A DNA stretch of 64,000 nt from Kiritimatiellia bacterium. GTDB taxonomy: Bacteria > Verrucomicrobiota > Kiritimatiellia > PWTM01. Shown piece after piece: positions 1 to 64,000 of the stretch. A program made the position numbers and the translations under genes. The stretch lies in assembly GCA_026417735.1 (NCBI GenBank), contig JAOACR010000009.1:265641-329640 (forward strand). Reading direction: 5' to 3'. The notes below the pieces were generated by a model. It was not told the origin of the DNA, did not search any database, and saw nothing but the letters and a program-made list of their open reading frames with translations. Numbering within the stretch: position 1 is the stretch's first letter; each line of letters begins with the position of its first letter.

Positions 1-120
1 GCGGGTCGCCAGACCGCCCCGCGTCAGCTTGATCGCCTGCGCCAGCGTCCAGGCAATCAGCCCCGCGACGATCGTAATGTTGAACGCTGGCGAGCTTCGG
101 GTGGACATCGACGCCATCAT
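1..120 (-). CDS. Divergent PAP2 family (DUF212/YuiD-like) protein, N-terminal part only
   Basis: An open frame enters from the left window edge on the minus strand and encodes about 40 residues, starting with two adjacent ATGs. The pattern 'NITIVAGLIAWTLAQAIK' near the N-terminus matches the first membrane segment of DUF212 (divergent PAP2 / acid-phosphatase-like membrane) proteins, which begin with a short Asn-containing stretch followed by an Ala-Trp...Ala-Gln..Lys helix. It lies 46 bases downstream of pbpC on the same strand, so it may be the last gene of that transcript. No Shine-Dalgarno is visible before the ATGs; a third in-frame ATG lies four codons further on. Function of the family is unknown. 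The rest of the gene is outside the window. Confidence 0.55.
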   Translation of the reverse strand, partial: MMASMSTRSSPAFNITIVAGLIAWTLAQAIKLTRGGLATR

Positions 121-166
121 CGGCCGCAAAACCGCAGTCGGCAAGCGCCGCAAGCTGCGGCTGGGC

Positions 167-2362
167 TCACTCCACGCGGATCACGCAGCGGGCGGCACGG
201 CCGGCCTCGTCCGCACAGATCAGCAGATGCATACCGGGCTCGGGCGTCCACAAGAGGGGCCGCCCCGGCGGCGCTCGGCCCAAGGGCCGCGTGCCGACAA
301 ACCACCACAGACCGGTGGACCCCGGCGCCACAGCGGTCAGCGCCAGCCGCTCGCCCGCAACACCGAGCCGCCGAATCACCTCGCCGGGCATCGGCGAGAG
401 AATGCGGGGTCCCGGCCCGCCTGACTGGGGCGGCGCCCCAACCGCCTTGCGTACCGCCGAGCTCTCGCCTCGAAGCGGCCGCCCGGCGAAAACCGGTCTG
501 TGGACGTCGCACTGCTCCGCGAGCGTAACGCCCGCCACTGCGAAATCGCCACGAAGCTCGCCGCACCAAGGGCCCGGTGTGCAGCCGCTCAGCGCGCAGA
601 CCGGCCGTTCGCACACCTCCGGAGGCCGGGGAAACCACGGCGAGTCCCGCGCCGGGTCGGCCACGCGGAACATCTCGGCAACCAGCGGTGCGGCGACACG
701 TCCGCCAACAAGGTGCGGGTCACCGCGGCCATCGGAGCGGCCGCACCACACCGCGATCACGTGGCGCGGGTTGTAGCCCACCGCCCACGCGTCACGAAAA
801 CCCGCGGAGGTGCCGGTCTTCCACGCGATGCGCGGCGTTCGGGCCTCCGCGTTGTGCCGCCAGAGCTCCAGCGAGCGCTCCTCGCCGGTGAGCATGTCCG
901 CGATCAGCCACGCGGTGGCGTCGCTCACCACCCGACGGCCGCTGAGGAGCGGCTGGTCCTCCCGCCACCGCAACGGCCGCCATTCGCCACCGCGCGCCAG
1001 CGCCGCGTATGCGTTGGCGAGCTCCAGCAGGGTGACCGGCGAGCTGCCGAGCGCGACACCCAGACCGTACCGAGCCACGTCGTTGCCGGGCGCGGAGAGC
1101 CCCGCGCGACGAAACACTGCCGCGAGGGGCTCCAAGCCGACCATCGCGGTCAGCTCGAGTGCGGGGAGGTTCAGCGACAGCACCAGCGCCTCACGAGCGG
1201 AGACGAGGCCCCGGTAGGCGCCGTCGAAATTGGAAGGCTCCAGCCCGGGCCAGCGCCGCGGCTCATCCGCCAGCATGCGAGCGGGCGTGAGCCTGCCCTG
1301 CTCGATCGCGAGCGCGAAAATGAACGGTTTCAGCGTGGAACCTGCACTGCGCCGGACGGTGGCGCCATTCAGCTGGCCGGCGCCGGGCGCATTCCAGTCC
1401 GGCGAGCCAACCAGCGCGCGCACTGCCGCGGCGGGCACGTCAATGACGACTGCGGCGAACCCGTCAACACCGATCGCGCCCAGCGGCTCCGCGTGCCGCT
1501 TCACCGCGGCCTCGAGCGCCGTCTGCAGGGCGGGATCGAGCGTGGTGCGCACCGTGCCGGCCGGCGCGCCGCGCAGCGCCATCTCCGCGAAGTGCGGTGC
1601 GACAAACGGACGGATCTGCCGGCGGATCGCAAGCGCTTCCGCCCGCGCCGCTGCGAACTGGTCCGGCGTGATCACGCCGTTGGCGCGCATCCGCTCAAGC
1701 ACGCGGCACTGGCGCGCATGAGCGCGCTCGAAGTGGCGGTCCGGCCGCAGTCGCGCCGGCGATTGGGGCAGCCCTGCGAGCATCGCCGCCTCCGCCAGAC
1801 TCAGCTCGCGCGCACCCTTGCCGAAGTATCGCCGCGCCGCGGCCTCCACGCCCACCAGATTGCCGCCGAACGGCGCACGGTTCAGGTAGTGCCGCAGAAT
1901 CTCCATCTTGCCGAGCCGCCGCTCCAACTGCATCGCGCGCATCGCCTCCACCAGCTTCGTGAGCCAGGTGCGCGGACGCGGTTCGACCAAGCGAATCAAT
2001 TGCGTGGACAGCGTCGAGGCGCCGGACACAATGCGTCCGTGCTGGAGGTTTTGCACCGCCGCTCGCGCAATCGCGATCGGGTCCACGCCGCGGTGCCACC
2101 AGAACCGCCGGTCCTCCGCTGCGACGATCGCGCGCACGATCCAGTCGTCCGGCTGCAGGTCGTCGATGGGCCGACAGTCGAGATCGCCCGGTCCCAGCCG
2201 CACCCGAAGCGGTTCCCCGCGCACGTCCAGCAGCACCGTCGCGGTGGGTGCCGCTCGCAGCGCCTCCAACGGCGGCGGCCAGATCGCATCGAGCGCCGAC
2301 GGTGTGGCGAGCAACGCTGCGGCGAGGCCGGCCACCGCGCCACGTGCGGCGCGCGGGCTCAT
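167..2362 (-). CDS. pbpC: Penicillin-binding protein 1C (bifunctional transglycosylase/transpeptidase)
   Basis: The 731-residue protein carries a glycosyltransferase-51 domain (about residues 45-220: catalytic Glu83 in AAEDRRF, GASTLSTQ, and the motif ending LNRAPFGGN) and a transpeptidase domain (Ser342-x-x-Lys345 in GSTLKPF, SLNLP as the SxN motif, KTGT at 515-518). The last 80 or so residues match the C-terminal domain specific to PBP1C. It would polymerise and cross-link peptidoglycan in the periplasm; the N-terminal anchor (residues 8-25) is short and weakly hydrophobic. The start overlaps the upstream DUF3298-like gene by four bases (ATGA), so the two are translationally coupled. Pairing of PbpC with a large alpha-2-macroglobulin is well known in proteobacteria (YfhM/PbpC), where the pair is thought to repair and guard breached wall. 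Confidence 0.93.
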   Translation of the reverse strand: MSPRAARGAVAGLAAALLATPSALDAIWPPPLEALRAAPTATVLLDVRGEPLRVRLGPGDLDCRPIDDLQPDDWIVRAIVAAEDRRFWWHRGVDPIAIARAAVQNLQHGRIVSGASTLSTQLIRLVEPRPRTWLTKLVEAMRAMQLERRLGKMEILRHYLNRAPFGGNLVGVEAAARRYFGKGARELSLAEAAMLAGLPQSPARLRPDRHFERAHARQCRVLERMRANGVITPDQFAAARAEALAIRRQIRPFVAPHFAEMALRGAPAGTVRTTLDPALQTALEAAVKRHAEPLGAIGVDGFAAVVIDVPAAAVRALVGSPDWNAPGAGQLNGATVRRSAGSTLKPFIFALAIEQGRLTPARMLADEPRRWPGLEPSNFDGAYRGLVSAREALVLSLNLPALELTAMVGLEPLAAVFRRAGLSAPGNDVARYGLGVALGSSPVTLLELANAYAALARGGEWRPLRWREDQPLLSGRRVVSDATAWLIADMLTGEERSLELWRHNAEARTPRIAWKTGTSAGFRDAWAVGYNPRHVIAVWCGRSDGRGDPHLVGGRVAAPLVAEMFRVADPARDSPWFPRPPEVCERPVCALSGCTPGPWCGELRGDFAVAGVTLAEQCDVHRPVFAGRPLRGESSAVRKAVGAPPQSGGPGPRILSPMPGEVIRRLGVAGERLALTAVAPGSTGLWWFVGTRPLGRAPPGRPLLWTPEPGMHLLICADEAGRAARCVIRVE

Positions 2363-3258
2363 CGCGGCGCCTCTCCCGCCGCGCCGCGCAGAAGGTCCTC
2401 CAACTCGCTGCGGGAAAGACGGACCGTGATCGGCCCGATCGCACGCGGCGCAACCTCCCCCTCATTGAACGTCACGGCGAAGCCGCGGTGGTCCACGCAG
2501 AAGTTGGTGGGCGCGATCACCACAGCCGGGAACAGGCCGGCGTTTTCCGGTGACGCGTCCGGCGAACCGGCACGTTCGGCCAGTAGCGCACGCCGCACGC
2601 GACGCGCGAATTCCTCGCGACCGGCCGGGCCGAAGAGATCGCCGGCCGTCAGTTCGCGGCCGGTGTCCAGATCAAAAACGAAGTGCCGGATCTGCCGGTT
2701 CGGATGCGCACCGCCGAAGAACCACTCGCGCCTGACTGTGACGGAAAGCCACGGTTCGACGCGGGCGACCATGTCCACCCGCCGCACGTCGTGGCCGGGG
2801 CCGGGCATCTGCGGATGCGCGCGGCGGAGCGCCTGGAAATGTTCCGTCACACGGTCGGCCAGCTGGGCCATCGCGCGGCCCACCTCCTCGGGCGGCGGCG
2901 GGGGCGGCACGACGCCGGCCCCCTGCGGGTCTTCAGCCCATGCGCGCCATACGGCCGCGCGCACCGCGGCGAGCGCTTCGGGCGGCTCGCCGGCCTCAGG
3001 CCAGAGCAGTCGATACTCGATACGGGGCGCGGGCGGCTCTTCGCGGGCTGCGCGGATCAGTTCGTGCGGTCGAAACGCGTTCGCCGCACCGACGGGATCT
3101 GCCGTTTCGGGGGCGTCAGCGGTGGCCGCCGCGACGAGCCCGCACGCCAGCGCCGCCGCGATCAGCATCCAAGGATTGGACGCCAACACCCGCGCGGCTT
3201 CCCACCGATGGACGCCGCGCTCCCCGGCGCAGCGAACTTGGCGACCGCGCCGGTTCAT
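2359..3258 (-). CDS. Membrane-anchored DUF3298/DUF4163 (RsiV/PdaC-like) protein
   Basis: This 299-residue protein has a basic N-terminus, one hydrophobic segment (about residues 29-47) and an extracytoplasmic region. The C-terminal half contains GGAHPN near the middle, then 'FVFDLDTGRELTAGDLF', and ends in a FNEGEVAPRA-like strand. This is the signature of the DUF3298/DUF4163 fold found in RsiV, PdaC and related cell-wall or lysozyme-responsive proteins. A GGAGG ribosome site precedes the ATG. It overlaps alpha-2-macroglobulin upstream and pbpC downstream by four bases each, so all three are probably made together. RsiV binds lysozyme directly; whether this one senses wall attack or modifies glycan cannot be told, as I cannot identify a deacetylase domain. 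Confidence 0.75.
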   Translation of the reverse strand: MNRRGRQVRCAGERGVHRWEAARVLASNPWMLIAAALACGLVAAATADAPETADPVGAANAFRPHELIRAAREEPPAPRIEYRLLWPEAGEPPEALAAVRAAVWRAWAEDPQGAGVVPPPPPPEEVGRAMAQLADRVTEHFQALRRAHPQMPGPGHDVRRVDMVARVEPWLSVTVRREWFFGGAHPNRQIRHFVFDLDTGRELTAGDLFGPAGREEFARRVRRALLAERAGSPDASPENAGLFPAVVIAPTNFCVDHRGFAVTFNEGEVAPRAIGPITVRLSRSELEDLLRGAAGEAPR

Positions 3259-6200
3259 CGCAGCACCTCCAGTTCGCCGCCGCCGTGCATACTGCGGATC
3301 GCCGGATCGTACATCGCCTCCGCCCGGATCGGCGGCACCACATACCGGCCCGGTGTCACCGCGCGCACCGCGTAGTGCCAGGTCGCCGGCGAGCCCGGCG
3401 GCGCGGTGAGCGGTTCACTGAACAGCAGCATCCGGTCGTCCCGCGCTTCGCGACTGGCCAGCCAGTTTCGCCGTTCGCCAAGCCACGGCAGCCGCCGCGC
3501 CGTTTCGAGCGCCGCGTCCTCGATCTCAAGCCCTGCCGGTAACAGGTCCTCGACGACGACGTTCTCGAGCGGCGCGAGCGCCGGATCCACGGCGAGCTCA
3601 ATCCGCACAACCAGCGCATCGCCCTGTCGGAGCGGGCCGCCCGGCCACGGCGTGCCATCGGGGCGCAGCCACCGCCGGCGGACGATCAGACCGCGGTCGT
3701 CCTCGCTCGTCTCCGCGAGCCGCGCAGGCACTCCCGAAAGACGGCCGCCGTAGTGGCAGCGGGCTGGACCGTGGTTCTGCAGCCGCAGTTGACGCACTGC
3801 GGCGGGGTCACTGGAGGACCAGCGGACGGGCTGGTCGGCGCTCTCGGTGCGCGCAACGAGCGACCCGCCCGAGTACAGCTCCGCGTTGAGCCCCTCCGTC
3901 GGCGCCGGCTGCGCGGCGATCCAACGGCCGAGCGCGACCAGCGCGCTGGCATTTTCCAACGTGGTTGCCCAGCGGCCCTGATCGGCGGCATCGGTGAGCC
4001 GGCGCGCCCACGCGGCCGCCTCGGCGGCATCGGGCGCCAGTCGTGTCCAGGCGCCCAACAGCAGCGCCGCATCGCGCACGCGCGAGTTGAGGCAGCCACC
4101 GACGCGGCGGATGGCGCTGCGCTCGATCCCAGCGGGCGGTTCCACGGTGCGGAGCAGCGTCAGCGCGTCGCGCGGGCGGCCGCCGAGGGCGAGCGCGGCC
4201 GCCAAATGCGCTCGCGTGGAGGGGCGCAGCGAGTGGGCCAGCTCCAGCAGCCGCGCGGTCCATGACGCCTCCGGCCGACCCGCGAGCGCCAGCAGTTCGA
4301 GGATGTAGGCACGGATCTCCTGGTGGTCCTGCCAGGCGGGGTTGGACGGGGTGGCGTCGACCGGACCGCCGGCGTCGAGGCGAGCACGCAGGCGGTCCAA
4401 TGCCACATCGAGCCGGTCGGCCGGCACCAGATGGCCGGCGCGGCGAGCCTCGAGCAGAAAATGCACCGCGTACACGCCGCTCCAGTTCGCCAACCGGGGG
4501 GAATCCGGCCACTCGCGGAATGCGCCGTCGGCGGTCTGCATCGAAAGCACGCGTTCAATCGCGGCGGCGACAATCTCCGCCGCGCTGCGGGCGGACGGCA
4601 GCGCGCCAGCATCTGCGGCGCGCTCCAGATCGGGGAGCGCCAGCCACGGCCACGCGGCGCTGACGGTCTGCTCGAGGCAACCGTAGGGGTAACGCAGCAG
4701 CTCATCGAGTGCGGCACTGAACCGCAGCGAGGGTTGCGCACCGAACCAGAGGCCGGCCTCAAGCGAGTTGGGCAGCCAGTCCGCGGGCGGCTCGATTCGC
4801 GCGCTCTCGCCGCCCGCCAGCACGCCCGCAAACGATAGCGAATGACGCGGCACGGCGGGCCGCACCGGCAGCTCGAGCGCTTCCACGATCCGCTCCTCCT
4901 CCGCGACGACCTCGACCGAGCACAGCGCAACACCTGGCGAGCGCGCGGCCACAACGGGGATCTCCAGCGTTGCCCGTCCCTTCGGTTCCAGCGGCACCGT
5001 GCGATCCTCGTCCTCGACCTGCAGCGGCCCGCGCGACATCACGCGCACCTGCGCGCTCCGCGGCCGGTCGGTCTCGTTGTACAAATGCACCGCCATCGCG
5101 CAGCGGTCGCCCGGCGCCAGAAACCGGGGCAGCGAAGTTTGAACCACCAGCGGACGCCGAACTGTGACGGCCCTTTCGGCCGCGCCGCAACGGCGATAGT
5201 CGTACGCGACCGCGAACACGCGCAGACGGCCCGCAAACTCCGGCAGCTGGAACGCGACCCGGGCCGTGCCGTTCGAATCGGTCCTCACGACGTCCGCGCG
5301 AAGCGCCAGCGGCCGGAACCGCGAACTCCGCACAGGGCTGAGCCGCCGCCGCAGCGTGGCACTCTCGCCGCCGGCGGGGTGCGAGGGGGCGGCGGTGGAC
5401 TCCGCCAGCAGCGGCACCAGCTCGGAAAACAGATCGAACAGATTCACCGCCAGCTTGCGACGGCCATGGAAGAATGCCCAGGGGTCGGGCGTGGTGAAGT
5501 CGGTGAGCCGCAGCACCGCCTCGTCCACCGCGGCGACGACGACTGCGGCACCAGGCGCGGGCCGGTCGTGTTCATCGCGCACCCCCAGGTCCACCGTCAT
5601 CACCGTACCGGGCCGCGTTTCCTCCGGCGTACGAATGTCCACACCCAGCCGGCGGTCACGCGGAACCACGTCCAGCGCGACCGCACCGATCGCCCGACGG
5701 GCGGACCACACCGCCTCGGGTCGGGCGGGCCGGACCATTGTCACCACCGCGTACACTGTCGGCGCGTACTCCTCCCGCAGCTCGTACTCCAGCAGGTGCA
5801 CGGAATCCCCGATGGGGATCACGCGGCGATCGAGAACCGTGTCGGACTCGAGCGTGACGAGCGCCAGCCCCGCAAAGGGCGCACGCACCGCGATGCGGAT
5901 GCGATCGCCCGGCGATCCGGCGGAACGGTCCGGTTCCAGCTCGACGACGTCCGGGCGTTCGCGCGAACGCTCGACGGGGCTGCTGGCAGGTGCGGCGACA
6001 AGCAGCCGCAGCGAGCTGGCCGCGCCCGCCGCCGACGCAAGGCTGACCACGTGGGCGCCGGGCCGGTCCAGACGAATCTCGCAGACTCCCTGCCCCGCGG
6101 TTAGCGCAACGGGGAACTCCGCCACTGTCGTCAGCACGCGCTCGGAGCGCCACGACCAGACGCCCGAAGCATCCCGCCGCATGGCGTGGGCCCACTCCTC

Positions 6201-8951
6201 GCGCGCCACCGTCGCGCGCAGCGTCTCATCGCGGGCGCGGGCAGTGCCGTCCGGTGCCACCAGTGCCACTTCAAGGCGAAGCGGCTCACCGGGCGCGAGG
6301 TGGCCACCAGCGCGCGCGGGCCGCAGCCCGATGTATTCCGGCACCGGGTCCAGCGGCACACTGGCCACCGCGCTGAGCGGCCGCCCGCCCGCCTCGATCA
6401 CCGTCACCGTGGCCACTGCGCGCAGCGCCGCCGGTGGCCGCCAGTCGCGCCCGGTGGCGGCAGACCACTCCGCCCGGCCGTCCGCATCGAGCGTGCGCCG
6501 GCCCAGCGAAAGACGCACAGGAGAAAACTGGCGCCCCGGGTCGCCGAAGATCCAACCCTCGTAGCCGCCGGGTGAAAACGCCGCCGGCTCCACCATGAGC
6601 GACGCCTCCGCCACCAACCCTTCCGCGGCACGACCGAACATGTGACGCGCCCGCGCGCGGATGGAGACGGCGCTGCCCGCCAAGAGACGGCCCTCGGGCA
6701 GCTCCACCGCGCATTCCACCCGCGGCGGCACAAAGTCCTCGAGCGCCAACGAGCAGGCGCCGATCGCCTCGTCCGCGCCCGGCACCTGGAGTCGCATTCC
6801 GTACACACCGGTCGGCAGGTGATCCGGCAGTGCGACGGCGAAGTCCGCCGCACCCAGCGCGTCCAGCATTGCGTTGAGGCGGCGCAGCGGGCGGCCGTCG
6901 GGCAGCACCACCTGCAGCGCGACGGGGAACGGCTCGGGAGGCTCGCCGTGCGAGTTGCGGACAACCGCATGTACGCGGGCGGTCTCGCCAGGGCGGTAGA
7001 TTCCGCGGTCAGCAAACACATACGCCTCAATGCCCTCGCGCAAATACGGCCGCCCGTCGATTTCCGCCTCCGGCCGAACTTCCGAACCGGGCAGGCGCAA
7101 AAAGGAGAGGTCACCCGCGGACTCGGCGGTGACCAGAAATGGCTCCGCCTCGGGGGGCGGCGTGGGGAACGTGAGCATCGCGACACCGTCAGGATCGGTC
7201 ACCCCTCGCCCCAGTTCCGCGCTGTTGCGGCCATACAGGGTGACCGTCGCCCCCGCGACCGGCGTCGCCCCGGTCAGCGACGTCACCCACACCAGTGCGC
7301 CGTCGCGGGTTCGTTTCACCGTCAGGCCCAGATCAGTGACCACCACGAGGTGGTGTGCCGCCGGCAGATCACGAGCGGTCGCAGTCAGCAACCAGGCGCC
7401 TCGCGCGCCCGCACCGGCGAGATCGCGCAGATCCGCGACCACCTCCTGCGGTTCATCGCGCACATCCGGAAAGCGCAGCGTGAGATTCGTGGCCGGTCCA
7501 GTAAGGCTGTCGGCGGCGACACCCACGTTCCAGGTATAGGAGCCCTGCAGCCGCCCCTCTTCGCGGAGCGCAAAGTACACGAGATTGGGCCGCAGCAACG
7601 GGCGCGCCTCCAGTCGGCACGAGGTCAGGTTGACCGCAGTCAGCCGTATCGGCAATGGACCAGCGGGGGCCAGGTATCGGCCGCCTGCAGAAAATTCGAT
7701 CGCCGCCGGCCGGTGCGGAACCTGCACGCGGCGCACCTCCGGCGCTCCCAAGGCGACCCCATCGGGCGTGGTTAGGCCGGCGCCAAACGTCACCGTGTAC
7801 ACCGCGCCCGGACGGAAATCGCCGACGATGCGTAGGCCGGCCCCCTCCCAGGAGTCGAACGGCTCGACCGCGAAGCGGACCGGCGGTTCGATCGAGATGT
7901 GGGCAGCCGCGGAGCCGGCGGTGATCTCGGCGGTGAAGTTCGCCAGCAGGCGGGCGGGACCGTGGGGCTCGATCTGCGCGCGCAGCCGGGAAAGGCGCGG
8001 CCGCGCCGAGACGGCGATTTCCTGCTCAACCGTCTCCTGCAGCGACAGCTGGCCGGTCGCCGGTGGCAGGCCGGCACGTACGCGCACACTCACACGGTCG
8101 GCCGCGAGCGTGCCGGTGCGCAGCAGCACCTCGGCCGAGGCGACCTCGCCAACCGGTGCGAAGTCCACCATGTTACCGTCGGACCCGCGAATCTCCACGT
8201 GCCGGCGGAGCGCCGCGGGATCGGGCGGCGCGTTGAAGCGCAGCCGCAGCGTCAGCTCGCGGGCCGCAGACAGACCCGCCTGTTCCACCCCGAGCAGCAT
8301 GAGCGGCGCGGTCCGCACCCGCAACGGAGGCGGCGGCTCGAACGCGCGGCCGTCCGCCGCCATCGGCAGTTCCGCGAGGGATACCGTCCACGCCGAGGCC
8401 GCCGGCCAAGCTGCGTCGGGTTGAAAGCGCAATTCGCGCGGTCCCATCCATTCCGCGCGGCCCGGCAGGGGCGGGACGATGCGCACAACCCCTTCGGCGC
8501 GCGCGCCCGCGGCGGCGCCCGCCACGTCGGCATCGAATCGCCAGACCACCGCCATCTGGCCGGTAACGACGCCGTCGCCCGCCGGTTGCGCCACCCAGAT
8601 TCGCGGCGGCGGCGACGCGCGGGGTGAGCGGCCGCGGCCGAGGTACCAGAGCCCCGCCGCGTTCAGTGCCAGCGCGGCCAGCGCCAGATACCACCAACGG
8701 CGGTGTTCGCCGCGCGGAACGGCCCGCGCCGGTGCCTCGGCTCGCAGGGGCTCCGGCGGCTCCATCTCGGCGAGCACCGCCTCCAAATCGGCGGCGGTGG
8801 GATGATCAGTGCGGCGGGCGAGCGCCTCGAAGACGTGCGACTCGAGGTCCCGCCGCAGTTCCGCGGCCGCCGGCCCGGAGAGGCCCGAGCGGGCGATCGT
8901 CTCCGTCAACCATGCAGCGAGGCGAACGCGAAGCTCATCGGGTATCGGCAT
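3255..8951 (-). CDS. Thioester-containing alpha-2-macroglobulin with N-terminal HAAS-like cytosolic domain
   Basis: A 1,898-residue protein. Residues 1-70 are charged and helical (DELRVRLAAWL...LESHVFEAL...DLEAVLAEMEPPE) and resemble the HAAS (HTH-associated alpha-helical signalling) domain of membrane proteins encoded next to PadR regulators. One membrane segment follows at about 86-105, then macroglobulin repeats. The thioester site is intact (Cys1425-Leu-Glu-Gln1428 in YGCLEQT), followed by the thioester-domain helices and a receptor-binding-like C-terminus. A bait-like stretch rich in Ser/Ala/Arg lies near residues 1190-1225. Bacterial relatives trap attacking proteases in the periplasm and partner with PBP1C, which lies two genes downstream. 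Overlap of 17 bases with padR upstream and 4 bases with the next gene indicates one operon. The N-terminal domain replaces the usual signal peptide or lipobox, so the protein should be held in the inner membrane. Confidence 0.9.
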   Translation of the reverse strand: MPIPDELRVRLAAWLTETIARSGLSGPAAAELRRDLESHVFEALARRTDHPTAADLEAVLAEMEPPEPLRAEAPARAVPRGEHRRWWYLALAALALNAAGLWYLGRGRSPRASPPPRIWVAQPAGDGVVTGQMAVVWRFDADVAGAAAGARAEGVVRIVPPLPGRAEWMGPRELRFQPDAAWPAASAWTVSLAELPMAADGRAFEPPPPLRVRTAPLMLLGVEQAGLSAARELTLRLRFNAPPDPAALRRHVEIRGSDGNMVDFAPVGEVASAEVLLRTGTLAADRVSVRVRAGLPPATGQLSLQETVEQEIAVSARPRLSRLRAQIEPHGPARLLANFTAEITAGSAAAHISIEPPVRFAVEPFDSWEGAGLRIVGDFRPGAVYTVTFGAGLTTPDGVALGAPEVRRVQVPHRPAAIEFSAGGRYLAPAGPLPIRLTAVNLTSCRLEARPLLRPNLVYFALREEGRLQGSYTWNVGVAADSLTGPATNLTLRFPDVRDEPQEVVADLRDLAGAGARGAWLLTATARDLPAAHHLVVVTDLGLTVKRTRDGALVWVTSLTGATPVAGATVTLYGRNSAELGRGVTDPDGVAMLTFPTPPPEAEPFLVTAESAGDLSFLRLPGSEVRPEAEIDGRPYLREGIEAYVFADRGIYRPGETARVHAVVRNSHGEPPEPFPVALQVVLPDGRPLRRLNAMLDALGAADFAVALPDHLPTGVYGMRLQVPGADEAIGACSLALEDFVPPRVECAVELPEGRLLAGSAVSIRARARHMFGRAAEGLVAEASLMVEPAAFSPGGYEGWIFGDPGRQFSPVRLSLGRRTLDADGRAEWSAATGRDWRPPAALRAVATVTVIEAGGRPLSAVASVPLDPVPEYIGLRPARAGGHLAPGEPLRLEVALVAPDGTARARDETLRATVAREEWAHAMRRDASGVWSWRSERVLTTVAEFPVALTAGQGVCEIRLDRPGAHVVSLASAAGAASSLRLLVAAPASSPVERSRERPDVVELEPDRSAGSPGDRIRIAVRAPFAGLALVTLESDTVLDRRVIPIGDSVHLLEYELREEYAPTVYAVVTMVRPARPEAVWSARRAIGAVALDVVPRDRRLGVDIRTPEETRPGTVMTVDLGVRDEHDRPAPGAAVVVAAVDEAVLRLTDFTTPDPWAFFHGRRKLAVNLFDLFSELVPLLAESTAAPSHPAGGESATLRRRLSPVRSSRFRPLALRADVVRTDSNGTARVAFQLPEFAGRLRVFAVAYDYRRCGAAERAVTVRRPLVVQTSLPRFLAPGDRCAMAVHLYNETDRPRSAQVRVMSRGPLQVEDEDRTVPLEPKGRATLEIPVVAARSPGVALCSVEVVAEEERIVEALELPVRPAVPRHSLSFAGVLAGGESARIEPPADWLPNSLEAGLWFGAQPSLRFSAALDELLRYPYGCLEQTVSAAWPWLALPDLERAADAGALPSARSAAEIVAAAIERVLSMQTADGAFREWPDSPRLANWSGVYAVHFLLEARRAGHLVPADRLDVALDRLRARLDAGGPVDATPSNPAWQDHQEIRAYILELLALAGRPEASWTARLLELAHSLRPSTRAHLAAALALGGRPRDALTLLRTVEPPAGIERSAIRRVGGCLNSRVRDAALLLGAWTRLAPDAAEAAAWARRLTDAADQGRWATTLENASALVALGRWIAAQPAPTEGLNAELYSGGSLVARTESADQPVRWSSSDPAAVRQLRLQNHGPARCHYGGRLSGVPARLAETSEDDRGLIVRRRWLRPDGTPWPGGPLRQGDALVVRIELAVDPALAPLENVVVEDLLPAGLEIEDAALETARRLPWLGERRNWLASREARDDRMLLFSEPLTAPPGSPATWHYAVRAVTPGRYVVPPIRAEAMYDPAIRSMHGGGELEVLR

Positions 8952-9294
8952 GGTGAGGTCTCCCCCCGGGACCGCCCTCGCGCAAATGTTCGATCTCGCG
9001 CACGACCATGTCCCAGTAGGCGCTCATCGCGGCCAGCCGCAGCCGACCGGTGCTGGTCAGTGAAAAGTACCGGCGGGGCGGCCCCTCGACGGAGGGCGCC
9101 TCGCGCACCCGTACGCAGCCCTCTTCCCGCAGTCGCATCAGCGCCGGATACACCGTGCTCTCGGAAACCGCCAGCGCGTCCAGACCGCGCAGCGACTGCA
9201 CAATCTCATAACCGTAGGTTTCGCCGCGCCGCAGCACGTGCAGGATCGCGAGTTCAACGAGCCCCTTTCGAAACTGCGGGATCCACGTGTGCAT
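8935..9294 (-). CDS. PadR family transcriptional regulator
   Basis: About 119 residues from the ATG at 9294. The winged-helix core is clear: 'FRKGLVELAILHVLRRGETYGYEIVQSL', then 'VSESTVYPALMRLREEGCV' (recognition helix) and 'GPPRRYFSLTSTGR' (wing), ending with a dimerisation helix. Upstream in-frame residues look like untranslated sequence, and an imperfect dyad and promoter lie there instead, so the shorter start was chosen; no good Shine-Dalgarno is visible. PadR proteins of this size usually repress their own operon. The downstream gene begins inside the end of this one and carries a HAAS-like domain, the standard partner of short PadR proteins, so this regulator probably controls the alpha-2-macroglobulin/PbpC operon. 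Confidence 0.9.
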   Translation of the reverse strand: MHTWIPQFRKGLVELAILHVLRRGETYGYEIVQSLRGLDALAVSESTVYPALMRLREEGCVRVREAPSVEGPPRRYFSLTSTGRLRLAAMSAYWDMVVREIEHLREGGPGGRPHHADTR

Positions 9295-9311
9295 CGGGAG
9301 GTTGGCTGGAT

Positions 9312-9332
9312 GTACTATGCAAAACAGAATAC
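9312..9332. promoter_or_regulatory. Imperfect 21-base dyad, candidate PadR operator
   Basis: The site is an imperfect palindrome with arms of form GTAnTnTG and CAnAnTAC around a five-base A/T-rich centre; six of eight arm positions pair. It covers the -10 box and probable start of the padR promoter, which is where an autorepressor would bind. PadR proteins favour short A/T-rich dyads. Binding is an inference. Confidence 0.5.
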
Positions 9333-9355
9333 CTCGCCGCAGGCTTGCCTGTCCA
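9326..9355 (-). promoter_or_regulatory. Promoter of padR-alpha-2-macroglobulin-pbpC operon
   Basis: Reading the minus strand, TGGACA (9355-9350) and TATTCT (9331-9326) are separated by 18 bases, a good match to the housekeeping consensus. Transcription would start near 9320, leaving a 5' leader of about 25 bases before padR. The -10 lies inside the candidate operator dyad. Confidence 0.6.
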
Positions 9356-9365
9356 GCATCGCGGC

Positions 9366-9393
9366 TTGCGGCCGTAGCGCGAATCCGTATCGT
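9366..9393 (+). promoter_or_regulatory. Promoter for the thioredoxin-fold gene (leaderless type)
   Basis: TTGCGG (9366-9371) and TATCGT (9388-9393) are 16 bases apart. The -10 ends eight bases before the ATG at 9402, so the transcript would begin at or next to the start codon. No Shine-Dalgarno is present. Confidence 0.45.
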
Positions 9394-9401
9394 TTCGCGC
9401 G

Positions 9402-9974
9402 ATGCGGCAGCGGCGGTCATGGGTGGCGCTGGTCGCGGCAAGCTGGCAGCTGGCGGCGGCCGCCAGCGTCGTGCGGGTGCCGCGTGTGGAGCTGGAGGAC
9501 CAGCACGGACGCCGGCACATGCTCGGAGCGGGACTGAGGGCCGCGAACATTCTGCTGCTGGCGGACCGGCCCGGCTCTGTGCAGCTGGATGGATGGATCC
9601 AGGCGCTCTGCGAGCGCTACGGGGAGCGGCTGTCGCTGCACGGTGTCGCGCGGTTGGCGGGTGTGCCGGGCCCGGCGCGGCCGTTGGTGCGCGCGCTGTT
9701 TCGGCGGCATGTGCCGCACCCGGTGCTGCTGGACTGGTCCGGCGAAATTGCCGAGCAGCTGCGCTTTGCGCCCGGTCGCGCGAACGTGCTGCTGGTGGAT
9801 GCGACCGGCCTGGTCAGACAGCGCTGGGAGGGCGCTGCGACGCTGGAGAATTTGCGCGCCTGTTTCGGAGAAATTGATCGGCTGCTCGGCGATCCAGCAG
9901 CGCCTCCAGCGCCAGCAGCCCCAGACCCGTCACCGCTGGTCCCGGCCGCTGCAGCAGCGCGGCCAGAGCGGTGA
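9402..9974 (+). CDS. Exported thioredoxin-fold protein lacking a CxxC motif
   Basis: A 190-residue protein with a short hydrophobic N-terminus (residues 7-21) that looks like a signal peptide. The body follows the redoxin/thioredoxin layout: 'VPRVELEDQHGRRHML' (first strands), 'NILLLADRPGS', a cis-Pro-like region and 'ANVLLVDATGLVRQRWEG', which resembles the last strands of peroxiredoxin-like or YtfJ-like proteins. The two cysteines (in ALCERYG and RACFGEI) are not in a CxxC arrangement, so ordinary disulfide exchange is unlikely. The last 30 residues are Ala/Pro-rich and lie opposite the C-terminus of the convergent CruF-like gene, with 161 bases of overlap. The precise role is unknown. Confidence 0.7.
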   Translation: MRQRRSWVALVAASWQLAAAASVVRVPRVELEDQHGRRHMLGAGLRAANILLLADRPGSVQLDGWIQALCERYGERLSLHGVARLAGVPGPARPLVRALFRRHVPHPVLLDWSGEIAEQLRFAPGRANVLLVDATGLVRQRWEGAATLENLRACFGEIDRLLGDPAAPPAPAAPDPSPLVPAAAAARPER

Positions 9975-10575
9975 AAAAACCTAGCACGCTGCGCCCGAGC
10001 CAGCGCGCGCCGGGTGAGCGCGCGCACGGCCAGCGCGATGACCACGCCATCAACGCCGCGGAGACCAGCAGCCATCCCCCGTAGTTCACCAGCGGCACGC
10101 CGTGGTATGGACCGGCACGCTCCCACACCCAGAAACTGAGCGGGCCGGCCGCCAGTGGGTCAATCACCAGGTCGAGCGCGGTCAGCGCCACCGCGGCGGT
10201 CCACGGGCGCAGCCCCCACTGACGCACATAGGCGAGCAGGACCATCCAGGCGGCCGCCATCACCACCGGCACACCGGCGACCGCCGGTCCGAGCGCAGCG
10301 GTGTACCGATACACGCCAAAGGGCACCCCCCAGGCCACTCCGGCCGCCTCTGCCACCCACCCGATCGCGCCACCACCGAGCAGCGCCGGCCATTCCGCGC
10401 GCGGTGTCACCGCCAGCGCCAGCAGCCCCGCGCTCGCCAGGTACGCAGGGGCAGCCCACCCTCCGTCGGGCGGTGCCCCCCCCATCCCCGCATATGACAT
10501 CACCCCGCCGACCGTGAGCACCACGTGCACGACGATCAGCGCCCGACGAAGCGCATCAAAGGCCCGTGTCTTCAC
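9814..10575 (-). CDS. Carotenoid biosynthesis membrane protein (DUF422; CruF-like hydratase)
   Basis: A 253-residue polytopic protein with about seven membrane segments. Motifs such as 'EAAGVAWGVPFGVYRYTAALGP', 'ALDLVIDPLAAGPLSFWVWE' and 'YHGVPLVNYGGWLLVSA' are typical of DUF422, which includes CruF (carotenoid 1',2'-hydratase) and archaeal bisanhydrobacterioruberin hydratase. It would add water to the end of an acyclic carotenoid. The start is GTG inside the last codons of the CrtI-like gene, so the two are co-translated. Together with the CrtI-like and glycosyltransferase genes upstream it suggests a hydroxylated and glycosylated carotenoid such as those of the myxoxanthophyll type; the exact product is not certain. 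Confidence 0.8.
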   Translation of the reverse strand: MKTRAFDALRRALIVVHVVLTVGGVMSYAGMGGAPPDGGWAAPAYLASAGLLALAVTPRAEWPALLGGGAIGWVAEAAGVAWGVPFGVYRYTAALGPAVAGVPVVMAAAWMVLLAYVRQWGLRPWTAAVALTALDLVIDPLAAGPLSFWVWERAGPYHGVPLVNYGGWLLVSAALMAWSSRWPCARSPGARWLGRSVLGFFTALAALLQRPGPAVTGLGLLALEALLDRRAADQFLRNRRANSPASQRPPSAV

Positions 10576-12022
10576 GGATCATCCGGCTGACAATCCCCGA
10601 TGACAACACCACCATCGGCGTGCCGCCGCCGGGATGCGAGCTACCCCCCACTTGGTACAGGCCCCGTATCCCGCGCACGCGGTTCGGTGGCCGCAGGAAC
10701 GCGCCGCGTGGTCCGTGCGACGCAATCCCGTAGATCGCCCCACCGGGCATATCATAGGTCTCCGCAAGCCGGCGCGGCGTCCAAACATCCTGCGCCACCA
10801 GCTCCCGCTCTTCGATCCGCACGCCGGACGCCGACAGCCGCGCGAGCACCCGGCGCCGCGCCTCTTCAACCATCGCCGCATCCCACTCCGCAGCGTGCTC
10901 AAAGGCCGGTGCATTCGCCATCACGAACAGCGGTTCGGCGCCACCAGCCGCGATCGTCGGGTCATCGGTTGCCGGCGCGTTCACGTACACGGTCGGATCC
11001 TCTGGAAAGAGGCGCCGCTCCCACAGGTCCGCGAACTCGCGCTCGTAGTCCGCCGAAAAACAGACCAGATGGTGCGGCAGCCCTGCCGGCCGGCGACGCA
11101 ACGCGAGCAGCAGAATGAACCCCGAGGTGGAGAGCCGCGTGGCCGGTGGCCTCGCGTCCGGACGGCCGAGCAGCCGGTTTGTGCGGGACGCATCGCCGTT
11201 CATCACGACGACGTCCGTGCCGATCCGTTCGCCGTCCGCCAGCTCCACACCGCAAACGCGACCGTCCTGATGTAGGATGCGAACCACCTCCGCAGATGTG
11301 CGGACCTCCGCACCACGGCGCTTGGCGAGCGCGGCGATCACCTCGATGAGCCGGTAGAGTCCGCCGCGGACGTGCCACACACCAAACGCGGTTTCGATGT
11401 ACGGGATCACCGCCATCATCGCCGGCGTGCGGAACGGTGAAGAGCCGACGTAGGTGGCGTAACGCCAGAGCAGCTGACGCAGCTCCGCGCTGCGAACATG
11501 GCGGCGGACGAGCTCGTCGAACGTGCCGACCAGCGCGCTCCAGCGCAGCCTCCGCGCCGCCGCCAGCAGCGCGCGGTCGGGCGGTTCGCCCGGTGCGCGC
11601 TCGAAGAAGGCCGTTCGGGAGACCGCGTAGAGCCGCGCGCCCAGCGCCAGCAGCGAAAGCCACCCCTCCGCACCGCCCCCCTCCAGTTCGCGCACTGTCG
11701 CCAACCAGCCGGGCAGCGATGCCGTCTGCTCAAGTTCGCGTCCGTTCGCGAAGCGGTATTGCGCGGCCGGCTCGACGCGCATCCATTCCAGATGGTCCGC
11801 GATCCGCTCGCCGACCGATTCGAACAATGCATCGAACACCCAACGCAGCGTGATCAGTGACGGACCGGTGTCGAACCGAGCGCCCCCTCCGATCCAACGG
11901 TTCATTTTGCCGCCGATTGTTCTGGCCCGCTCGCAAACGGTGACACGCCAGCCGCGGTGCGCCAGCCGAAGCGCGCTCGCCAGCCCGCCGAGACCGGCAC
12001 CGATCACCACCGCGTGGCTCAA
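10556..12022 (-). CDS. Phytoene desaturase/CrtI-family carotenoid oxidoreductase
   Basis: The 488-residue protein starts with a Rossmann FAD motif, 'AVVIGAGLGGLASALRLA', and 'GGKMNRW', and closes with the CrtI signature 'GLYQVGGSSHPGGGTPMVVLSSG'. The start is TTG at 12022, overlapping the stop of the upstream glycosyltransferase as TTGA with GGAGG seven bases before; the longer frame upstream is the glycosyltransferase shadow. It would desaturate, or act on the end of, a carotenoid at the inner membrane using FAD. CrtI paralogues also act as ketolases (CrtO/CruO) or as 3,4-desaturases, so the precise reaction is open. No phytoene synthase gene lies in the window. Confidence 0.88.
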   Translation of the reverse strand: MSHAVVIGAGLGGLASALRLAHRGWRVTVCERARTIGGKMNRWIGGGARFDTGPSLITLRWVFDALFESVGERIADHLEWMRVEPAAQYRFANGRELEQTASLPGWLATVRELEGGGAEGWLSLLALGARLYAVSRTAFFERAPGEPPDRALLAAARRLRWSALVGTFDELVRRHVRSAELRQLLWRYATYVGSSPFRTPAMMAVIPYIETAFGVWHVRGGLYRLIEVIAALAKRRGAEVRTSAEVVRILHQDGRVCGVELADGERIGTDVVVMNGDASRTNRLLGRPDARPPATRLSTSGFILLLALRRRPAGLPHHLVCFSADYEREFADLWERRLFPEDPTVYVNAPATDDPTIAAGGAEPLFVMANAPAFEHAAEWDAAMVEEARRRVLARLSASGVRIEERELVAQDVWTPRRLAETYDMPGGAIYGIASHGPRGAFLRPPNRVRGIRGLYQVGGSSHPGGGTPMVVLSSGIVSRMIREDTGL

Positions 12023-13137
12023 TGTCGCCTCCCCCGGTAGCGGCGCCCCCGCCACTCGACACCCCGCCCGAACCGGCAGCGCCACCAGGCCGCCATCGCC
12101 GCGGCCAGCATTCCCAGCACCGCCAGCGGGTGCAGACATGCCGACCAGAGCGGATGCCGGAACCGTGCGGCGAGCACCAGCCGTGTCAGCACACCGGCGG
12201 CGGCGGCGCACACGCTGGCGGCCTGGAGCGTGCCGCGCGCCGCGCCGGCCAGCGCCACCGCCCACGGCCCCACGTACACCACCGCCTGCAGCAGCACAAA
12301 CGCCCAGAAACTTGCCTCCCGCCGAAACGCCGGATAGAGGATCTTCTGAAAACCGCTCCACATCGCCCGCGCGGACTCGTACATCCGTACACGAACCACG
12401 CCGCGCCCGTCCAGACACAGCGACCTCAGTCCGCGCTCGCGCCAGGCGCGGGCCAGCGCGGTGTCCTCGAAGAGCTCCCCGCGCACCATCGCGTGACCGC
12501 CGGTGCGCTGGTACTCGTCGCGCCGGGCGAGCAGGCAGGCACCGTGGGCGAGGCCGAGCGACCGCAGCGGCATCCTCAGCGAAAGCGGCGCCGGATAGAG
12601 CGTGAAGACGACAAAGTTCAGCAACGGCATGAACACGCGCTCCGCGAAGCCGCACATCTCCAACGCCGGCCACGCCGACAGCAGCGTCGCGCCGCGTCGC
12701 CGGGCCTCGGCGACAAGTCGAGCGGGCGCGCCCGGCTCCAGACGAGCGTCCGCATCCAGAAACAGTAGCCACGGCGCCGTCGCGGCCGCGGCGAGCTGCG
12801 CGCACGCGAACGGCTTGCCACACCAGTCCGGCGGCAGCCGAACCGGTGCGAGCAGCCGGACGCGGACATCGCGACATGCGATCGCGGCGACCTCGTCGGC
12901 GGTGCGGTCCTCGGAGTGATCGTCATAAACGAGCACCTCCGCCACGATGCCGTCCCGGTCGGCTTCGAGCGCGCGGGTCACCGCGGCGCGAATCGTCCGC
13001 TCTTCGTTGCGCGCGGGGATCAACACCGAGACCCGCTCCTCTCCCACCGGTTCCGCCGCGCCGACGGCCGGCCATGCGATTGCGTTCCAGAGCGCCACCA
13101 GGAGCAGCGCGAGCGCCACCACCAGCACGATCAGCAT
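12019..13137 (-). CDS. Family 2 glycosyltransferase, CruG/CrtQ-like (carotenoid glycosylation)
   Basis: A 372-residue membrane protein: an N-terminal anchor (residues 2-20), a GT-A domain with 'RVSVLIPARNEERTI', 'VLVYDDHSEDRTADE' and the DxD motif in 'LFLDADARLE', and three or four C-terminal membrane segments after the 'GELFEDTALARAWRERG' acceptor region. This layout matches CruG/CrtQ enzymes that put sugars on carotenoids. GGAGG lies ten bases before the ATG at 13137; the long in-frame extension upstream runs through the divergent promoter and was rejected. Downstream CrtI-like and CruF-like genes overlap it, so the three probably act on one pigment. Confidence 0.8.
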   Translation of the reverse strand: MLIVLVVALALLLVALWNAIAWPAVGAAEPVGEERVSVLIPARNEERTIRAAVTRALEADRDGIVAEVLVYDDHSEDRTADEVAAIACRDVRVRLLAPVRLPPDWCGKPFACAQLAAAATAPWLLFLDADARLEPGAPARLVAEARRRGATLLSAWPALEMCGFAERVFMPLLNFVVFTLYPAPLSLRMPLRSLGLAHGACLLARRDEYQRTGGHAMVRGELFEDTALARAWRERGLRSLCLDGRGVVRVRMYESARAMWSGFQKILYPAFRREASFWAFVLLQAVVYVGPWAVALAGAARGTLQAASVCAAAAGVLTRLVLAARFRHPLWSACLHPLAVLGMLAAAMAAWWRCRFGRGVEWRGRRYRGRRH

Positions 13138-13167
13138 GGCCGAGCGATCCTCCGGCGCACGTCCCGT

Positions 13168-13196
13168 TTGGTACGGTGCGGATGCCGCGCTATGCT
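13168..13196 (+). promoter_or_regulatory. Promoter of prenyl diphosphate synthase gene (leaderless type)
   Basis: TTGGTA (13168-13173) and TATGCT (13191-13196) are 17 bases apart. The -10 ends six bases before the ATG at 13203, predicting that transcription starts on the A of the start codon. No Shine-Dalgarno is seen. Confidence 0.6.
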
Positions 13197-13202
13197 GACA
13201 CC

Positions 13203-14069
13203 ATGTTCGATCTGCGGGAATACCTCGAGCGGACGCGCGCGTGGGTGGAGGCCGAGATGGACCGGCGCCTGCCGCGCGCGGACGAGTGGCCCGAAGGACT
13301 CCACGCGGCGATGCGCTACAGCCTCTTCGGTGGCGGCAAACGGTTGCGGCCGATTCTGTGTGTGGCCGCGGCGGAGGCGGTCGGCGGGCGCCGCGAGGAT
13401 GCCGCGCTGCCAGCGGTTGCGATCGAGTGTCTGCACACCTACACGCTGATCCACGATGACCTGCCCGCGATGGACAACGACGACCTGCGGCGCGGACGGC
13501 CGACCTCGCATAAGGTGTTCGGCGAGGCCAACGCGATCCTCGCCGGCGACTGTCTGCTGACGGTCGCCTTTGAGCTGCTGGCGCAGTCGGCGCGCCCGGG
13601 CCCGCTCGCGCTGGAGCTGGCGCGCGCGGCCGGCAGCCGAGGCGTCGCCGGCGGTCAGTACGAGGACATCGCGGCCGAGCGCGCGCCGCCCGATGCGCAA
13701 CGCGTCCGTCGCATCCATCTGCACAAAACCGCACGACTGATCGAGGCCGCCTGTCGGATGGGCGCGATCGCGGCCGATGGCGACGCCTACCTCGGCCCGC
13801 TCGGCCGCTACGGAGAGGCCGCAGGCCTGGCCTTCCAGATTACGGACGACATCCTGAATGCGACCTCGACGGCGAAGCAGCTCGGCAAGGCGGCGGGCAG
13901 TGACCGCGAACGTGGAAAACTGACGTGGGTCGCCGTGCACGGCCTGGAGCGCGCCGCGGCGGACGCACGCGAGCTGGTCGAGCGGGCGGTCGCGGAGCTG
14001 CAGGGTCTGCCGGGCCCCGTCGAGCCGCTGGCGGCGATCGCCCGATACGTCGTCGCACGCGATCATTGA
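13203..14069 (+). CDS. Polyprenyl (farnesyl/geranylgeranyl) diphosphate synthase
   Basis: A 288-residue trans-prenyltransferase. It has GGGKRLRP, the first aspartate-rich motif 'DDLPAMDNDDLRRGRPTSH', 'GGQYEDI', and the second aspartate-rich region 'FQITDDILN', then 'AGSDRERGKLTW'. It condenses isopentenyl diphosphate with an allylic substrate; the residues before the first motif (HTYTLIHDD) suggest a C15 or C20 product. The second motif reads DDILN rather than the usual DDxxD, a conservative change at one metal ligand. It is divergent from the carotenoid genes and could feed them. The start was set at 13203 because of the leaderless promoter; an in-frame ATG at 13182 is the alternative. The 3' end overlaps the convergent adaptor gene by seven bases. 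Confidence 0.9.
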   Translation: MFDLREYLERTRAWVEAEMDRRLPRADEWPEGLHAAMRYSLFGGGKRLRPILCVAAAEAVGGRREDAALPAVAIECLHTYTLIHDDLPAMDNDDLRRGRPTSHKVFGEANAILAGDCLLTVAFELLAQSARPGPLALELARAAGSRGVAGGQYEDIAAERAPPDAQRVRRIHLHKTARLIEAACRMGAIAADGDAYLGPLGRYGEAAGLAFQITDDILNATSTAKQLGKAAGSDRERGKLTWVAVHGLERAAADARELVERAVAELQGLPGPVEPLAAIARYVVARDH

Positions 14070-15238
14070 GCGGCGGGCGCGGTGCGCAGTCGCATGCCCG
14101 GGATCGCGAGCGCGATCCGCCCCAGCACCACCCGATCGCCCTCTCGGAGACCGTCGGCGATGAGCACCGTCTCGGGTAGGCGGCGCGCCACTTTCACGGC
14201 GCGCAGTTCAAGGCGATCCTGAGCACTGGCCAGCCAAACCTGATCCCCTTCCCGCAGCGCCTCCCGCGGCAACACCACGACGTTGGTCGCCACGCGGCCG
14301 ATGATCTCCGCCTCCACTGACACGCCCAGCGGAAAGGGCGGAGCACCGTCGCCGCCGACGAGCGCGGCCGGCACGGCCACCAGAACCCGCGCCAGCCGGC
14401 CCGCCGGCTCGACATCCGCAAGCACGCGCACCACGCGCCCCTGGCGCGACGCTCGGCGTCCGCCGCCCTGTTCCAGCCAGACCGTCGCCAGGGATCCCCC
14501 CTCGCCGTCCGAATCCGGATGCACCAACCACTCCAAGTCCGCGACCGGCAACGACAGCTGCGCCCACGCAACCGCGACGTCCGCCAACCGGGCGAGCCGC
14601 GACTGCGGACCCACCACCTGCCCCACGTCCGCGGTCTTCTCCAGCACGACCGCGTCGAACGGCGCTCGAATCGAGGTGCGCTCGAGATTCAGACGCGCGC
14701 GATCCAGCGAGCTCTCCGCCGCCGCCAGCGCGGCGCGGGCAGCGCGCAAATGCGGTTCCCGCAACGCGAGTGCCCGGCCCGCCTCGCTGGAGGGAACCTC
14801 CGCACCGAGTCGGCGCCATTCCGCTTCGGCGACGGTGCGGCGCCCCTCCTCCACCGCAAGGTCGAATTTCGCCTTCTCCACCGCCGCCACCGCCTGTGCG
14901 ACGGCCGCCTCGTAGTCGCGCGGGTCGATCCGCACCAGCTCTTCGCCGGCCCTCACCCGGCCGCCCGGCTCCAGGTTCCGGTGACGTTCCACAATCCGCC
15001 CGGCCACCTCCGGCATCATCACCACTTCCCGCGCCGCCGTGATCACGCCGAGCGCGCGAATTCGCACCGGCAGCGACGTCGGCGCCACCGAGAGCAGCTC
15101 CACCGTCGCGGAAAGCTCCGGCTGTGGCCGGGGCTGCGCCCGCGGTCGGGTCCGGATCAGATGCCATGCGACCGCCCCCGCCCCCGCCAGGATCAGTACC
15201 GGCAGCCAGCGCACAACCATTCGCCGCATCGACGTCAT
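14063..15238 (-). CDS. Efflux periplasmic adaptor (HlyD/RND membrane fusion protein)
   Basis: A 391-residue protein with an N-terminal anchor (about residues 8-26), a split lipoyl domain ('VVMMPEVAGRIVERH...GGRVRAGEELVRID' and 'TSIRAPFDAVVLEKTADVGQVV'), an alpha-helical hairpin between them, and a beta-barrel plus membrane-proximal domain ending 'GLREGDRVVLGRIALAIPGMRL'. It would bridge an inner-membrane pump and the TolC-like protein encoded just upstream (ATGA overlap, GGAG ribosome site). No pump gene accompanies the pair in this operon, so the partner must be encoded elsewhere. Confidence 0.9.
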   Translation of the reverse strand: MTSMRRMVVRWLPVLILAGAGAVAWHLIRTRPRAQPRPQPELSATVELLSVAPTSLPVRIRALGVITAAREVVMMPEVAGRIVERHRNLEPGGRVRAGEELVRIDPRDYEAAVAQAVAAVEKAKFDLAVEEGRRTVAEAEWRRLGAEVPSSEAGRALALREPHLRAARAALAAAESSLDRARLNLERTSIRAPFDAVVLEKTADVGQVVGPQSRLARLADVAVAWAQLSLPVADLEWLVHPDSDGEGGSLATVWLEQGGGRRASRQGRVVRVLADVEPAGRLARVLVAVPAALVGGDGAPPFPLGVSVEAEIIGRVATNVVVLPREALREGDQVWLASAQDRLELRAVKVARRLPETVLIADGLREGDRVVLGRIALAIPGMRLRTAPAAQ

Positions 15239-16680
15239 TGCTCCGCCTTCCCCGTCCCCGTCGGCGCCCAACCGCCCCCGAGCGCACGGTGCAGCTGCAC
15301 GCGGGCCGACAGCCACTGCCGCCGCACCGACACGCGTGCCCGTTCAGTCTGCTGCAGACGGTCAAGCGCGGACAGCACCGAAAGATACTCGGTCAGACCA
15401 TGCAGATAAGATTCTCGGGCCTCCGTCAGCGTCGCCACCGCAGCCGCTCGCTGTTCGTCAAGACGTGCGGCGAGCTCCCGCACGCGTTGCTCCGCGGCGA
15501 GCGCATCCTCGACCTCGCGCACCGCTTGCAGCACAGCCTGCCGCCAGGCGTGCCAGGCCTCCTCGCGCGCCGCGCGTGCCCGCTCCGCTTCGGCGGTCCG
15601 GCGCCCGCCATCGAACAAGGGCGCGGTGAGCCCGGCCGCGAGGTTCCAGAGCCATTCGTCGAACAGCGCCGACATCTCTCGCGCCTGCGTTCCCGCGCCG
15701 CCGGAGAGTCGCACCGCAGGCCACCGATTCGCGACCGCGGCCGCCCACCGCTGATCCGCCGCACACAGGCGCTCCCACGCCGCCGCGACGTCGGGGCGCT
15801 GACGCAGCAGCTCGGCCGGCAGGCCAGTGGGCGGCGCCGGTGGCGGCACGGGCAGCTCCTCCTCCGTCCCCGGCGGGGGACACATCGCGCCAGGGGGCAC
15901 CCCGGCGAGCACGGCCAGCTGATGTCGCAGCACGTCGGCCCGTGCTTGGACCGGCGGAATCAGCGCCGCCACCGTCGCAGTCTGCTGCCGCTGCTGATAC
16001 ACCTCCAGCGCGCCAGCCAGTCCGGCGCCGAACCGCAGCTCGACAAGCCGGCGATACTCCTCGCTGACCTCCACCTGTCGCTGCAGCAGCCGCAGCAATG
16101 CCTCCTGTTCGCGCAACGACCACCACGCCTCCGCCGTCTCTGCCGCCAGACTGATGGCCGCCGCCTCCAGGTCATGGCGGGACGCCGCCCACTCCGCCTG
16201 TGCAGCACGGACCTGCGCGGCGACCCGGCCCCAAAGATCCAGCTCATACGAGGCGGCCGCATTCAACGAAAAAAAGCTGAACGTCGCCGGGGGTGTTTCG
16301 CGGCCGGAGATCACCGTCGCGGAGCGCGATCGTCGCGCAAGGCCGTCGAGCGTCAACGCGGGCAGCTCGTCCGCGCCCGCGATCCGCACCGCCTGCCGTG
16401 CCTGCTCGACCCGCGCCCACGCGCGCGCCAGCGAGAGGTTGTTGGAGAGCACCCGGTCGATCCACTCGACCAGCTCCGGATCGCCGAGCAGCTCCCACCA
16501 TCGTGCCGGCGCGGCGCCAGGACCGGAGGAGCCCCCATGAAGATACTGCGACGGCAGCGGTGCAGATGCCGGCCGCATCACGGGCGGACGGTGCGCACAG
16601 CCTATGGTCCACCCTCCAGCCGCAACCGCCAGCACCAGAGCGGCGGTCGCGGTCCATCGCCGGCTAGCGAGCGCGCTCAT
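15235..16680 (-). CDS. Outer-membrane efflux lipoprotein, TolC/NodT family
   Basis: A 481-residue protein with a signal peptide ending in a lipobox (GWTIGC, Cys28). Two repeated halves each carry the helical hairpins of outer-membrane factors, e.g. 'SYELDLWGRV', 'RQRPDVAAAWERL' and 'FDGGRRTAEAERARAAREEAW'. It would form the trimeric exit channel of a tripartite efflux system with the adaptor encoded next. Its 5' end overlaps a 73-codon membrane-protein gene by 17 bases, and its 3' end overlaps the adaptor by four. Confidence 0.92.
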   Translation of the reverse strand: MSALASRRWTATAALVLAVAAGGWTIGCAHRPPVMRPASAPLPSQYLHGGSSGPGAAPARWWELLGDPELVEWIDRVLSNNLSLARAWARVEQARQAVRIAGADELPALTLDGLARRSRSATVISGRETPPATFSFFSLNAAASYELDLWGRVAAQVRAAQAEWAASRHDLEAAAISLAAETAEAWWSLREQEALLRLLQRQVEVSEEYRRLVELRFGAGLAGALEVYQQRQQTATVAALIPPVQARADVLRHQLAVLAGVPPGAMCPPPGTEEELPVPPPAPPTGLPAELLRQRPDVAAAWERLCAADQRWAAAVANRWPAVRLSGGAGTQAREMSALFDEWLWNLAAGLTAPLFDGGRRTAEAERARAAREEAWHAWRQAVLQAVREVEDALAAEQRVRELAARLDEQRAAAVATLTEARESYLHGLTEYLSVLSALDRLQQTERARVSVRRQWLSARVQLHRALGGGWAPTGTGKAEQ

Positions 16681-16885
16681 CAGGTTTGCGCGCCGTCCGC
16701 CGACGCTGGGGCGAGGGCTGGGGCCGCCGCCGCCACCAGCGCCACCCGCTCCAGGCAGCCCATCCCGCCCCCAGCAGCAGCACGGTATGCACGAAGGCCT
16801 GCGCGTCTCGCATCGCCACCGGATCGGGCGGGCAGACGGGCGCCTCGGGCGCCGCCCGCGCAGTGTTCAGTACCGTCGTGCTCAT
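16664..16885 (-). CDS. Small single-span membrane protein between rpoN and tolC
   Basis: A 73-residue frame whose ATG overlaps the rpoN stop as ATGA and whose end overlaps the tolC start. It has an N-terminal region rich in Ala/Pro, one hydrophobic helix (about residues 30-50, 'AFVHTVLLLGAGWAAW') followed by a Trp/Arg-rich boundary and a strongly basic tail, so the C-terminus should face the cytoplasm. The tight spacing on both sides supports a real gene. I do not recognise the family; a small accessory to the efflux parts is one option. Confidence 0.6.
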   Translation of the reverse strand: MSTTVLNTARAAPEAPVCPPDPVAMRDAQAFVHTVLLLGAGWAAWSGWRWWRRRPQPSPQRRRTARKPDERAR

Positions 16886-18309
16886 GCGCGACGCTCGTGA
16901 GAGGGCGGAATGCCCATCTGTTCGCGGTATTTCGCGACCGTCCGCCGCGCAATTCGCAGCCCCCGTTCCCCCAACCGTCGCGCAATGGCTTCGTCCGACA
17001 GCGGCGCAGCAGGGTCCTCTTCCTCGATCATCGCGCGGATCGCGTCCTTCACACTCGTGGCGGCCACGTCCCGCCCGTCCGCCGCCTGATAGCCGGTGGA
17101 AAAGAAATACCTCAGCGGAAACACGCCGCGCGGGGTCTCGACGAACTTGCCCGCCACCGCGCGACTCACCGTCGTTTCGTGCACACCGATCTTTTGCGCC
17201 AACTGAGCCATCGTCATCGGCCGCAGCGCCTCCGGCCCGCGTTCAAAAAACTCGCGCTGCTGTTCGGCGATCTCCTGTACGATCGCTCCCAGCGTGCTCT
17301 GCCGCTGGTGGAGACTCCGGATCAGCGCGAGACCGGCCCGGACCTTCTCCCGCACATACTCCCGCGTCTCCGGCGATGTCGAGGGATCGTCGAGCAACTT
17401 GAGGTACTCGCGGTTGATCTTCACGCGGGGCAGCCGCTCGCGGTTCAGCACGACCGAATAGCCGTTGTCGGTCTTCACAATCGCGGCGTCTGGCACCACC
17501 TCCACCGGCAGCTCCGCGCCGAAATCCCGCCCCGGTTTCGGGTCGAGCGACTGAATCACCTTCGCCGCCGCGTAGACCGCAGAAACCGGGACGCCGAGCG
17601 CGCGGGCAATCCCGAAGTGCCGCTGTTTGGCAAGGTCCTCGAGGTGCGCCTCCACAATGCGGGCCGCCAGACTGTCCGCCAGTCCGCGACGGGCGAGCTG
17701 CAGACGCAGGCACTCTTTCAGGTCGCGCGCGCCAATGCCGGCCGGCTCCAGATCCTGCACCAGCCTGAGCGCCGCCTCGAACTTTTCCACCGGAATGCCG
17801 GTGGTTTCCGAAAGCTCGCCCAACGTGACGTTCAGATAGCCGTCGTCGTTCAGACTGCCGATGAGCAGACGGGCGATCTCCCGCTCCTCCCGCGACGCCT
17901 CGGAGAACTCGATCTGCCGCAGCAGATGGTCCTGCAGCGACTCAGGCCGGGACAGCGATTCCAGAAGGCGCTGATGCCGCTCTTCCTCCTCCGCCGGCGC
18001 CCCTCCCAACGTGCGCGAGCGCTGGTAGCGTTCCCGCCAGGCCTCGTCATACGCGATCCAACGCTGCAGCTCCTCCTCGCTGAGTTCCTCTGCGGCCGGC
18101 ACCGGCGGTGCCTCGAGTTCGATCGTCTCGTGCGGCTCCAGTTTTTCCTCGAGCGCGGGATTTTGTTCGAGATGTTGACGGATCAACGTCTGCAGTTCGA
18201 GCACCGGCGCCTGCAACACTTCGAGTGATTGGCGCAGCTGTGGCGCCAGCACCTGCTGCAGGCGTTGGTCCTGCGTCTGCGTCAGCAACGGCTGCGAAGG
18301 ATCGCTCAC
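16882..18309 (-). CDS. rpoN: RNA polymerase sigma-54 factor
   Basis: About 475 residues. Region I is glutamine/leucine rich (TQTQDQRLQQVLAPQLRQSLEVLQ), region II is acidic, the core-binding region follows, then the helix-turn-helix 'MTMAQLAQKIGVHETTVSRAVAGKF' and the RpoN box 'ARRTVAKYRE' near the C-terminus, all intact. It directs polymerase to -24/-12 promoters and needs an enhancer-binding ATPase. The start was placed at GTG 18309 because a promoter ends its -10 box seven bases before it; in-frame ATGs at 18321 and 18318 overlap that -10 box. It is first in an operon with a small membrane protein, a TolC-like gene and an adaptor, an unusual arrangement. Confidence 0.93.
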   Translation of the reverse strand: MSDPSQPLLTQTQDQRLQQVLAPQLRQSLEVLQAPVLELQTLIRQHLEQNPALEEKLEPHETIELEAPPVPAAEELSEEELQRWIAYDEAWRERYQRSRTLGGAPAEEEERHQRLLESLSRPESLQDHLLRQIEFSEASREEREIARLLIGSLNDDGYLNVTLGELSETTGIPVEKFEAALRLVQDLEPAGIGARDLKECLRLQLARRGLADSLAARIVEAHLEDLAKQRHFGIARALGVPVSAVYAAAKVIQSLDPKPGRDFGAELPVEVVPDAAIVKTDNGYSVVLNRERLPRVKINREYLKLLDDPSTSPETREYVREKVRAGLALIRSLHQRQSTLGAIVQEIAEQQREFFERGPEALRPMTMAQLAQKIGVHETTVSRAVAGKFVETPRGVFPLRYFFSTGYQAADGRDVAATSVKDAIRAMIEEEDPAAPLSDEAIARRLGERGLRIARRTVAKYREQMGIPPSHERRA

Positions 18310-18316
18310 GCGCCCC

Positions 18317-18345
18317 ATCATAGGACCGTGGCCGACCCCGAACAA
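18317..18345 (-). promoter_or_regulatory. Promoter of rpoN operon (leaderless type)
   Basis: On the minus strand TTGTTC (18345-18340) and TATGAT (18322-18317) are 17 bases apart. The -10 ends seven bases before GTG 18309, which predicts a leaderless rpoN message. Confidence 0.55.
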
Positions 18346-18433
18346 GAAGCCGCCGCAGTTCCGTCTCTCTCACCGCGTGCCCTTTTTGCCTCTGGCGAAG
18401 GGCAGGGGCCGACACGGGTGCGAGGCGTGCCGC

Positions 18434-19264
18434 TCAGCGCCCCGCTGGATCCGTCTCGGCCGGTTCCGCTTCCCACCAGTATCGCGAATTCAGCAGCCGG
18501 TGAAGCCGTCGAAGCGTCTCCACCGCCCCCTCGTCCGGCGGTGCGATTCGCAGACGGACCTTCCGCCCGCAGTCCAGCGGCAGTCCCAAACAATCGAGAA
18601 AACTGCGACACTCCCGCGCCACATCCGGTTTGCCCCCCGCGCCAATCGGCGTCAGCACGAAGCCCTCCTCGTACGGCCCGAGCAGCCGCCAGAAGCGACC
18701 CAACACGTACAGACCCACTCCTCCGTTGATGCGCACGACTACATCGCACGTGAGCGCTTCGTCGGAGCGCTCGAACTCAAAATCGGCCCGCGGCGGGAGC
18801 GACGCATACAGCGCCCATGCGTCGCGGAGGATCGTGGCCACCCGTCGGGCGTCCTCCTCGGGATCCCTCGTTTTCTCGACGATCTCATCCACGCCGGACT
18901 CGTCCCATTTGGCCGGCGGAATGTGTTCACGACAGGCGCCGGTGTAGACGACCACCGGAATGTCGGCGGCTCGTTTCACTTTCTGCAGTAGGTCGAACGC
19001 GGGACCGTAGATCGCAATCTTTGCACCAATGAACGAGAGACCGCCGGCGGCCACGGACTCGCCGTCTGCGAACCGACGGGCCGGTGGCAGATGGCTGACG
19101 ACCGCGTCAAACGGAACCTGCGCCCGCGCGCGCTTGACCATCTCCGGCACCTCACTGGTAAGCCATTCGACGGTGCTGATCTCTCCGAGCTTGGCCAGAG
19201 CGGCGACGAACTGTCGCGAGAACCTATCAGTTAGATCGCGGTCGACGTAAAGGATCCGTTTCAT
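18434..19264 (-). CDS. Receiver-like plus HPr-like protein with both phosphorylation sites lost
   Basis: A 276-residue protein from the ATG at 19264, preceded by AAGGAGGAG. Residues 1-130 follow the receiver fold (MKRILYVDRDLT at the first strand, 'IPVVVYTG', then 'GVDEIVEKTRD' holding the usual Lys), but the phospho-acceptor strand reads FDAVVSHLPP, with Ser/His where Asp belongs. Residues about 170-270 resemble HPr: 'VVVRINGGVGLYVLGRFWRLL' lines up with the HPr active-site helix, with Tyr in place of the phosphorylated His, followed by 'LGLPLDCGRKVRLRIAPPDEGAVETLRRL', matching the HPr C-terminal half. It may be a non-phosphorylatable docking or regulatory protein of a PTS-like system. It has its own promoter and lies upstream of rpoN. 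The domain assignments are by eye. Confidence 0.6.
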   Translation of the reverse strand: MKRILYVDRDLTDRFSRQFVAALAKLGEISTVEWLTSEVPEMVKRARAQVPFDAVVSHLPPARRFADGESVAAGGLSFIGAKIAIYGPAFDLLQKVKRAADIPVVVYTGACREHIPPAKWDESGVDEIVEKTRDPEEDARRVATILRDAWALYASLPPRADFEFERSDEALTCDVVVRINGGVGLYVLGRFWRLLGPYEEGFVLTPIGAGGKPDVARECRSFLDCLGLPLDCGRKVRLRIAPPDEGAVETLRRLHRLLNSRYWWEAEPAETDPAGR

Positions 19265-19339
19265 CGGGGCTCCTCCTTCGCGACGCTCCGAACCCTCCGG
19301 CGCCGCCGGCGCCACCGCCTCCCGGCCCGTTCAAGCCTC

Positions 19340-19368
19340 GAATAGCCCCGAACGATCCATCGTGTCAA
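19340..19368 (-). promoter_or_regulatory. Promoter of the receiver/HPr-like gene
   Basis: On the minus strand TTGACA (19368-19363), a perfect -35, is 17 bases from CTATTC (19345-19340), or 18 from TATTCG. The leader is about 65-70 bases and carries a strong Shine-Dalgarno before 19264. Confidence 0.6.
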
Positions 19369-19498
19369 TCCGCATCGCGTTGCGTCCGGGGGAGGTCGTA
19401 CCTCGCGGTCACCGGCTCGCTACGCCCGGCAAGATTCAACGGCAGGCGGCGGCCGGGCAGAGGCGAGGCCACCGATCGCAACGCCCGCCAGGCAATTG

Positions 19499-19527
19499 TT
19501 GCAGACCAGAAAGTTGTCCCGTAAAGT
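19499..19527 (+). promoter_or_regulatory. Promoter of the FrhB-like gene (leaderless type)
   Basis: TTGCAG (19499-19504) and TAAAGT (19522-19527) are 17 bases apart. The -10 ends seven bases before GTG 19535, pointing to a leaderless message and deciding that start over the upstream TTG frame. Confidence 0.6.
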
Positions 19528-19534
19528 CCGGCGC

Positions 19535-20920
19535 GTGACTGATCGGCTGCCACATTTTGCGGGTGATGGGTATCGCGACACCGATGGCATCCTCCGCGTC
19601 GTCCGCGAGGGGCTGTGCCATCGGTGTGGCGCCTGCGTGGGGTTCTGTCCCGTCAACACCTACGACACCCGCGGCGGCTATCCCCACCCCGCCCGCGAGT
19701 GCATCCACTGCAACATCTGCGTGCGGGTGTGTTCCGGCCTTGAGGTGGACTACCCGGAGATCGGCCGCGCGCTCTACGGAGAGGGGTACCAGTTCGGGGC
19801 GATCGCTGGGCCGGTCCGCAGCGCATGGATCGCGCACGCCACCGATGAAACGTTGCGCCGCAACGGGTCCAGCGGCGGGGTGGTGACCGCCGCGCTGATC
19901 CACTGGCTCCGCACCGGGCGGATCCGTGGCGCCGTGGTCACCGATGGGGATCCTGAGGAACCGGCCCGTGGCATTGGCACCGTCGCTCGCACCGAGGAGG
20001 ACCTTCGGCGCACACAACAGTCGCGCTACACCACCGCGCCGACGCTCGCCGCGCTGCAGCAAATCCAGAACGAAGACGGACCCTTCGCGGCCGTCGGTCT
20101 GCCCTGCCAGATCCACGCGATTCGGAAGCGCCAGCTGATGGATCCCCGCTGGGGGCCACGGTTGCCGATCCTGATCGGACTCTTGTGCCACTACAACCTG
20201 CCGTGGGAGGCGATCCGGCTGGCCGCAGAAACGTTCGCCCCCCGCGGCGCGAAGCCGGTGCGGATTCGCTCGCGCGAGCGCGACGAACGCGGATGGCCCC
20301 ACAACACGTTGCACATCTGGTACGACAACGGCGCCCAGTGGCGGACCGCGCTGTCGCCGCGCGGCATTTTCAACGTCGTTTCCCGCATTGCGCCCATCGG
20401 CCGTTGTCTTCTGTGCTTGGATGCGGCGGCGGAGTTTTCCGATTTCGCGGTTGGCGACCCTTGGATCCGAGGGCCGGACGGCCGCTGGAAGTACGAGGCG
20501 CCGGAAGGCTATTCCGCGGTGCTCATCCACACTGCGCATGGCGAACGGCTGTGGCGCGAGCTGATGGAGGAGGGCGCGATCCGCGCGTTCGAAATCCCCG
20601 CACACGAGCCCGCCGAGGGGCAGGCGGCGATGATGACCGAGAAAAAATACCGCGTCGCGTGGCGCCTGAGAATGCGCCGTCGGCTCGGTTGGCCGGTGCC
20701 CCGCTACCCAATGCCGCTGCCCCCCACCCCGCCCGCGCAGGTGTGGAAGGAACTGACGTTTCTGCTCACGCGGCTGAACACGCTGTGGCCGCCGTGGCAG
20801 AGGTTGCTGTTGCGGATTGCCTGCGGTCCGGTCGGCTTGTGGCTGGTCCGCTGGCGCGACGCCCGCCGCGAACGGGCAGCCCAACGACGGGCTCGTGAAG
20901 CCGCCGAGGCCGGCACCTGA
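19535..20920 (+). CDS. Coenzyme F420 hydrogenase/dehydrogenase beta-subunit (FrhB)-like iron-sulfur protein
   Basis: About 461 residues. An N-terminal pair of 4Fe-4S motifs is intact (Cys28, 31, 34, 38 and Cys56, 59, 62, 66), followed by the FrhB core: 'LRRNGSSGGVVTAALIHWLR', a flavin-binding region with 'LPCQIHAIRK' and 'GLLCHYN', and 'CLLCLDAAAEFSDFAVGDPW'. Members reduce or oxidise F420, thiols or sugars through flavin and iron-sulfur centres, and many bacterial members act on substrates other than F420. The C-terminal 90 residues are basic, with an amphipathic helix that may bind the membrane. It precedes an M42-like peptidase gene by 42 bases; its substrate is unknown. Confidence 0.82.
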   Translation: MTDRLPHFAGDGYRDTDGILRVVREGLCHRCGACVGFCPVNTYDTRGGYPHPARECIHCNICVRVCSGLEVDYPEIGRALYGEGYQFGAIAGPVRSAWIAHATDETLRRNGSSGGVVTAALIHWLRTGRIRGAVVTDGDPEEPARGIGTVARTEEDLRRTQQSRYTTAPTLAALQQIQNEDGPFAAVGLPCQIHAIRKRQLMDPRWGPRLPILIGLLCHYNLPWEAIRLAAETFAPRGAKPVRIRSRERDERGWPHNTLHIWYDNGAQWRTALSPRGIFNVVSRIAPIGRCLLCLDAAAEFSDFAVGDPWIRGPDGRWKYEAPEGYSAVLIHTAHGERLWRELMEEGAIRAFEIPAHEPAEGQAAMMTEKKYRVAWRLRMRRRLGWPVPRYPMPLPPTPPAQVWKELTFLLTRLNTLWPPWQRLLLRIACGPVGLWLVRWRDARRERAAQRRAREAAEAGT

Positions 20921-20962
20921 CGGACGGCCGTTGAGGCGGACCCTACGGGGGAGGCCACGCAG

Positions 20963-21550
20963 ATGCGACCGAATCGTCGGGCGACGTTGGTCATTTCATG
21001 TCACGCCGATACCGGTTTCCGCCGTCATTGGCTGCGCCGCGAGAACGGCCGCTATTTCGGGCTGCTCGACAACTTCGCGGGCGTGTACGCAGTGATGACC
21101 GCCTACTTCAGCGGCCGGCTCACGCAGCAGTGTGTGCGCATCGAACTGACCTGTGGCGAAGAACGCGGCATGGACGGTGCGTACGAGGTGGCGAGAACCG
21201 TTTCGCCGAACGACGCGGTGGTGGTGGTCGACGTCACCGGCGTCGAGACGGGTGCGGACATCACCATCGAGAAATGCAAAGCGCCGCAGATGCAGCGCTT
21301 TGTGCGCGAGGCTCTCAACGGGCTGCGGTACGTGCTCTTTGAGGATTGCCCCGATCCGGTCGCTAACCTTGACGAGAGCGATGTGTACCGCAAGGTGACT
21401 GACAACGTCGTCTTCCTTGGAATCCCCTGCCGCGGCGGTGACTACAACGAGGGACCGGTCGAATGCAGTCGCTCGAGCATCGACACCGCGGCCGAGGCGC
21501 TCATCCGATTTGCGAGCCGGTGGGAGAGGGCGTCCGCGAACCCCGACTGA
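20963..21550 (+). CDS. Minimal M42/M20-like zinc-peptidase-fold protein
   Basis: A 195-residue protein with GGGGGAGG nine bases before the ATG. Pieces of the M42/M28 aminopeptidase core are visible in order: 'VISCHADTG' (His/Asp ligands), 'LLDNFAGVYAV' (bridging Asp), 'TCGEERGMDGA' (catalytic and ligand Glu), 'AVVVVDVTG' (Asp ligand) and 'GIPCRGGDYNEGPVECS' in the place of the last His-containing motif, where the His appears to be missing. The PDZ-like insert of M42 enzymes is absent, which explains the short length. It may be a single-metal or non-enzymatic relative. It sits 42 bases after the FrhB-like gene and is probably co-transcribed with it. Confidence 0.55.
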   Translation: MRPNRRATLVISCHADTGFRRHWLRRENGRYFGLLDNFAGVYAVMTAYFSGRLTQQCVRIELTCGEERGMDGAYEVARTVSPNDAVVVVDVTGVETGADITIEKCKAPQMQRFVREALNGLRYVLFEDCPDPVANLDESDVYRKVTDNVVFLGIPCRGGDYNEGPVECSRSSIDTAAEALIRFASRWERASANPD

Positions 21551-21607
21551 AGGCGCGCATCGGGCCGGTGCAGCAGCGCAGATCTCGCGCGCACTGACGA
21601 CCGGGCG

Positions 21608-21613
21608 TAGCAT
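21608..21613 (+). promoter_or_regulatory. -10 box of the C39-like gene (leaderless type)
   Basis: TAGCAT ends six bases before the ATG at 21620. A good -35 is not visible at the right distance, so support comes from the spacing shared with other promoters in this window. Confidence 0.35.
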
Positions 21614-21619
21614 ACACGC

Positions 21620-22231
21620 ATGCCGACGAACCAGGGCGAGCCACGGATCGTCGGATACGCTCAGCAACGCGACTTCACTTGCGGTGCGGCGTGTCTGATG
21701 GTCGCGCTGCACGAGCTGGGGCGCGGTGAGCTGTCCGAGCAGCGCGAGCTGGATATCTGGCGGGCAGCGCACCCTCCCTTCTACACCGGTTGCCTTCCCG
21801 CCGCGCTGGCACGGAGGGCGCGGCATGAGGGATGCGACGCGACGTTGCTGGTCGAGCCGACGGCGTTTCGGTCCCAGCTGCAGCGGTGCCCGCCGGGTCT
21901 TCGGCTCTTCTACCGATATCTCCTGGCGGTGGAGCGTCTGCTCGAGCGGGGATTGACGGTTGAGCGGATTCGGGAACCGGCCGAGCCGCTTCGGCGGCTC
22001 ATCGGGCGGCCCGGGGCACGGATGCTGCTGCTTGTCGAGGTGGAAGACCACGATCTTCACTATCTGCTGGTCCGACGCAACGACAACGACCTGGTGGTGC
22101 TTGACCCAGCCGACGGCAGAAACACGAGGCGGCCCCTCCAAAGCGAACTGCTTCCCGACAATGCGACGGGGTATTATCTGTTTATCGAACCTGGTCCGTC
22201 GGGTCGCGCTCGCGCGAGTGGCGGCTTGTGA
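21620..22231 (+). CDS. C39-like papain-fold peptidase (DUF3335 type)
   Basis: A 203-residue soluble protein. The N-terminal 'YAQQRDFTCGAACLMVAL' has the Gln and catalytic Cys21 of C39-type peptidases; 'VEDHDLHYLLVRRND' supplies the His and 'LVVLDPADG' the Asp, completing the triad. It has no transporter domains and no signal peptide, so it is not a bacteriocin exporter. The family match is to stand-alone C39-like proteins of DUF3335 type, whose substrates are unknown; in other bacteria they often sit near peptide-modifying or GNAT genes. Neighbours here are a peptidase-like and an FrhB-like gene. Confidence 0.7.
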   Translation: MPTNQGEPRIVGYAQQRDFTCGAACLMVALHELGRGELSEQRELDIWRAAHPPFYTGCLPAALARRARHEGCDATLLVEPTAFRSQLQRCPPGLRLFYRYLLAVERLLERGLTVERIREPAEPLRRLIGRPGARMLLLVEVEDHDLHYLLVRRNDNDLVVLDPADGRNTRRPLQSELLPDNATGYYLFIEPGPSGRARASGGL

Positions 22232-22274
22232 CTGTGCGCCGCACGTGGGATGATAACGGCCGACAAGGTGGGCG

Positions 22275-23027
22275 ATGAACGCGGCCGAAGTGCGGAACGA
22301 AATTGAAGACGCGTTCCGGAGGTATCTTGAGGTCTACTGGGGGCGTCGGAGTGTCGAGCAGACTCTTCAAATGGTGACCGCCCAAACGACCGGCTTCGGC
22401 ACCGGCCGCGATGAAGTCGCGCTGACTGAGCATGACATGGTCCGACTATACCGGCGCGATCTGGAGGAGGTCCCCTCCCCCGTCTCGTACGAAGTACTTC
22501 GGGTCGCGGTCGTTCCTCTGACCGAGGAGATGGGAGTGGTCGCGGCGGTGCTCAACATGCGGGCGACCGTTGCGGATCAGGAAGTCGCGTTTCTGGGCAT
22601 GCGTCTCAGTCTGGTCTTTGTTCGAGGGGGTGGCACCTGGCGGATCGCACACATGCACCTCTCCCTTCCGACCGCCCACCATACTGAAGGCGAGGCTTAC
22701 CCGACGATGCAAATGGAGCGAAGGGCGGTGGCGCTGCGGCGGCTCGTGGCGCGGAAAACCGAGGAACTCCGGCACGCGAACGAGGAGCTGCGCAATCGCC
22801 TTGCAGAGATACGAACGCTGCACGGTCTGCTGCCGATCTGCGCCCGCTGCAAGCGAATCCGTGACGACCAAGGGTACTGGACGCAACTGGAGGCGTACCT
22901 CACACAACATTCGGAGGCAAAGTTTTCGCACAGTCTGTGCCCCAGTTGTGCGGCGGCGCTGTTTCCGGACCTCGCAAAGCCGGGACCTCCCGGCGAGCAT
23001 CTGCACGGGACCGGCAGCGGGCGGTGA
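22275..23027 (+). CDS. NTF2/SnoaL-like sensor with coiled coil and C-terminal zinc-ribbon-like module
   Basis: A 250-residue protein with AAGGTGG before the ATG. Residues 5-135 have the alpha-plus-beta pattern of SnoaL/NTF2-like (DUF4440-type) domains, ending 'WRIAHMHLSLP'. Residues 145-180 form an Arg/Glu-rich coiled coil. Residues 183-232 carry two Cys pairs (Cys189/192 and Cys222/225) in the pattern 'LLPICARCKRIRDDQGYW...FSHSLCPSC', a module commonly found at the end of response regulators and GGDEF or kinase proteins. Here the input domain is an NTF2-like pocket instead of a receiver. It is probably a ligand-sensing signalling protein; output is unknown. Confidence 0.65.
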   Translation: MNAAEVRNEIEDAFRRYLEVYWGRRSVEQTLQMVTAQTTGFGTGRDEVALTEHDMVRLYRRDLEEVPSPVSYEVLRVAVVPLTEEMGVVAAVLNMRATVADQEVAFLGMRLSLVFVRGGGTWRIAHMHLSLPTAHHTEGEAYPTMQMERRAVALRRLVARKTEELRHANEELRNRLAEIRTLHGLLPICARCKRIRDDQGYWTQLEAYLTQHSEAKFSHSLCPSCAAALFPDLAKPGPPGEHLHGTGSGR

Positions 23028-23352
23028 GCCGAAGTCGCAACGGCAAAAACCCTTCTCCAAGGTGGGGGGGGGAGAGCCACGAGCCGAACCGCCAGGGACT
23101 GCCGGCCGCCGGCGTTGCAGGCAGGCCTCAAAATCGTAGCGATGCACTCGGCACTGAGCCCTCCACCTCACAGCGGTACTGGGACGCACAAGCAAGCTAC
23201 GATGCTTCGGAAGCAGCCGTCGAGCGTCCCTGGTTCCCCCTCGCTGGGCGCTGCGGGTGAGGCTGCCCGGTGCGTTCGCACCGCGCTCACCTCCCTCCGC
23301 GTGATTTCGCAAGAGCGATCAGTGAGGCTGGGGGAAGCCGCACTGGCCGTTC
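23028..23352. other. Intergenic region without a recognisable gene
   Basis: This lies between the convergent NTF2/zinc gene and the first sulfatase. It holds a run of nine G at about 23065 and an eight-base inverted pair (ATCGTAGC / GCTACGAT) spaced about 60 bases apart. I see no coding pattern, RNA motif or terminator with a T-run. Confidence 0.5.
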
Positions 23353-24912
23353 TCACCGTGCGTCGGTGCGGAGCAAGACCGTTGACGGTCCAATTGCCGG
23401 AGGTTTCTCACCGCACTCGGCCAGGTCAACGGATGCCGGCGGATCAACCCTGCTTGCCATCAGCTCATGCCGGAGCCGGGCGGGGCGCATGCCCGAGCCG
23501 GATGAGTTCCCGCCATCCCCGATCTCGGCGCTCCATGCCCGCACCAGCTGGCTGAGTTGCAGTACGAGATCGGGGTGTAGCGCTGCCAGATTCGTTGTCT
23601 CGCCCGGATCCGCCACGAGGTCATAGAGCTGCGCGGAGGATCCGTCCTGCTCACAGAGGAGCTTCCATCGCCCGTGCCGGATCGCCAGATCCGGCAACGG
23701 CGGCGGTGTACGACCATCGACGTACTTGCGGTCGGGTGGCCGCTGCCAGCAGATCGGTTCGGAGCGCGGCATCGATCGGCGTCCGAGCAGCGCCTCCGAC
23801 ATATCAAGCCCGTCGAATACGACCTCGGTGGGAGGTGCGATGCCCGCGATGCGCAACAGCGAGGGCGCCAAGTCCGCGGTACAGATCACCGACTCCTCAT
23901 CCCGGCCACCCACTGCTGCCGCCGGCATCAGCCCGGGCGCCCAGACAATCAGCGGGGAACGGATGCCGCCCTCGTAGAGCGTCGCCTTGGATCCTCGCAG
24001 CGGAACGGCAGAGCCTGCGCCGGGCTCCGGCCCATTGTCGGAGAAAAACAGCAACACTGTCTGGTCACGAAGGTCAGGTTCGCGAAGCCGTTCGAACAGC
24101 GGCCCGAGCTGCTCGTCCATTGTCTCGACAACTCCGCGATACAGAGCCCGCTTTGATCCGTCGCCGCGACGTTCGCGGGGGGGATACCATGGGCCATGGG
24201 GGTCATCCGGCCACACGTGGACGTAGAACGGCCGACCTTCTGCAGCCGCCCGCGAGATGAACGCCACCGCGGCGCCAACATATCCCGCGGTCAGTGAGGC
24301 GCGGTCATACCAGATCACCGGCCCGCGCCCCAACCGGTCGCTGCCGAGCGCATGCGGGCGGGGCGGCCGACCATCAGCGGTGTCGCACAGACCCAGCAGC
24401 CGCGGGCCAAGGCCCTCAAAATTGGTCAGCGATTCATCGAATCCATAGGCCGAAATCGAAGGTGCGTCGCCCACGTCTCGCTGGCCGCCAAGATGCCACT
24501 TGCCAAAGTGGCCGGTCGCGTAGCCCGCCGCCCGAAAGAATCGGGCAAGCGAGGGAGCGGCGGGATCCAGCCAATCGGCAACGCCCCGCCGGCGGTTGTT
24601 CTCGCGGGAATCGAGGTAGGAGGTGATGCGCCACCGCTGGGGATACTGACCGGTCAGAATGGCACAGCGGGTCGGCGAGCATACAGGCGAGTTGGCATAG
24701 AAGTGCCGGAACCGGCGCCCCTCGGCGGCGAGCCGGTCGAGATTTGGTGTCGCCACCACATCATTGCCAAATCCGGCGAGATCACCCCAGCCCAGGTCAT
24801 CGGCAAGTACGATCACCACATTGACCGGCCGCGCGGTGCCGGCCGCGAGCGCCCGCGCTGTAAGCATCGCGGCCGCCAGTAGCGCCGGCGCGCGACTCCA
24901 ACTCCCCCACAT
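23353..24912 (-). CDS. Secreted sulfatase (formylglycine type)
   Basis: A 519-residue type I sulfatase with a signal peptide (residues 8-24, ending ALAAG). Metal ligands appear in 'VLADDLGWGDL', and the formylglycine motif is CSPTR with Cys78 ('CSPTRCAILTGQYP'). 'GHFGKWHLGG' and 'VLLFFSDNGPEPG' supply further active-site residues. It should hydrolyse sulfate esters on polysaccharides or glycans in the periplasm or outside the cell, after activation of the Cys by a maturase that is not encoded here. The last 60 residues beyond 'YDLVADPGETTNLA' are a normal C-terminal subdomain plus a tail. GGGGAGG lies ten bases before the ATG. Confidence 0.9.
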   Translation of the reverse strand: MWGSWSRAPALLAAAMLTARALAAGTARPVNVVIVLADDLGWGDLAGFGNDVVATPNLDRLAAEGRRFRHFYANSPVCSPTRCAILTGQYPQRWRITSYLDSRENNRRRGVADWLDPAAPSLARFFRAAGYATGHFGKWHLGGQRDVGDAPSISAYGFDESLTNFEGLGPRLLGLCDTADGRPPRPHALGSDRLGRGPVIWYDRASLTAGYVGAAVAFISRAAAEGRPFYVHVWPDDPHGPWYPPRERRGDGSKRALYRGVVETMDEQLGPLFERLREPDLRDQTVLLFFSDNGPEPGAGSAVPLRGSKATLYEGGIRSPLIVWAPGLMPAAAVGGRDEESVICTADLAPSLLRIAGIAPPTEVVFDGLDMSEALLGRRSMPRSEPICWQRPPDRKYVDGRTPPPLPDLAIRHGRWKLLCEQDGSSAQLYDLVADPGETTNLAALHPDLVLQLSQLVRAWSAEIGDGGNSSGSGMRPARLRHELMASRVDPPASVDLAECGEKPPAIGPSTVLLRTDAR

Positions 24913-24971
24913 CGGCTCTCATCCTCCCCTCACGAAGCGGGCGCTGGGCCGCGAACCCTCTCCTCCATCGA

Positions 24972-25004
24972 TGGGGGGGCGCCACCGCCCGTGCCCGCCC
25001 CCCA
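24972..25004 (-). terminator. GC-rich hairpin after the ExbBD-VWA operon
   Basis: TGGGGGGGCG and CGCCCCCCA pair into a stem of about nine base pairs with one bulged G, 41 bases past the VWA-gene stop. There is no T-run, so it is only a possible terminator or 3'-end stabiliser. Confidence 0.35.
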
Positions 25005-25044
25005 ATGACGAAGGCGCCCGGAGCGATCCGATGGGAGACTCACG

Positions 25045-26385
25045 CTAGTTGATCCGGCTGATGCGACGGAACGAGCCGTTGTACTTCTTGGTGAATGCCT
25101 GCAGAAAATCCGCCCCTTCCTTGTCGATGCCATAGCCGATCGCATGCACGACGGGCGGCTTTTTCCCCTTCTTCGAGTAGCACTGCTCGTGCAGCAGCGA
25201 GAAGTGCTCGAAAAAGTCTTCTATGGTCCACCACTGCAGGTGATCCGGCATACGGGGCGGTTCCGGCCGGGGTGGATGCGGGCGAGCCGGCGTGCGGCGG
25301 GTTTCCCAGTGACCTTCGGTCGCGGGGCGCATACCGTCTTCGGTGAGCCGCGCCGGCTGTGGCGGCACCCACACGCGCTCCGTCTTCCATTCCATGTTCG
25401 CCATCGCGGTCTCGTAGGCGCGGATCGCGTCCGCGTTCTGGCGCCGCCATTGTTCGAGCTGTGCCTCCCAGGCGGACCGCTGATCCGCCGTCAACTCTTT
25501 GCGCACCCGTGGAATTCCGTCGGAGATGATCAGAATCGTGTCGGCGCCCTGCAGAAACGCGGCGGTGAGCGCCAGATCGAGTCGTGTGGTGCCGCCGCCG
25601 GCCTTGCGGCCGAGATCCACCGCCCGGACGTTGCCCTGCGTCAAACCATAGTTGTTCTTCGTATTGAGCGGCGAAAGAAACTTCTTTGCCTCGCGCTTGT
25701 TCTGTTCGGTGGCGGGCACCATCTCGTCCCGAAATGTCTGCGCGGCGTCCGCGAACGCGACCACATTGAACAGCGTCCGCTCGCTCAGCGCGTCAATGAC
25801 CTGACCGAGACGGTTCTTCACGCGCTCGAAGCCTTCGAATCCGCCGCGCTGTTCCTCGATCATGCTGATCGAGACGTCTACGCAAATCATGATCTTTTCA
25901 CCGCGCCCGCGGATGCCGAAGAAGTCGAACGCGGAGACGCCCTCGCCGAACCCTCCCAGCCCATAGCCGGTGCCCAGGCCGGCCCCCAGACCGATTCCAG
26001 TGATCGCCTTGAACTTCGGCTGGAAGCTGGTGCGGACGACCTTCGGATCCACCTTGATTTCCGGCATCGCGAGGGTCGAGGGTCGCGTCGCGACCAGGCG
26101 CGGCATCACCGCCGGTCGGCTCGAGCTGCGCTGCCGCTTCGAAACCTTGATCTGATGCTCCAGCTTGCGCGGCTCATACGTTTTGATCGGTGGCGGCGCA
26201 GTGAACACCGTGCGCTCATCGAGGAAGGAGCGGATGACCACCCAGGAGCCGAACACGAGCAGCGCCGCGACATGCAAGCCCAGGCTGATGCCGCCAACGA
26301 TGAGCAGCACCCGCCGCTTCTCCTCACTGAGTTTGCGGTAGCCCAGCCCCGACAGCAGCACGCCGAGGTCCAGCCTCGGTCTCAT
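25045..26385 (-). CDS. TonB-like anchored protein with von Willebrand A domain
   Basis: A 446-residue protein with a short cytoplasmic N-terminus, one membrane helix (about 27-51), a proline/lysine-rich periplasmic stalk (60-160) and a VWA domain. The MIDAS motif is intact: DVSIS at 170-174, 'GGGTTRLDLAL' for the Thr, and 'ILIISDGIPR' for the Asp. An insert of about 100 Pro/Arg-rich residues interrupts the second half of the domain. The anchor and stalk resemble TonB, but the TonB C-terminal domain is replaced by VWA. It is last in an operon with ExbB and two ExbD proteins, 19 bases after the second ExbD, so it probably takes the place of TonB as the mechanical output. Start ATG 26385 has GGAG upstream. 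Confidence 0.75.
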   Translation of the reverse strand: MRPRLDLGVLLSGLGYRKLSEEKRRVLLIVGGISLGLHVAALLVFGSWVVIRSFLDERTVFTAPPPIKTYEPRKLEHQIKVSKRQRSSSRPAVMPRLVATRPSTLAMPEIKVDPKVVRTSFQPKFKAITGIGLGAGLGTGYGLGGFGEGVSAFDFFGIRGRGEKIMICVDVSISMIEEQRGGFEGFERVKNRLGQVIDALSERTLFNVVAFADAAQTFRDEMVPATEQNKREAKKFLSPLNTKNNYGLTQGNVRAVDLGRKAGGGTTRLDLALTAAFLQGADTILIISDGIPRVRKELTADQRSAWEAQLEQWRRQNADAIRAYETAMANMEWKTERVWVPPQPARLTEDGMRPATEGHWETRRTPARPHPPRPEPPRMPDHLQWWTIEDFFEHFSLLHEQCYSKKGKKPPVVHAIGYGIDKEGADFLQAFTKKYNGSFRRISRIN

Positions 26386-26404
26386 GGGCGGTCTCCGCGC
26401 ATCG

Positions 26405-26842
26405 TCAGTCTCCCCCCGCCGCAAAAGTGACGTTCTTGATACCCGCCCGCGCGCACGCGTTCATCACGTCAACCACGCGCTGGTGGCGGGTCTTGTCGTC
26501 CGGCTGCAGCGTGATCATCGGCTCGGTCTTCGCCGCCTGGGAGGCGAGGCGATACCGCACCAGCACCTGGACCAGCTGGGGCAGCTCGGTCGAGTCGGGC
26601 GCGTCATACTCGAGGCCGTTCAGTACGACACGGCCGGTTTCGCGGATCTCGATCACCTGCTCATCGGCCATGTCCACGGTTTGCGCCTGCGCCAGCATGC
26701 CCGGCAGCCGGATGCCGAGGTCCGCTTCGGACTTCATCAGGCTCGCGGTCGCGATGAAGTACGAGAGCAGCAGAAACACCATGTCGATCAGCGACGAGAC
26801 GTTGACGTCCGGATCATCGATCTCGTAGGCCGGCGCTCTCAC
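26405..26842 (-). CDS. ExbD/TolR-type biopolymer transport protein (second copy)
   Basis: A 145-residue protein with a short cytoplasmic N-terminus, one membrane helix containing the proton-relay Asp (SSLIDMVFLLLSYF, Asp20) and a periplasmic ExbD fold. The start is GTG, overlapping the stop of the first ExbD as GTGA, with GGAGG in front. It would work with the ExbB homologue to turn proton flow into motion of the anchored VWA protein. Confidence 0.85.
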   Translation of the reverse strand: MRAPAYEIDDPDVNVSSLIDMVFLLLSYFIATASLMKSEADLGIRLPGMLAQAQTVDMADEQVIEIRETGRVVLNGLEYDAPDSTELPQLVQVLVRYRLASQAAKTEPMITLQPDDKTRHQRVVDVMNACARAGIKNVTFAAGGD

Positions 26843-27264
26843 GGCTCGCCTCCGGTCTCCGAGGGATTGAACACCGCGAAAATGAAATCGTCCACCCCGA
26901 TGGCGGCCATCGCGTTCAGCACCTTTTTGATGTGCCGATGCTCTGCGTTCGCGTCGGCGCGAAGGTAGATTTTCGTGGATGGAGTCTCGCGAAGACGCTG
27001 CTGCACCTCCGCCTTCAGCTCCTCCACGCTCACTGGCCGGTCCCCGCTGTAGAGCGAGCCATCGGAGAAGATGTTCACTGTCCAGCGATCCGGCCGCTCC
27101 TTCGGCACAACGCCCTTCGTCGCGGTGGGCAGCTCGAGCTTCAGCGTCCGGGTCTGGCTAATGGACGAAGCGCACATGAAGAAGATCAGCAGCAGAAAGA
27201 CCATGTCAATCATCGGGGCCATCTGGAACTTGGCCTCTTCGGGTCCTTCGCGAACGATGCGCAT
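26839..27264 (-). CDS. ExbD/TolR-type biopolymer transport protein (first copy)
   Basis: A 141-residue protein with the membrane helix 'APMIDMVFLLLIFFM' holding the conserved Asp (residue 20), then a periplasmic domain with 'STKIYLRADANAEHRHIKKVLNAMAAIGV'. GGAG precedes ATG 27264; six extra upstream codons are in frame but lie in the spacer after exbB. Two different ExbD genes behind one ExbB suggest a hetero-oligomeric stator. Confidence 0.87.
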   Translation of the reverse strand: MRIVREGPEEAKFQMAPMIDMVFLLLIFFMCASSISQTRTLKLELPTATKGVVPKERPDRWTVNIFSDGSLYSGDRPVSVEELKAEVQQRLRETPSTKIYLRADANAEHRHIKKVLNAMAAIGVDDFIFAVFNPSETGGEP

Positions 27265-27282
27265 GCCCGGTCTCCGCCGCAA

Positions 27283-28143
27283 TCAGCCCTGGGCCGCTGG
27301 GGGGGCGCCGGTGGCGGCCGGCGCGGGCATCGGCGCGGTCGCCTCGGGGAGCGTGACCTTGTCCAGCGGCAGCTCCCCGTTGCGGAGCCGGTCGAAGATC
27401 GCGGACAGGTGATGGCTGACGTTACCGGCGAGCCGGCCGACGCGCGCCATGTTGCCCTGGAAACGGGACTTCAGGTGGAAGTAGAAGAACATGAAAGGAA
27501 TGCCAACGATCAGCCCGAACGCCGTCGTGATCATGGCCTCGCCGATGTCGTTCGCGAGCTTCTCCGGGCTGCCCATCATCCCCAGGCCGATTTTCTGGAA
27601 CGCCTTGATCATTCCGCTGACGGTGCCCAAGAGCCCGAACATCGGCGCGACCGAGGCGATGATGGACAGGTAGCTGATCGGCCGCAACCCATTCGTGTTC
27701 TCCTCCACGGCGGCCTCCTCCATCGCCTTTTCGAGCACTGCGACCTCCGTGATGCCGTCGCTGAGGCGCAGCAGCCCAGCATTGATGATGTTCGTCAGCA
27801 CACCGGGCGAGGCGGCGCAGGTGGCACTGGCGGCACGGAAGTCGAGGTTGCTGATCTGGCTCTGGATCAGCGGTACCAGCGAGGACTGCACCATTTTCGG
27901 TTCACGCGTGAACAGAAACCCGAAGATCGTCAGCGCAGTGCCCGCAATGGAGAGCAGTGCGATCGGATACATTGCCCAGCCGCCGGTTTTCCAGAGGCCC
28001 CAAAGGGTGATCGCCTGCTCCTGCGGCGCGGCGCCAGCCGCGGGCGACGCGGGAGCCGGCTGCTGCGCAAGCACCGGTAAGGCGCCCAATACCAGTGCGA
28101 GGGCAACGCTAAGGACAACAGCTGCGCGGGTCGTTCGGTTCAT
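27283..28143 (-). CDS. ExbB/TolQ/MotA-family proton channel protein
   Basis: A 286-residue protein with a cleavable-looking N-terminal signal (residues 8-26), then three membrane helices typical of MotA/TolQ/ExbB: 'MYPIALLSIAGTALTIFGFLF', 'IASVAPMFGLLGTVSGMIKAF' and 'GEAMITTAFGLIVGIPFMFFYF'. The conserved Thr/Gly-rich second and third helices are intact. The added signal peptide plus a Pro/Ala linker is a variant seen in some ExbB proteins. AGGAAAGG lies before the ATG, which overlaps the upstream TPR-like gene by four bases (ATGA). Confidence 0.9.
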   Translation of the reverse strand: MNRTTRAAVVLSVALALVLGALPVLAQQPAPASPAAGAAPQEQAITLWGLWKTGGWAMYPIALLSIAGTALTIFGFLFTREPKMVQSSLVPLIQSQISNLDFRAASATCAASPGVLTNIINAGLLRLSDGITEVAVLEKAMEEAAVEENTNGLRPISYLSIIASVAPMFGLLGTVSGMIKAFQKIGLGMMGSPEKLANDIGEAMITTAFGLIVGIPFMFFYFHLKSRFQGNMARVGRLAGNVSHHLSAIFDRLRNGELPLDKVTLPEATAPMPAPAATGAPPAAQG

Positions 28144-29210
28144 GGTGTGGCCTTTCCTGGCGCAGAGGGCGCCGTCGGGGGATGGGTCTCCGTTTCCCTG
28201 AGGTACCTCAAAACCTTTTCGTTCATGTTCTCTTCGGTCCCGAAGAAAATGCCGGTGATGTTCGGATCTTCCGGCGCAGCGGTCATGCCGGCCTCCATCA
28301 TGGTCTTCAGCCGGATGCGAGCTTCGTCACCCCAATCGGTCCCGGGGAAGAGCCGCGCGACTTCGTAGTACACATCGCGGGCGCGATGGACCTCGTTCAG
28401 GTCCTCATAGCACTGCGCAGCAAGCATCAGCGCGTCGGGAAATGTCTCGATGTCCTTGGTCTCGTGCAAATAGGAGCGGATCGCGGCGTCCAGCGCCCCC
28501 CGGGGCTGTTCGCGAGCGTACAACAGCTGCGCTCGGGCTAACCAGTACACTCCCCAGGCGGCGTCGCCGACCTCCGGCTCGCGCTGCCGCACCAGGCCGG
28601 CCTCGGCCTCGTCAAGCCGGCCGATGTCGGCCAGGCACATCCAGGCGCGGATCGCGGCCGACTCACCGTACGGGTGCCAGCCGGCGGCGGCGCCGGCGGC
28701 GGCGAAGAGGCGGTGCGCTTCCGCCAGCCATTTCGCCGCGTCCACCTGACCGGTACCCCCGAGCCGGTTGGCCTGTTGCGCCGCACGCACATAGCACCAG
28801 GCGGCCCGGACGGTCGGCTCGAATGCGTTGTTCTGCTTGAGGTCCAAGAACGGCAGCGCGGGCGCGACCGCGGCGTGCAGGCGCCGAGCCGCGTTCAGCC
28901 ACCGCCGCGCCACCATGTCCGCATAGGCCGCCTGTTCGGGGATCTGAATGCGGAACTCCGCCTCGTCAAATTCATCGGCGGTGAACTGCGAGTACACGCC
29001 GGGCGGGGAGTTGGTGAGGCGGAAGAAGATGGTCGGCCCTTGCCGGCGCACCAGCACCACCTCGCGGACTGCTTTCTCTTCCTTCACCAGGCGCGTGAGC
29101 ACGCCTGGCTCGACCACGCGCGCGGAGGTACCGGTCGCCGGCGGCGCGGTTTGGGCGGCCGCCCCGCTCCCCAGCGCGGCAGCGACAAGGATCGCCGCGA
29201 TACGCGTCAC
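28140..29210 (-). CDS. Periplasmic TPR-like protein, partner of the ExbBD-VWA system
   Basis: A 356-residue protein starting with GTG that overlaps the stop of the upstream TPR gene (GTGA). A signal peptide (residues 1-19, ending AAAQ) is followed by a beta-rich segment ('VVLVRRQGPTIFFRLTNSPPGVYSQF') and then helical repeats of TPR/SEL1 character, including 'FPDALMLAAQCYEDLNEVHRARDVYYEVARLFPGTDWGDEARIRL'. It is likely to be a periplasmic scaffold. No catalytic motif is seen. Confidence 0.65.
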   Translation of the reverse strand: MTRIAAILVAAALGSGAAAQTAPPATGTSARVVEPGVLTRLVKEEKAVREVVLVRRQGPTIFFRLTNSPPGVYSQFTADEFDEAEFRIQIPEQAAYADMVARRWLNAARRLHAAVAPALPFLDLKQNNAFEPTVRAAWCYVRAAQQANRLGGTGQVDAAKWLAEAHRLFAAAGAAAGWHPYGESAAIRAWMCLADIGRLDEAEAGLVRQREPEVGDAAWGVYWLARAQLLYAREQPRGALDAAIRSYLHETKDIETFPDALMLAAQCYEDLNEVHRARDVYYEVARLFPGTDWGDEARIRLKTMMEAGMTAAPEDPNITGIFFGTEENMNEKVLRYLRETETHPPTAPSAPGKATP

Positions 29211-32008
29211 ATCCGGCCCCCCAGCTTCTGGCGGAGCTCGCGCGCGCTCGCGAACTCCGGCAGGTCGGCGAGATCGCTGCGGGCAAGAAACTCATCGAGC
29301 GTTTCGGTCGCGGCCCGCACACGGCCGAGCTTCGCCAGGCATTCCGCCCGTGCGAGGTACGCCTTGCCGACCCACGCTTTGTGCCCGCCGTACAACACGT
29401 AAATGCGTTCGAAATACGCGGAAGCCTCCTCGAACTTGCGGCGCGCCATCCACAGCTGGCCGCGCGCATAGAGCGCCTCGGGCCAGCGGTCCTTCCACTC
29501 CTTCGCGCCGAGCAGGTCGCGATAGGCCGCGTCGGCGAGGTCGTACTGCCCCGTCTGCGCATACAGGCGGCCGAGCCTCATCAGAGCGTCCGCGGCCGCG
29601 TCACTGGTCGCGTACACCTCACGGATGATGTTGTACTGCACAATCGCCAGTTCCAGATCGCCCTCCGCGACCGCCTGCTCGGCGATCAGCCGGCGCGCGG
29701 CCAGCGCGTAGTCGGTTTCCGTGAAGTCGCGGATCAGCGCCTCCGCCGCGGCGCGCGCGAGCTTCGGCTGGTTCGCGGCGGAGGCGGCGTCCACGATCCA
29801 CTCGAGCACGCCGGCGCTCGCGAACCGCAGGTTCTCTTCGCGAAGCATGAACTTCGCCATCGCGGCCTTCTCCGCATCGGACGTGCCGGCGTCGTACATC
29901 AGCACGCGTTCGAGCCGCAAGGCAAGCGTGTACTGACGTTCCTCAAGCGCACGCTTCAGCATGTCGCGCAACCGGGCCCAGGCTTCCTCGCCATGCGGGC
30001 GGCCCGCCGCGCGGCTGCGGTCCACGAACTTCTCCAGGATCAGGTCCACGCCCAGCTCTGAACGGTCACCGCCGTAGCGCGCCACCGCGTCCAGGAAGAG
30101 CGCCAACGTGCGTTCGGGCTCTCCCTTGTCCCAGTAGCACTCCCCCATCCAATAGATCGCCAGCGGCACGTTCGATTCGGGTCGCGCGCGCGCGATGTAC
30201 GCCTCGAAGTGGCGGATCGCATCGTCGTAGCGCTTGAGCTCCCGCAACATCTCGCCAGTGCGGAAGGCGGCGTGGTTGTAGAGCTCGATGTTGAGGTTCT
30301 CGGACTCCATCCCCTTCGTGTAGCGGCGGACCGCCTCCTCCAGCTCGCCAAGCGCACCGGAGATGTCGCCGAGCAGCACGTGCGCCTCGCCCAGCAGCTT
30401 GCTCCCCGGATATTGATCCAGAAAGCGCAGCAGCTTGCGCTCCGCCGGCTCATAGGCCGCCAGCGCATAGTCACAGGTCGCGGAACGGAACAGTGCGTCC
30501 TCCGCGTACATCGAGGCGGCAAAATCCTGCAGCAACCGATCGAAGTTCGGGCGCGCCTCCTCGTACTTGCGATCGAAAAGGAACGACATGCCCAGCCAGT
30601 AGAGCGCGTCGACCTCGCGCTCGCTGCCCGGAAATTCGCGCAGGATCCGCCCAAAGTGCGCCTGCGCATCGGCCAGCTTCTCCTCCATGAACGACGCGTA
30701 CCCCAGCAGGAACAGCACCTCCGCGATGTCTTCGTGTTTCGGGCTGACCTCGAGCGCCCGGCCGAGCACCTGCAGCACCTTCGGCCAGTTCTGTTCGTTT
30801 GCATACACCTGGCCGACCATCAGCGAGACCGCGTCGTAGTGGGGCCCGCCGGGATACCGATCCAGATACTCGTGGCCGCGCGAGAGACACCGGTCTGGCG
30901 GGCGCACCCGCACCGCACACAGAAACGAGAGGTAGAGGCATTCCTCCTGTTTGTCCGCGGGCGCGTCGAGATGCAGGTGGTAGAATAGGTCCGACGCCTC
31001 CCGTAGTCGCCGCGTCTCCATGTAACTACGCGCGATGCGGAACATCAGCTCCACATCGTAGTTCGGGATCTTCTCGATCGCCTCCAGCTCGGCCTCGATT
31101 TCCGCGACGGTCTCCTGCGCGCGCAACAGCTCGCGGGCAAGTCCGAGATGGCGCTGCAGCCGGCGCACGCGCAACCGCCAGAGCTCCAGCTGTTCCTGCG
31201 CATTGAGTCGCAGCAGGTCGTGCGGATAGACGAGCCGGTAGATCCAGAGCGCATCGCGGTACTTGTCGTCCGCGAAGAGCTCGTCGCCCGCCTCGAGCGC
31301 GGCCATGTTCAACGCGACGCTGCGCGACGCGAACGAGCCGCGCTGCAGCAGCAGCGGCACCATTGGATACACTTTGTCCACCGCACCGTCCTTGAGGTAG
31401 GAGGTCGCCAGCATCGCGGCCGCCCAGTTGCGGCGGTAGAGATCGGGCGCGGTGCGGTAGACTTCGAGCAGCAGCGGCTCCGCCGGCTCCCACTTCTCTT
31501 CGGCGAGGTGGCAGCGAGCCATCGAGACGAAAATGTCAATGCGCAAGTCGAGCGAGTATTCGTAGGTCTTCAACGCCTTCTGATAGGCTCCGAGCGCCTC
31601 CGCAAATCGGCCCTCGTACCGCCATGTGTCAGCGATGAAGATCGCGACCAGATGGGCGTTCGCGCCGTACGGGAACTTCTTCAGGTATGTGTCAAACACG
31701 TTGCGGCATTCGGCGAACTGCGCCAGGAACATATGACAGAGTCCGAGATGGTAAAAAACGTCCTCCATCTCCGCGCGCATGCTCGGCTGATCGGTGTCGC
31801 CAAACCATTCGACCAATTGGCGCAGAGGAGGAATCGCGTCCTCGTAGGCACCCCGCGCGAGCGCGGCCGCCGCCGCCGCGCGCGTTTCTTTGTACGTGTC
31901 CTGCGGGCTCGCCACCCGCCCCCCGAGCCAGAGGACCGCCACCGCACAGAGGAAGACGCAGCGCACCGACCGCCCCGCCGGGGATGGCAAAGACAAACCG
32001 CGGATCAT
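29207..32008 (-). CDS. Large periplasmic TPR-repeat protein, first gene of the ExbBD-VWA operon
   Basis: A 933-residue protein from ATG 32008, with a signal peptide (about residues 14-36) and then about twenty tetratricopeptide units across the whole length, for example 'AEVLFLLGYASFMEEKLADAQAHFGRILREFPGS' and 'VDALYWLGMSFLFDRKYEEARPNFDRLLQDF'. It resembles YbgF/BamD-type TPR arrays that organise Tol-Pal-like envelope machines. It should sit in the periplasm and present a long superhelical binding surface. The promoter lies 12-40 bases upstream, inside the end of the dnaE-like gene. The start could shift a few codons. Confidence 0.75.
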   Translation of the reverse strand: MIRGLSLPSPAGRSVRCVFLCAVAVLWLGGRVASPQDTYKETRAAAAAALARGAYEDAIPPLRQLVEWFGDTDQPSMRAEMEDVFYHLGLCHMFLAQFAECRNVFDTYLKKFPYGANAHLVAIFIADTWRYEGRFAEALGAYQKALKTYEYSLDLRIDIFVSMARCHLAEEKWEPAEPLLLEVYRTAPDLYRRNWAAAMLATSYLKDGAVDKVYPMVPLLLQRGSFASRSVALNMAALEAGDELFADDKYRDALWIYRLVYPHDLLRLNAQEQLELWRLRVRRLQRHLGLARELLRAQETVAEIEAELEAIEKIPNYDVELMFRIARSYMETRRLREASDLFYHLHLDAPADKQEECLYLSFLCAVRVRPPDRCLSRGHEYLDRYPGGPHYDAVSLMVGQVYANEQNWPKVLQVLGRALEVSPKHEDIAEVLFLLGYASFMEEKLADAQAHFGRILREFPGSEREVDALYWLGMSFLFDRKYEEARPNFDRLLQDFAASMYAEDALFRSATCDYALAAYEPAERKLLRFLDQYPGSKLLGEAHVLLGDISGALGELEEAVRRYTKGMESENLNIELYNHAAFRTGEMLRELKRYDDAIRHFEAYIARARPESNVPLAIYWMGECYWDKGEPERTLALFLDAVARYGGDRSELGVDLILEKFVDRSRAAGRPHGEEAWARLRDMLKRALEERQYTLALRLERVLMYDAGTSDAEKAAMAKFMLREENLRFASAGVLEWIVDAASAANQPKLARAAAEALIRDFTETDYALAARRLIAEQAVAEGDLELAIVQYNIIREVYATSDAAADALMRLGRLYAQTGQYDLADAAYRDLLGAKEWKDRWPEALYARGQLWMARRKFEEASAYFERIYVLYGGHKAWVGKAYLARAECLAKLGRVRAATETLDEFLARSDLADLPEFASARELRQKLGGRM

Positions 32009-32019
32009 TCTGGAGCCCA

Positions 32020-32048
32020 ACTCTAGGTACGCCGTTCCGACAAATCAA
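32020..32048 (-). promoter_or_regulatory. Promoter of the TPR-ExbBD-VWA operon, inside dnaE-like gene end
   Basis: On the minus strand TTGATT (32048-32043) and TAGAGT (32025-32020) are 17 bases apart. The -10 ends 11 bases before ATG 32008, so any leader is at most about five bases and too short for a normal ribosome site. It overlaps the last codons of the dnaE-like gene. Confidence 0.55.
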
Positions 32049-35000
32049 CCACCAGCCGCACACTCCGAGGTCCCGCACATCGCTCCAACGCCCGCACCAG
32101 CGAGGCGCCGACACCCACCGGCGGCGGCCGAGCGGATCGAAGCGGCGCACCGAGCAGCCGCAGCGGCGTCGGTCCTGGATGCGCCCGCGCAGCAGCCACA
32201 AGTTCGTGGAGCAGCGACCCCTCACCACCGGCCGGCACGCTCACGCACACTTCGACCACCCGTCGCACCGCCGCCTCCAGCGGCCACCATCTGCCGACGG
32301 CAGTCAGCCCACCTCGTTCGCGCCGCACGGGCACCACGACGGGCTCGGCCGGCCATGCGGTGGTGGGCAGCCATCCGGGCGGAATGCCGATTTGCTCGAC
32401 CCCGTCGAACATGTCCAGTGTCACGCCCGGGGCGAGCTCGTCCGCAACGCGGAGCGGCACCCCTGTGGCGAGGCTCATCCCGTCCGACTCTCCCTGAGCC
32501 GGCACCGCGGTTCGCAGCCACCACTCCCACGGCCGCAGCGGATGTGGCGAGATGACGACCCCCAGCAACTCCCGCTCCGCGGCCCACCGGTCGGCCAAAA
32601 CGTCGGTGAGCGAAGGGGGCGATCCAGTGGCGCAGGTCTCGTTGAACAACAATGTCTGGCCGTGTCGAACATCACGCGCGGCACTCGCGGCCGTCCAGAT
32701 CGCGTCGAGTTCCGCGAGCAGCTGCGCGCGAGGAGCGCCGAATGAGTCAAACGCTCCCGCGCGCACCAGGTGGGCCAGCGTGTTGCGACCGAGGGCGACC
32801 CCGGCCAGCCGCTGCGCGAAATCCGCAAGGTCGCGGAACGGCCCCCGTTGTTCACGTTCGGCGACCCACATCGCGGCCGCTTCCGGCCGGACACCACGGA
32901 TGGAAATCCACCCCAGCCGAATCGCGCCCGCGGTCGCGCGTGGAGTGACCATACTTTCATTCGCATCCGGTCCGAGCAGCGGAACGCCGCGCGCGATCAC
33001 CTCCCGCAGCAGCGGCCGTGCCCGCTCCGGGTCGCCCGCCTCCGCCGCCAGCGCGGCGGCATAGAACACCAGCGGTTCGCGCGCCTTCAGCCAGGCGGCC
33101 CGCCAAGCATGGGTCGCGAGAACCGCACCCCGAGCCAGCGACACGCGCCGGTGGAAACAGTCCAACACCGCCGCCCACACCGCCTCGATTTCCCTGTCCG
33201 GCAGACCCCGCCCACGTGCGCCATTCCGAACCTGTTTCCACACCCGCCGCCGGAGTTCCTCGTCGCGAGCAGACTCTGCCCGGCGCGCGAGGTCCGCAAA
33301 CTCGGGTGGCAGGCGCGCCAGCCGCTGGAGCACTTGCACCGCCTGCTCCTCGTACAGCAGCATTCCGCCCGTTGGAGCCAGGAGCGGTTGCACCGAGGCG
33401 TCGACCCGTTCTGGCGGACGGCGTCCCTCGAGTGCCGCCTCCAGCTCCGCGGCCAGCGCCGAAGACTCCGCCGCCAGGATCGCCAGCCAGGGAGCCAGGT
33501 CCTCCACGCGGCGGGCACCCCATTTTCGGCACCGTTCTGCGACCGCCGGCAGCTCCAGCCCTGGGATCCCCGCGACGTCGCCCCGCCGGATCAGCTGCGC
33601 GACGTCCACCTCGCGACCATCCACCCGCTCGAATGCGCCCGCTTGCTCCGGCGAGCTGGCGCGAAGCGCAGCGCCGGCCTCGCCCAGCAGCGCCGCGGTA
33701 CGGCTCGCCGGCACATCAGTGCGCACCAATCCAAAACGCGGCAGATCGCGAACCTCAAACTGGGTCACCGCATCGCCATCGGCAGTGCGGTAGAGGGGCA
33801 CGATCGAGCCAACCGGGGAGTCCGCCAGCACCAGCGCGGTCGGATGGGCCGCCCATGTGCGGGGGAGGCCTTCGAACATCGCCGCAAAATGAACCAGCTC
33901 GGACCATCGGCCGGCCCTCGCCAAAAGCCGGTCCCGAACGTCGGCCCGATCTAACCGCGGCTCGGATCGAACAGTGTCGCCCAGTATCGCGATCAGTTCT
34001 TCCACTTGGTCCGCTGGCACGCCCAGCACCCGGGCGACCTCGCGGACCGCGGAGCGCGCGCCGAACACAACACGGGTGCCCGCATGCACAACACAGTCCT
34101 CACCGTAGCGCTCGCGGACCAACGCCATCAGGCTGGCCCGATGATGCGGCGCGACATCCAGCGAAAGCTCCGGCAGTGCGGGATGATCCGGGTTCAAAAA
34201 CCGCTCTGGCGGCAGGTCCCAGCGCAGCGCAAGGACATCCGTCAGCTCCAGCGACCAGGCCAGCAGACTGGAAGCAGCCGCCGCACGGGAGGGCGTCACC
34301 GCCAGCCCTCGCTCCCGCGCCGCACGCACCAGGTCCGCGTGCACCAGCAGGTAGTTGGCGACGCGCGCGCGGATCGCGGCCTCAATCTCCCGATCGAGCC
34401 GCCGCTCGGCCGCAGCTGTGCGGGTGGGTGATGCAACCACAGCGGCCCACCGCCGCCGAAACCCGGCCCAGGCTAGCCGTCGCAGCTCGTCGGCGGAACC
34501 GCCGACGGCCGCGCCATCCGGCGGACGGTAGCGGGGAAACCGCGACGTGTCGGGTGGCCAGGGATTGAGCTGGCATCGCTGCGCAATCTCGATCGTCGTC
34601 TCCAGCGCCTCCGGCGCGTCCGCAAACGCCGCCGCCATTTCCTCGGGCCCTTTGAGGTAAAATTCCGAAGAGTACGACGTTCCGTCCTCCGCCCGCGCGA
34701 TCCCGCGGCGGACACAGCGCAGGCATCGATGAGCCTCGGCCTGGTCGCGGCGCAGGTAGTGAACGTTGTTGGTGGCGACGCACCGCACCGACGCCTGCCG
34801 CGCAACCTCCCGCAGCGACGCAATCAGTTCGGCCTGGCCAGCCAACCGCTGGTTCTGCAGCTCGACGAACACCTGGTCCCGCCCAAACGCCTCGCTCAGC
34901 CGCCGGAGCGTCTCCACCGCCTCCTTCGCGCGACCGGCGCGGCACAGCCGGGAAATTTCGCCGTTGTTGCCGCCGGTCAGCAGGATCAGCCCCTGCGTGT

Positions 35001-35373
35001 GCCGAAACAGTGTGGACTCGCTCAACACCGGCCGGCCGTGCGCCGCGGATTGCAGCTGCGACTCGCTCACCAGCCTCACCAGCGAGAGCCACCCTTCGGC
35101 GGTCTCCGCGATCACCACCAGATCCGGCCCCGTCGCGCCGGCGGCCAGCGCGGCGCGTGGCGCCATTTCGAACTCGACGCCGAAGATCGGCCGCAGCCCC
35201 TGACGGCGTGCCTCGCGCATGAACAGCGGCGCCGCATGCAGCGACGCCGCGTCGGTCATCGCGACCGCGGGCATGCCGGCGTCAGCGACCGCGACCATCA
35301 GCTCCGGAATCCGTACGAGGCTGTCCAGCAGACTGTATTCGGTGTGGACGTGGAGATGGACGAACCCCGACAT
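32023..35373 (-). CDS. DnaE-like DNA polymerase III alpha homologue with degenerate active site
   Basis: An uninterrupted 1,116-residue frame with the full DnaE layout: PHP-like N-terminus ('HLHVHTEYSLLDS', 'FGVEFEM'), palm, fingers ('TGGMLLYEEQAVQVL'), and a C-terminal part. The polymerase motifs are broken. The PDFDIDF motif that holds the two catalytic aspartates reads PELSLDV (Glu402, Ser404), GPGRGSAAGS reads TPSRAAAASS, KFDFLGL around the third Asp reads RTDVPAS (Asp553 kept), HAGGVVI reads HPTALVL, and FNKSHS reads SLARGA. The PHP site has also lost TDH (reads TDA). It is therefore very unlikely to polymerise DNA. Intact length argues for a retained non-catalytic role. It starts 18 bases after a CPBP protease gene. 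A normal DnaE must exist elsewhere. Confidence 0.85.
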   Translation of the reverse strand: MSGFVHLHVHTEYSLLDSLVRIPELMVAVADAGMPAVAMTDAASLHAAPLFMREARRQGLRPIFGVEFEMAPRAALAAGATGPDLVVIAETAEGWLSLVRLVSESQLQSAAHGRPVLSESTLFRHTQGLILLTGGNNGEISRLCRAGRAKEAVETLRRLSEAFGRDQVFVELQNQRLAGQAELIASLREVARQASVRCVATNNVHYLRRDQAEAHRCLRCVRRGIARAEDGTSYSSEFYLKGPEEMAAAFADAPEALETTIEIAQRCQLNPWPPDTSRFPRYRPPDGAAVGGSADELRRLAWAGFRRRWAAVVASPTRTAAAERRLDREIEAAIRARVANYLLVHADLVRAARERGLAVTPSRAAAASSLLAWSLELTDVLALRWDLPPERFLNPDHPALPELSLDVAPHHRASLMALVRERYGEDCVVHAGTRVVFGARSAVREVARVLGVPADQVEELIAILGDTVRSEPRLDRADVRDRLLARAGRWSELVHFAAMFEGLPRTWAAHPTALVLADSPVGSIVPLYRTADGDAVTQFEVRDLPRFGLVRTDVPASRTAALLGEAGAALRASSPEQAGAFERVDGREVDVAQLIRRGDVAGIPGLELPAVAERCRKWGARRVEDLAPWLAILAAESSALAAELEAALEGRRPPERVDASVQPLLAPTGGMLLYEEQAVQVLQRLARLPPEFADLARRAESARDEELRRRVWKQVRNGARGRGLPDREIEAVWAAVLDCFHRRVSLARGAVLATHAWRAAWLKAREPLVFYAAALAAEAGDPERARPLLREVIARGVPLLGPDANESMVTPRATAGAIRLGWISIRGVRPEAAAMWVAEREQRGPFRDLADFAQRLAGVALGRNTLAHLVRAGAFDSFGAPRAQLLAELDAIWTAASAARDVRHGQTLLFNETCATGSPPSLTDVLADRWAAERELLGVVISPHPLRPWEWWLRTAVPAQGESDGMSLATGVPLRVADELAPGVTLDMFDGVEQIGIPPGWLPTTAWPAEPVVVPVRRERGGLTAVGRWWPLEAAVRRVVEVCVSVPAGGEGSLLHELVAAARAHPGPTPLRLLGAPLRSARPPPVGVGASLVRALERCAGPRSVRLVVDLSERRT

Positions 35374-35391
35374 CGCGGCCGGCTCCGCCGC

Positions 35392-36264
35392 CTACCAGAA
35401 CCACCACGCGTCCGCCCGTAGCACATGAAGGCCGAGGAGAAAGTTCGTGAGTCCGTGCGCAAACACCGCCGGCCAGATCCGGCCGCTGCGCAGCACCAGC
35501 ACGCCGTACACCAGGCCGGTCAACACCCCCGCGAACCACTCGGTGTGCTCCAGGCCAAACAGGACGGCAACCACCAGGAACATCGGCACGTCGCGATGGG
35601 CCAATGAGACCGAACGGAAGTCCCGCGCGCACAGCCACCGGTAGAGGAAACCCCGCCAGAAGAACTCCTCCGCCGTCGCGATGACCACCGAGGTGCCCAG
35701 CATGTGGATCCCGAATGCGATCCAGCCGGTCCGCGCCGGCAGATAGGGGTAGCTGCTCATCGGGGCACGCAACCGGCCAAATCCCCCCGGCAGCGGGCCG
35801 ACCAGATAGCGTTCGTACCACTCGGCGATCCGTGGCGCCAGCGCGCGGAACGCGTCGCTCTCAAAACCCACCCACAACACGAACACGCCGAGCCCCGCGG
35901 CGACCGCCCACGGAAGGTCGCGCCAGCCAGGCCGCTCGTACCACCGCCACGGGCGCGTCCCCAGCAGCATCGCGCCCGCCAGCAGCGTGCGCAACGTGTA
36001 GTTGGCCGCGGACGGCTCGCTGGCGCCATACATCACGGTCAACCACGTCGCAAACGGGCCGATGTGCGCCCACGTCGCGGCGTCCCGCCAGGGCCGCTGC
36101 CACGCGAGCGCGCCGACCGCCGCCGCCAGCCCGGCCAGCCGAGCCCACCAGGCATCGTCGCCCAGCAGATGCGCGACGAACAGAAACAGCACAAACGGCA
36201 GCAGGTGTGCCCACCCCGGCACCGGCGCGGTCACGGTCTCCCCGCGGGTTGCAACCTCACCCAT
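35392..36264 (-). CDS. CPBP-family intramembrane protease (exosortase-associated CAAX-protease type)
   Basis: A 290-residue protein with eight or so membrane helices. The CPBP/Abi motifs are in order: 'ATAEEFFWRGFLYRWL' (EExxxR), 'VLFGLEHTEWFAGVLTGLVYG' (FxxxH) and 'PAVFAHGLTNFLLG' (HxxxN). The overall sequence resembles the CAAX prenyl protease-related group found in genomes with exosortase/PEP-CTERM sorting. It may process membrane or sorted proteins. The start ATG 36264 was chosen from a leaderless promoter; 45 in-frame codons upstream are low-complexity. The stop is 18 bases before the dnaE-like gene, so the two are co-transcribed. Confidence 0.82.
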   Translation of the reverse strand: MGEVATRGETVTAPVPGWAHLLPFVLFLFVAHLLGDDAWWARLAGLAAAVGALAWQRPWRDAATWAHIGPFATWLTVMYGASEPSAANYTLRTLLAGAMLLGTRPWRWYERPGWRDLPWAVAAGLGVFVLWVGFESDAFRALAPRIAEWYERYLVGPLPGGFGRLRAPMSSYPYLPARTGWIAFGIHMLGTSVVIATAEEFFWRGFLYRWLCARDFRSVSLAHRDVPMFLVVAVLFGLEHTEWFAGVLTGLVYGVLVLRSGRIWPAVFAHGLTNFLLGLHVLRADAWWFW

Positions 36265-36270
36265 GCGCCC

Positions 36271-36298
36271 ACCATAAACGTTCGCGGTGATTTGCCAA
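36271..36298 (-). promoter_or_regulatory. Promoter of CPBP protease/dnaE-like operon (leaderless type)
   Basis: On the minus strand TTGGCA (36298-36293) and TATGGT (36276-36271) are 16 bases apart. The -10 ends six bases before ATG 36264, predicting that transcription starts at the start codon. Confidence 0.6.
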
Positions 36299-36434
36299 GC
36301 TGCACCACCCGCTGCGGCCGACGGCCCGCCGCAAGGGGCACGACCGCGCCGCGCCCCCACTGCCCCGCTGGTCGTGCCGCCGGTTGCGAGCGCGCCCAAC
36401 CCGCTGCCGGTGTGCGTTCGCGTGCCGCCGCGGA

Positions 36435-36440
36435 TATACT
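36435..36440 (+). promoter_or_regulatory. -10 box upstream of purL
   Basis: TATACT lies 24 bases before the GTG start of purL; a convincing -35 is not seen. A purine-rich stretch (GAGAG) before the GTG could serve as ribosome site, so unlike several neighbours this message would have a short leader. Confidence 0.35.
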
Positions 36441-36464
36441 GCAGCGACTCCGAGAGAGCCCGAC

Positions 36465-39458
36465 GTGAGCTTCCGCATAGAAATCGGCCTGCGGCGAGGC
36501 CTGCGCGATCCGCGCGGCGAACGGGCGGCGCGCCTCGCGCGCGAGTTCCTCCGCCTGCCCGTCCGCCGCATCGTCACGCGCGATGTCTACCTCGTCGCGG
36601 ACGACGTATCGGCCGCTCTGCAGCAGCGCGTCGCGCAGGAGTTCGCAGATCCCGTCACCGCCCGCGCCGCGGTCGGACGCCTTCCACCGCCCCCGTTCGA
36701 CTGGCTCATCGAAATCGGCCTGCGGCCCGGCGTCACCGACAACGTCGGCCAAACCGCGCGCACCGTGCTGGCAGATGTGCTGGACCGCTCGACCTCCGAG
36801 GTGGGGCCCGTGTTCAGCGCCACGCAGTACTTCGTATCCGGAGAGGATCTCCGCCGCGAGCACGCCGAGCGCCTTGCGCGGGACCTGCTGGCCAACGAAC
36901 TGATTCAGACTGTCCGCATCTACTCGCCCGAGGAGTGGCGCGCAGCTCCTCCCGCCGCGGAGCTGCCACTGGTTCGCGACCCGCACCAGCCGACCGTCCG
37001 CGAAATCTCGCTCGAGGTCTCTGACGAAGAGTTGCTGCGAATCAGCCGCGAGGGCATTTTGTCCCTCAGCCTCGCGGAAATGCGCGCCATCCGCGACCAT
37101 TACCGGCGGCCGGACGTCCGCGCCGCGCGCGCGCAACTGGGGCTGCCGGCGGACCGTCCCACCGATGTCGAGCTCGAATGCCTCGCACAAACGTGGTCCG
37201 AGCACTGCAAACACAAAATTTTCGCCGCGCGAGTGTTCTACGAGGAGACGCCCGGTCGCGTCGAAATGATTGACTCCCTCTTCGACACGTTCATTCGGCG
37301 CGCGACCACCGAGATCGCCCGCCGCCGCGACTGGCTCGTGTCCGTCTTCCGCGACAACGCGGGCATCATCCGCTTCAACGAGCGCTGGCTGGTCGCCTAC
37401 AAGGTGGAAACGCACAACAGTCCCTCCGCGCTCGATCCGTACGGCGGCGCGATCACCGGCATTGTCGGCGTGAACCGTGACCCGATGGGTACGGGGCTGG
37501 GCTGCGAGTTGCTCGCGAACACGTGGGGCTATTGTTTCGCCTCGCCGTTCTACGAGGGCGAGGTGCCGGCCGGTCTGATGCACCCACGCCGCATCCGCGA
37601 CGGGGTGCATCGCGGTGTGGTGGATGGCGGCAACCAGAGCGGCATCCCCTGGGCGCGAGGTTTTGAACGCTTCGACGAGCGCTTTCTCGGCAAGCCGCTG
37701 GTCTTCTGCGGGACGGTTGGGCGGTTGCCGCACGTCGTGGCGGGCCGCCCTGCCCACGAAAAAGAAATTCGACCCGGCGACGTCATCGTGATGGCGGGCG
37801 GACGGATCGGCAAGGACGGCATCCACGGCGCAACGTTTTCCTCGGAAGAGCTCCGGCACGAGTCGCCCGCCCAAGCGGTGCAGATCGGCGACGCGTTCAC
37901 GCAGCGCAAACTCTACGAGTTCCTGATCGAAGCGCGGGACCGCGGCCTGTACCGCGCGATCACCGACAACGGCGCCGGCGGCCTCAGCTCGTCGATCGGC
38001 GAGATGTGCACGCTCAGCGGTGGCGCCGACCTTGAACTGGCCCGCGCGCCGCTCAAGTATGCGGGACTGGATCCGTGGGAGATCCTGCTCAGCGAGGCGC
38101 AGGAGCGCATGAGCCTGGCAGTGCCCCCCGAGCGGCTTGACGAGCTGCTCGAGCTCGCGCGCCGCCGTGATGTCGAGGCGACCGCGCTGGGCACCTTCAC
38201 CGACTCCGGCGCGTTCGTGGTCCGCTACCACGGACGGGTGGTGGGACGGCTGGACCTGGAGTTCCTGCACCGCGGCTGCCCGCGCATGGAGCTGCGCGCA
38301 CGCTGGTCGCCGCCGAGCGTGCCGCCACCCTGTCCGCTGCGACCGGGTCCGCGGAACCGTGTACTACTGGAACTGCTCGCCTCGCTCAACATCGCCTCGA
38401 AAGAGTGGAGCGCGCGCTCCTACGACGGCGAGGTAAAGGGCCTCAGCGTCGGCAAGCCGTTCGTCGGACGGCGCTCGGACGTGCCCGCGGACGCAACGGT
38501 GATGCGGATCGAGCACGGCTCTCACGAGGGGATCGTGCTCGCGGAGGGCATCAACCCCTTCTACTCCGACCTCGACACCTACGCGATGGTCGCGTCGGTG
38601 GTGGACGAAGCGGTCCGTCGTGCGATCAGCGTCGGCGGCACGCTCGCGCACCTGGCCGGGCTCGACAATTTCTGCTGGCCCGACCCGGTACCGTCCGCGA
38701 CGAACCCGGATGCGGAGTACAAAATGGCGCAGCTGGTGCGCGCGAACCGCGCCCTCTACGACGTCACCACCGCCTACGGCGTGCCCTGCATCTCGGGCAA
38801 GGACAGCATGAAAAATGATTCGATCCGGGGGGGCCGGCGGATTTCCATCCCGCCGACGGTGCTGTTTTCAGTGATCGGCCGCATTGCGGATGTCCGGCGA
38901 ATTGTCACGATGGACTTCAAACGCCCGGGCGACCGTATCGCGGTGGCCGGTCTCACGCGCGATGAGCTGGGCGCTTCAGAATTTCATCGCTGGCTCGCCG
39001 CCCGCCGCGGCACGCCGGGCGCCTTCGGCGGACGCGTACCGTGCCCGGAACCGGCCAGCGCGCTGAAGCTGTACGCGGCGATGGAGCGGGCGATCGCCGC
39101 CGGCCTGCTGCACTCCTCACACACGCCCACGCTCGGCGGGCTGGCGATCGCGTTCGCCTGGGCGGCGATCGGGGGCGACGTCGGCGCGGTCGTGGACCTC
39201 GCGATGGTGCCAACGGAAGCCGGTCTTGGCGACGACGCGCGGCTCTTCTCCGAAAGTCCGGCCCGATTCGTGCTCACAGCGCCCGCGGATCGTGCGGCGG
39301 AGCTCGAGGCGATCTTCCGGGGAGTGCCCTTCGCCTGGGTCGGTGAGGTGACCGCCGAGCCACAACTCCGCGTCCGCGGTGTCGGCGGCCGCCAGATCGT
39401 GAACCTTCCGGTCGCGAAAATGCGGCGGGTCTGGCAGCGAACGTTCGACCGGATGTAG
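36465..39458 (+). CDS. purL: Phosphoribosylformylglycinamidine synthase, PurS-PurL fusion
   Basis: About 997 residues from GTG 36465. The first 170 residues contain two PurS-like repeats ('RIEIGLRRGLRDPRGERAA' and 'LIEIGLRPGVTDNVGQTAR'), followed by the PurL synthetase body with 'TWSEHCKHKIF', 'KVETHNSPSALDPYGG' (Glu315-Thr-His317-Asn), 'TDNGAGGLSSSIGEM' and a second half with 'GKDSMKND' and 'SHTPTLGGLAIA'. It makes FGAM from FGAR using ATP and ammonia in purine synthesis. There is no C-terminal glutaminase domain, so a separate PurQ is needed and is not in this window. The usual ETHNHP motif reads ETHNSP, a variant I believe is shared with other PurS-PurL fusions. Confidence 0.9.
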   Translation: MSFRIEIGLRRGLRDPRGERAARLAREFLRLPVRRIVTRDVYLVADDVSAALQQRVAQEFADPVTARAAVGRLPPPPFDWLIEIGLRPGVTDNVGQTARTVLADVLDRSTSEVGPVFSATQYFVSGEDLRREHAERLARDLLANELIQTVRIYSPEEWRAAPPAAELPLVRDPHQPTVREISLEVSDEELLRISREGILSLSLAEMRAIRDHYRRPDVRAARAQLGLPADRPTDVELECLAQTWSEHCKHKIFAARVFYEETPGRVEMIDSLFDTFIRRATTEIARRRDWLVSVFRDNAGIIRFNERWLVAYKVETHNSPSALDPYGGAITGIVGVNRDPMGTGLGCELLANTWGYCFASPFYEGEVPAGLMHPRRIRDGVHRGVVDGGNQSGIPWARGFERFDERFLGKPLVFCGTVGRLPHVVAGRPAHEKEIRPGDVIVMAGGRIGKDGIHGATFSSEELRHESPAQAVQIGDAFTQRKLYEFLIEARDRGLYRAITDNGAGGLSSSIGEMCTLSGGADLELARAPLKYAGLDPWEILLSEAQERMSLAVPPERLDELLELARRRDVEATALGTFTDSGAFVVRYHGRVVGRLDLEFLHRGCPRMELRARWSPPSVPPPCPLRPGPRNRVLLELLASLNIASKEWSARSYDGEVKGLSVGKPFVGRRSDVPADATVMRIEHGSHEGIVLAEGINPFYSDLDTYAMVASVVDEAVRRAISVGGTLAHLAGLDNFCWPDPVPSATNPDAEYKMAQLVRANRALYDVTTAYGVPCISGKDSMKNDSIRGGRRISIPPTVLFSVIGRIADVRRIVTMDFKRPGDRIAVAGLTRDELGASEFHRWLAARRGTPGAFGGRVPCPEPASALKLYAAMERAIAAGLLHSSHTPTLGGLAIAFAWAAIGGDVGAVVDLAMVPTEAGLGDDARLFSESPARFVLTAPADRAAELEAIFRGVPFAWVGEVTAEPQLRVRGVGGRQIVNLPVAKMRRVWQRTFDRM

Positions 39459-39483
39459 GCGGCGCTGAGGTCGGAGGACGACA

Positions 39484-40344
39484 ATGGGCAGATGGCTGGA
39501 TCGGGTGCGGTTGCTGAATCAACCGCTGCACATGGTGCTGCTCGCGTTGGTCGTCCAGTGCGTCGGATCGGCGCGCGCACGAGAACGTTTCGGGCTGCTG
39601 ACCGGGCGGCCGATGTATGCGTACGGACTTTTCCGGGCGGCCGATCTGGCGCGCTGGTGTGGGTGCGGGCGGGTCACCGCGGTGGAGTTCGGCGTCGCCA
39701 GCGGCAGCGGCCTGCTCGCGATGGTCGAGGCCGCCGAGCACGTGCGGCGGGAGACCGGCGTGGAGGTCCGAGTGGTCGGCTTCGATACCGCCGAGGGGCT
39801 GCCGCCACCGCGCGACCACCGCGACCATCCCGAGCTCTGGAGCGAAGGCGACTTTGCGATGCCCGATCACGCGGACCTGCGCGCGCGGCTTCACGGCCGG
39901 GCCGAACTGATCCTTGGCAATATCACGGACACGGTCGGCTCGTTCGTGCGCACGCTCACCCCCGAGTGCCCGCTCGGATTCGTCTCGGTGGATGTCGACC
40001 TCTACAGCTCCACCGTTCCCGCGTTGCGGGTCTTTGAGGCCGACGACCCGGCGGTATACCTGCCGGCCGTCAGCGTGTACCTCGACGACGTCGCGATGTT
40101 CACCGCGAACCGGTGGTGCGGCGAGCTGGCCGCGATCGAAGAGTTCAACGAGGCGCATGACCTGCGAAAGTTCGATCTGGACCGCACGCTGCCCGGCCGC
40201 CGGCCGTATCCGCACCTGAACTGGTACGCGCGCATGAGGGTGCTGCACGTGCTCGATCACCCCCGCCGCCGCCGGCCGGAGCCCCGCCGCGGACTCGCGC
40301 TGGAGGAGGACCAGCGGCGGTTGCGCGAGTTCGGTTTGATGTGA
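39484..40344 (+). CDS. TylF-like class I SAM-dependent methyltransferase
   Basis: A 286-residue protein with GGAGG seven bases before the ATG. 'VTAVEFGVASGSGLLAMVEAAE' is the SAM-binding glycine motif, 'VVGFDTAEGLPPP' the acidic loop, and 'VSVDVDLYSSTVPAL' followed by 'VYLDDVAMF' the metal and catalytic region of TylF/macrocin O-methyltransferase-like proteins. It probably methylates a sugar hydroxyl on a polysaccharide or glycoconjugate. It follows purL by 25 bases, which may only reflect shared transcription. Confidence 0.75.
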   Translation: MGRWLDRVRLLNQPLHMVLLALVVQCVGSARARERFGLLTGRPMYAYGLFRAADLARWCGCGRVTAVEFGVASGSGLLAMVEAAEHVRRETGVEVRVVGFDTAEGLPPPRDHRDHPELWSEGDFAMPDHADLRARLHGRAELILGNITDTVGSFVRTLTPECPLGFVSVDVDLYSSTVPALRVFEADDPAVYLPAVSVYLDDVAMFTANRWCGELAAIEEFNEAHDLRKFDLDRTLPGRRPYPHLNWYARMRVLHVLDHPRRRRPEPRRGLALEEDQRRLREFGLM

Positions 40345-40378
40345 GGCACGACGCACATCAGGATATCGTCGCCCCCGG

Positions 40379-40978
40379 ATGACCGCTGCCCCTCACGCGC
40401 AGGCTCGGCGCGCCGCCGCACCCACGATCACCACGCGACGCGGCGATCGCGGCACCACGCACCTGCCCGGCCACGGCAAACTCCCCAAGCACCATCCGCT
40501 CGTCGAGGCGCTCGGCGCGCTGGACGAGCTGGTCTGCGCGCTCGGTCTGGCCCGTGCAACGCCCGAGGCGCCGGCGGAGCTGCGGAACGAGCTGTTGCGA
40601 CTGCAACGGGAGTTGTTCCGGCTCGGCGCACAGCTCGCCGGTGCGCGCCGGGCCCGCACAGCCGCGGCGGCGCTACTGCGCCGCTGGACGCGCCGCGCGC
40701 AGGAGCTCGAGCAAACGGTCGCGTGGCCCGCGGGCTTCGTGCTGCCCGGCGCCACCTCGATCGGCGCCCATCTCGATAGCGCGCGCGCCGCCGCCCGCCG
40801 GCTCGAGCGGCGTGTCAGCGCGCTAGCTGCGGACGCTCCCCCCCCTGTCGCGATGAGCGCCGCGCTGAACCGGCTATCCGACTACCTCTGGCTGCTGGCG
40901 CGAGCCGTCGAACCGTTGCCGGACCTGCTCGACGAGCGCGCGCGTCGCCACACCCCGCCGACCTCCCCCTCGAGATGA
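40379..40978 (+). CDS. Cob(I)alamin adenosyltransferase, PduO type
   Basis: A 199-residue protein. The N-terminal ATP site 'TITTRRGDRGTTHLPGHGKLPKHHP' and the helix 'VEALGALDELVCALGLAR' match PduO/MMAB enzymes, and the C-terminal part reads 'FVLPGATSIGAHLDSARAAARRLERRV' then 'LNRLSDYLWLLAR'. It transfers the adenosyl group of ATP to cob(I)alamin to make adenosylcobalamin. Its stop overlaps the murB start (ATGA). The presence of B12 chemistry is consistent with the B12-type radical SAM gene near the right end, though they are not linked. Confidence 0.85.
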   Translation: MTAAPHAQARRAAAPTITTRRGDRGTTHLPGHGKLPKHHPLVEALGALDELVCALGLARATPEAPAELRNELLRLQRELFRLGAQLAGARRARTAAAALLRRWTRRAQELEQTVAWPAGFVLPGATSIGAHLDSARAAARRLERRVSALAADAPPPVAMSAALNRLSDYLWLLARAVEPLPDLLDERARRHTPPTSPSR

Positions 40979-41961
40979 ACCGCCCCCGCGATCCGCTTCC
41001 TCCGTGGGCGGCCGCCACCTCCTCGCTGGCCGGTATTACGATCGATTGGGACGCCCCTCTCGCCCGCTGGACAACGTTCCAGCTGGGCGGACCCTGTACG
41101 GCACTGGTCCACTGCACCTCGCCGGAACCGCTACCGGAGCTGCTGGCGATCTTCGCGGCGCACCGGGTCCGCTGGCGCTTGCTCGGCGGCGGCTCGAACC
41201 TGCTGGTCGCCGACGAGGGGATCCCCGAGGTGGTCCTGCGGTTCGCCGACGGCCCGTTGAACCTCCGGCGGGACGGCGACGTGCTCGACGTCCCCGCCCA
41301 TGCCGGGCTCGACGACCTGGCCGCGCAGTGCGCACGCTTGGGCTGGGACGGTTTCGTGTTTGCGAACGGCATTCCCGGAACCATCGGCGGAGCGATCGCG
41401 GGCAATGCGGGCGCGTTCGGCGACGACATCGGCTCCCGCGTCTGCTCGCTCATGATCGCAGACCCGGCCGGTCGCGTGCACGAAATCGGCCCCGCTCAGT
41501 GCGGTTTCCGCTATCGCCACAGCGCGCTCGCCGAGACCGGCTGGGTAATCTTGCGCGCGCGGCTCGCCGTTGCCGACGGTGACCCCGCTCGCTTGCAGGC
41601 CGAACGCGAGCGCATTCTCGCACTGCGACGCCAAAAACACCCAGACTGGCACATCCAGCCGACCGCAGGCAGTTTCTACCGCAACATCGAACCGACTTCT
41701 GCCGCAAAACAGCGTCAGGCCGCCGGCTGGTTTCTCGAACAGGCCGGTGCAAAAACTTTCCGGGAGGGCGGCGCGCGTGTGTTCGAACGCCACGCGAACA
41801 TCATCGTCGCCGACGGCCCCGGCTGTCGCGCCGCACACGTGCACCGGCTCGCGTTGCGCATGGCCGCCGCGGTGCGCGAGCGGTTTGGCATCGAACTGAT
41901 TCCCGAGGTTCGCCGATGGGGCGAGTTCGACCGGCCGGCGAGGGAGTGTGGCACACCATGA
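40975..41961 (+). CDS. murB: UDP-N-acetylenolpyruvoylglucosamine reductase
   Basis: A 328-residue flavoenzyme. FAD-binding motifs 'LLGGGSNLLVADEG' and 'NGIPGTIGGAIAGNAGAFGDDI' are clear; catalytic residues are seen in 'FRYRHS' (Arg), 'TAGSFYRNI' (Ser proton donor) and 'IELIPEVRRWG' (Glu). It reduces the enolpyruvyl group to make UDP-MurNAc, the second committed step of peptidoglycan synthesis. It is separate from the murG-murC cluster 15 kb away and is coupled to a cobalamin adenosyltransferase gene by ATGA overlap. Confidence 0.93.
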   Translation: MNRPRDPLPPWAAATSSLAGITIDWDAPLARWTTFQLGGPCTALVHCTSPEPLPELLAIFAAHRVRWRLLGGGSNLLVADEGIPEVVLRFADGPLNLRRDGDVLDVPAHAGLDDLAAQCARLGWDGFVFANGIPGTIGGAIAGNAGAFGDDIGSRVCSLMIADPAGRVHEIGPAQCGFRYRHSALAETGWVILRARLAVADGDPARLQAERERILALRRQKHPDWHIQPTAGSFYRNIEPTSAAKQRQAAGWFLEQAGAKTFREGGARVFERHANIIVADGPGCRAAHVHRLALRMAAAVRERFGIELIPEVRRWGEFDRPARECGTP

Positions 41962-41995
41962 CCGGTCGTGCGCCCCGACCGCGAAGCGGGAACGT

Positions 41996-43519
41996 CTATT
42001 GAGCCGGCGGCAGCGCCGCCCGCCACCCCGCCCGGAGCTGAGCGGTCAGTTCGCGCACCAGCTCCGCAGTCTCGGGACGGCCGGCGATGTTCTCGTTCTC
42101 CTGCGGATCCGTCGCATGGTCATAGAGCTCGACCGCGTCCACCCGATTCGTGTCCCGCCGGTCCACCCAGAGCGTGAACCGATAGCGCTCCGTTCGCATC
42201 GAATATCCCATCAGCGGGCGGCCCTCGTGCGTGCGGGGGTACTGGCTGAACGCTGCGCGCTTCCAGGGACGGGTCGGGTCCTCCAGCACCGGCCGGAAAC
42301 TCGTGCCCTCGATGTGGTCCGGCAACGGCAGACCGCACAGCTCCGCGAGCGTCGGATAGATGTCCACAAACTCGACGATCGCGTCAGTGGCGGTCCCCGC
42401 ATATCGCATGCCCGGTACGGAGACGATCAGCGGTACGCGGGTGTCAAGCTCCATGTTCGTGTGCTTGCACCATGCGGCGTGCTCGCCGAGTTTCCAGCCG
42501 TGATCCCCCCAGACGACCACGATCGTGTTGGTCCGCAGCCCCAGACGTTCGAGCTCGTCCAACACGCGGCCGAGCTGCGCATCCATATAGCTGAGCGCGG
42601 CGTAGTAGCCGTGTTTCAACGTGCGGGCCAGCTCGTCCGGCAGAACGCGATCGCCGGGAATTCCCTCATACGCGCGCAGCTCGCTGCCCGGCGGCACCGC
42701 ATAGGGCGGTGCGCCGCGCGGCGGAAAGGGATTCGGCGCCAGCGCGATCGCATTGCGATCGTAGAGGTCCCAATACTTTTTCGGCGCGACAAACGGCAGA
42801 TGCGGCCGAATGAAGCCGACCCCGAGCCAGAACGGCCGGTTGGTCCGTGCGATGTCGCGCAGCGCCGCGATCGCGAGGTCCGCCAGCGCGCCGTCATGGT
42901 AGGTGGAATCCGGTACGTCCGCGCACTCGTAGGCTGGCCCGTAGTCGCGCGGGCGCAGCGGCGGCAGTCCCCGCGCCGCACGGGCCTCTCGCTCCGCGAC
43001 CTTCCGCGCCACCACCGCACGGTTTTCTGGCAGCGCGTACGTGCCGTGCGGTACCTTCGGCGAGCTCCACGGCACCGACCACGATGCCGGGTCGTCCAGC
43101 CCTCCATGATAGAGCTTGCCCATACCCTGCACGAACCAGCCGTGGTTCTTGAAGAGCTGCGGCAGCGTGACCACCCCCTTGCCCATCGTGCGGCGAAAAT
43201 GGGTTTCCAGATCGTAGATCCGGGTCCTGTCCGGCCTCGCGCCGGTCATCAGACTGGTCCGCGATGGCGAACACACCGCCTGCTGGCAGTAGGCGCGGCG
43301 GAACACCATCCCCTCGCGCGCCAGCCGGTCGAGATTGGGGCTGCGCACGTGGGGAGCGCCATAGCAGCCGAGCTCCGGCCGCAGGTCGTCCACCGCGACG
43401 AACAGCACGTTCCATTGCGGCGCTGCTGCACTCGCCGCCGCGCACACCGCCGTCCACAAGCCCATGAACCCTCTGTACATTCGGGCACCTCCCGCCGGAG
43501 CGCTCCACCGTCGGATCAT
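41996..43519 (-). CDS. Secreted sulfatase, iduronate-2-sulfatase-like
   Basis: About 507 residues from ATG 43519 (GGGAGG eight bases upstream); an equally plausible ATG at 43480, also with GGGAGG, gives a more compact signal peptide ('MYRGFMGLWTAVCAAASAA'). The formylglycine motif is CSPSR (Cys83 from the first start), with metal ligands in 'FVAVDDLRPELGCYG' and 'VVVWGDHGWKLGEH', and 'DLETHFRRTMGKGVVTLPQLFKNHGWF', typical of iduronate-sulfatase-like enzymes. It would desulfate glycans outside the inner membrane. It is a different subfamily from the sulfatase at 23-25 kb. Its stop faces murB. Confidence 0.9.
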   Translation of the reverse strand: MIRRWSAPAGGARMYRGFMGLWTAVCAAASAAAPQWNVLFVAVDDLRPELGCYGAPHVRSPNLDRLAREGMVFRRAYCQQAVCSPSRTSLMTGARPDRTRIYDLETHFRRTMGKGVVTLPQLFKNHGWFVQGMGKLYHGGLDDPASWSVPWSSPKVPHGTYALPENRAVVARKVAEREARAARGLPPLRPRDYGPAYECADVPDSTYHDGALADLAIAALRDIARTNRPFWLGVGFIRPHLPFVAPKKYWDLYDRNAIALAPNPFPPRGAPPYAVPPGSELRAYEGIPGDRVLPDELARTLKHGYYAALSYMDAQLGRVLDELERLGLRTNTIVVVWGDHGWKLGEHAAWCKHTNMELDTRVPLIVSVPGMRYAGTATDAIVEFVDIYPTLAELCGLPLPDHIEGTSFRPVLEDPTRPWKRAAFSQYPRTHEGRPLMGYSMRTERYRFTLWVDRRDTNRVDAVELYDHATDPQENENIAGRPETAELVRELTAQLRAGWRAALPPAQ

Positions 43520-43534
43520 CGCCGCACCTCCCAC

Positions 43535-44689
43535 CTACGCCGCTGGCTCGCGCGCCGTTGCCGGAAGCACCGCGTCTGCGAGCGTCACCGTGAATGTCGA
43601 GCCAACGTCTGGCTCGCTTCGCACCGTGACGTCCCCCTGATACAGCTGCGCGAGTTTTTTTACCGTCGAGAGACCGAGCCCGCTGCCGGAGATGTGCCGG
43701 GTCTTTTCGTTCCGGATGCGGGAGAACTCCTGGAACAGCCGGGCGGCCTCCGCCGCGGTCATGCCAATGCCGGTATCCTCCACCTCGATCGCGACCCCGC
43801 CGTCGCGCCGGCTCAGGCGCACCTCGACGCGTCCGCCATCCCGATTGTATTTCACCGCGTTCGTGAGCAGGTTGTTCAGAATGATTTCCAGTTCGCCGCG
43901 GTCGGCGGTCATCGTCACCGGTCCGTCCGCGCGCAGAACCACCGTGATCCGGCGCGCCGCAGCCTCCGTCGCAACTGTCTCGATTGCGGCCCGCGCGACC
44001 TCCGCGACATCCACCGGCTGCAGGTCCCGCCGGCGTTCGCCCGCCTCGATGCGCGTGAGGTCCAGCAGGTCAAAGATCAGCTTTCGCATCCCCTCCAGCC
44101 GCGCCAGCGCTCGCCGGATCTGCGCGTCATACGCGGAGAGGTCGTTGCCGAGCACGCGCTGCTCCAGCAGCTTCAGAATGCCCTCGACCGCGCCGATCGG
44201 CGCCTTGAGTTCGTGCGCGAGCACCGAAAGGAACTGCAGCCGAGTCTTTCGCCGTTCCTCCTCGAGCCGGCGCGCCCGCCGTTCGATCACCAGCGCGCGC
44301 GCCGCCTTCGTGACAACGCTCTCGAGCTCCTCCGGCCCGAAGGGTTTCGAGAGAAAGTCGAACGCGCCGTTGCGCGTCGCGCTCACCGCCACCTCGAGGG
44401 ACGCAAACGCGGTGATCATGATCACCAGCAGATCCAGCCGCATCGCGCGGATCTCGCGCAGCAGATCGAGTCCCGAGCCGTCGGGCAGTTTGTAGTCGAG
44501 GATCACCAGATCGTAACGCGAGCGGCCGAGCAGCTCGCGCGCCGCCGCCATCGTGCCGGCGGTGTCCGTCTCGAACCCCGCCTCAAGCCCCAGATCCGGC
44601 AGCCGCACCATGTGCCGGCGCAGCACCCGCTGAGCCCCCAGGCACATGCCCGGCTCGTCATCCACCACCAACACCCGGAGCGTGTCCAT
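43535..44689 (-). CDS. Receiver-histidine kinase hybrid (REC-HisKA-HATPase)
   Basis: A 384-residue cytosolic protein with the receiver first (residues 4-125; phospho-acceptor Asp65 in 'VILDYKLPDG', Lys in 'FLSKPFGP'), then a HisKA helix with His159 ('VLAHELKAP') and a HATPase domain ('NNLLTNAVKYN', 'DTGIGM', 'GSGLGLSTVKK'). The order receiver-then-kinase suggests that it is switched by an upstream kinase and passes the signal on. The start overlaps the stop of the iron-sulfur sensor kinase by one base (TGATG), so that kinase is the likely partner. Confidence 0.9.
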   Translation of the reverse strand: MDTLRVLVVDDEPGMCLGAQRVLRRHMVRLPDLGLEAGFETDTAGTMAAARELLGRSRYDLVILDYKLPDGSGLDLLREIRAMRLDLLVIMITAFASLEVAVSATRNGAFDFLSKPFGPEELESVVTKAARALVIERRARRLEEERRKTRLQFLSVLAHELKAPIGAVEGILKLLEQRVLGNDLSAYDAQIRRALARLEGMRKLIFDLLDLTRIEAGERRRDLQPVDVAEVARAAIETVATEAAARRITVVLRADGPVTMTADRGELEIILNNLLTNAVKYNRDGGRVEVRLSRRDGGVAIEVEDTGIGMTAAEAARLFQEFSRIRNEKTRHISGSGLGLSTVKKLAQLYQGDVTVRSEPDVGSTFTVTLADAVLPATAREPAA

Positions 44690-46683
44690 CAGACCTCCCG
44701 ATCCGCGCGCGGCAGCGTCACGGTGAACGTGGTGCCGGTCGGACCGCGGGTCGGGTCAGCGTTCGAAACCACCTCGATCCGACCCCGGTGCATTTTGACG
44801 ATCCCATACGCGACCGCCAAGCCGAGGCCGGTCCCCTTGCCGAGCTGCTTCGTGGTGAAGAATGGCTCGAAAATCTTCGGCAGATTCGCGGGCGGAATGC
44901 CGGTACCGGTGTCGCGAACCTCGATCACGACCTCGTCGCGCGTGCCGCGCGTCGCGATCGTCAGATCGCCGCCTTGCGGCATCGCTTCCACCGCGTTCAC
45001 GATCAGGTTGGTCAGCACCTGCAGAATCTGGTCCTCGTCCAGCTCCGCGATCGGATCATCGAGTTGGTGCTGCACATAGACGCGCACGTTGTCCGGGATG
45101 ATGACGCCCCGCCGGCAGCGGTCCACCAGCCGCACCACGTCCACCGGCTGCCGCACCACCTTGTTCCGACGCGCGAAGTTCAACAGCCCGGAGACGATTT
45201 TCCGGCACCGGTCCGCCTGTTCCGCAATCAGCGCAACATCCTCCCGGCGCTCGCTGTCCGCTGGCAATTCGTCGAGCAGCAGTTTCGCGTAAAGCAGGAT
45301 CACCCCCAGCGGGTTGTTGATCTCGTGTGCGATGCCGGCCGCCAGCTGCCCCATGCTGGCGAGCTTCTCCGCGTTGATCAGCGCCTGCCGCGCGCTGGCC
45401 AGCTCCGCGTTCGACTCGGACAGCTCCTTCAGCGACTCGCGCAGTCGGTCAATGGTATAGGGCAGGCACATTTCGCTTTCCGCCAGTCCCAGATAAATCG
45501 CGGCGGCGTGTTCACGGCAGGTCGGATACCCGCACGCGCCACAGTTCAGCTCATCCTCCGGCGCCAGCTTCCCCATCATCTCGAGGATCCGCTTGAGCTC
45601 CAGCGGCGGAATCGCCGAGGGGGGGAGATTCTGCGCGCGGAAGCGGACGCTGAGGTCCAGCCCCTCAAGTCGGCGCGCAATTTCCGCCTGGCGCGCCGGA
45701 TCCGTTTCCGCGACCCGACGCCGCGCGTACTGGCTCACCGCCGTACGGCGCCGGAACAGCGGCGTCTCCACGCTCATGCCGGCCCCCATGATGCAGCCAT
45801 TGCAGCAGAGGATCTCCAGCAGCCGCGCCTCGAGCGCACCGGCTGCAAAGTCGTTCAGCGCCTGAACAAACGCCGGCCGCCCGTCCGCGGCGACCACGTC
45901 GCCGGTCAGCAGATCCTCCACCACCCGCGCCGCCTGCAGCAGGCCCCGGCTGATCGGGAACAGCGTCCCGAGACCCGGGTGCGGCGGGTCGAACCCCGCG
46001 CCGTTCGGGCCGGGGCGGATGCCCGCCGCCTCGAGCATGCTGCGCAGCTCAATGAACGTGAGCACCGCATCCACCTCCGGCCGGCCGTCCCCATCTGCTT
46101 CCACTTTTTTCGCAAGGCAAGGGCCGATGAACACGATCGCCAGATCATCCCCGTACAGACGGCGCAACGCGCGCGCCTCCGCGATCATCGGCGAGGCGAT
46201 CGGGGCCAGATGCGGAACCAGTTCCGGCAGATACTTTTCCACGTACGCCACCAGCGCTGGACAGGTCGTCCCGATCCAGCGCCGGTCGCCCGGCTCGTTG
46301 AGCAGCTTCCGGTACTCCGCCGCGACCAGATCCGCGCCAAACGCCACCTCGCAAACCAGCGAAAACCCCAGCTGCCGGATCATGCCCGCGACCTGCGCGC
46401 CGTCGAGCTCCGGAAACTCGGCCGGAAAACTCGGCGCCACAATGGCGGCGACGCGCCGGCCGGAGCGCAGCAACGCCTCAACATCGGGGCGGGAATCGTA
46501 GACCTGCTTCGCGCTCTGGCTGCACACGCGGTAGCAGTTGCCGCAGCCGATGCAGCGCTCGGGCAGCACCTGCGCCTGCCCGCCCGCAATGCGGATCGCC
46601 TTCGCCGGGCAGTCGCGCACGCAGGTGTAGCACACGCGGCACCGCTCGCCGATCGTCCGGATCAACTGGCTGCCGGGCTTCAT
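44689..46683 (-). CDS. Iron-sulfur sensor histidine kinase with [FeFe]-hydrogenase-like domain
   Basis: A 664-residue cytosolic protein. It starts with two 4Fe-4S motifs (Cys15, 18, 21, 25 and Cys44, 47, 50, 54), followed by an iron-hydrogenase large-subunit-like domain: 'GTTCPALVAYVEKY' (loop 1), 'VFIGPCLAKKVEAD' (loop 2) and 'LEILCCNGCIMGAG' (loop 3). A 4Fe-4S module ('LNCGACGYPTCREHA') and a coiled linker lead to HisKA ('AAGIAHEINNPLG') and HATPase domains. Loop 3 is one residue shorter than in catalytic hydrogenases and loop 1 has one Cys, so the domain is likely a sensor of redox state, H2 or CO, not an enzyme. Start ATG 46683 was chosen because the upstream codons look random. Confidence 0.88.
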   Translation of the reverse strand: MKPGSQLIRTIGERCRVCYTCVRDCPAKAIRIAGGQAQVLPERCIGCGNCYRVCSQSAKQVYDSRPDVEALLRSGRRVAAIVAPSFPAEFPELDGAQVAGMIRQLGFSLVCEVAFGADLVAAEYRKLLNEPGDRRWIGTTCPALVAYVEKYLPELVPHLAPIASPMIAEARALRRLYGDDLAIVFIGPCLAKKVEADGDGRPEVDAVLTFIELRSMLEAAGIRPGPNGAGFDPPHPGLGTLFPISRGLLQAARVVEDLLTGDVVAADGRPAFVQALNDFAAGALEARLLEILCCNGCIMGAGMSVETPLFRRRTAVSQYARRRVAETDPARQAEIARRLEGLDLSVRFRAQNLPPSAIPPLELKRILEMMGKLAPEDELNCGACGYPTCREHAAAIYLGLAESEMCLPYTIDRLRESLKELSESNAELASARQALINAEKLASMGQLAAGIAHEINNPLGVILLYAKLLLDELPADSERREDVALIAEQADRCRKIVSGLLNFARRNKVVRQPVDVVRLVDRCRRGVIIPDNVRVYVQHQLDDPIAELDEDQILQVLTNLIVNAVEAMPQGGDLTIATRGTRDEVVIEVRDTGTGIPPANLPKIFEPFFTTKQLGKGTGLGLAVAYGIVKMHRGRIEVVSNADPTRGPTGTTFTVTLPRADREV

Positions 46684-46782
46684 CGCGCCGAAACAACGTC
46701 CGACAGTCCGCCCCGTTTGTCGAGCCGCCCGGCCAGCCCCCCCGCTGCGCTGGCGCCGCGCGCCCGCCTCGCCCGTCGGGGC

Positions 46783-46811
46783 TTGACACAACCCGATTCC
46801 TCGCGAATGTT
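46783..46811 (+). promoter_or_regulatory. Promoter of metE
   Basis: A perfect TTGACA (46783-46788) lies 17 bases from AATGTT (46806-46811). The expected leader is about 38 bases and has GGGAG before the ATG. No cobalamin or SAM riboswitch fits in so short a leader. Confidence 0.55.
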
Positions 46812-46855
46812 GTGCGCCCGGCCGCCGCGAAGGTTGCCGCATCGGGAGCACGATC

Positions 46856-49126
46856 ATGCTGACGCACACGCTCGGTTTCCCACGCATCGGCCTTCACCGA
46901 GAGCTCAAACGTGCCCAAGAGGCCTTCTGGAAGGGCGAACTCGACGAGGCAAGCCTCTTCGAGGTCGCGCGCGAGCTCCGACTCCGGCACTGGCAACTGC
47001 AACAGGCGGCCGGCGTGGACCTGGTGCCCGTCGGCGACTTCTCGCTCTATGATCACGTGCTCGACCACGCCGCGATGCTTGGCGCGGTGCCGGAGCGCTT
47101 CGGCCCGCCGCCCCCCCGCGTGGACACCACGCTGTATTTCAGGATGGCGCGGGGCGACCACAACGCCGCGGCGATGGAGATGACGAAGTGGTTCGACACC
47201 AACTACCACTACATCGTGCCCGAGTTCCGGCCGGGGATGACGTTCCGGCTGTCCACCACGCGGTTGTTCGATGAGCTCGACGAGGCGCTCGCGGCGGGTG
47301 TCCGCCCGAAGCCGGTGCTGCTCGGCCCGATCACGTTCCTGCACCTCGGCAAATCCGTCGAGCCGACGTTCGATCGCTGGTCGCTGCTGGCGGCGGTGGT
47401 CGCGGTCTACGAGCAGGTGCTCGCCAGGCTTCAGGCCCGTGCGGAGTGGATTCAGATCGACGAGCCGGTCCTCGCGCTTGACCTATCGCCGGACATCCTG
47501 GCCCGCTTCGCTCCCGTCTATGCGAAACTGAAGGCGGCGGCAGGCAGCGCCCGCCTCCTGCTGGCGACCTATTTTGGCGGGCTGGGACCCCACACCGATA
47601 CCGTCGCCACTCTGCCGGTGGACGCGGTGCACCTCGACTGCGTTCGGGCGCCCGATCAGGTGGCTGCGCTGCGTGGCTGGTTGCCCGAGCGGATGTGGGT
47701 CTCGCTCGGCATCGTCAACGGACGGAACATCTGGCGCGTCGAGGCAGATCGCGCGCTTGCGCTGATTCGCCGCGCCGCCGATCAGATCGGCGCGGAGCGG
47801 TTGATGCTCGGCACCTCCTGTTCGTTGCTGCATGTGCCGATTGATCTCGACGCAGAGACCGCACTTGATCCGGAGCTGAGGTCCTGGATGGCGTTCGCGA
47901 AACAGAAGTGCGCGGAACTTCGACTGCTCGCCGACGCGTTCGAGGGACGCGCGGACCCGCACGCGCTCGAGTCGAACCGCGCGGCGTGGGCGTCGCGCCG
48001 GGCAAGCCCGCGCGCGGTACGCAGCGACGTCCGTACGCGCCTTGCGGCGATCACACCGGAGATGGCCCGCCGCGCCTCACCCTTCAGCGTCCGCCGCCGC
48101 GCGCAACAGCAGGCGCTCCGGTTGCCGCTGCTGCCAACGACCACCATCGGCAGCTTTCCCCAGACCGCGGAAATCCGCGCCGCCCGCGCGCGGTGGCGCT
48201 CTGGCTCGCTCTCCGAGGCCGACTACACCGCCGCGATGCGCGGATTTGTGCGCGACGTGATCCGCCGCCAGGAGGAGCTGGACCTCGACGTGCTCGTGCA
48301 CGGGGAGCCCGAACGCAACGACATGGTCGAATACTTCGGCGAACAGCTCGACGGCTTCTGCTTCACCCGCAACGGCTGGGTGCAGAGCTACGGCAGCCGC
48401 TGCGTGAAGCCGCCCGTGATCTATGGCGACGTCGCGCGCAGCCGCCCGATGACGGTCGAATGGATTCGCTACGCGCAGTCGCTCAGCTCGCGCCCGGTCA
48501 AGGGCATGTTGACGGGGCCCGTCACGATTCTGTGCTGGAGCTTCGTGCGCGACGACCAGCCCCGCGCGGACACCTGCCGGCAGATCGCGCTCGCGATCCG
48601 GGACGAAGTGCTCGACCTCGAGCGTGCCGGCATCCGGGTGATCCAGATTGACGAGCCCGCGTTCCGCGAGGGCGCGCCGCTGCGCACGTCAGACTGGCCG
48701 GCCTATTTCGAGTGGGCGGCGGAGGCGTTCCGGCTGGCAGCCGCCGGCGTACGGGACGAGACGCAGATCCACACCCACATGTGCTACAGCGAGTTCAACG
48801 AGATCCTGCCGTGGATCGCCGAGATGGACGCGGACGTGATCAGCATCGAGGCCAGCCGCAGCCGAATGGAGCTGCTGGCCGCCTTCCGGCGCCACGGCTA
48901 TCCGAACGACGTCGGCCCCGGGGTCTACGACATTCACAGCCCGCGCGTACCCTCGGAAGAAGAGATCCTGGAGCTGCTGCGCCGTGCGCTGGAGGTGATC
49001 CCGCCAGAACGGCTCTGGGTGAACCCTGACTGCGGTCTGAAAACCCGCGAATGGCCCGAGACCACCGCGTCGTTGCGAAACATGGTCGCAGCGGCTAAGC
49101 GGTTGCGTCGCGAGCTTCAGCGCTGA
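46856..49126 (+). CDS. metE: Cobalamin-independent methionine synthase
   Basis: A 756-residue two-barrel enzyme beginning 'THTLGFPRIGLHRELKRAQEAFWKG'. Zinc ligands are in place: His641 and Cys643 ('IHTHMCYSEFN'), the Glu in the following strand, and Cys726 ('NPDCGLKTR'). It transfers a methyl group from 5-methyltetrahydropteroyl-triglutamate to homocysteine without B12. The length and residue numbering match the E. coli enzyme. It stands alone with its own promoter. Confidence 0.96.
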   Translation: MLTHTLGFPRIGLHRELKRAQEAFWKGELDEASLFEVARELRLRHWQLQQAAGVDLVPVGDFSLYDHVLDHAAMLGAVPERFGPPPPRVDTTLYFRMARGDHNAAAMEMTKWFDTNYHYIVPEFRPGMTFRLSTTRLFDELDEALAAGVRPKPVLLGPITFLHLGKSVEPTFDRWSLLAAVVAVYEQVLARLQARAEWIQIDEPVLALDLSPDILARFAPVYAKLKAAAGSARLLLATYFGGLGPHTDTVATLPVDAVHLDCVRAPDQVAALRGWLPERMWVSLGIVNGRNIWRVEADRALALIRRAADQIGAERLMLGTSCSLLHVPIDLDAETALDPELRSWMAFAKQKCAELRLLADAFEGRADPHALESNRAAWASRRASPRAVRSDVRTRLAAITPEMARRASPFSVRRRAQQQALRLPLLPTTTIGSFPQTAEIRAARARWRSGSLSEADYTAAMRGFVRDVIRRQEELDLDVLVHGEPERNDMVEYFGEQLDGFCFTRNGWVQSYGSRCVKPPVIYGDVARSRPMTVEWIRYAQSLSSRPVKGMLTGPVTILCWSFVRDDQPRADTCRQIALAIRDEVLDLERAGIRVIQIDEPAFREGAPLRTSDWPAYFEWAAEAFRLAAAGVRDETQIHTHMCYSEFNEILPWIAEMDADVISIEASRSRMELLAAFRRHGYPNDVGPGVYDIHSPRVPSEEEILELLRRALEVIPPERLWVNPDCGLKTREWPETTASLRNMVAAAKRLRRELQR

Positions 49127-49472
49127 ACCTCGCCGGCCGTCCTTCCCGATCCGCTACCTTCACCCCGGAACACGGCGGCCGCCCGAACGGTCGGAAATTA
49201 GCGCCTGGCGAGGCGGTCCGGAATTCTTCCCCTCGCGCGACGAAGGTCACAGACGACCAGCCCGGCCGGCACTACGTTCGAGGGTGTCCGGCCGAGGTGA
49301 AACCTCGGTGTCAAACCACCGCGCCGCATCCTTCGGGTGCCGCGGGTCGCGCACTGCTCCACCCCGCCACCGCTCGGCTTCCGCCTCTGCTTGACCGGCA
49401 GCGGCATCTTCAGACGCGGTGCGCGTCAAACGAGTGCTCGATACGACCGCTCACGCCGACCGTCGCACGTCT
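49127..49472. other. Intergenic region between convergent metE and EamA genes
   Basis: The 346 bases contain a small hairpin at 49292-49308 and short minus-strand frames of up to 60 codons that lack a ribosome site or any family resemblance. I see no structured RNA or mobile-element remnant. Confidence 0.5.
49292..49308. terminator. Short perfect hairpin between metE and EamA gene
   Basis: CCGAGGT and ACCTCGG pair around a GAA loop (or six base pairs with a five-base loop). It lies between two convergent genes, where a bidirectional terminator would be expected, but there is no T-run on either side and it sits 165 bases from both stops. Confidence 0.3.
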
Positions 49473-50366
49473 TCACCAGCGCCGGAAGAGCAGCGCTACC
49501 CCCAACACGGCGAGCACCGCTCCGATCAACGCGCGGCTGGTGATCCGCTCCCGCCCGACCGCGCGACTGAGCGGCAGAATCAGCACGGGGGTGGTCGCCG
49601 CAAAGGTCTGCGCCAAGCCGGCGGGAATGCGGCTTAACGCGTAAAGCATCAGCGTCACCCCGAGGAACGGCCCCATCAGTGCGCCGAGCGCGACCAGTGC
49701 CAGCGCGCGATGATCCCGCAGGGCTCGTTTCAGCCGCCCCCCTTCCCGGCGCGCGATCGCCAGCAGCGCAAAACAGGTCGCCCCCCCCAACATCCTGAGC
49801 GCCGAGGCCCCCCATACGGAGCCGAACCCCGGCAACCCCTCCTTGGCCAGCACCATGCCGAACGCCTGGCCCATGCTGCCACCGAGCGCCAGCGCGTAGC
49901 CCCGCGCCGTTCCACGCCGCCTCCCCGTTGCCTCCTCGCGCTCCGTCACCACCGTCATCACGCCCGCCAGCGTCACCGCCATGGCGCCGTATTGTCCAAC
50001 TGAAAGCCGTTCGCCCAGCCGCACCGCCGCCAGCACCACGGTGAGCGGCGGCGCCAGCGACATCACCAAGAGACTGTGCCGCGGTCCGATCTCCACCAAC
50101 GCACGAAACAAGCAAAGGTCGCCGAAGAAGTAACCGGCAACACCAGAGAGCAACAACAGCGCCCAGCTGCGCGGCGGTGCCTCGAGCGGGAGGAGCGAGC
50201 CGGTCTGCCATGCCACCAGCCCGATCACCAGCGGCAACGCCACAGCGAACCGCAGCACATTGACCGGAATAGAACCGATCCTCTCGCCCGCCAGCGAGAA
50301 GGACATGGCGCTGACCGTCCAGCAGACCGCAGTCAGCAGCGCGGCCCACTCGCCCGCCCGGGTCAC
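49473..50366 (-). CDS. EamA/DMT-family transporter (RhaT-like exporter)
   Basis: A 297-residue protein with ten hydrophobic helices in two EamA repeats, for example 'WALLTAVCWTVSAMSFSLAGE' at the start of the first and 'MGPFLGVTLMLYALSRIPAGLAQTFAATTPVLILPLSRAV' near the end of the second. It exports or imports a small metabolite; the substrate cannot be read from the sequence. The start is GTG without a clear ribosome site; ATGs further in are possible. It follows the PTS EIIA gene on the same strand. Confidence 0.85.
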   Translation of the reverse strand: MTRAGEWAALLTAVCWTVSAMSFSLAGERIGSIPVNVLRFAVALPLVIGLVAWQTGSLLPLEAPPRSWALLLLSGVAGYFFGDLCLFRALVEIGPRHSLLVMSLAPPLTVVLAAVRLGERLSVGQYGAMAVTLAGVMTVVTEREEATGRRRGTARGYALALGGSMGQAFGMVLAKEGLPGFGSVWGASALRMLGGATCFALLAIARREGGRLKRALRDHRALALVALGALMGPFLGVTLMLYALSRIPAGLAQTFAATTPVLILPLSRAVGRERITSRALIGAVLAVLGVALLFRRW

Positions 50367-50408
50367 GGCCGCTCAGCGCCCCGGCCGGCGCGGTGCACCG
50401 CCCCGGGC

Positions 50409-50894
50409 CTACATCGTGCCATTCCGATCGTCCGCCGTCTGCCCACCGGCCGGGTACAATACCCGCGCGATCTCGTCCGGGGTGCGCGCGGCCAACACCT
50501 GCGCACGGATTTGCTCGTCGCCCAGCAGGCGCCCGATTTCCGCCAGAAACTGGATGTGGGGACCGGCCCGATTGAGGGGCGAGAGCGTCATCACGAAAAT
50601 CGTCGTCGGCTTGCCATCAATCGAACCGAACTCGACCCCTTCCGGTTTGGTCGCCAGCGCCGCGATCAGCCGGTCGACCGCGTCGGTCTTCGCATGGGGC
50701 AGTGCAATGCCGTTTTGCAGCGCGGTCGGCATCCGGGCTTCCCGTTCCCGCAATGCCTTCAGCGCGGCCGCACGGTCGAGCACCACGCCCGATCCGACGA
50801 GAATATCCAGCAGCTCCTCGATGATCTCCGGCTTCGTCCGCCCCCGCAGGCCGACGCGTATCGTTTCTTCCGGGAGGATCCGCCGCAAATTCAT
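50409..50894 (-). CDS. PTS EIIA (fructose/nitrogen type, PtsN-like)
   Basis: A 161-residue EIIA domain with the phosphorylated His67 in 'NGIALPHAKT', and 'TTIFVMTLSPLNRAGPHIQFLAEIGRLL' after it. No EIIB or EIIC domain is attached, and no sugar permease lies nearby, so a regulatory PtsN-like role is more likely than sugar uptake. An rpoN gene and an HPr-like protein also occur in this window but are not adjacent. The start ATG 50894 lies 35 bases downstream of the tRNA on the same strand. Confidence 0.87.
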   Translation of the reverse strand: MNLRRILPEETIRVGLRGRTKPEIIEELLDILVGSGVVLDRAAALKALREREARMPTALQNGIALPHAKTDAVDRLIAALATKPEGVEFGSIDGKPTTIFVMTLSPLNRAGPHIQFLAEIGRLLGDEQIRAQVLAARTPDEIARVLYPAGGQTADDRNGTM

Positions 50895-50925
50895 TGTTGC
50901 ACCATCCCTGCGGCAACGCCGGCCG

Positions 50926-51002
50926 TGGTCGGGGCGGTGGGATTTGAACCCACGACCTTTTGGTCCCGAACCAAACGCGCTACCAGTCTGCGCTACGCCC
51001 CG
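50926..51002 (-). tRNA. tRNA-Pro (anticodon CGG), CCA encoded
   Basis: Read on the minus strand, a seven-base acceptor stem (CGGGGCG / CGCCCCG), a D arm, the anticodon arm TTTGG-TTCGGGA-CCAAA giving anticodon CGG, and a T arm with GGTTCAAATCC form a full cloverleaf. The discriminator A and the 3' CCA follow. It lies between eno upstream and the EIIA gene downstream. Confidence 0.96.
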
Positions 51003-51057
51003 ATGCCCGAAGCCGGTGGAGTCTATGCGCCAGCCCCCACCGCTTCAAGCCTTCCGC

Positions 51058-53221
<2,164 letters not shown>

Positions 53222-53265
53222 GCAGCGCCCGCGGCAGGCGCCGGCCTGGGAGCTTCGACATCGCG

Positions 53266-54138
53266 ATGGCCCTGTTCGGCAAAAAAGCCCGCTACACGAG
53301 CGTGACGGTCCGCAAGCGCGACATCCCCGACGGCCTGTGGACCAAGTGTCCCAGCTGTGGCGAGATCGTCTACCGCAACGCGCTCGCGGAGGCGCTGCAG
53401 GTCTGCCCGAAATGCCAGTATCACTTCCCGATGTCGCGGGCGGAACGCATCGCGCTGCTGGCCGAACCGAACTCCTGGCGCGAGTGGGACGCGGACCTCC
53501 GCAGCGCAGACCCGCTGGAGTTCACCGGCACCGCCTCCTACCGCGAGAAGCTCGAGGAGAACATCCGCAAGACCGGCCATCTCGATGCGGTGAGCTGTGG
53601 AACCGCGCGAATCGGCCCGCACGAGGTCGGCCTCGGTGTGATGGATTTTGCGTTTCTGGGAGCGAGCATGGGGTCGGTGGTCGGCGAAAAGATCACCCGC
53701 CTGATCGAACGCTCCACCGCCGCACGGCGGGCGGTGGTGATCGTGTGCGCATCAGGCGGCGCGCGAATGTACGAGGGCATGCTCAGCCTGATGCAGATGG
53801 CGAAAACCAGCGCGGCCTGCGCGCGCCACCGCGACGCAGGGCTGCCCTACATCGCGGTGCTGACCAACCCGACGACCGCCGGTGTGATGGCAAGCTTCGC
53901 GACGCTCGGCGACGTGATCATCGCGGAGCCCGGAGCGCTGATCGGCTTCGCGGGTCCCCGCGTGATTCGCGAAACCACGCAGCAGGAGCTGCCCCCCGGC
54001 TTCCAGACCGCGGAGTTCCTCCTCGAGCACGGCCTGCTCGACGCGGTCGTGCACCGCCGCGACCTGAAGACGGTGCTGGTCCGTCTGCTCGATTACCTCT
54101 CTCCCGCGGGCGCCTCCGCCCCGCCGCCGGCACAATGA
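53266..54138 (+). CDS. accD: Acetyl-CoA carboxylase carboxyltransferase, beta subunit
   Basis: A 290-residue protein. The zinc ribbon is intact (Cys28, Cys31, Cys47, Cys50), then the crotonase-like body with 'IVCASGGARMYEGMLSLMQMAKTSAA' and 'VIAEPGALIGFAGPRVIRETTQQELP'. With AccA it transfers carboxyl from biotin to acetyl-CoA, the first step of fatty acid synthesis. The start ATG 53266 fits family length. The stop overlaps the folC start (ATGA), the common accD-folC pairing. Confidence 0.95.
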   Translation: MALFGKKARYTSVTVRKRDIPDGLWTKCPSCGEIVYRNALAEALQVCPKCQYHFPMSRAERIALLAEPNSWREWDADLRSADPLEFTGTASYREKLEENIRKTGHLDAVSCGTARIGPHEVGLGVMDFAFLGASMGSVVGEKITRLIERSTAARRAVVIVCASGGARMYEGMLSLMQMAKTSAACARHRDAGLPYIAVLTNPTTAGVMASFATLGDVIIAEPGALIGFAGPRVIRETTQQELPPGFQTAEFLLEHGLLDAVVHRRDLKTVLVRLLDYLSPAGASAPPPAQ

Positions 54139-55547
54139 GCGACCGCGGCGCCGCGGAACCCGCGGCCGGCGCCGCCCGCCTGCCAACGGCCGACGCGCTG
54201 GCGCGCCTCTACCGTCGTGCGACGTTCGGCATCCGGCCGGGCACCGAGCGCGTCGCCCGCATGCTCGACGAGCTCGGTGTCCAGCTGCGGCATCGCACAA
54301 CGCCGCCGCTCGCGTTCGCGCACGTCGCCGGCACGAACGGCAAGGGCTCGGTCTGCGCGATGATCGAGGCGCTCGCGCGGGAGCACGGCCGACGCACCGC
54401 TTTGTATACCTCACCGCACCTGGTGCGGTTCCACGAGCGCATCCGCGTGGACGGCCGACCCATCGGCGACGCGGCGCTCGCCACGCATATCCTGGAGGTG
54501 GAACAGCTCGCCGACCGCCTCTGGCCGGAGGCGCCCAGCGCACCGACCTTTTTCGAGGTCGCCACCGTCGTCGCGTTCCGCCACTTCGACCTCGTCGGCG
54601 CAGACGTGCGCGTGATCGAGGTTGGAATGGGCGGAGCGCTGGACGCAACCAACGTGTTGCGGCCCACCGTCGCGGTCATCACCGGCATCGATCTCGATCA
54701 CACTCGCCACCTCGGCGACACCCGCGCCCAAATCGCGCGGGAGAAGGCCGGCATCATTAAGCCCGGTACCCCCGTCGTCATCGGACCCTTGCCAGAGGAC
54801 GCCCGCGAGGTGGTGGAACGCACCGCCGCGGAGCGTGGCGCGCCGCTGTACGTCGCGACCGATCTTGTCCGCGGGCACCGGCTCGGCACTGGCCCGGACG
54901 GGCAGCTGGTCGAACTTCACGGCGTCAGCGGCGTTGAGCTGCGCGCCCGCCTGCCGTTGCTGGGCCCCCACCAGACGGACAATCTGGCGACGGCGATGGC
55001 AGCCTTCGAGCTACTGTTGCGCCGCATCGCGGAAGACGGCGGACCGCCGGACTGGCCCACCCGCCCCGACGCCGCCGCCGTCCGCCGTGCGATCGAGTCC
55101 GTCGTGTGGCCCGCACGGATGCAGCGATTGGAGACCGAGCCCGAAGTGTGGCTGGATGGCGCGCACAATCCTCAGGCGGCCAGAGTGCTCGCAACCACGC
55201 TCGCGGAGCTTGGTCCCCGGCCCACCGCGGTGGTCGCCGGCATGATGGCCGACAAGGACGCCGCGGGCTTTTTTCACGCGCTCGCGCCGCAGGTCGCATG
55301 CGCCTGGACGGTGCCGGTCGCCAACGAACGAGCGGCCGCACCCGCGGAGCTGGCGCGCGTCGCGGTCGCCTGCGGTATCTCCGCAGAACCCGCCGGCTCC
55401 CTCGAGGAGGCGATCGCCAGAGGCCGCGCCTGGGCGGCGGCTCGCAGCGGCCGCCTGTTGATCACCGGCTCTCTCTACCTCGCCGGCGAGGTGCTCGCCG
55501 CCCGCGGTGGCGAGCATCTCTTCGACCCCCCTCCCGCGCCGCGGTGA
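54135..55547 (+). CDS. folC: Folylpolyglutamate/dihydrofolate synthase
   Basis: A 470-residue Mur-ligase-superfamily enzyme. 'FAHVAGTNGKGSVCAMIEAL' is the P-loop, 'TSPHLVRFHERI' the omega loop, 'VIEVGMGGALDATNVL' and 'TGIDLDHTRHLGDT' the metal sites, and 'WLDGAHNPQAARVLATTL' the C-terminal domain signature. It adds glutamate to folates. The ATG overlaps accD and the stop overlaps the murG GTG. Confidence 0.94.
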   Translation: MSDRGAAEPAAGAARLPTADALARLYRRATFGIRPGTERVARMLDELGVQLRHRTTPPLAFAHVAGTNGKGSVCAMIEALAREHGRRTALYTSPHLVRFHERIRVDGRPIGDAALATHILEVEQLADRLWPEAPSAPTFFEVATVVAFRHFDLVGADVRVIEVGMGGALDATNVLRPTVAVITGIDLDHTRHLGDTRAQIAREKAGIIKPGTPVVIGPLPEDAREVVERTAAERGAPLYVATDLVRGHRLGTGPDGQLVELHGVSGVELRARLPLLGPHQTDNLATAMAAFELLLRRIAEDGGPPDWPTRPDAAAVRRAIESVVWPARMQRLETEPEVWLDGAHNPQAARVLATTLAELGPRPTAVVAGMMADKDAAGFFHALAPQVACAWTVPVANERAAAPAELARVAVACGISAEPAGSLEEAIARGRAWAAARSGRLLITGSLYLAGEVLAARGGEHLFDPPPAPR

Positions 55548-56653
55548 GCCTGCACATCCAAATCGCCTGTGGCGGCACCGGCGGACACATTTTCCCCGGC
55601 CTGGCGACCGCAGAGGTTCTGCGCGAACGCGGCCACGACGTCGCACTGTGGCTGGCCGGCAAGGACATCGAAGCGGCGGCCGTGGAGGGATGGACAGGAC
55701 CCGTGATGTCCGTCGCCGCAGACGGCTTTCCGCGACGCCTGCTCGACTGGCGCAGTCTTCGGGCCTCATGGCGGCTGCTGCTGGCGGTGCTGCGGTGCCG
55801 CCGCCGGATGAGGGACTCGCCGCCGGATGTCTTGCTGGGCATGGGCAGCTATGCGTGCGTTGCGCCCATCCGCGCCGCAGTCGCGCTCGGCCGGCCAGTC
55901 GTGCTGCACGAGGCCAACGTCATTCCCGGACGCGCGGTGATGTGGCTTTCCCGTATCGCCACCGCCGTGGCCGCCTCGTTCGAAGAAACCCGTTACCACC
56001 TTCGACGGCTCGAGATCACCGTCACCGGGCTGCCGCTGCGCCGCGACATCGTCCGCCGCGCGCTCGAGCTGCAGCGCCAGGCCCGGCCACCCGCTCCCTT
56101 CACCGTCCTGGTGATGGGCGGCAGCCGCGGCGCGCACCGGCTAAACGAGGTGATGGTCGCGGCAGTCCGCCGGCTCGGCCCCGCAGCGCGGACTATGCGA
56201 TTCCTCCATCTCACCGGCAGCGCGGACGAAGCCGCCGTCCGGACCGCCTACGACCGCATGGGGTTGGACCACCAGACTCGGGCGTTCACGCTGGACATGG
56301 CCGCGATGTATGCGGCCGCCGATCTGGCGATCTGCCGCGCCGGCGCGACCACCTGCGCGGAGCTTGCGCTCTTCGGCACGCCCGCCCTGCTGGTGCCGTA
56401 TCCCTACGCGGCGCGAAACCATCAGCTGGCGAACGCGCGCGCGTTCGCTCGCCACAACGGCGTGCATGTGGTCGAGGAACGCGACCTCGAAAGCGGCTGG
56501 CTCGCCGACTATATCGCCGGCATGGCCCGCGCTCCGGAACGGCTCGACCGCATGCGGGCCGCGATGCGTCGGCTTGCCCGCGCGGACGCCGCCGAGCGCC
56601 TCGCAGACCTCGTGGAGGCGGTCGCCCACCATGAGCGCGGCCACCCCGATTGA
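55544..56653 (+). CDS. murG: UDP-GlcNAc:lipid-pyrophosphate GlcNAc transferase
   Basis: A 369-residue GT-B enzyme that begins with GTG overlapping the folC stop (GTGA). The N-terminal glycine loop 'CGGTGGHIFPGLATAE', 'GMGSYACVAPIRAAVALGRPVVLHEANVIPG', and the C-terminal 'VMGGSRGAHRLNEV' and 'CRAGATTCAELALFGTPALLVPYPYAARNHQ' are all typical. It turns lipid I into lipid II on the inner face of the membrane. It overlaps murC by 23 bases. Confidence 0.94.
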   Translation: MSLHIQIACGGTGGHIFPGLATAEVLRERGHDVALWLAGKDIEAAAVEGWTGPVMSVAADGFPRRLLDWRSLRASWRLLLAVLRCRRRMRDSPPDVLLGMGSYACVAPIRAAVALGRPVVLHEANVIPGRAVMWLSRIATAVAASFEETRYHLRRLEITVTGLPLRRDIVRRALELQRQARPPAPFTVLVMGGSRGAHRLNEVMVAAVRRLGPAARTMRFLHLTGSADEAAVRTAYDRMGLDHQTRAFTLDMAAMYAAADLAICRAGATTCAELALFGTPALLVPYPYAARNHQLANARAFARHNGVHVVEERDLESGWLADYIAGMARAPERLDRMRAAMRRLARADAAERLADLVEAVAHHERGHPD

Positions 56654-58046
56654 GACGGCACTCGCCCGGCTTGAGGCCGGCGGCCGCGTTCACCTGATGG
56701 GTATCGGCGGTGTGGGCGTCGCCGGTCTCGCCCACCTTCTCGCCGCCCAGGGCTTCTCGGTGTCGGGGTGCGATCCGGCGGCGACCCGACTCCCCCGCGC
56801 GCTGGCCGCCGCCGGCATCTCCGTGGCGGCCGGCCACGCCCCCGCCCACCTGCAGCCGCCGCCTGACTGGCTCATCCGGTCCGCCGCGGTCCCCCCCCAT
56901 CACCCGGAAATCGCCGAAGCGCACCGTCTCGGGATTCCCGTGTCGCGGCGTGGCGAGGCGCTCGCCGCACTGACCTACCGCGCCCGCGGACTTGCAGTTG
57001 CCGGCACCCACGGCAAGACGACCACCACCGCCATGCTCGTCCAGATCTTCCACGCCGCCGGCGTGGCTCCGTCCTTCGCGATCGGTGGCGAAGTGGAGGC
57101 ACTCGGCGGCGTCGCGGGCGGCGGTCAGTCTGACTGGCTGATCGTGGAAGCCGACGAAAGCGACGGCACGCTCGCGTTCTACTCGCCCGCCATCGCGGTC
57201 GTCACCAACGTGGACCTCGACCATCTCGAACATTTCCGCGACCTCGCCGAGTTCCGCGGCGTCTTCGAGAGGTTTGTGCGTCAGACCCGCGAGGTCGCCT
57301 GCCTTTGTGCCGACGACCCCGGTGCCGCCGCGCTGGCCGCTATCGCGCCCCGCCGAGTGCTCTACGGGCTCGACGACCGTGCCGACGTCCGCGCCGGTCA
57401 CCGCAAAGCCGGCGGTGGACGACAACGCGCTGGGATATCGATCGGCGGTCGATTTGAAGGCGAACTGGAACTGCCCGTCCCCGGTGTGCACAACCTGCGG
57501 AACGCGCTCGGCGCGATCGCAGCCGCCACGGCCGCGGGAGTGCCGCCTGCGACCTCGTTGATGGCGCTCGCCCGGTTCCGGCCGGCGCGCCGGCGCATGG
57601 ACGTGCGCGTCGAACGGCCGGATTTGTTGGTCGTTTCCGACTACGCCCACCATCCGGCCGAAATCCGCGCGCTGCTGGAAGCGGTCCGAGAAACGTGGCC
57701 CGCTCGGCCGCTCCTGGTCGCATTCCAGCCGCATCGTTACACGCGCACTCTGGCGCTGCGCAACGAGTTTCCTCCCGCGTTCCGCGCGGTCGAACGGTTG
57801 TGGCTGGCGCCGGTCTATGCGGCCTCGGAGCCGGTTCTAGCCGGCGGTACCGCGGAAGACCTGCAGGCCGAGTTTTTCCGGCAGGGCCGTACCGACGTCC
57901 GTCTGGCCAACAGCCTGGACGACCTGTGGGCGGCGCTCGAGCGCGAGCGGCGGCCCGGCGATCTGGTCCTGTTCGTCGGCGCTGGCGATATCGAGGAACT
58001 GGCCGACCGCGCGGCACGAGAGTGGGGCGGCGAGATGGCCCGATAG
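56631..58046 (+). CDS. murC: UDP-N-acetylmuramate-L-alanine ligase
   Basis: A 471-residue ligase with the N-terminal 'VHLMGIGGVGVAGLAHLLAAQGFSVSGCD', P-loop 'VAGTHGKTTTTAML', 'IVEADESDGTL', 'TNVDLDHLEHF' and C-terminal 'YAHHPAEIRALLEA' and 'FQPHRYTRT'. It attaches L-Ala to UDP-MurNAc. The cluster murG-murC is not followed by murB, ddl or ftsQ as in many bacteria; murB lies 15 kb upstream in another setting. Confidence 0.95.
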   Translation: MSAATPIETALARLEAGGRVHLMGIGGVGVAGLAHLLAAQGFSVSGCDPAATRLPRALAAAGISVAAGHAPAHLQPPPDWLIRSAAVPPHHPEIAEAHRLGIPVSRRGEALAALTYRARGLAVAGTHGKTTTTAMLVQIFHAAGVAPSFAIGGEVEALGGVAGGGQSDWLIVEADESDGTLAFYSPAIAVVTNVDLDHLEHFRDLAEFRGVFERFVRQTREVACLCADDPGAAALAAIAPRRVLYGLDDRADVRAGHRKAGGGRQRAGISIGGRFEGELELPVPGVHNLRNALGAIAAATAAGVPPATSLMALARFRPARRRMDVRVERPDLLVVSDYAHHPAEIRALLEAVRETWPARPLLVAFQPHRYTRTLALRNEFPPAFRAVERLWLAPVYAASEPVLAGGTAEDLQAEFFRQGRTDVRLANSLDDLWAALERERRPGDLVLFVGAGDIEELADRAAREWGGEMAR

Positions 58047-58076
58047 TCCGCCACCCGCGCGACACCGCCCTTCTGC

Positions 58077-58400
58077 TCAGCGGCGCGGCCCACAGAAGGG
58101 AAACGGCGGAAGCGGGCGCGAAAACGCGGGCGGCGCGCACGGCGGATACACCACCCAAACGGGCGGCCTCCCACAGAAACGGTCACCTGCCGCGACGCGG
58201 CCCGGCACCAGCACCCAGCCAGGTATGACGATCACCGGCCGCACAGGCACCTCCGCGCACCACGGCGCCATCACCGCCGGAGGTGGGTGACCGCGCCATT
58301 CCGAGCCGATCCGGAGCCGCACCACCACCCCGCCCGCATACGCGGAACCGCTCAGCACCCCCACCACGACAACCGCCAGCCACCATCGTGACCGCATCAT
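58077..58400 (-). CDS. Small secreted proline-rich protein
   Basis: A 107-residue protein from ATG 58400 with a strong AAGGAGG ribosome site. It has a clear signal peptide (residues 6-22, ending SAYAG), then a mature part rich in Pro, Val, Trp and Arg with four cysteines ('PWCAEVPVRPVIVIPGW', 'RFCGRPP', 'YPPCAPP', 'PFCGPRR'). The spacing suggests two possible disulfides. I do not recognise a family. The long N-terminal extension in frame was rejected because it passes the ribosome site. Confidence 0.55.
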   Translation of the reverse strand: MMRSRWWLAVVVVGVLSGSAYAGGVVVRLRIGSEWRGHPPPAVMAPWCAEVPVRPVIVIPGWVLVPGRVAAGDRFCGRPPVWVVYPPCAPPAFSRPLPPFPFCGPRR

Positions 58401-58500
58401 TCGACGGCCTCCTTCGGCGTCCGTACAACCCGCCAATTTGAAGGACGTCGTCCTTGCCCGATTATTCACACCATCCAACGCCGGAGCCTACCCCACCGCC

Positions 58501-59118
58501 TCACCTCGGCGACTGTCCCACAATCGCACCCCGGATCTGCACCTCGTCCGCGACCTGACGAAACTCCGGATCCTTTGTCATCCCAAACTCGGTCCGTCGC
58601 ACCGAAAACGCGGTGCGCAGCACGAGCAGATCACCCGTCGCTCCCTCCATCCGCTCGCCGAGACGGCCGGGCAGATGAGTGGCCACAATCTCGATCGTCA
58701 ACGGCCGCTCCACCCCGCGGCACCGGAACATCCCCTCCGCCCGAAGCCGCCAACGGTTCTCCCCCTCCGACACCGCCGATGCGATCTTCCGGATCTCAAA
58801 ACGCAGCGCCGGGTGTCGGTCCGCGTCAAACCAGTCCGCTCCCATCGCCACCCGTGTCATCGTCGGATTGACGAACCGCACCGAGCGGGTTTCAACTTCG
58901 ATGTACCCCGCAGTCTTCTCCGGCGCGCCTGGATCAAACTCGATTTCCCCGCTCACACCGCCGGCAAGACCCACGATCGGTTCCACCGCGGTATCGAGCA
59001 GAATGTGGAGACCGTTCACGCCCTTGGGGTCACGAAAGTCGTAGACCCTGGGCCCCGCAGCGACCGCCGTCGCAACGACGAGGCCAAGCACACCTACACG
59101 CATCCTTCTCGGGTTCAT
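58501..59118 (-). CDS. YceI-like lipocalin-fold periplasmic protein
   Basis: A 205-residue protein with AAGGAGAGG before the ATG and a signal peptide (residues 6-21). The mature part follows the YceI pattern of beta strands: 'VGLAGGVSGEIEFDP', 'RVAMGADWFDADRHPALRFEI', 'LRAEGMFRCRGVERPLTIEIVA' and 'TAFSVRRTEFGMTKDP'. YceI proteins bind isoprenoid chains such as quinone or carotenoid-like lipids in a barrel. A role in carrying a lipid here is plausible but unproven. A TTGACA at 59168-59173 on the minus strand may be its -35 box. Confidence 0.8.
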   Translation of the reverse strand: MNPRRMRVGVLGLVVATAVAAGPRVYDFRDPKGVNGLHILLDTAVEPIVGLAGGVSGEIEFDPGAPEKTAGYIEVETRSVRFVNPTMTRVAMGADWFDADRHPALRFEIRKIASAVSEGENRWRLRAEGMFRCRGVERPLTIEIVATHLPGRLGERMEGATGDLLVLRTAFSVRRTEFGMTKDPEFRQVADEVQIRGAIVGQSPR

Positions 59119-59275
59119 CGTTCCTCTCCTTTTCGCTCACCAAAGACCGTTCCCTCTCGCACGAGATTGTCAAGGGAGATGCCCGCAACCATCGCGCAGA
59201 CCTGGAGGGCAACGGTACTGGCATCGCAGGCGGATCTGTGGCAGATTCATCAGCGTCACCAAGGAGTCAGACGCG

Positions 59276-60262
59276 ATGACGCACCACCCCAGCCGTCGAG
59301 GATTCCTGAAAGCCTCCGTCGCCAGTGCGTTCGCAACGCCACTGGTCATCAGCGCCGAAGAGCGCCACCTGTTGGCGGCCCGGCCACCTTCCACGCCGCC
59401 CGCGACCAGAAACCTCCCGCAATGTCCGGTTGGGAAACTCGGCTCTACGACCGTGAGCCGTCTCATCTGCGGCGGCAATCTGATCAGCGGCTACGCGCAC
59501 AGCCGCGACCTGATCTACGTCTCACGACTGCTGAAGGCGTACTTCACCGATGAGAAGGTGATGGAAACCTGGGCGATCTGCGAACGGCATGGGATCAACA
59601 CGATGATCATGAACCCCTCCGATCGCCGCGCTCTGGAACTCTACCGCACCTATCGCCGCAACGGCGGCCGCATCCAGTACATCGCCCAGCTCGACGGCCA
59701 GCCGAACGGCATGGATCGGTGCATCGAAGAGGCGGTCGAGTCCGAGGCAATTGCAATGCTGCTGGTGGGCAACCTCGGCGACAAGTGGTCCCGCGAGGGA
59801 GAGGCCGGCATCGCGCAGATCCGGGACTTCGTCGCGAAAGTCCAGGCGCACGGCGTGCTGGCCGGTGTCGCCGGCCACGAAATTCGGACCGCAAAGGTCT
59901 GTGAGGCGGCCGGCATCGCGCCCGATTTCTATATGAAAACTCTCCATGGCAATCAGTATTTCTCCGCGCGACGGCCGGACCAGACCAAGGACGTGATCGA
60001 CAATTACGCGGTGGACAACTACTGGTGCAAAGACGCGGAGGAAACCATCGAGTTCATGGCTTCGGTGAAGCGCCCCTGGCTCGCGTACAAAGTGTTGGCT
60101 GCCGGCGCGATCCGACCGCGCGACGGCTTCCGTTACGCGTTCCAGAGCGGAGCGGATTTCTGCGTGGTCGGCATGTTCGATTTTCAAATCACGGAGGACG
60201 TCGTCGTCGCCAACGAGGTCCTCGCACAGCTTTCCGGGCGTACCCGGCCCTGGATCGCGTGA
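59276..60262 (+). CDS. Tat-exported aldo/keto-reductase-like TIM-barrel protein
   Basis: A 328-residue protein with AAGGAG before the ATG. The N-terminus carries a twin-arginine signal (SRRGFLKASVASAFA). The body begins 'LGSTTVSRLICGGNLISGY', as in aldo/keto reductases, and has barrel strands such as 'HGINTMIMNPSD', 'AIAMLLVGNLG' and 'RPWLAYKVLAAGAIRP'. Related Tat-exported proteins are frequent in planctomycete- and verrucomicrobia-like genomes and are of unknown substrate; the Tat route suggests a bound cofactor. The stop overlaps the GTG of the next gene. Confidence 0.75.
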   Translation: MTHHPSRRGFLKASVASAFATPLVISAEERHLLAARPPSTPPATRNLPQCPVGKLGSTTVSRLICGGNLISGYAHSRDLIYVSRLLKAYFTDEKVMETWAICERHGINTMIMNPSDRRALELYRTYRRNGGRIQYIAQLDGQPNGMDRCIEEAVESEAIAMLLVGNLGDKWSREGEAGIAQIRDFVAKVQAHGVLAGVAGHEIRTAKVCEAAGIAPDFYMKTLHGNQYFSARRPDQTKDVIDNYAVDNYWCKDAEETIEFMASVKRPWLAYKVLAAGAIRPRDGFRYAFQSGADFCVVGMFDFQITEDVVVANEVLAQLSGRTRPWIA

Positions 60263-61191
60263 GCCGGCCGGCGCGTCGTTCTCCGTTCCGGCTGCTTGCG
60301 AGCGTGGGGTTATGTGCGCTCACAGTCGGAGCGACGGAACCACCTCCTCCACGGGCGCTGGCGTGGATCGCGCGAAAAGGGGACGCCGTGCTGCACCTCA
60401 TCGGCACGGTGCACGCCGGCGAGGCCGCCTCGCCATGGCCCGACGAAGTCGAGTGGTGCTGGCGCGCGACGACCGCACTGGCGGTGGAGGCGAACATCTC
60501 CGACGAGGCCGCGATCCGGGCTCTGACTCGGCGCTACGGCTTCACCCAGGACCCGACTGCGACCTGGGGCGAACACTGGAACCCCGCGCTGCAGCAACGC
60601 CTGCGAAATGCGCTCGGCGAACTCCCTCCGGACGCGCATCACATGCGGCCGTGGCTGGTCGCTCAGTCGCTCGTGGTCGCCCATCTGGTTCGCGAGGGGT
60701 TCCATCCCGACCAGGGGCTTGACGCGCGACTGATCCGTCGCGCGTACAACGAACGGCGGCCGATCATCGAGCTCGAAGGCGTAGAACGTCAGCTTCGAAT
60801 TTTTGCGGACGCACCGCCCGACATCCAGATCGCGATGCTCATCGAGGCGCTCGAGGATATCGAGTCCGGCGAGGCCGCGCGCGAAATCCGCCGGATTGTG
60901 ACCGCCTGCAACACCGGCGATCTCGCCGCGCTGGAAACGCTCTTCCACGAGCTGTCGCGGCGCAACCGGGCGGCGGACCGCTATCTCTTCCGCCGGCTGT
61001 TCGCAGAGCGGCATCCCGAAATGATCCGCGCGATCGAACGGGCGGCGGAAGGTGGCGAGCGCCCTCTGATTGCAGTGGGTGCGCTGCACTTTGTGGGGCC
61101 CGACGGGTTGCCCGCAATGCTCGGGCAGCGAGGGTGGCGCGTCGAACGTCTCTCCGCGCCACGCGTCCCCGTGTCTTCCTCCGCCCCCTAA
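60259..61191 (+). CDS. TraB/GumN-family protein (TIKI-like fold)
   Basis: A 310-residue protein starting with GTG in a GTGA overlap. A signal-like hydrophobic segment (about residues 9-22) precedes the TraB domain: 'LHLIGTVHAGEAASPWP' (first motif with His), 'TTALAVEANIS', 'GLDARLIRRAYNERRPIIELEGVERQLRIF', and 'LIAVGALHFVGPDGLPAMLGQRGWRVERL' at the end, with the second conserved His. Members of this family are erythromycin-esterase/TIKI-like metalloproteases or are uncharacterised. It is probably periplasmic or membrane-anchored. Confidence 0.85.
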   Translation: MSRPARRSPFRLLASVGLCALTVGATEPPPPRALAWIARKGDAVLHLIGTVHAGEAASPWPDEVEWCWRATTALAVEANISDEAAIRALTRRYGFTQDPTATWGEHWNPALQQRLRNALGELPPDAHHMRPWLVAQSLVVAHLVREGFHPDQGLDARLIRRAYNERRPIIELEGVERQLRIFADAPPDIQIAMLIEALEDIESGEAAREIRRIVTACNTGDLAALETLFHELSRRNRAADRYLFRRLFAERHPEMIRAIERAAEGGERPLIAVGALHFVGPDGLPAMLGQRGWRVERLSAPRVPVSSSAP

Positions 61192-61277
61192 GGGGGCACC
61201 CCGAAACAGCGTGAGGCATGGTGGGACCGAGCCGGCCCTCCCTTTCCCCCCTCGGCGCGCTCAGCCCACCTCGCCCA

Positions 61278-61307
61278 TTGCCCCTCACCGCTTCACCGTC
61301 CTAGGAT
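61278..61307 (+). promoter_or_regulatory. Promoter of the radical SAM gene (leaderless type)
   Basis: TTGCCC (61278-61283) and TAGGAT (61302-61307) are 18 bases apart. The -10 ends seven bases before GTG 61315; the in-frame ATG at 61306 falls inside the -10 box itself. Confidence 0.5.
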
Positions 61308-61314
61308 GGTGTTT

Positions 61315-63486
61315 GTGGCGACCCACTCCACCATTTTGCTCGTCACGCCGCCGCTGATCGCGCCGAACGCGCCGTACCCGGCAACGCCGCAGCTGTGCGC
61401 TTTCCTGCGGCGCGCGGGATGGCACGCGGAACAGGCGGACCTTTCGATTGAGCTTCTGGTGCGCCTTTTCTCACGGCAGGGACTGTCGGTGGTCGCCGAG
61501 CGGGTCGCCCGCGGACGTCCGGACCATCCCGCTGTGCGCCGCTGGCTCGAACGACGGTCCGAGTACCTCGCCGCGATTGAGCCCGCCCGCGAGTTTCTGG
61601 CCGGTGGCCGCCCCCATCCGCCGCCGCTGCCGCGCGGCCCCCGTTTTCAGTTTTTGGAGGAGCTGCGGCGCACCGGTTCGCCGCTGGCCACGCGGGCGGA
61701 GCAGGACGAACAGCTGCTGGCCAGTCTCTTCTTTGACGATCTGTTTGATTTCTTGCGGGCCGGCGCGGATCACCAGTTCGGCTACTCGCGCTACGCGGAG
61801 CGGCTGGCGGCGACGGCCGGCTCCTTCACCCCCCTGTGCCGCGCGCTCGCCAAACCGCCCGGCCCGATCGAGCAAATGCTAGAGGAACTCGCCACTGAGC
61901 GACTCGAGCGCCACCGTCCCTTGCTGCTCGGCCTCACAGTGCCGTTCCCGGGGACGTTGTACGGGGCGCTTCGCATCGCGCGCGTTGCGCGGCAGGTCTC
62001 ACCGGCGACCTGGGTGGTGCTCGGCGGCGGGTACGTGAACACCGAGCTTCGCGATCTACGCGATATGCGATTGTTTGAGCACGTGGACGCGCTCGTCTAC
62101 GACGACGGTGAAATTCCATTGCTGCGCTTGGCCGAATGGCTCGCCGCCGGTCGGCGGGGGTCCCCACCCCCGCGTGTGGCCACCCGCGACCGCCCGCCAG
62201 CCGTCACACTGGCCAATGGCGGCCAGGGCGAGGTGCTCCCGCATCGCGACCGACCTGCGCCGGACTATCGCGGCCTGCCTCTGCATCTGTACTTCTCGGT
62301 CGCCGAAACTCCCAATCCAATGCTGCGGCTGTGGACCGATCGCTTCTGGAACAAACTGACGCTCGCGCACGGCTGCTACTGGCGCCGCTGCGCCTTCTGC
62401 GACACCTCGCTCGACTACATCGCGCGGTTCGACCCGGCCGACGCTGCCACCGTCGAGCGCTGGATGGACGACGTTGCCGCTCAGACCGGGCGGCACGATT
62501 TCCACTTCACCGATGAGGCCGCGCCACCGGCGCTGCTGCGCGCGTTGGCCGACCGCCTCGCAGCGCGTGGCGCGCCCTACCGCTGGTGGGCGAACGTCCG
62601 GCTGGAAGCGCACTTCGACGCGCAGACCGCCCGCGAGATGGCCCGGGGCGGCTGCATCGCAGTCACCGCCGGTTTGGAGTGCGCACATGACCGGTTGCTG
62701 AGCGAGATGCGCAAAGGAATCACCTGCGCGGAGGCCGCCGCGGCATGTGAGGCGCTCGCGAGCGCCGGCATTCAAGTTCACCTGTACCTGATGTACGGCT
62801 ATCCGGGCCAGCAGTACTCCGAGGCGGTCGAAGCGCTCGAGTTTGTCCGCATGCTGTTTCGGACCGGCCGGATCCAGTCGGCCTACTGGCACCGGTTCGC
62901 GTTGACTTGCCACAGCCCGCTCTATCGCCGCGCGCGCGAGCTGGGGCTGCGCTGTCGCGAGCGGTTCGGCGGCTTCGCGCGGAACGAGGTCCCGTTCGAA
63001 GAGCCCGGCGCGCCGGACTGGAACGCGATCGGCGAGGGGCTACGGCGCGCCACCTACAACTGGATGCTTGGCGTGGGCCTGGATGTGCCGGCACGCAACT
63101 GGCTGCCGCCGCCCCAGGCGGGCCGGGGAAAACCCTCCCGCCCTCGTGCCGCATCACGGCGCGGTGTAGATCAACCACAGCGCGGCCAGAATCACCAGCG
63201 CTCCGCACACCCGCCGCACGACTTGCGACGCGCTCGAGTCCCGATTCCACGCCAGAACACGCTCGACCCACCCGAAGCCGATTCCCGCCGCCGCAATCAC
63301 CGCGCAGTGGCCGATCCCGTAGGCCAGCAGCAGCAGCGCGCCGTACGCCGGACGCAAGCGGGCAGTCTGCAGCGCGACCGCGAGCATCGGCGCGAGGAAC
63401 GCAAACGTACAGGGCCCCAGCGCGACCCCGAACGCCAGCCCCAAGAGCAGCGCGCCGCCCAGCCCCCTCCGCCCCTTCCCCGCTGA
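61315..63486 (+). CDS. B12-binding-type radical SAM protein
   Basis: The frame encodes about 723 residues. Residues 1-280 include a Rossmann-like cobalamin-binding-type domain ('LLVTPPLIAPNAPYP', 'LLGLTVPFPGTLYGALRIARVAR', 'VVLGGGYVNTEL', 'YDDGE'). The radical SAM core follows with 'LAHGCYWRRCAFCDTS'; the cluster Cys spacing is CxxxxCxxC, a variant seen in this class. Then come 'DFHFTDEAAP' and 'MYGYPGQQ'. The DxHxxG cobalamin motif is not seen, so B12 may not be bound. The recognisable protein ends near 63115; the last 110 codons are Arg/Gln/Pro-rich and run antisense to the ccdA gene without a stop. A frameshift near 63125-63165, or a real long overlap, could explain that. Confidence 0.75.
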   Translation: MATHSTILLVTPPLIAPNAPYPATPQLCAFLRRAGWHAEQADLSIELLVRLFSRQGLSVVAERVARGRPDHPAVRRWLERRSEYLAAIEPAREFLAGGRPHPPPLPRGPRFQFLEELRRTGSPLATRAEQDEQLLASLFFDDLFDFLRAGADHQFGYSRYAERLAATAGSFTPLCRALAKPPGPIEQMLEELATERLERHRPLLLGLTVPFPGTLYGALRIARVARQVSPATWVVLGGGYVNTELRDLRDMRLFEHVDALVYDDGEIPLLRLAEWLAAGRRGSPPPRVATRDRPPAVTLANGGQGEVLPHRDRPAPDYRGLPLHLYFSVAETPNPMLRLWTDRFWNKLTLAHGCYWRRCAFCDTSLDYIARFDPADAATVERWMDDVAAQTGRHDFHFTDEAAPPALLRALADRLAARGAPYRWWANVRLEAHFDAQTAREMARGGCIAVTAGLECAHDRLLSEMRKGITCAEAAAACEALASAGIQVHLYLMYGYPGQQYSEAVEALEFVRMLFRTGRIQSAYWHRFALTCHSPLYRRARELGLRCRERFGGFARNEVPFEEPGAPDWNAIGEGLRRATYNWMLGVGLDVPARNWLPPPQAGRGKPSRPRAASRRGVDQPQRGQNHQRSAHPPHDLRRARVPIPRQNTLDPPEADSRRRNHRAVADPVGQQQQRAVRRTQAGSLQRDREHRREERKRTGPQRDPERQPQEQRAAQPPPPLPR

Positions 63487-63852
63487 CATCGCCGGCGCAG
63501 GCAACGGGATCACGTCCAGCAACGCCAGGCCGATCACGAGGAAAATCGCTGCCACCAGCCAGTTTCCCCAGCCACCGAGATCGCCCAGCATGCGCCCCGC
63601 CGCCGCGGTCACCACGCCCACCAGCACAATGGTCACCAGAATGCCAAGCGCGAACGAGAGGGAAATCGCAAACGCTCGGCGCGTGCCCACCGCCCCCTGC
63701 CGGCCAAGATAACCCACCACCAGCGGAATGCTCGCCAGATGACAGGGGCTGAGCAGTACACTCAGCACCCCCCAGACCCCCGCGGCCATCAGCGCCGGCA
63801 CGGGCGAGCCGCGGACCGCCCCGCTCAACGAGGTGAACAGCCGCTCGAGCAC
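63154..63852 (-). CDS. CcdA/DsbD-type thiol-disulfide membrane transporter
   Basis: A 232-residue protein with six membrane helices. The two conserved cysteines stand in 'SVLLSPCHLASIP' (first helix) and 'VALGPCTFAFLAPML' (fourth), the signature of CcdA/DsbD membrane domains that pass electrons from cytosolic thioredoxin to periplasmic thiols. The start is GTG with GGGAG upstream. It follows a thioredoxin-like gene by 31 bases, a usual pairing. Downstream, its end overlaps the radical SAM frame by 333 bases. Confidence 0.88.
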   Translation of the reverse strand: MLERLFTSLSGAVRGSPVPALMAAGVWGVLSVLLSPCHLASIPLVVGYLGRQGAVGTRRAFAISLSFALGILVTIVLVGVVTAAAGRMLGDLGGWGNWLVAAIFLVIGLALLDVIPLPAPAMSAGKGRRGLGGALLLGLAFGVALGPCTFAFLAPMLAVALQTARLRPAYGALLLLAYGIGHCAVIAAAGIGFGWVERVLAWNRDSSASQVVRRVCGALVILAALWLIYTAP

Positions 63853-63883
63853 CGCTCACTCCCATCGAGATCGCGCGGACGGC

Positions 63884-64000
63884 CTACCAGCGGTACCCAA
63901 GCTCCGCCCACTTCTGCAGGATCTCCTCTTTCGCCATATACCCCTCGTGTCGGAACAGCTCCCGACCGTCGGGCGCCAAAAAGATTTGCGTCGGAATGAT
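63884..64000 (-). CDS. Thioredoxin-like protein, C-terminal end only
   Basis: A frame enters from the right edge on the minus strand and gives 38 residues before TAG. 'IIPTQIFLAPDGRELFRHEGYM' contains the cis-Pro strand and the last strands of a thioredoxin fold, followed by a final helix ('KEEILQKWAELGYRW'). It lies upstream of ccdA in the same operon, so it is probably a periplasmic or exported thioredoxin working with CcdA. Confidence 0.75.
   Translation of the reverse strand: MIPTQIFLAPDGRELFRHEGYMAKEEILQKWAELGYRW

Follow-up and report, generated by a model that had tools for sequence, protein, structure and literature searches.

A predicted ExbB/ExbD-type motor with a VWA-domain arm and two co-inherited secreted candidate partners in a Kiritimatiellia bacterium

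Introduction

What does an ExbB/ExbD-type motor work on when the arm encoded beside it ends in a VWA domain? Ton and Tol are ExbB/ExbD-type arms with known jobs; if a conserved arm has a metal-ion grip, the output domain of the motor would be exchangeable. A vWA-tipped force arm on an ExbB/ExbD-type motor was predicted by AF3 modelling in 2025, and passages of that report describe the 'Tichowtungia vWA transducer family' as a vWA force-transducer family of PVC bacteria (PMC12204202). In the literature searched, this report alone matched the gene combination analysed here, apart from one search that additionally turned up a Rhodopirellula transcriptome paper (PMC2754498); a search for Kiritimatiell- with ExbB and TonB gave nothing. 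The machine type is already predicted; what is added here is sequence evidence for the placement of the arm on the motor, together with two candidate partner proteins, X and Y. Little is understood of the envelopes of PVC bacteria, which, if the proposal is true, gain a testable energised envelope process.

Results

Locus and conservation

The window is the whole 64,000-nucleotide stretch of contig JAOACR010000009.1 that was analysed. The original prediction placed six tightly spaced genes in it, among them a 933-residue TPR array and a second TPR-like protein, and the minus strand between 25045 and 32008 does contain the six ORFs, in the almost gapless order TPR1–TPR2–ExbB–ExbD1–ExbD2–VWA, with TPR1 at 933 aa and TPR2 at 356 aa. 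The longer TTG frames of ExbD1 and VWA needed correction, as orthologues start at the ATGs at 27264 and 26385, respectively. Residue numbers of the VWA protein refer to the 459-aa TTG frame (subtract 13 for the ATG start). The features are as follows.

29207..32008, minus: TPR1, 933 aa from ATG; secreted TPR array with CpoB/BamD/PorW-like repeats and a hydrophobic N-terminus
28140..29210, minus: TPR2, 356 aa, secreted; non-TPR N-terminal region, then TPRs
27283..28143, minus: ExbB/TolQ-type channel subunit, 286 aa; PF01618 E 1.2e-27
27949..27951, minus: ExbB TM1 Ser65, from MAFFT alignment with the TM1 Ser of E. coli ExbB/TolQ
26839..27264, minus: ExbD1, counted from its ATG (the longer TTG frame begins at 27282); PF02472 E 7e-29
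26405..26842, minus: ExbD2, second, diverged ExbD; PF02472 E 8e-19
25045..26385, minus: VWA force-transducer candidate, 446 aa counted from its ATG (the longer TTG frame begins at 26424)
26221..26313, minus: VWA anchor helix, residues 38-68, including the TonB/TolA motif residues S47 and H51
26113..26178, minus: juxtamembrane box, residues 83-104, YEPRKLEHQIKVSKRQRSSSRP; conserved, a D-box/motor-box candidate
25048..25950, minus: periplasmic VWA domain (residues 159-459); an insertion within it, at about 310-400, is poorly conserved
25864..25878, minus: MIDAS D183-V-S185-I-S187 (with T280 and D302)

As predicted, no outer-membrane receptor is encoded within the operon; the gene 3′ of it is a sulfatase. 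Promoter and terminator scans gave no signal exceeding shuffles. A defence-system reading was dropped, as PADLOC matched none of the six operon proteins.

A search for the same operon in related genomes, which the original prediction had proposed, found all five partners with VWA in 24 of the 25 named loci that have more than 6.5 kb upstream. Separation of the genes, which it had counted against itself, was seen once: locus L092 has VWA without the other five genes, and an ExbD pair lies on a separate contig of that genome. Because the six genes recur in the same order in distant relatives, their clustering is more than chance. Most relatives are labelled Kiritimatiellae, Lentisphaerae, Verrucomicrobia or uncultured. 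Core VWA genes occur in only 16 of 58 relatives, so the role of the motor is dispensable in the class.

The motor subunits

Residue conservation in ExbB and the VWA anchor was counted in a 44-pair set, with one row per distinct VWA-anchor/ExbB-TM1 sequence from loci that hold both proteins; loci that lack one of the two (such as L039/L076, L052/L111, L092, L093 and L098) fall outside it, whereas paralogues of distant origin are included, as are L058 and L067, which form long branches. ExbB has an extra hydrophobic segment at its N-terminus (residues 4-29) and three further hydrophobic regions, and its T174 and T207 are present in all 44 distinct pairs and E202 in 43. The two different ExbD proteins of the original prediction were both recovered by PF02472 and are 26% identical to each other. 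Their proton-site residues are Asp26 in ExbD1 (TTG numbering; 43/43) and Asp20 in ExbD2 (44/44). With the PF01618 and PF02472 cut-offs passed, and the Thr ring, Glu and transmembrane Asp all present, these proteins qualify as ExbB/TolQ and ExbD/TolR subunits. ExbD2 searched alone against solved structures gave no match up to E 0.01.

The VWA protein

The VWA protein matches VWA_2 at E 1.7e-4, under the Pfam cut-off. Despite this score, the VWA fold is clear in the predicted structure, which resembles ITIH1 (VIA-align Z 18.1, rmsd 2.1, 162 residues) and has BatB among its fold matches. In the AF2 model, a helix at 34-68 is followed by a region of pLDDT <50 (83-161) and the VWA fold (159-459), giving the anchor helix, disordered linker and C-terminal domain of a vWA force transducer. 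The MIDAS, previously called intact from sequence, is conserved at D183 (43/43), S185, S187 and T280 (41/43 each) and D302 (42/43); the residues of the proton path and the MIDAS are thus almost invariant. The juxtamembrane box has a mean column conservation of 0.72, against 0.75 around the MIDAS, and the AF2 monomer has no strand there. No TonB_C or TonB_2 domain was matched in the protein.

Docking of the anchor helix

Of the TonB/TolA motif, the anchor retains the S-x3-H half, with S47 in 39 and H51 in 41 of the 44 pairs; the LS half of SHLS is not retained (F58 in 28/44, V62 in 27/44). Published passages report the TM1 Ser of ExbB/TolQ as a contact of TonB/TolA, and ExbB Ser65 aligns with this residue of E. 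coli ExbB and TolQ in three MAFFT modes. A phmmer pairwise alignment with Serratia ExbB places Ser65 opposite Gly at low posterior, and the position of the E. coli ExbB TM1 Trp is mostly V or I in the set. His51 is lost in three of the 44 pairs (to Y, T and L), and Ser65 is gone in the same three (N, F and A); where His51 is kept, Ser65 is kept in 40 pairs and is Cys in one. The hypergeometric p for His51–Ser65 is 3.0e-4, the lowest of the scanned VWA-anchor × ExbB column pairs; 24 other inter-protein column pairs have a smaller p, mostly shared inside one clade. On the tree there are three His changes and four Ser changes. The joint signal comes from three events, which are few, and a sign test on independent pairs is unable to reach 0.05. 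Because His51 and Ser65 are lost together, the data support docking of the VWA anchor in the TonB site of ExbB. This sequence evidence is independent of AF3, and it supports the original reading, in which an ExbB/ExbD motor works a VWA arm.

TPR proteins and the X–Y pair

TPR1, the conserved first gene of the operon, scores 163 bits against TIGR02795 (NCBIfam equivalog cut-off 90.1), a value summed over seven stretches of a 937-aa array, and 51 against 383 for the CpoB model PRK10803. CpoB/YbgF repeat models match both TPR1 and TPR2, and in TPR2 the P and NN of an LPxLDLxxNN segment are invariant. A crude script for lipobox-like matches found 1/31 for TPR1, 0/34 for TPR2, 1/19 for X and 1/15 for Y.

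Two secreted proteins, X and Y, track the VWA gene. X is present in 14 of the 16 core-VWA genomes (missing from G010 and G044) versus none of the 42 others, and the association holds where the genes are unlinked, as in the genome of the window, whose X–Y pair is located away from the operon. BLAST clusters placed X in the flanks of 18 and Y in those of 15 of 41 loci; a profile recount found X in 19 of 37 loci with more than 0.7 kb downstream, and both proteins in 13 of the 31 loci that have more than 2.8 kb there. By profile, X matched no solved structure up to E 1. The C-terminal domain of Y has a LecA-type lectin fold (Z 14.8, rmsd 2.1, 117 residues; Foldseek against LecA, E 1.8e-5 and target TM 0.79; profile search, E 0.016). 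Asn509 and Asn520 are invariant and Glu510 near-invariant in Y, and these residues fall where the Ca/sugar loop of LecA would be expected. In three genomes of the genus to which the window belongs, the pair comes after a lysophospholipid transporter–acyltransferase fusion, presumably LplT-Aas-like from its domain order, and in this genus it adjoins an outer-membrane Porin_5 barrel. The X–Y pair may be the outer partner lacking from the operon; it supplies named candidates for that part, and the fold of Y suggests a glycan target. Passages of PMC12204202 and the other literature searched contained no mention of X-like or Y-like partners.

Comparison with known systems

By its description in passages of PMC12204202, the vWA force-transducer family shares with this locus the synteny of TPR, tolQ-like, two heterologous tolR-like and vWA genes, and an arm in which an anchor helix bearing a His motif is joined by a linker to a vWA domain. 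It differs in that one TPR gene is named there and two are found here, and in that SHLS is reduced to its S and H here; those passages give the motif for 'many' transducers, not all. The main text makes no mention of MIDAS, lectin or PEGA. A TolQ-linked TPH-vWA family described there also couples vWA to a TolQ-like pentamer, but without ExbD, whereas two ExbDs are encoded here and the 38-68 anchor has no ExbD-type Asp.

The operon resembles TonB–ExbB–ExbD in its 5:2 motor family, S-x3-H anchor helix and juxtamembrane strand candidate. However, VWA/MIDAS replaces TonB_C, and there are two ExbDs, two TPR partners and no adjoining receptor. Tol–Pal (TolQRA–TolB–Pal–CpoB) likewise has a TolQR-type motor and a periplasmic TPR partner, but this operon has no TolB, Pal or TolA C-domain, and TPR1 is far larger than CpoB. 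In Vibrio, TonB2 works in iron uptake together with TtpB2 and TtpD2, a TPR protein, as part of an ExbB/ExbD-driven system for which, according to passages of PMC6957404, the TPR protein is essential; unlike the present operon, it has a TonB, and the genome of the window holds its TonB2-like locus separately.

Proposed mechanism and alternatives

We favour, with some reservation, a proton motor with a VWA arm and TPR, X and Y partners that serves energised envelope maintenance or assembly beside TonB-type systems. The operon would encode a proton-driven 5:2 stator-type motor, an ExbB pentamer enclosing a pair of ExbD chains (probably ExbD1 with ExbD2), that works the VWA protein as a TonB/TolA-like arm. 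The N-terminal helix of this arm would dock on the outer face of ExbB, as the co-loss supports, and the conserved strand candidate after the membrane would probably pair with the periplasmic dimer of ExbD, like the TonB D-box. A disordered Gly-rich linker would lead to the VWA domain, whose metal site may hold an acidic residue of a partner, such that proton flow puts the VWA–partner link under tension. Catch bonds of Mdn1 provide a precedent for a force-holding MIDAS (PMC8837202). The original prediction spoke of an adhesion domain, which this may be; MIDAS domains can also be internal grips, as in Mdn1. The first partners are likely to be TPR1 and TPR2, both secreted. X and Y, which are inherited with the motor, are likely outer partners, and the lectin-fold end of Y probably contacts a glycan of the envelope or surface. 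Most likely, the motor energises the upkeep or assembly of some structure in the envelope, while TonB-type systems of the cell work in parallel.

The original prediction spoke of a VWA protein in place of TonB. This is wrong for the cell because separate TonB-type systems are retained: an ExbB–ExbB–ExbD–TonB(–TPR) locus, TonB2-like, beside a TonB-dependent receptor, and an ExbB–ExbD–TonB_2/TolA-like locus. That the VWA protein substitutes for TonB in energising such receptors is accordingly hard to credit: motor type and anchor motif are alike, but the protein lacks TonB_C and a genuine TonB adjoins a receptor elsewhere in the genome. Plug domains occur in 53 of 58 relatives regardless of VWA, with none found in VWA genomes G007 and G043, and a reading of the operon as a TonB-receptor locus was dropped as they do not track VWA. 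A Tol–Pal-like outer-membrane stabiliser, in which the arm recycles or positions a complex linking outer membrane and wall and partly replaces TolB–Pal where TolB is unrecognisable, is unlikely. TolB_N (PF04052) was not found in the genome of the window, the CpoB/YbgF repeat matches and the fusion ahead of X–Y would fit, and an OmpA/Pal-type domain is found in relatives; however, TolB can escape PF04052, the OmpA/Pal profile is uninformative because all 58 relatives have it, core VWA is confined to the minority noted above, and the TonB_2/TolA-like locus is at hand.

Bat operons combine BatA/B VWA proteins with TPR, BatD and MoxR proteins, and are not known to include ExbB/ExbD. Their joint encoding of membrane-anchored VWA and TPR proteins, and BatB among the fold matches, would suit a scaffold or signalling module in which the motor opens on demand and VWA is a ligand-gated TPR anchor that does not pull. 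With an almost invariant proton path and the TonB/TolA S-x3-H in the anchor, we regard such a module as distinctly unlikely; a scan of eight proteins of the window found neither MoxR nor BatD. It is improbable that the motor serves gliding motility or surface adhesion. Passages of PMC12204202 tentatively suggest gliding and note VWA folds in adhesins and in Myxococcus gliding, and Y has a lectin-like domain, but no motility or adhesin gene was recognised, judging from example sequences, in flank families present in at least 3 of 41 loci (antisense ORFs, single-clade neighbours and sulfatases set aside).

The energised envelope motor can be extended, as a doubtful conjecture, to a trans-envelope force system that runs on protons and would be the third after Ton and Tol. 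In it, an ExbB5/ExbD1–ExbD2 heteromotor, through a MIDAS grip that perhaps tightens under load, would pull on a TPR scaffold and secreted X–Y, whose lectin-like head would hold an envelope or surface glycan, beside the Porin_5 barrel in the genus.

A conserved six-gene motor operon

The six genes that the original prediction placed at 25045-32008 were confirmed by ORF positions on the minus strand of the window, where neighbours nearly abut or share 4-bp overlaps. Pfam finds TPR repeats in the first protein (TPR1), a weak TPR in the second (TPR2), MotA_ExbB in ExbB, ExbD in both small proteins (ExbD1 and ExbD2) and a below-threshold VWA match in the last. The AF2 model of this anchored VWA protein (459-residue frame; 18 sequences, mean pLDDT 76) predicts a single anchor helix at 34-68, a low-confidence region at 83-161 and a VWA fold at 159-459; its top VIA-align match is ITIH1 (Z 18.1, 162 residues).

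Genes around the operon
Window 32023-35373, minus strand: DNA polymerase III alpha-type gene, end 3-15 bp upstream of TPR1
Window 23353-24912, minus strand: sulfatase gene, downstream of the VWA gene in the window's genome
Window 41996-43534, minus strand: second sulfatase gene

Because the polymerase gene also adjoins the operon in two relatives (L075 and L078), the two may be co-transcribed.

The operon is a member of the vWA force-transducer family described in 2025 with synteny and AF3 models (PMC12204202); in the accessible portion of that paper, the family is said to have no known function, and no mention occurs there of a second TPR gene, of a conserved MIDAS, of joint His and Ser loss or of partners like X and Y, all presented here. 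The terms MIDAS, lectin and PEGA are absent from its main text.

VWA matches were detected in 27 of 58 relatives, and the 16 genomes with high-scoring matches were taken as core-VWA genomes (G000, which is the window's genome, G001-G003, G005-G008, G010, G020, G021, G027, G034, G039, G044 and G055). A scan of named genomes yielded 40 VWA loci, most from metagenome-assembled genomes and many labelled Kiritimatiellae, Lentisphaerae or Verrucomicrobia. The search for the same operon in related genomes succeeded, with all five partners present in 24 of the 25 named loci having >6.5 kb upstream; more distant loci mostly retain TPR1-(gap)-ExbB-ExbD1-ExbD2-VWA. The six genes are selected together and do not form a cluster by chance.

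Other arrangements occur. At L110 the operon is permuted with VWA first, and at both L110 and L048 an 821-residue VWA frame precedes TPR1-TPR2-ExbB-ExbD1-ExbD2. L092, a rumen Kiritimatiellae contig, carries a VWA orthologue whose 8.9 kb of upstream sequence contains no partner gene, and an adjacent ExbD pair lies on a different contig of that genome. Motor genes were not found near VWA at L056, L060, L064 and L065, the last three of which hold distant VWA paralogues whose stalk matches (tandem copies in L065). At L039 (536-919), the ExbD1 N-terminus is unrelated and close to the contig end, probably an assembly fault.

Proposed docking of the anchor helix on ExbB

Motor and metal sites were compared across 44 pairs, one for each distinct VWA-anchor/ExbB-TM1 sequence from loci holding both proteins. 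In ExbB, T174 and T207 never vary, and 43 pairs have E202; the proton-site Asp of ExbD1 and that of ExbD2 show no variation where aligned, and the residues of the VWA metal site (MIDAS) are retained in 41-43 of 43. A juxtamembrane box of the VWA protein (83-104) is conserved at 0.72, versus 0.75 for the MIDAS region. In TonB, the D-box strand lies 10-15 residues away from the membrane helix and pairs with the ExbD dimer, according to the portion of PMC12905483 available; the VWA box lies ~15-20 residues from the anchor helix, and by analogy may play a D-box-like role.

VWA S47/H51, the S-x3-H half of the SHLS anchor motif, and ExbB S65 match the contact reported for TonB/TolA, and a His51-Ser65 contact would correspond to the one indicated by TonB structures. 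In the 44-pair set, the LS half of SHLS is not retained in the VWA anchor, and the TM1 Trp of E. coli ExbB is mostly replaced by Val or Ile. S65 aligns with the Ser of E. coli (MG1655) ExbB and TolQ in three MAFFT modes, a placement with which pairwise phmmer alignment disagrees; we read the aligned Ser as the contact Ser meant by the review. His51 is lost in three of the 44 pairs (Tyr in L046, Thr in L049 and Leu in L101), where ExbB position 65 is Asn, Phe and Ala, respectively; in the remaining 41, position 65 is Ser in 40 and Cys in one. The hypergeometric p for this co-loss, 3.0e-4, is the minimum among the VWA-anchor × ExbB column pairs scanned, for a signal of three events that was spotted in the alignment and tested afterwards, not blind, and with which a paired sign test is unable to reach 0.05. 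Smaller p values were obtained for 24 other inter-protein column pairs, the majority of which reflect sharing within one clade. On a tree built without the His and Ser columns, the losses are three (His) and four (Ser) separate changes.

Two secreted proteins that track the VWA gene

All-against-all comparison of flanking ORFs at 41 loci defined two families that come directly after VWA, X (about 140-217 residues) at 18 of the 41 and Y (about 400-700 residues) at 15. Neither was found beside the window's operon; the same genome carries the pair elsewhere.

G000:C20:107428-109553: X-Y pair, away from the window's operon
L141 4814-11657 (G000:C20): consecutive genes for an LplT-Aas-like fusion, X, Y and a Porin_5 barrel

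X occurs in 14 of the 58 relatives, every one a core-VWA genome (it was not found in the core genomes G010 and G044), Y occurs at E <1e-80 in 13 of the 16, and in a 174-genome phylum sample overlapping partly with the 58 relatives X occurs in 10, all within the 11 with VWA >590 bits; shared ancestry inflates these counts. Because X-Y and VWA lie on different contigs in five genomes (G000-G003 and G006), the co-occurrence is not mere adjacency.

X gave nothing over the Pfam cut-off and no relative in a PDB search. Y contains a PEGA domain (Pfam, E 7e-7), and its AF2 model (mean pLDDT 86) has a predicted LecA/PA-IL fold at its C-terminus (Foldseek E 1.8e-5; Z 14.8, 117 residues aligned). In the window's genus, a Porin_5 barrel gene follows X-Y in G000 (E 6e-12), G001, G002 and G003, and the LplT-Aas-like fusion precedes the pair in G000-G002, a row that suggests some link with lipid or outer-membrane upkeep. 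X-Y may be the outer part missing from the original prediction, a lead rather than proof. At L145 6559-11899 (minus strand) of G003, this X-Y-porin cluster adjoins a Bat operon (BatD and two VWA proteins). Two relatives have genes of the O-antigen ligase and polysaccharide flippase types after Y (L084 13046-15415 and L111 3704-5236), possibly by chance.

Proposed mechanism

The mechanism takes the parts, their order, the conserved motor and metal sites, the co-loss and the co-occurrence, as established at the level of sequence, together with the predicted folds. The motor would assemble 5:2 with an ExbD heterodimer, with which the VWA box might pair in D-box fashion; force would be delivered through the VWA arm, whose MIDAS metal would hold an acidic ligand, and the target may be a glycan. 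The MIDAS of Mdn1 forms catch bonds with its ligands, and better hold under load is possible for a MIDAS on that precedent (PMC8837202, in the portion available); by analogy only, a load-strengthened grip would suit a pulling arm.

Other ExbB/ExbD systems in the genome

The original prediction put the VWA protein in place of TonB. As a replacement this does not hold: the same genome keeps a TonB-dependent receptor with ExbB-ExbB-ExbD-TonB-TPR and a separate ExbB-ExbD-TonB_2 locus. PF01618 matches there number seven in all, and TolB_N was not found in this genome. A second set, TPR-TPR-ExbB-ExbD-ExbD, is also present there and lacks a VWA gene.

TPR-TPR-ExbB-ExbD-ExbD sets without VWA
L072 (G000:C4, about 150-155 kb)
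L107 12909-18369
L079 12829-16086

The ExbB TM1 Ser is retained in the VWA-less set, yet no force arm is seen beside it. In G005 such a set directly follows Y of the VWA operon, and in G008 its two TPR genes directly follow Y, where the contig ends.

Follow-up and report, generated by a model that had tools for sequence, protein, structure and literature searches.

Natural inactivation of a polymerase is known from families B, X and Y. In the B family, the inactive C-terminal module of eukaryotic Pol epsilon is an inactivated fold that was kept, probably as an assembly platform, within a protein that also carries an active polymerase (PMC2669801), and archaeal PolB2 has changed catalytic motifs beside an intact replicase (PMC2527604; PMC8764526). 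PolB2, once called inactivated, proved active, and sequence-based 'inactive polymerase' verdicts have thus failed before (PMC8764526). Noncanonical PolX proteins, which are exonucleases with 8-9 of the PHP ligands in place, combine a dead polymerase site with a conserved PHP domain and a retained DNA-binding body (PMC9226535), and ImuB of the mutasome is an inactive polymerase that still carries a clamp motif. For the C family, to which the polymerases that copy bacterial chromosomes belong, the catalytic aspartates have been described as absolutely conserved, in a study from which sequences lacking an intact active site had been removed (PMC3919608). The accessible part of a 2026 survey describes no inactive C-family group (PMC12926913), and the literature searched yielded no account of a C-family polymerase inactivated in nature. 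A dead alpha is available as a dominant-negative laboratory mutant, E. coli D403E, which can enter replication complexes (PMC10850973).

The window, the whole 64,000-nucleotide stretch of Kiritimatiellia DNA that was analysed, holds a full-length DnaE homologue at 32023..35373 (-), here called dnaEx, whose polymerase active site is lost. Its frame, at the place and on the strand first noted, opens with ATG and runs for 1116 codons (1116 aa) without internal stops. PHP, DNA_pol3_alpha, HHH_6 and DNA_pol3_finger match above the Pfam cut-off, and residues 4-955 match TIGR00594 (polc superfamily, NCBIfam) with 533 bits. PHP, Pol3 core, fingers and helix-hairpin-helix (HhH) domains follow one another as in C-family DnaE (Pfam/NCBIfam, residues 3-955; Foldseek); ORF, Pfam and TIGR00594 all agree with the first-pass annotation, which had read 1,116 uninterrupted codons on the DnaE plan. 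The AlphaFold2 model (pLDDT 82.6) retains the DnaE fold, with a TM score of 0.85 normalised to the M. tuberculosis DnaE1 core (Foldseek). The HhH DNA-binding domain is retained (residues 796-885; 32719..32988 (-); Pfam HHH_6, 68 bits), and the least conserved part is a degenerate OB-fold and C-terminal domain (OB/CTD; residues 956-1111; 32041..32508 (-)), in which the Pfam profile search gave no OB match, 6% of residues are invariant, and strands and helices are predicted in the model; in a tau-bound replisome alpha these domains would be expected to be conserved. A 516-aa antisense ORF lies inside dnaEx (33018-34568). Because this ORF shows that long frames are cheap in G+C-rich DNA, frame length alone excludes no pseudogene, and the use made of it against a fresh pseudogene in the first-pass annotation was a weak argument.

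dnaEx resembles DnaE1 (Pol III alpha) in sequence, domain order, fold, clamp-motif position and ancestry, but it lacks the catalytic Asp pair, K553, FNKSHS and the PHP site, its OB/CTD is degenerate, and it is not the cell's only DnaE. Motifs were read by alignment with E. coli DnaE and more than 50 other DnaE proteins. In place of PDFDVDF, dnaEx has PELSLDV (residues 401-407; 34153..34173 (-)), with E402 for D401, S404 for D403, and D406, the equivalent of E. coli D405, kept. GPGRGSGAGS reads TPSRAAAASS with the Arg kept (residues 360-369; 34267..34296 (-)), HAGGVVI reads HPTALVL (residues 510-516; 33826..33846 (-)), and KFDFLGL reads RTDVPAS (residues 551-557; 33703..33723 (-)), in which the Lys (E. 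coli K553) is lost and the third catalytic Asp is kept as D553 (E. coli D555). FNKSHS is replaced by VSLARG (residues 744-749; 33127..33144 (-)), with loss of the nucleotide-binding residues. These replacements, together with TDA for TDH in the PHP domain, had all been claimed beforehand and are borne out by the alignment; the retained D553 and D406, like the QTLLF motif at residues 906-910 described below, had gone unmentioned. At the three positions that define an active C-family polymerase (D401, D403 and D555), dnaEx carries E, S and D. Both paired Asps are lost in all four members of the genus, and the two closest species retain the D555 and D405 equivalents and the GPGRGS Arg. With such a site, dnaEx can almost certainly no longer copy DNA, although weak residual activity is conceivable because the D555 and D405 equivalents are kept.

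The same genome (G000) encodes an intact DnaE (G000:C11) with all catalytic residues present, which answers the first-pass suggestion to look for an intact dnaE elsewhere. In the trees, which contain long branches, dnaEx and the catalytically intact versions from sister genera fall inside the class's native DnaE1 (support 100/98 and 100/100), and the C11-type DnaE falls outside the phylum's DnaE1. These two placements are new here and suggest that the native replicase has been displaced. A recent duplication as the source of both proteins was tested by uniting dnaEx and the C11 type in one clade, an alternative that the AU test rejects (p-AU 1.3e-6). In line with a native origin, the best matches of the G006 orthologue across 346 genomes are the ordinary single DnaE1 proteins of the class. 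The sister-genera versions have intact catalytic residues but lack the PHP proofreading site, and form graded intermediates. Plasmids yielded no donor of the C11-type DnaE, their best match reaching 42% identity. Taken with the residue losses, this ancestry makes it very probable that dnaEx is a native replicase which was displaced and then retained without polymerase function. The displacement, the intact sister genera and the strongest selection on the PHP domain are all absent from the first-pass annotation.

Orthologues with comparable substitutions, which that annotation had proposed to look for, occur throughout the genus: its four species have stop-free frames of at least 1,000 codons, at 43-68% identity. 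The G001 orthologue, from a separate genome and with 68% protein identity to dnaEx, has the same letters at the changed motifs, and assembly error, held up earlier as a possible explanation of the changes, is ruled out by the recurrence of these residues in independent genomes. Between the two closest species, dN/dS of dnaEx, an estimate also proposed at first pass, is 0.24 (CI 0.20-0.28), well below 1, with dS near saturation, as against 0.11 for the intact DnaE in the same two genomes; dN is 0.24 versus 0.10, a rate of amino-acid change in dnaEx about 2.5 times that of the intact paralogue. The omega of the IQ-TREE codon model was discarded because of saturated branches. Pseudogene status is excluded because of the dN/dS and the four orthologues, in addition to synteny, and a fresh pseudogene in particular is ruled out by the dN/dS and the shared gene neighbours. 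On these substitution rates, dnaEx is under purifying selection and is not a pseudogene.

This selection is unevenly spread. dN/dS is 0.17 in the PHP domain (residues 1-275; 34549..35373 (-)), the most conserved part of the protein, and 0.63 for residues 961-1111, where the OB/CTD is nearly relaxed. Within the genus, 37% of PHP residues are invariant (halves 40/34%) versus 11% in the fingers, with 15/14% in palm/thumb and 22% in the HhH domain; in the intact paralogue the values are 53/54% for the PHP halves, 63/38% for palm/thumb and 58% for the fingers. As judged from these proportions, the strongest constraint on dnaEx is now on the PHP domain, having moved away from the polymerase body. 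The PHP metal ligands read HHDAEDGNH against HHDHEH(C/H)DH, so that five of the nine expected of a PHP exonuclease are kept. Those retained (H, H, D, E and H) do not vary within the genus, and the other four are replaced by residues that are themselves conserved (A/S, D, G, N), among them D107 and those of GGNNGE and TNNVHY. Under the usual assignment of this site, the four replacements would cost each of the three metal positions at least one ligand.

A putative clamp-binding motif, QTLLF (residues 906-910; 32644..32658 (-)), is the sole Qxx[LM]F in dnaEx (0.08 expected) and sits at the canonical place after the HhH domain, in a loop predicted to be flexible (low pLDDT at residues 902-924). 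It reads QALLF in G001 and QGLLF in G002 and G006, and is kept in three of the four genus species, G003 lacking the Gln (EAGLF). Each genome apparently has one dnaN. Upstream of dnaEx, across an 18-nt gap, lies an Rce1-like (CPBP) membrane protease (35392..36399 (-); Pfam PF02517), and a TPR-repeat protein (29207..32020 (-)) starts 2 nt downstream; both adjoin dnaEx in all four genus members, the TPR-repeat protein being 76-90% identical. The same run continues with a second TPR-like protein (28140..29210 (-)) and a MotA/TolQ/ExbB proton-channel protein (27283..28143 (-); Pfam PF01618), both present in G000, G001 and G003. This context is not shared outside the genus, and a function cannot be read from it, since envelope and TPR genes (protease, TPR, TolQ) suggest no replication link. 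A DnaQ-like exonuclease of ~270 aa occurs in all four genus members, other genomes giving weaker or larger matches; it was set aside as a partner of dnaEx, since co-occurrence amounts to one evolutionary event and is no proof of partnership.

The history that best accommodates these observations would begin with dnaEx as the lineage's own, vertically inherited DnaE1. A DnaE from outside the phylum would have taken over replication in the ancestor of the order and two related families, making the native DnaE1 redundant. In the displaced copy, PHP proofreading would have gone first, at a stage when the protein still polymerised DNA, as in the sister genera, and then, in the window's genus, both catalytic aspartates and the nucleotide pocket. 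We infer that dnaEx has since been kept as a polymerase-dead protein that uses its HhH domain to reach DNA and QTLLF to reach the sliding clamp, with the PHP domain as the part that now works, most likely as a docking or sensing module rather than a nuclease. The presumed partner would be another DNA-maintenance protein, docked at clamp-loaded DNA. Taken whole, this account of a displaced, clamp-tethered and polymerase-dead DnaE1 working through its PHP domain is moderately probable, and its docking step is put forward more tentatively, at somewhat below even chances. The earlier proposal of a kept non-catalytic factor stands insofar as purifying selection, a polymerase site that does not work and a clamp motif support it; the mutasome scaffold and the ImuB analogy do not.

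The PHP domain could instead be catalytic. dnaEx would then be a nuclease or phosphoesterase that works with fewer or different metals and is delivered to DNA by the HhH domain and the clamp motif, comparable to PolX proteins whose polymerase is dead, and the conservation of the PHP domain, of its invariant HVH, D, E and H ligands and of the replacements themselves fits this. However, four of the nine ligands are replaced, whereas the PolX proteins, which belong to another polymerase family, keep nearly all of theirs, and the survey classes DnaE PHP sites with any deviation as inactive (PMC12926913). Such an enzyme is unlikely, and it is doubtful that a clamp-tethered protein displaced by a foreign replicase has evolved new DNA- or nucleotide-processing chemistry in the remodelled site (HVH/D/E/D/GGNNGE/TNNVHY). 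Slow loss is improbable: a decaying relic, selected only against toxic misfolding or for its co-transcribed run, would explain the faster amino-acid evolution and the nearly relaxed OB/CTD, but not the long stop-free frames in four diverging species, the low dN/dS, above all in the PHP domain, or the conserved new PHP-site residues.

That dnaEx still polymerises DNA for lesion bypass, using an atypical set of metal ligands (E402, D406, D553), is very improbable. The kept D555 and D405 equivalents and Arg, the proofreading-free but catalytically intact versions in sister genera and the precedent of PolB2 (PMC8764526) speak for it; yet, unlike PolB2, dnaEx retains neither Asp of the pair nor the pocket (K553 and FNKSHS), conservation within its core is lowest in the fingers, and the single D403E change suffices to make alpha dominant-negative in E. 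coli assays. Hardly credible is a mutasome scaffold analogous to ImuB, a protein of another family. The clamp motif is kept and Y-family genes are present, but both Y-family proteins of G000, DinB and a UmuC-like protein beside a LexA/UmuD-like gene, have intact catalytic motifs. The ImuB-mutasome idea is unsupported because no ImuB-type Y-family protein was found in nine genomes; lexA, imuA and imuB are not adjacent to dnaEx among the neighbour genes examined, and in the tree dnaEx does not group with the DnaE2-type proteins, which form a separate supported group.

As a platform built on a dead fold, dnaEx would recall the Pol epsilon module, but it is a separate protein. The D403E mutant is an engineered single change, whereas dnaEx also lacks much of the C-terminal region, a loss that may keep it out of the fork. 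dnaEx also offers a way to test how a cell copes with a dead alpha of the kind that is dominant-negative in E. coli assays. More broadly, it is a natural experiment in bacterial replicase replacement with living intermediates in sister genera, in which PHP proofreading appears to have been lost first and polymerisation afterwards, with the clamp peptide and the PHP fold as survivors.

The open reading frame of dnaEx, the DnaE homologue on the reverse strand at 32023-35373 of the window, spans 1116 codons, and profile matches recover the DnaE domain set from it. Residues 401-407 read PELSLDV where the E. coli DnaE alignment has PDFDVDF, with D401 replaced by Glu and D403 by Ser, and GPGRGS, HAGGVVI, KFDFLGL, FNKSHS and TDH are all altered. 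The ORF check and this alignment confirm the frame and the motif losses listed in the first-pass annotation, which had overlooked that the Asp equivalents of D555 and D405 are kept, as D553 and D406. That annotation had also used frame length as an argument against a pseudogene, which is weak because G+C-rich DNA such as this gives long frames, including a 516-aa antisense frame inside dnaEx. Among the checks it proposed, those of dN/dS, of orthologues with the same kind of substitutions and of an intact dnaE elsewhere in the genome each gave a positive result.

Between the genome of the window (G000) and its congener G001, dnaEx shows 68% identity and an NG86 dN/dS of 0.24 (bootstrap 0.20-0.28), and the intact DnaE 86% identity and a dN/dS of 0.11 (0.09-0.13); dS is near saturation and these values are approximate, but both are far from neutrality. 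Per domain, dN/dS in dnaEx is 0.17 for PHP, 0.34 for the fingers and 0.63 for the OB/CTD. Among five dnaEx sequences, those of the four genus members and that of G006 from a sister genus, the share of invariant positions is highest in the PHP halves (40% and 34%), followed by HhH (22%), palm/thumb (15% and 14%), the fingers (11%) and the OB/CTD (6%); in the intact paralogue, from five genomes of similar spread, the corresponding values are 53% and 54%, 48%, 63% and 38%, 58% and 15%. Constraint is thus gone from the polymerase of dnaEx and retained in its PHP domain.

All nine genomes of the order were searched for dnaEx. It occurs in all four members of the genus (G000-G003), each with both Asps of the catalytic pair replaced (PELSLDV in G000 and G001, PELGLDV in G002, PELALEV in G003), and at the position of D555 G002 has Glu, the other three Asp. 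Sister genera hold less altered orthologues: that of G006 keeps D401, D403 and D555, with D405E and an altered FNKSHS, that of G004 keeps the catalytic Asps and has lost FNKSHS, and those of G005, G007 and G008 (the last truncated at its start) have intact polymerase residues and 0-2 of 9 PHP ligands. In two families outside the order, the polymerase site is intact in G038b and G026a, with 4/9 and 8/9 PHP ligands. The DnaE1-derived second DnaEs with 0-2/9 ligands (L029, G005:C48; L046, G008:C102; L045, G007:C138) resemble DnaE2 as polymerases without PHP proofreading, a state apparently reached independently, from DnaE1.

The G000 genome (3.09 Mb, 24 contigs, 97% complete) encodes one other DnaE, at G000:C11, which retains every catalytic residue and 9/9 PHP ligands and also has an OB domain and the clamp motif QLSLF; dnaEx is therefore an accessory paralogue. 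This C11-type DnaE, presumed to be the current replicase, is found in all dnaEx-carrying relatives except the 68%-complete G003. The C11 type (L044 and its orthologues in G001, G002, G004-G008, G026 and G038) lacks one residue in GPGRGS (IPAAP-RGSGVAT) and two residues just beyond the catalytic motif (YG--HVAQIIT), deletions found across the order and in two other families.

The only Qxx[LM]F in dnaEx, QTLLF at residues 906-910 (chance expectation 0.08), lies at the canonical clamp-motif position. The orthologues have QALLF (G001), QGLLF (G002 and G006) or EAGLF (G003), and in G005 and G008 the motif lacks its final Phe. There appears to be one clamp gene in the G000 genome, since its two matches fall inside one 371-aa frame. 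AlphaFold2, run with 11 sequences, predicts a full DnaE fold (pLDDT 82.6, pTM 0.73) and places the clamp motif in a loop that is flexible in the model; in Foldseek, the body of the model matches only DnaE and PolC chains, with a TM of 0.85 normalised to the M. tuberculosis DnaE1 core 5lew.

Because the two catalytic Asps and the pocket are lost, dnaEx would be unable to polymerise, and its best reading from sequence is a polymerase-dead protein, tethered to clamp and DNA, that would work through its PHP domain as a docking or sensing module. The PHP site is more than a product of simple decay, since five ligands (H, H, D, E, H) are invariant across the genus and the replacements are themselves conserved: Ser/Ala for H48, Asp for H107, GGNNGE around C158 and TNNVHY in place of TNDVHY (M. 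tuberculosis DnaE1 numbering). The main rival is that this remodelled site is catalytic, as the analogy of polymerase-dead PolX would allow (PMC9226535), but under the usual site assignment each of the PHP metal positions is short of a ligand. Archaeal PolB2, inactive by sequence verdict and later proved active (PMC8764526), cautions against such verdicts, although the damage is wider in dnaEx.

Tau binds the C-terminus of known alpha subunits. By analogy, the degenerate C-terminus of dnaEx may keep this dead alpha out of the fork. In E. coli, alpha D403E is dominant-negative (PMC10850973).

In 4/4 genus members dnaEx has kept the same place, after an Rce1-like protease gene and before a TPR-protein gene. 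In G000, G001 and G003 the run extends to a second TPR-like gene, TolQ and a VWA gene, and in G002 the contig stops within the TPR gene; neighbourhood comparison found no such order common to other genera. This arrangement suggests co-expression and offers no replication link. Intact DinB (Pol IV; L120-L124) is encoded in the genus and G006 (G000:C10, G001:C39, G002:C45, G003:C13, G006:C69) and was not found in G005, G007 and G008; the genomes with DinB are those with the most altered dnaEx, a coincidence that amounts to only one evolutionary event. Several genomes have an intact UmuC-like Y-family polymerase adjoining a LexA/UmuD-like gene, which in the order (L125, L128, L129, L130, L131) encodes ~210 aa and lies directly upstream. 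G004 has a second Y-family match besides those characterised, and no ImuB-type protein was seen among the Y-family proteins of the genomes searched.

A DnaQ-like 3'-5' exonuclease of ~270 aa is present in 4/4 genus members (L132-L135: G000:C20, G001:C35, G002:C101:11144-11611, G003:C5), with weaker or larger matches elsewhere. It has a conserved C-terminal extension in the genus, and in G002 its gene lies ~6 kb from dnaEx. Since epsilon binds the PHP domain of alpha in E. coli, this exonuclease is, by analogy, a candidate partner only.

A 2013 survey of Pol III alpha describes the catalytic Asps as absolutely conserved, but it had dropped any sequence whose active site was not intact (PMC3919608). 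The portion of a 2026 survey considered here covers Y-family groups and exonuclease domains that are inactive, but describes no inactive C-family polymerase (PMC12926913). A full-text search of the open-licence literature found no report of an inactive or pseudoenzyme DnaE.

In a maximum-likelihood tree of 44 sequences (IQ-TREE, mixture model), dnaEx and the intermediates nest within the native DnaE1 of the class (support 100/98 and 100/100), and the C11-type DnaE of the order, G026 and G038 branches outside the DnaE1 of the phylum. A tree constrained to unite dnaEx and the C11 type is 89.6 log-likelihood units worse (p-AU 1.3e-6). A very divergent DnaE-like ORF (L059, G015:C89:1-2943), with intact catalytic Asps and an insertion immediately before the motif (RMSRNKLPDIDID), forms a long branch near DnaE2. 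Independently of the tree, the G006 orthologue, searched against 346 genomes of the class, has as its best matches the ordinary DnaE1 of other families (39-42% identity), which points to native DnaE1 ancestry. This class-wide search gave no DnaE match in G043 (93% complete) and G236 (89% complete), probably reflecting assembly gaps or a very divergent DnaE. A plasmid search found no donor of the C11-type DnaE. The foreign origin of this DnaE has strong support but, given the long branches, falls short of proof. The simplest history of these families is that a foreign DnaE would have entered the ancestor of the order and two related families and taken over replication, and that the native replicase would then have been demoted to dnaEx.
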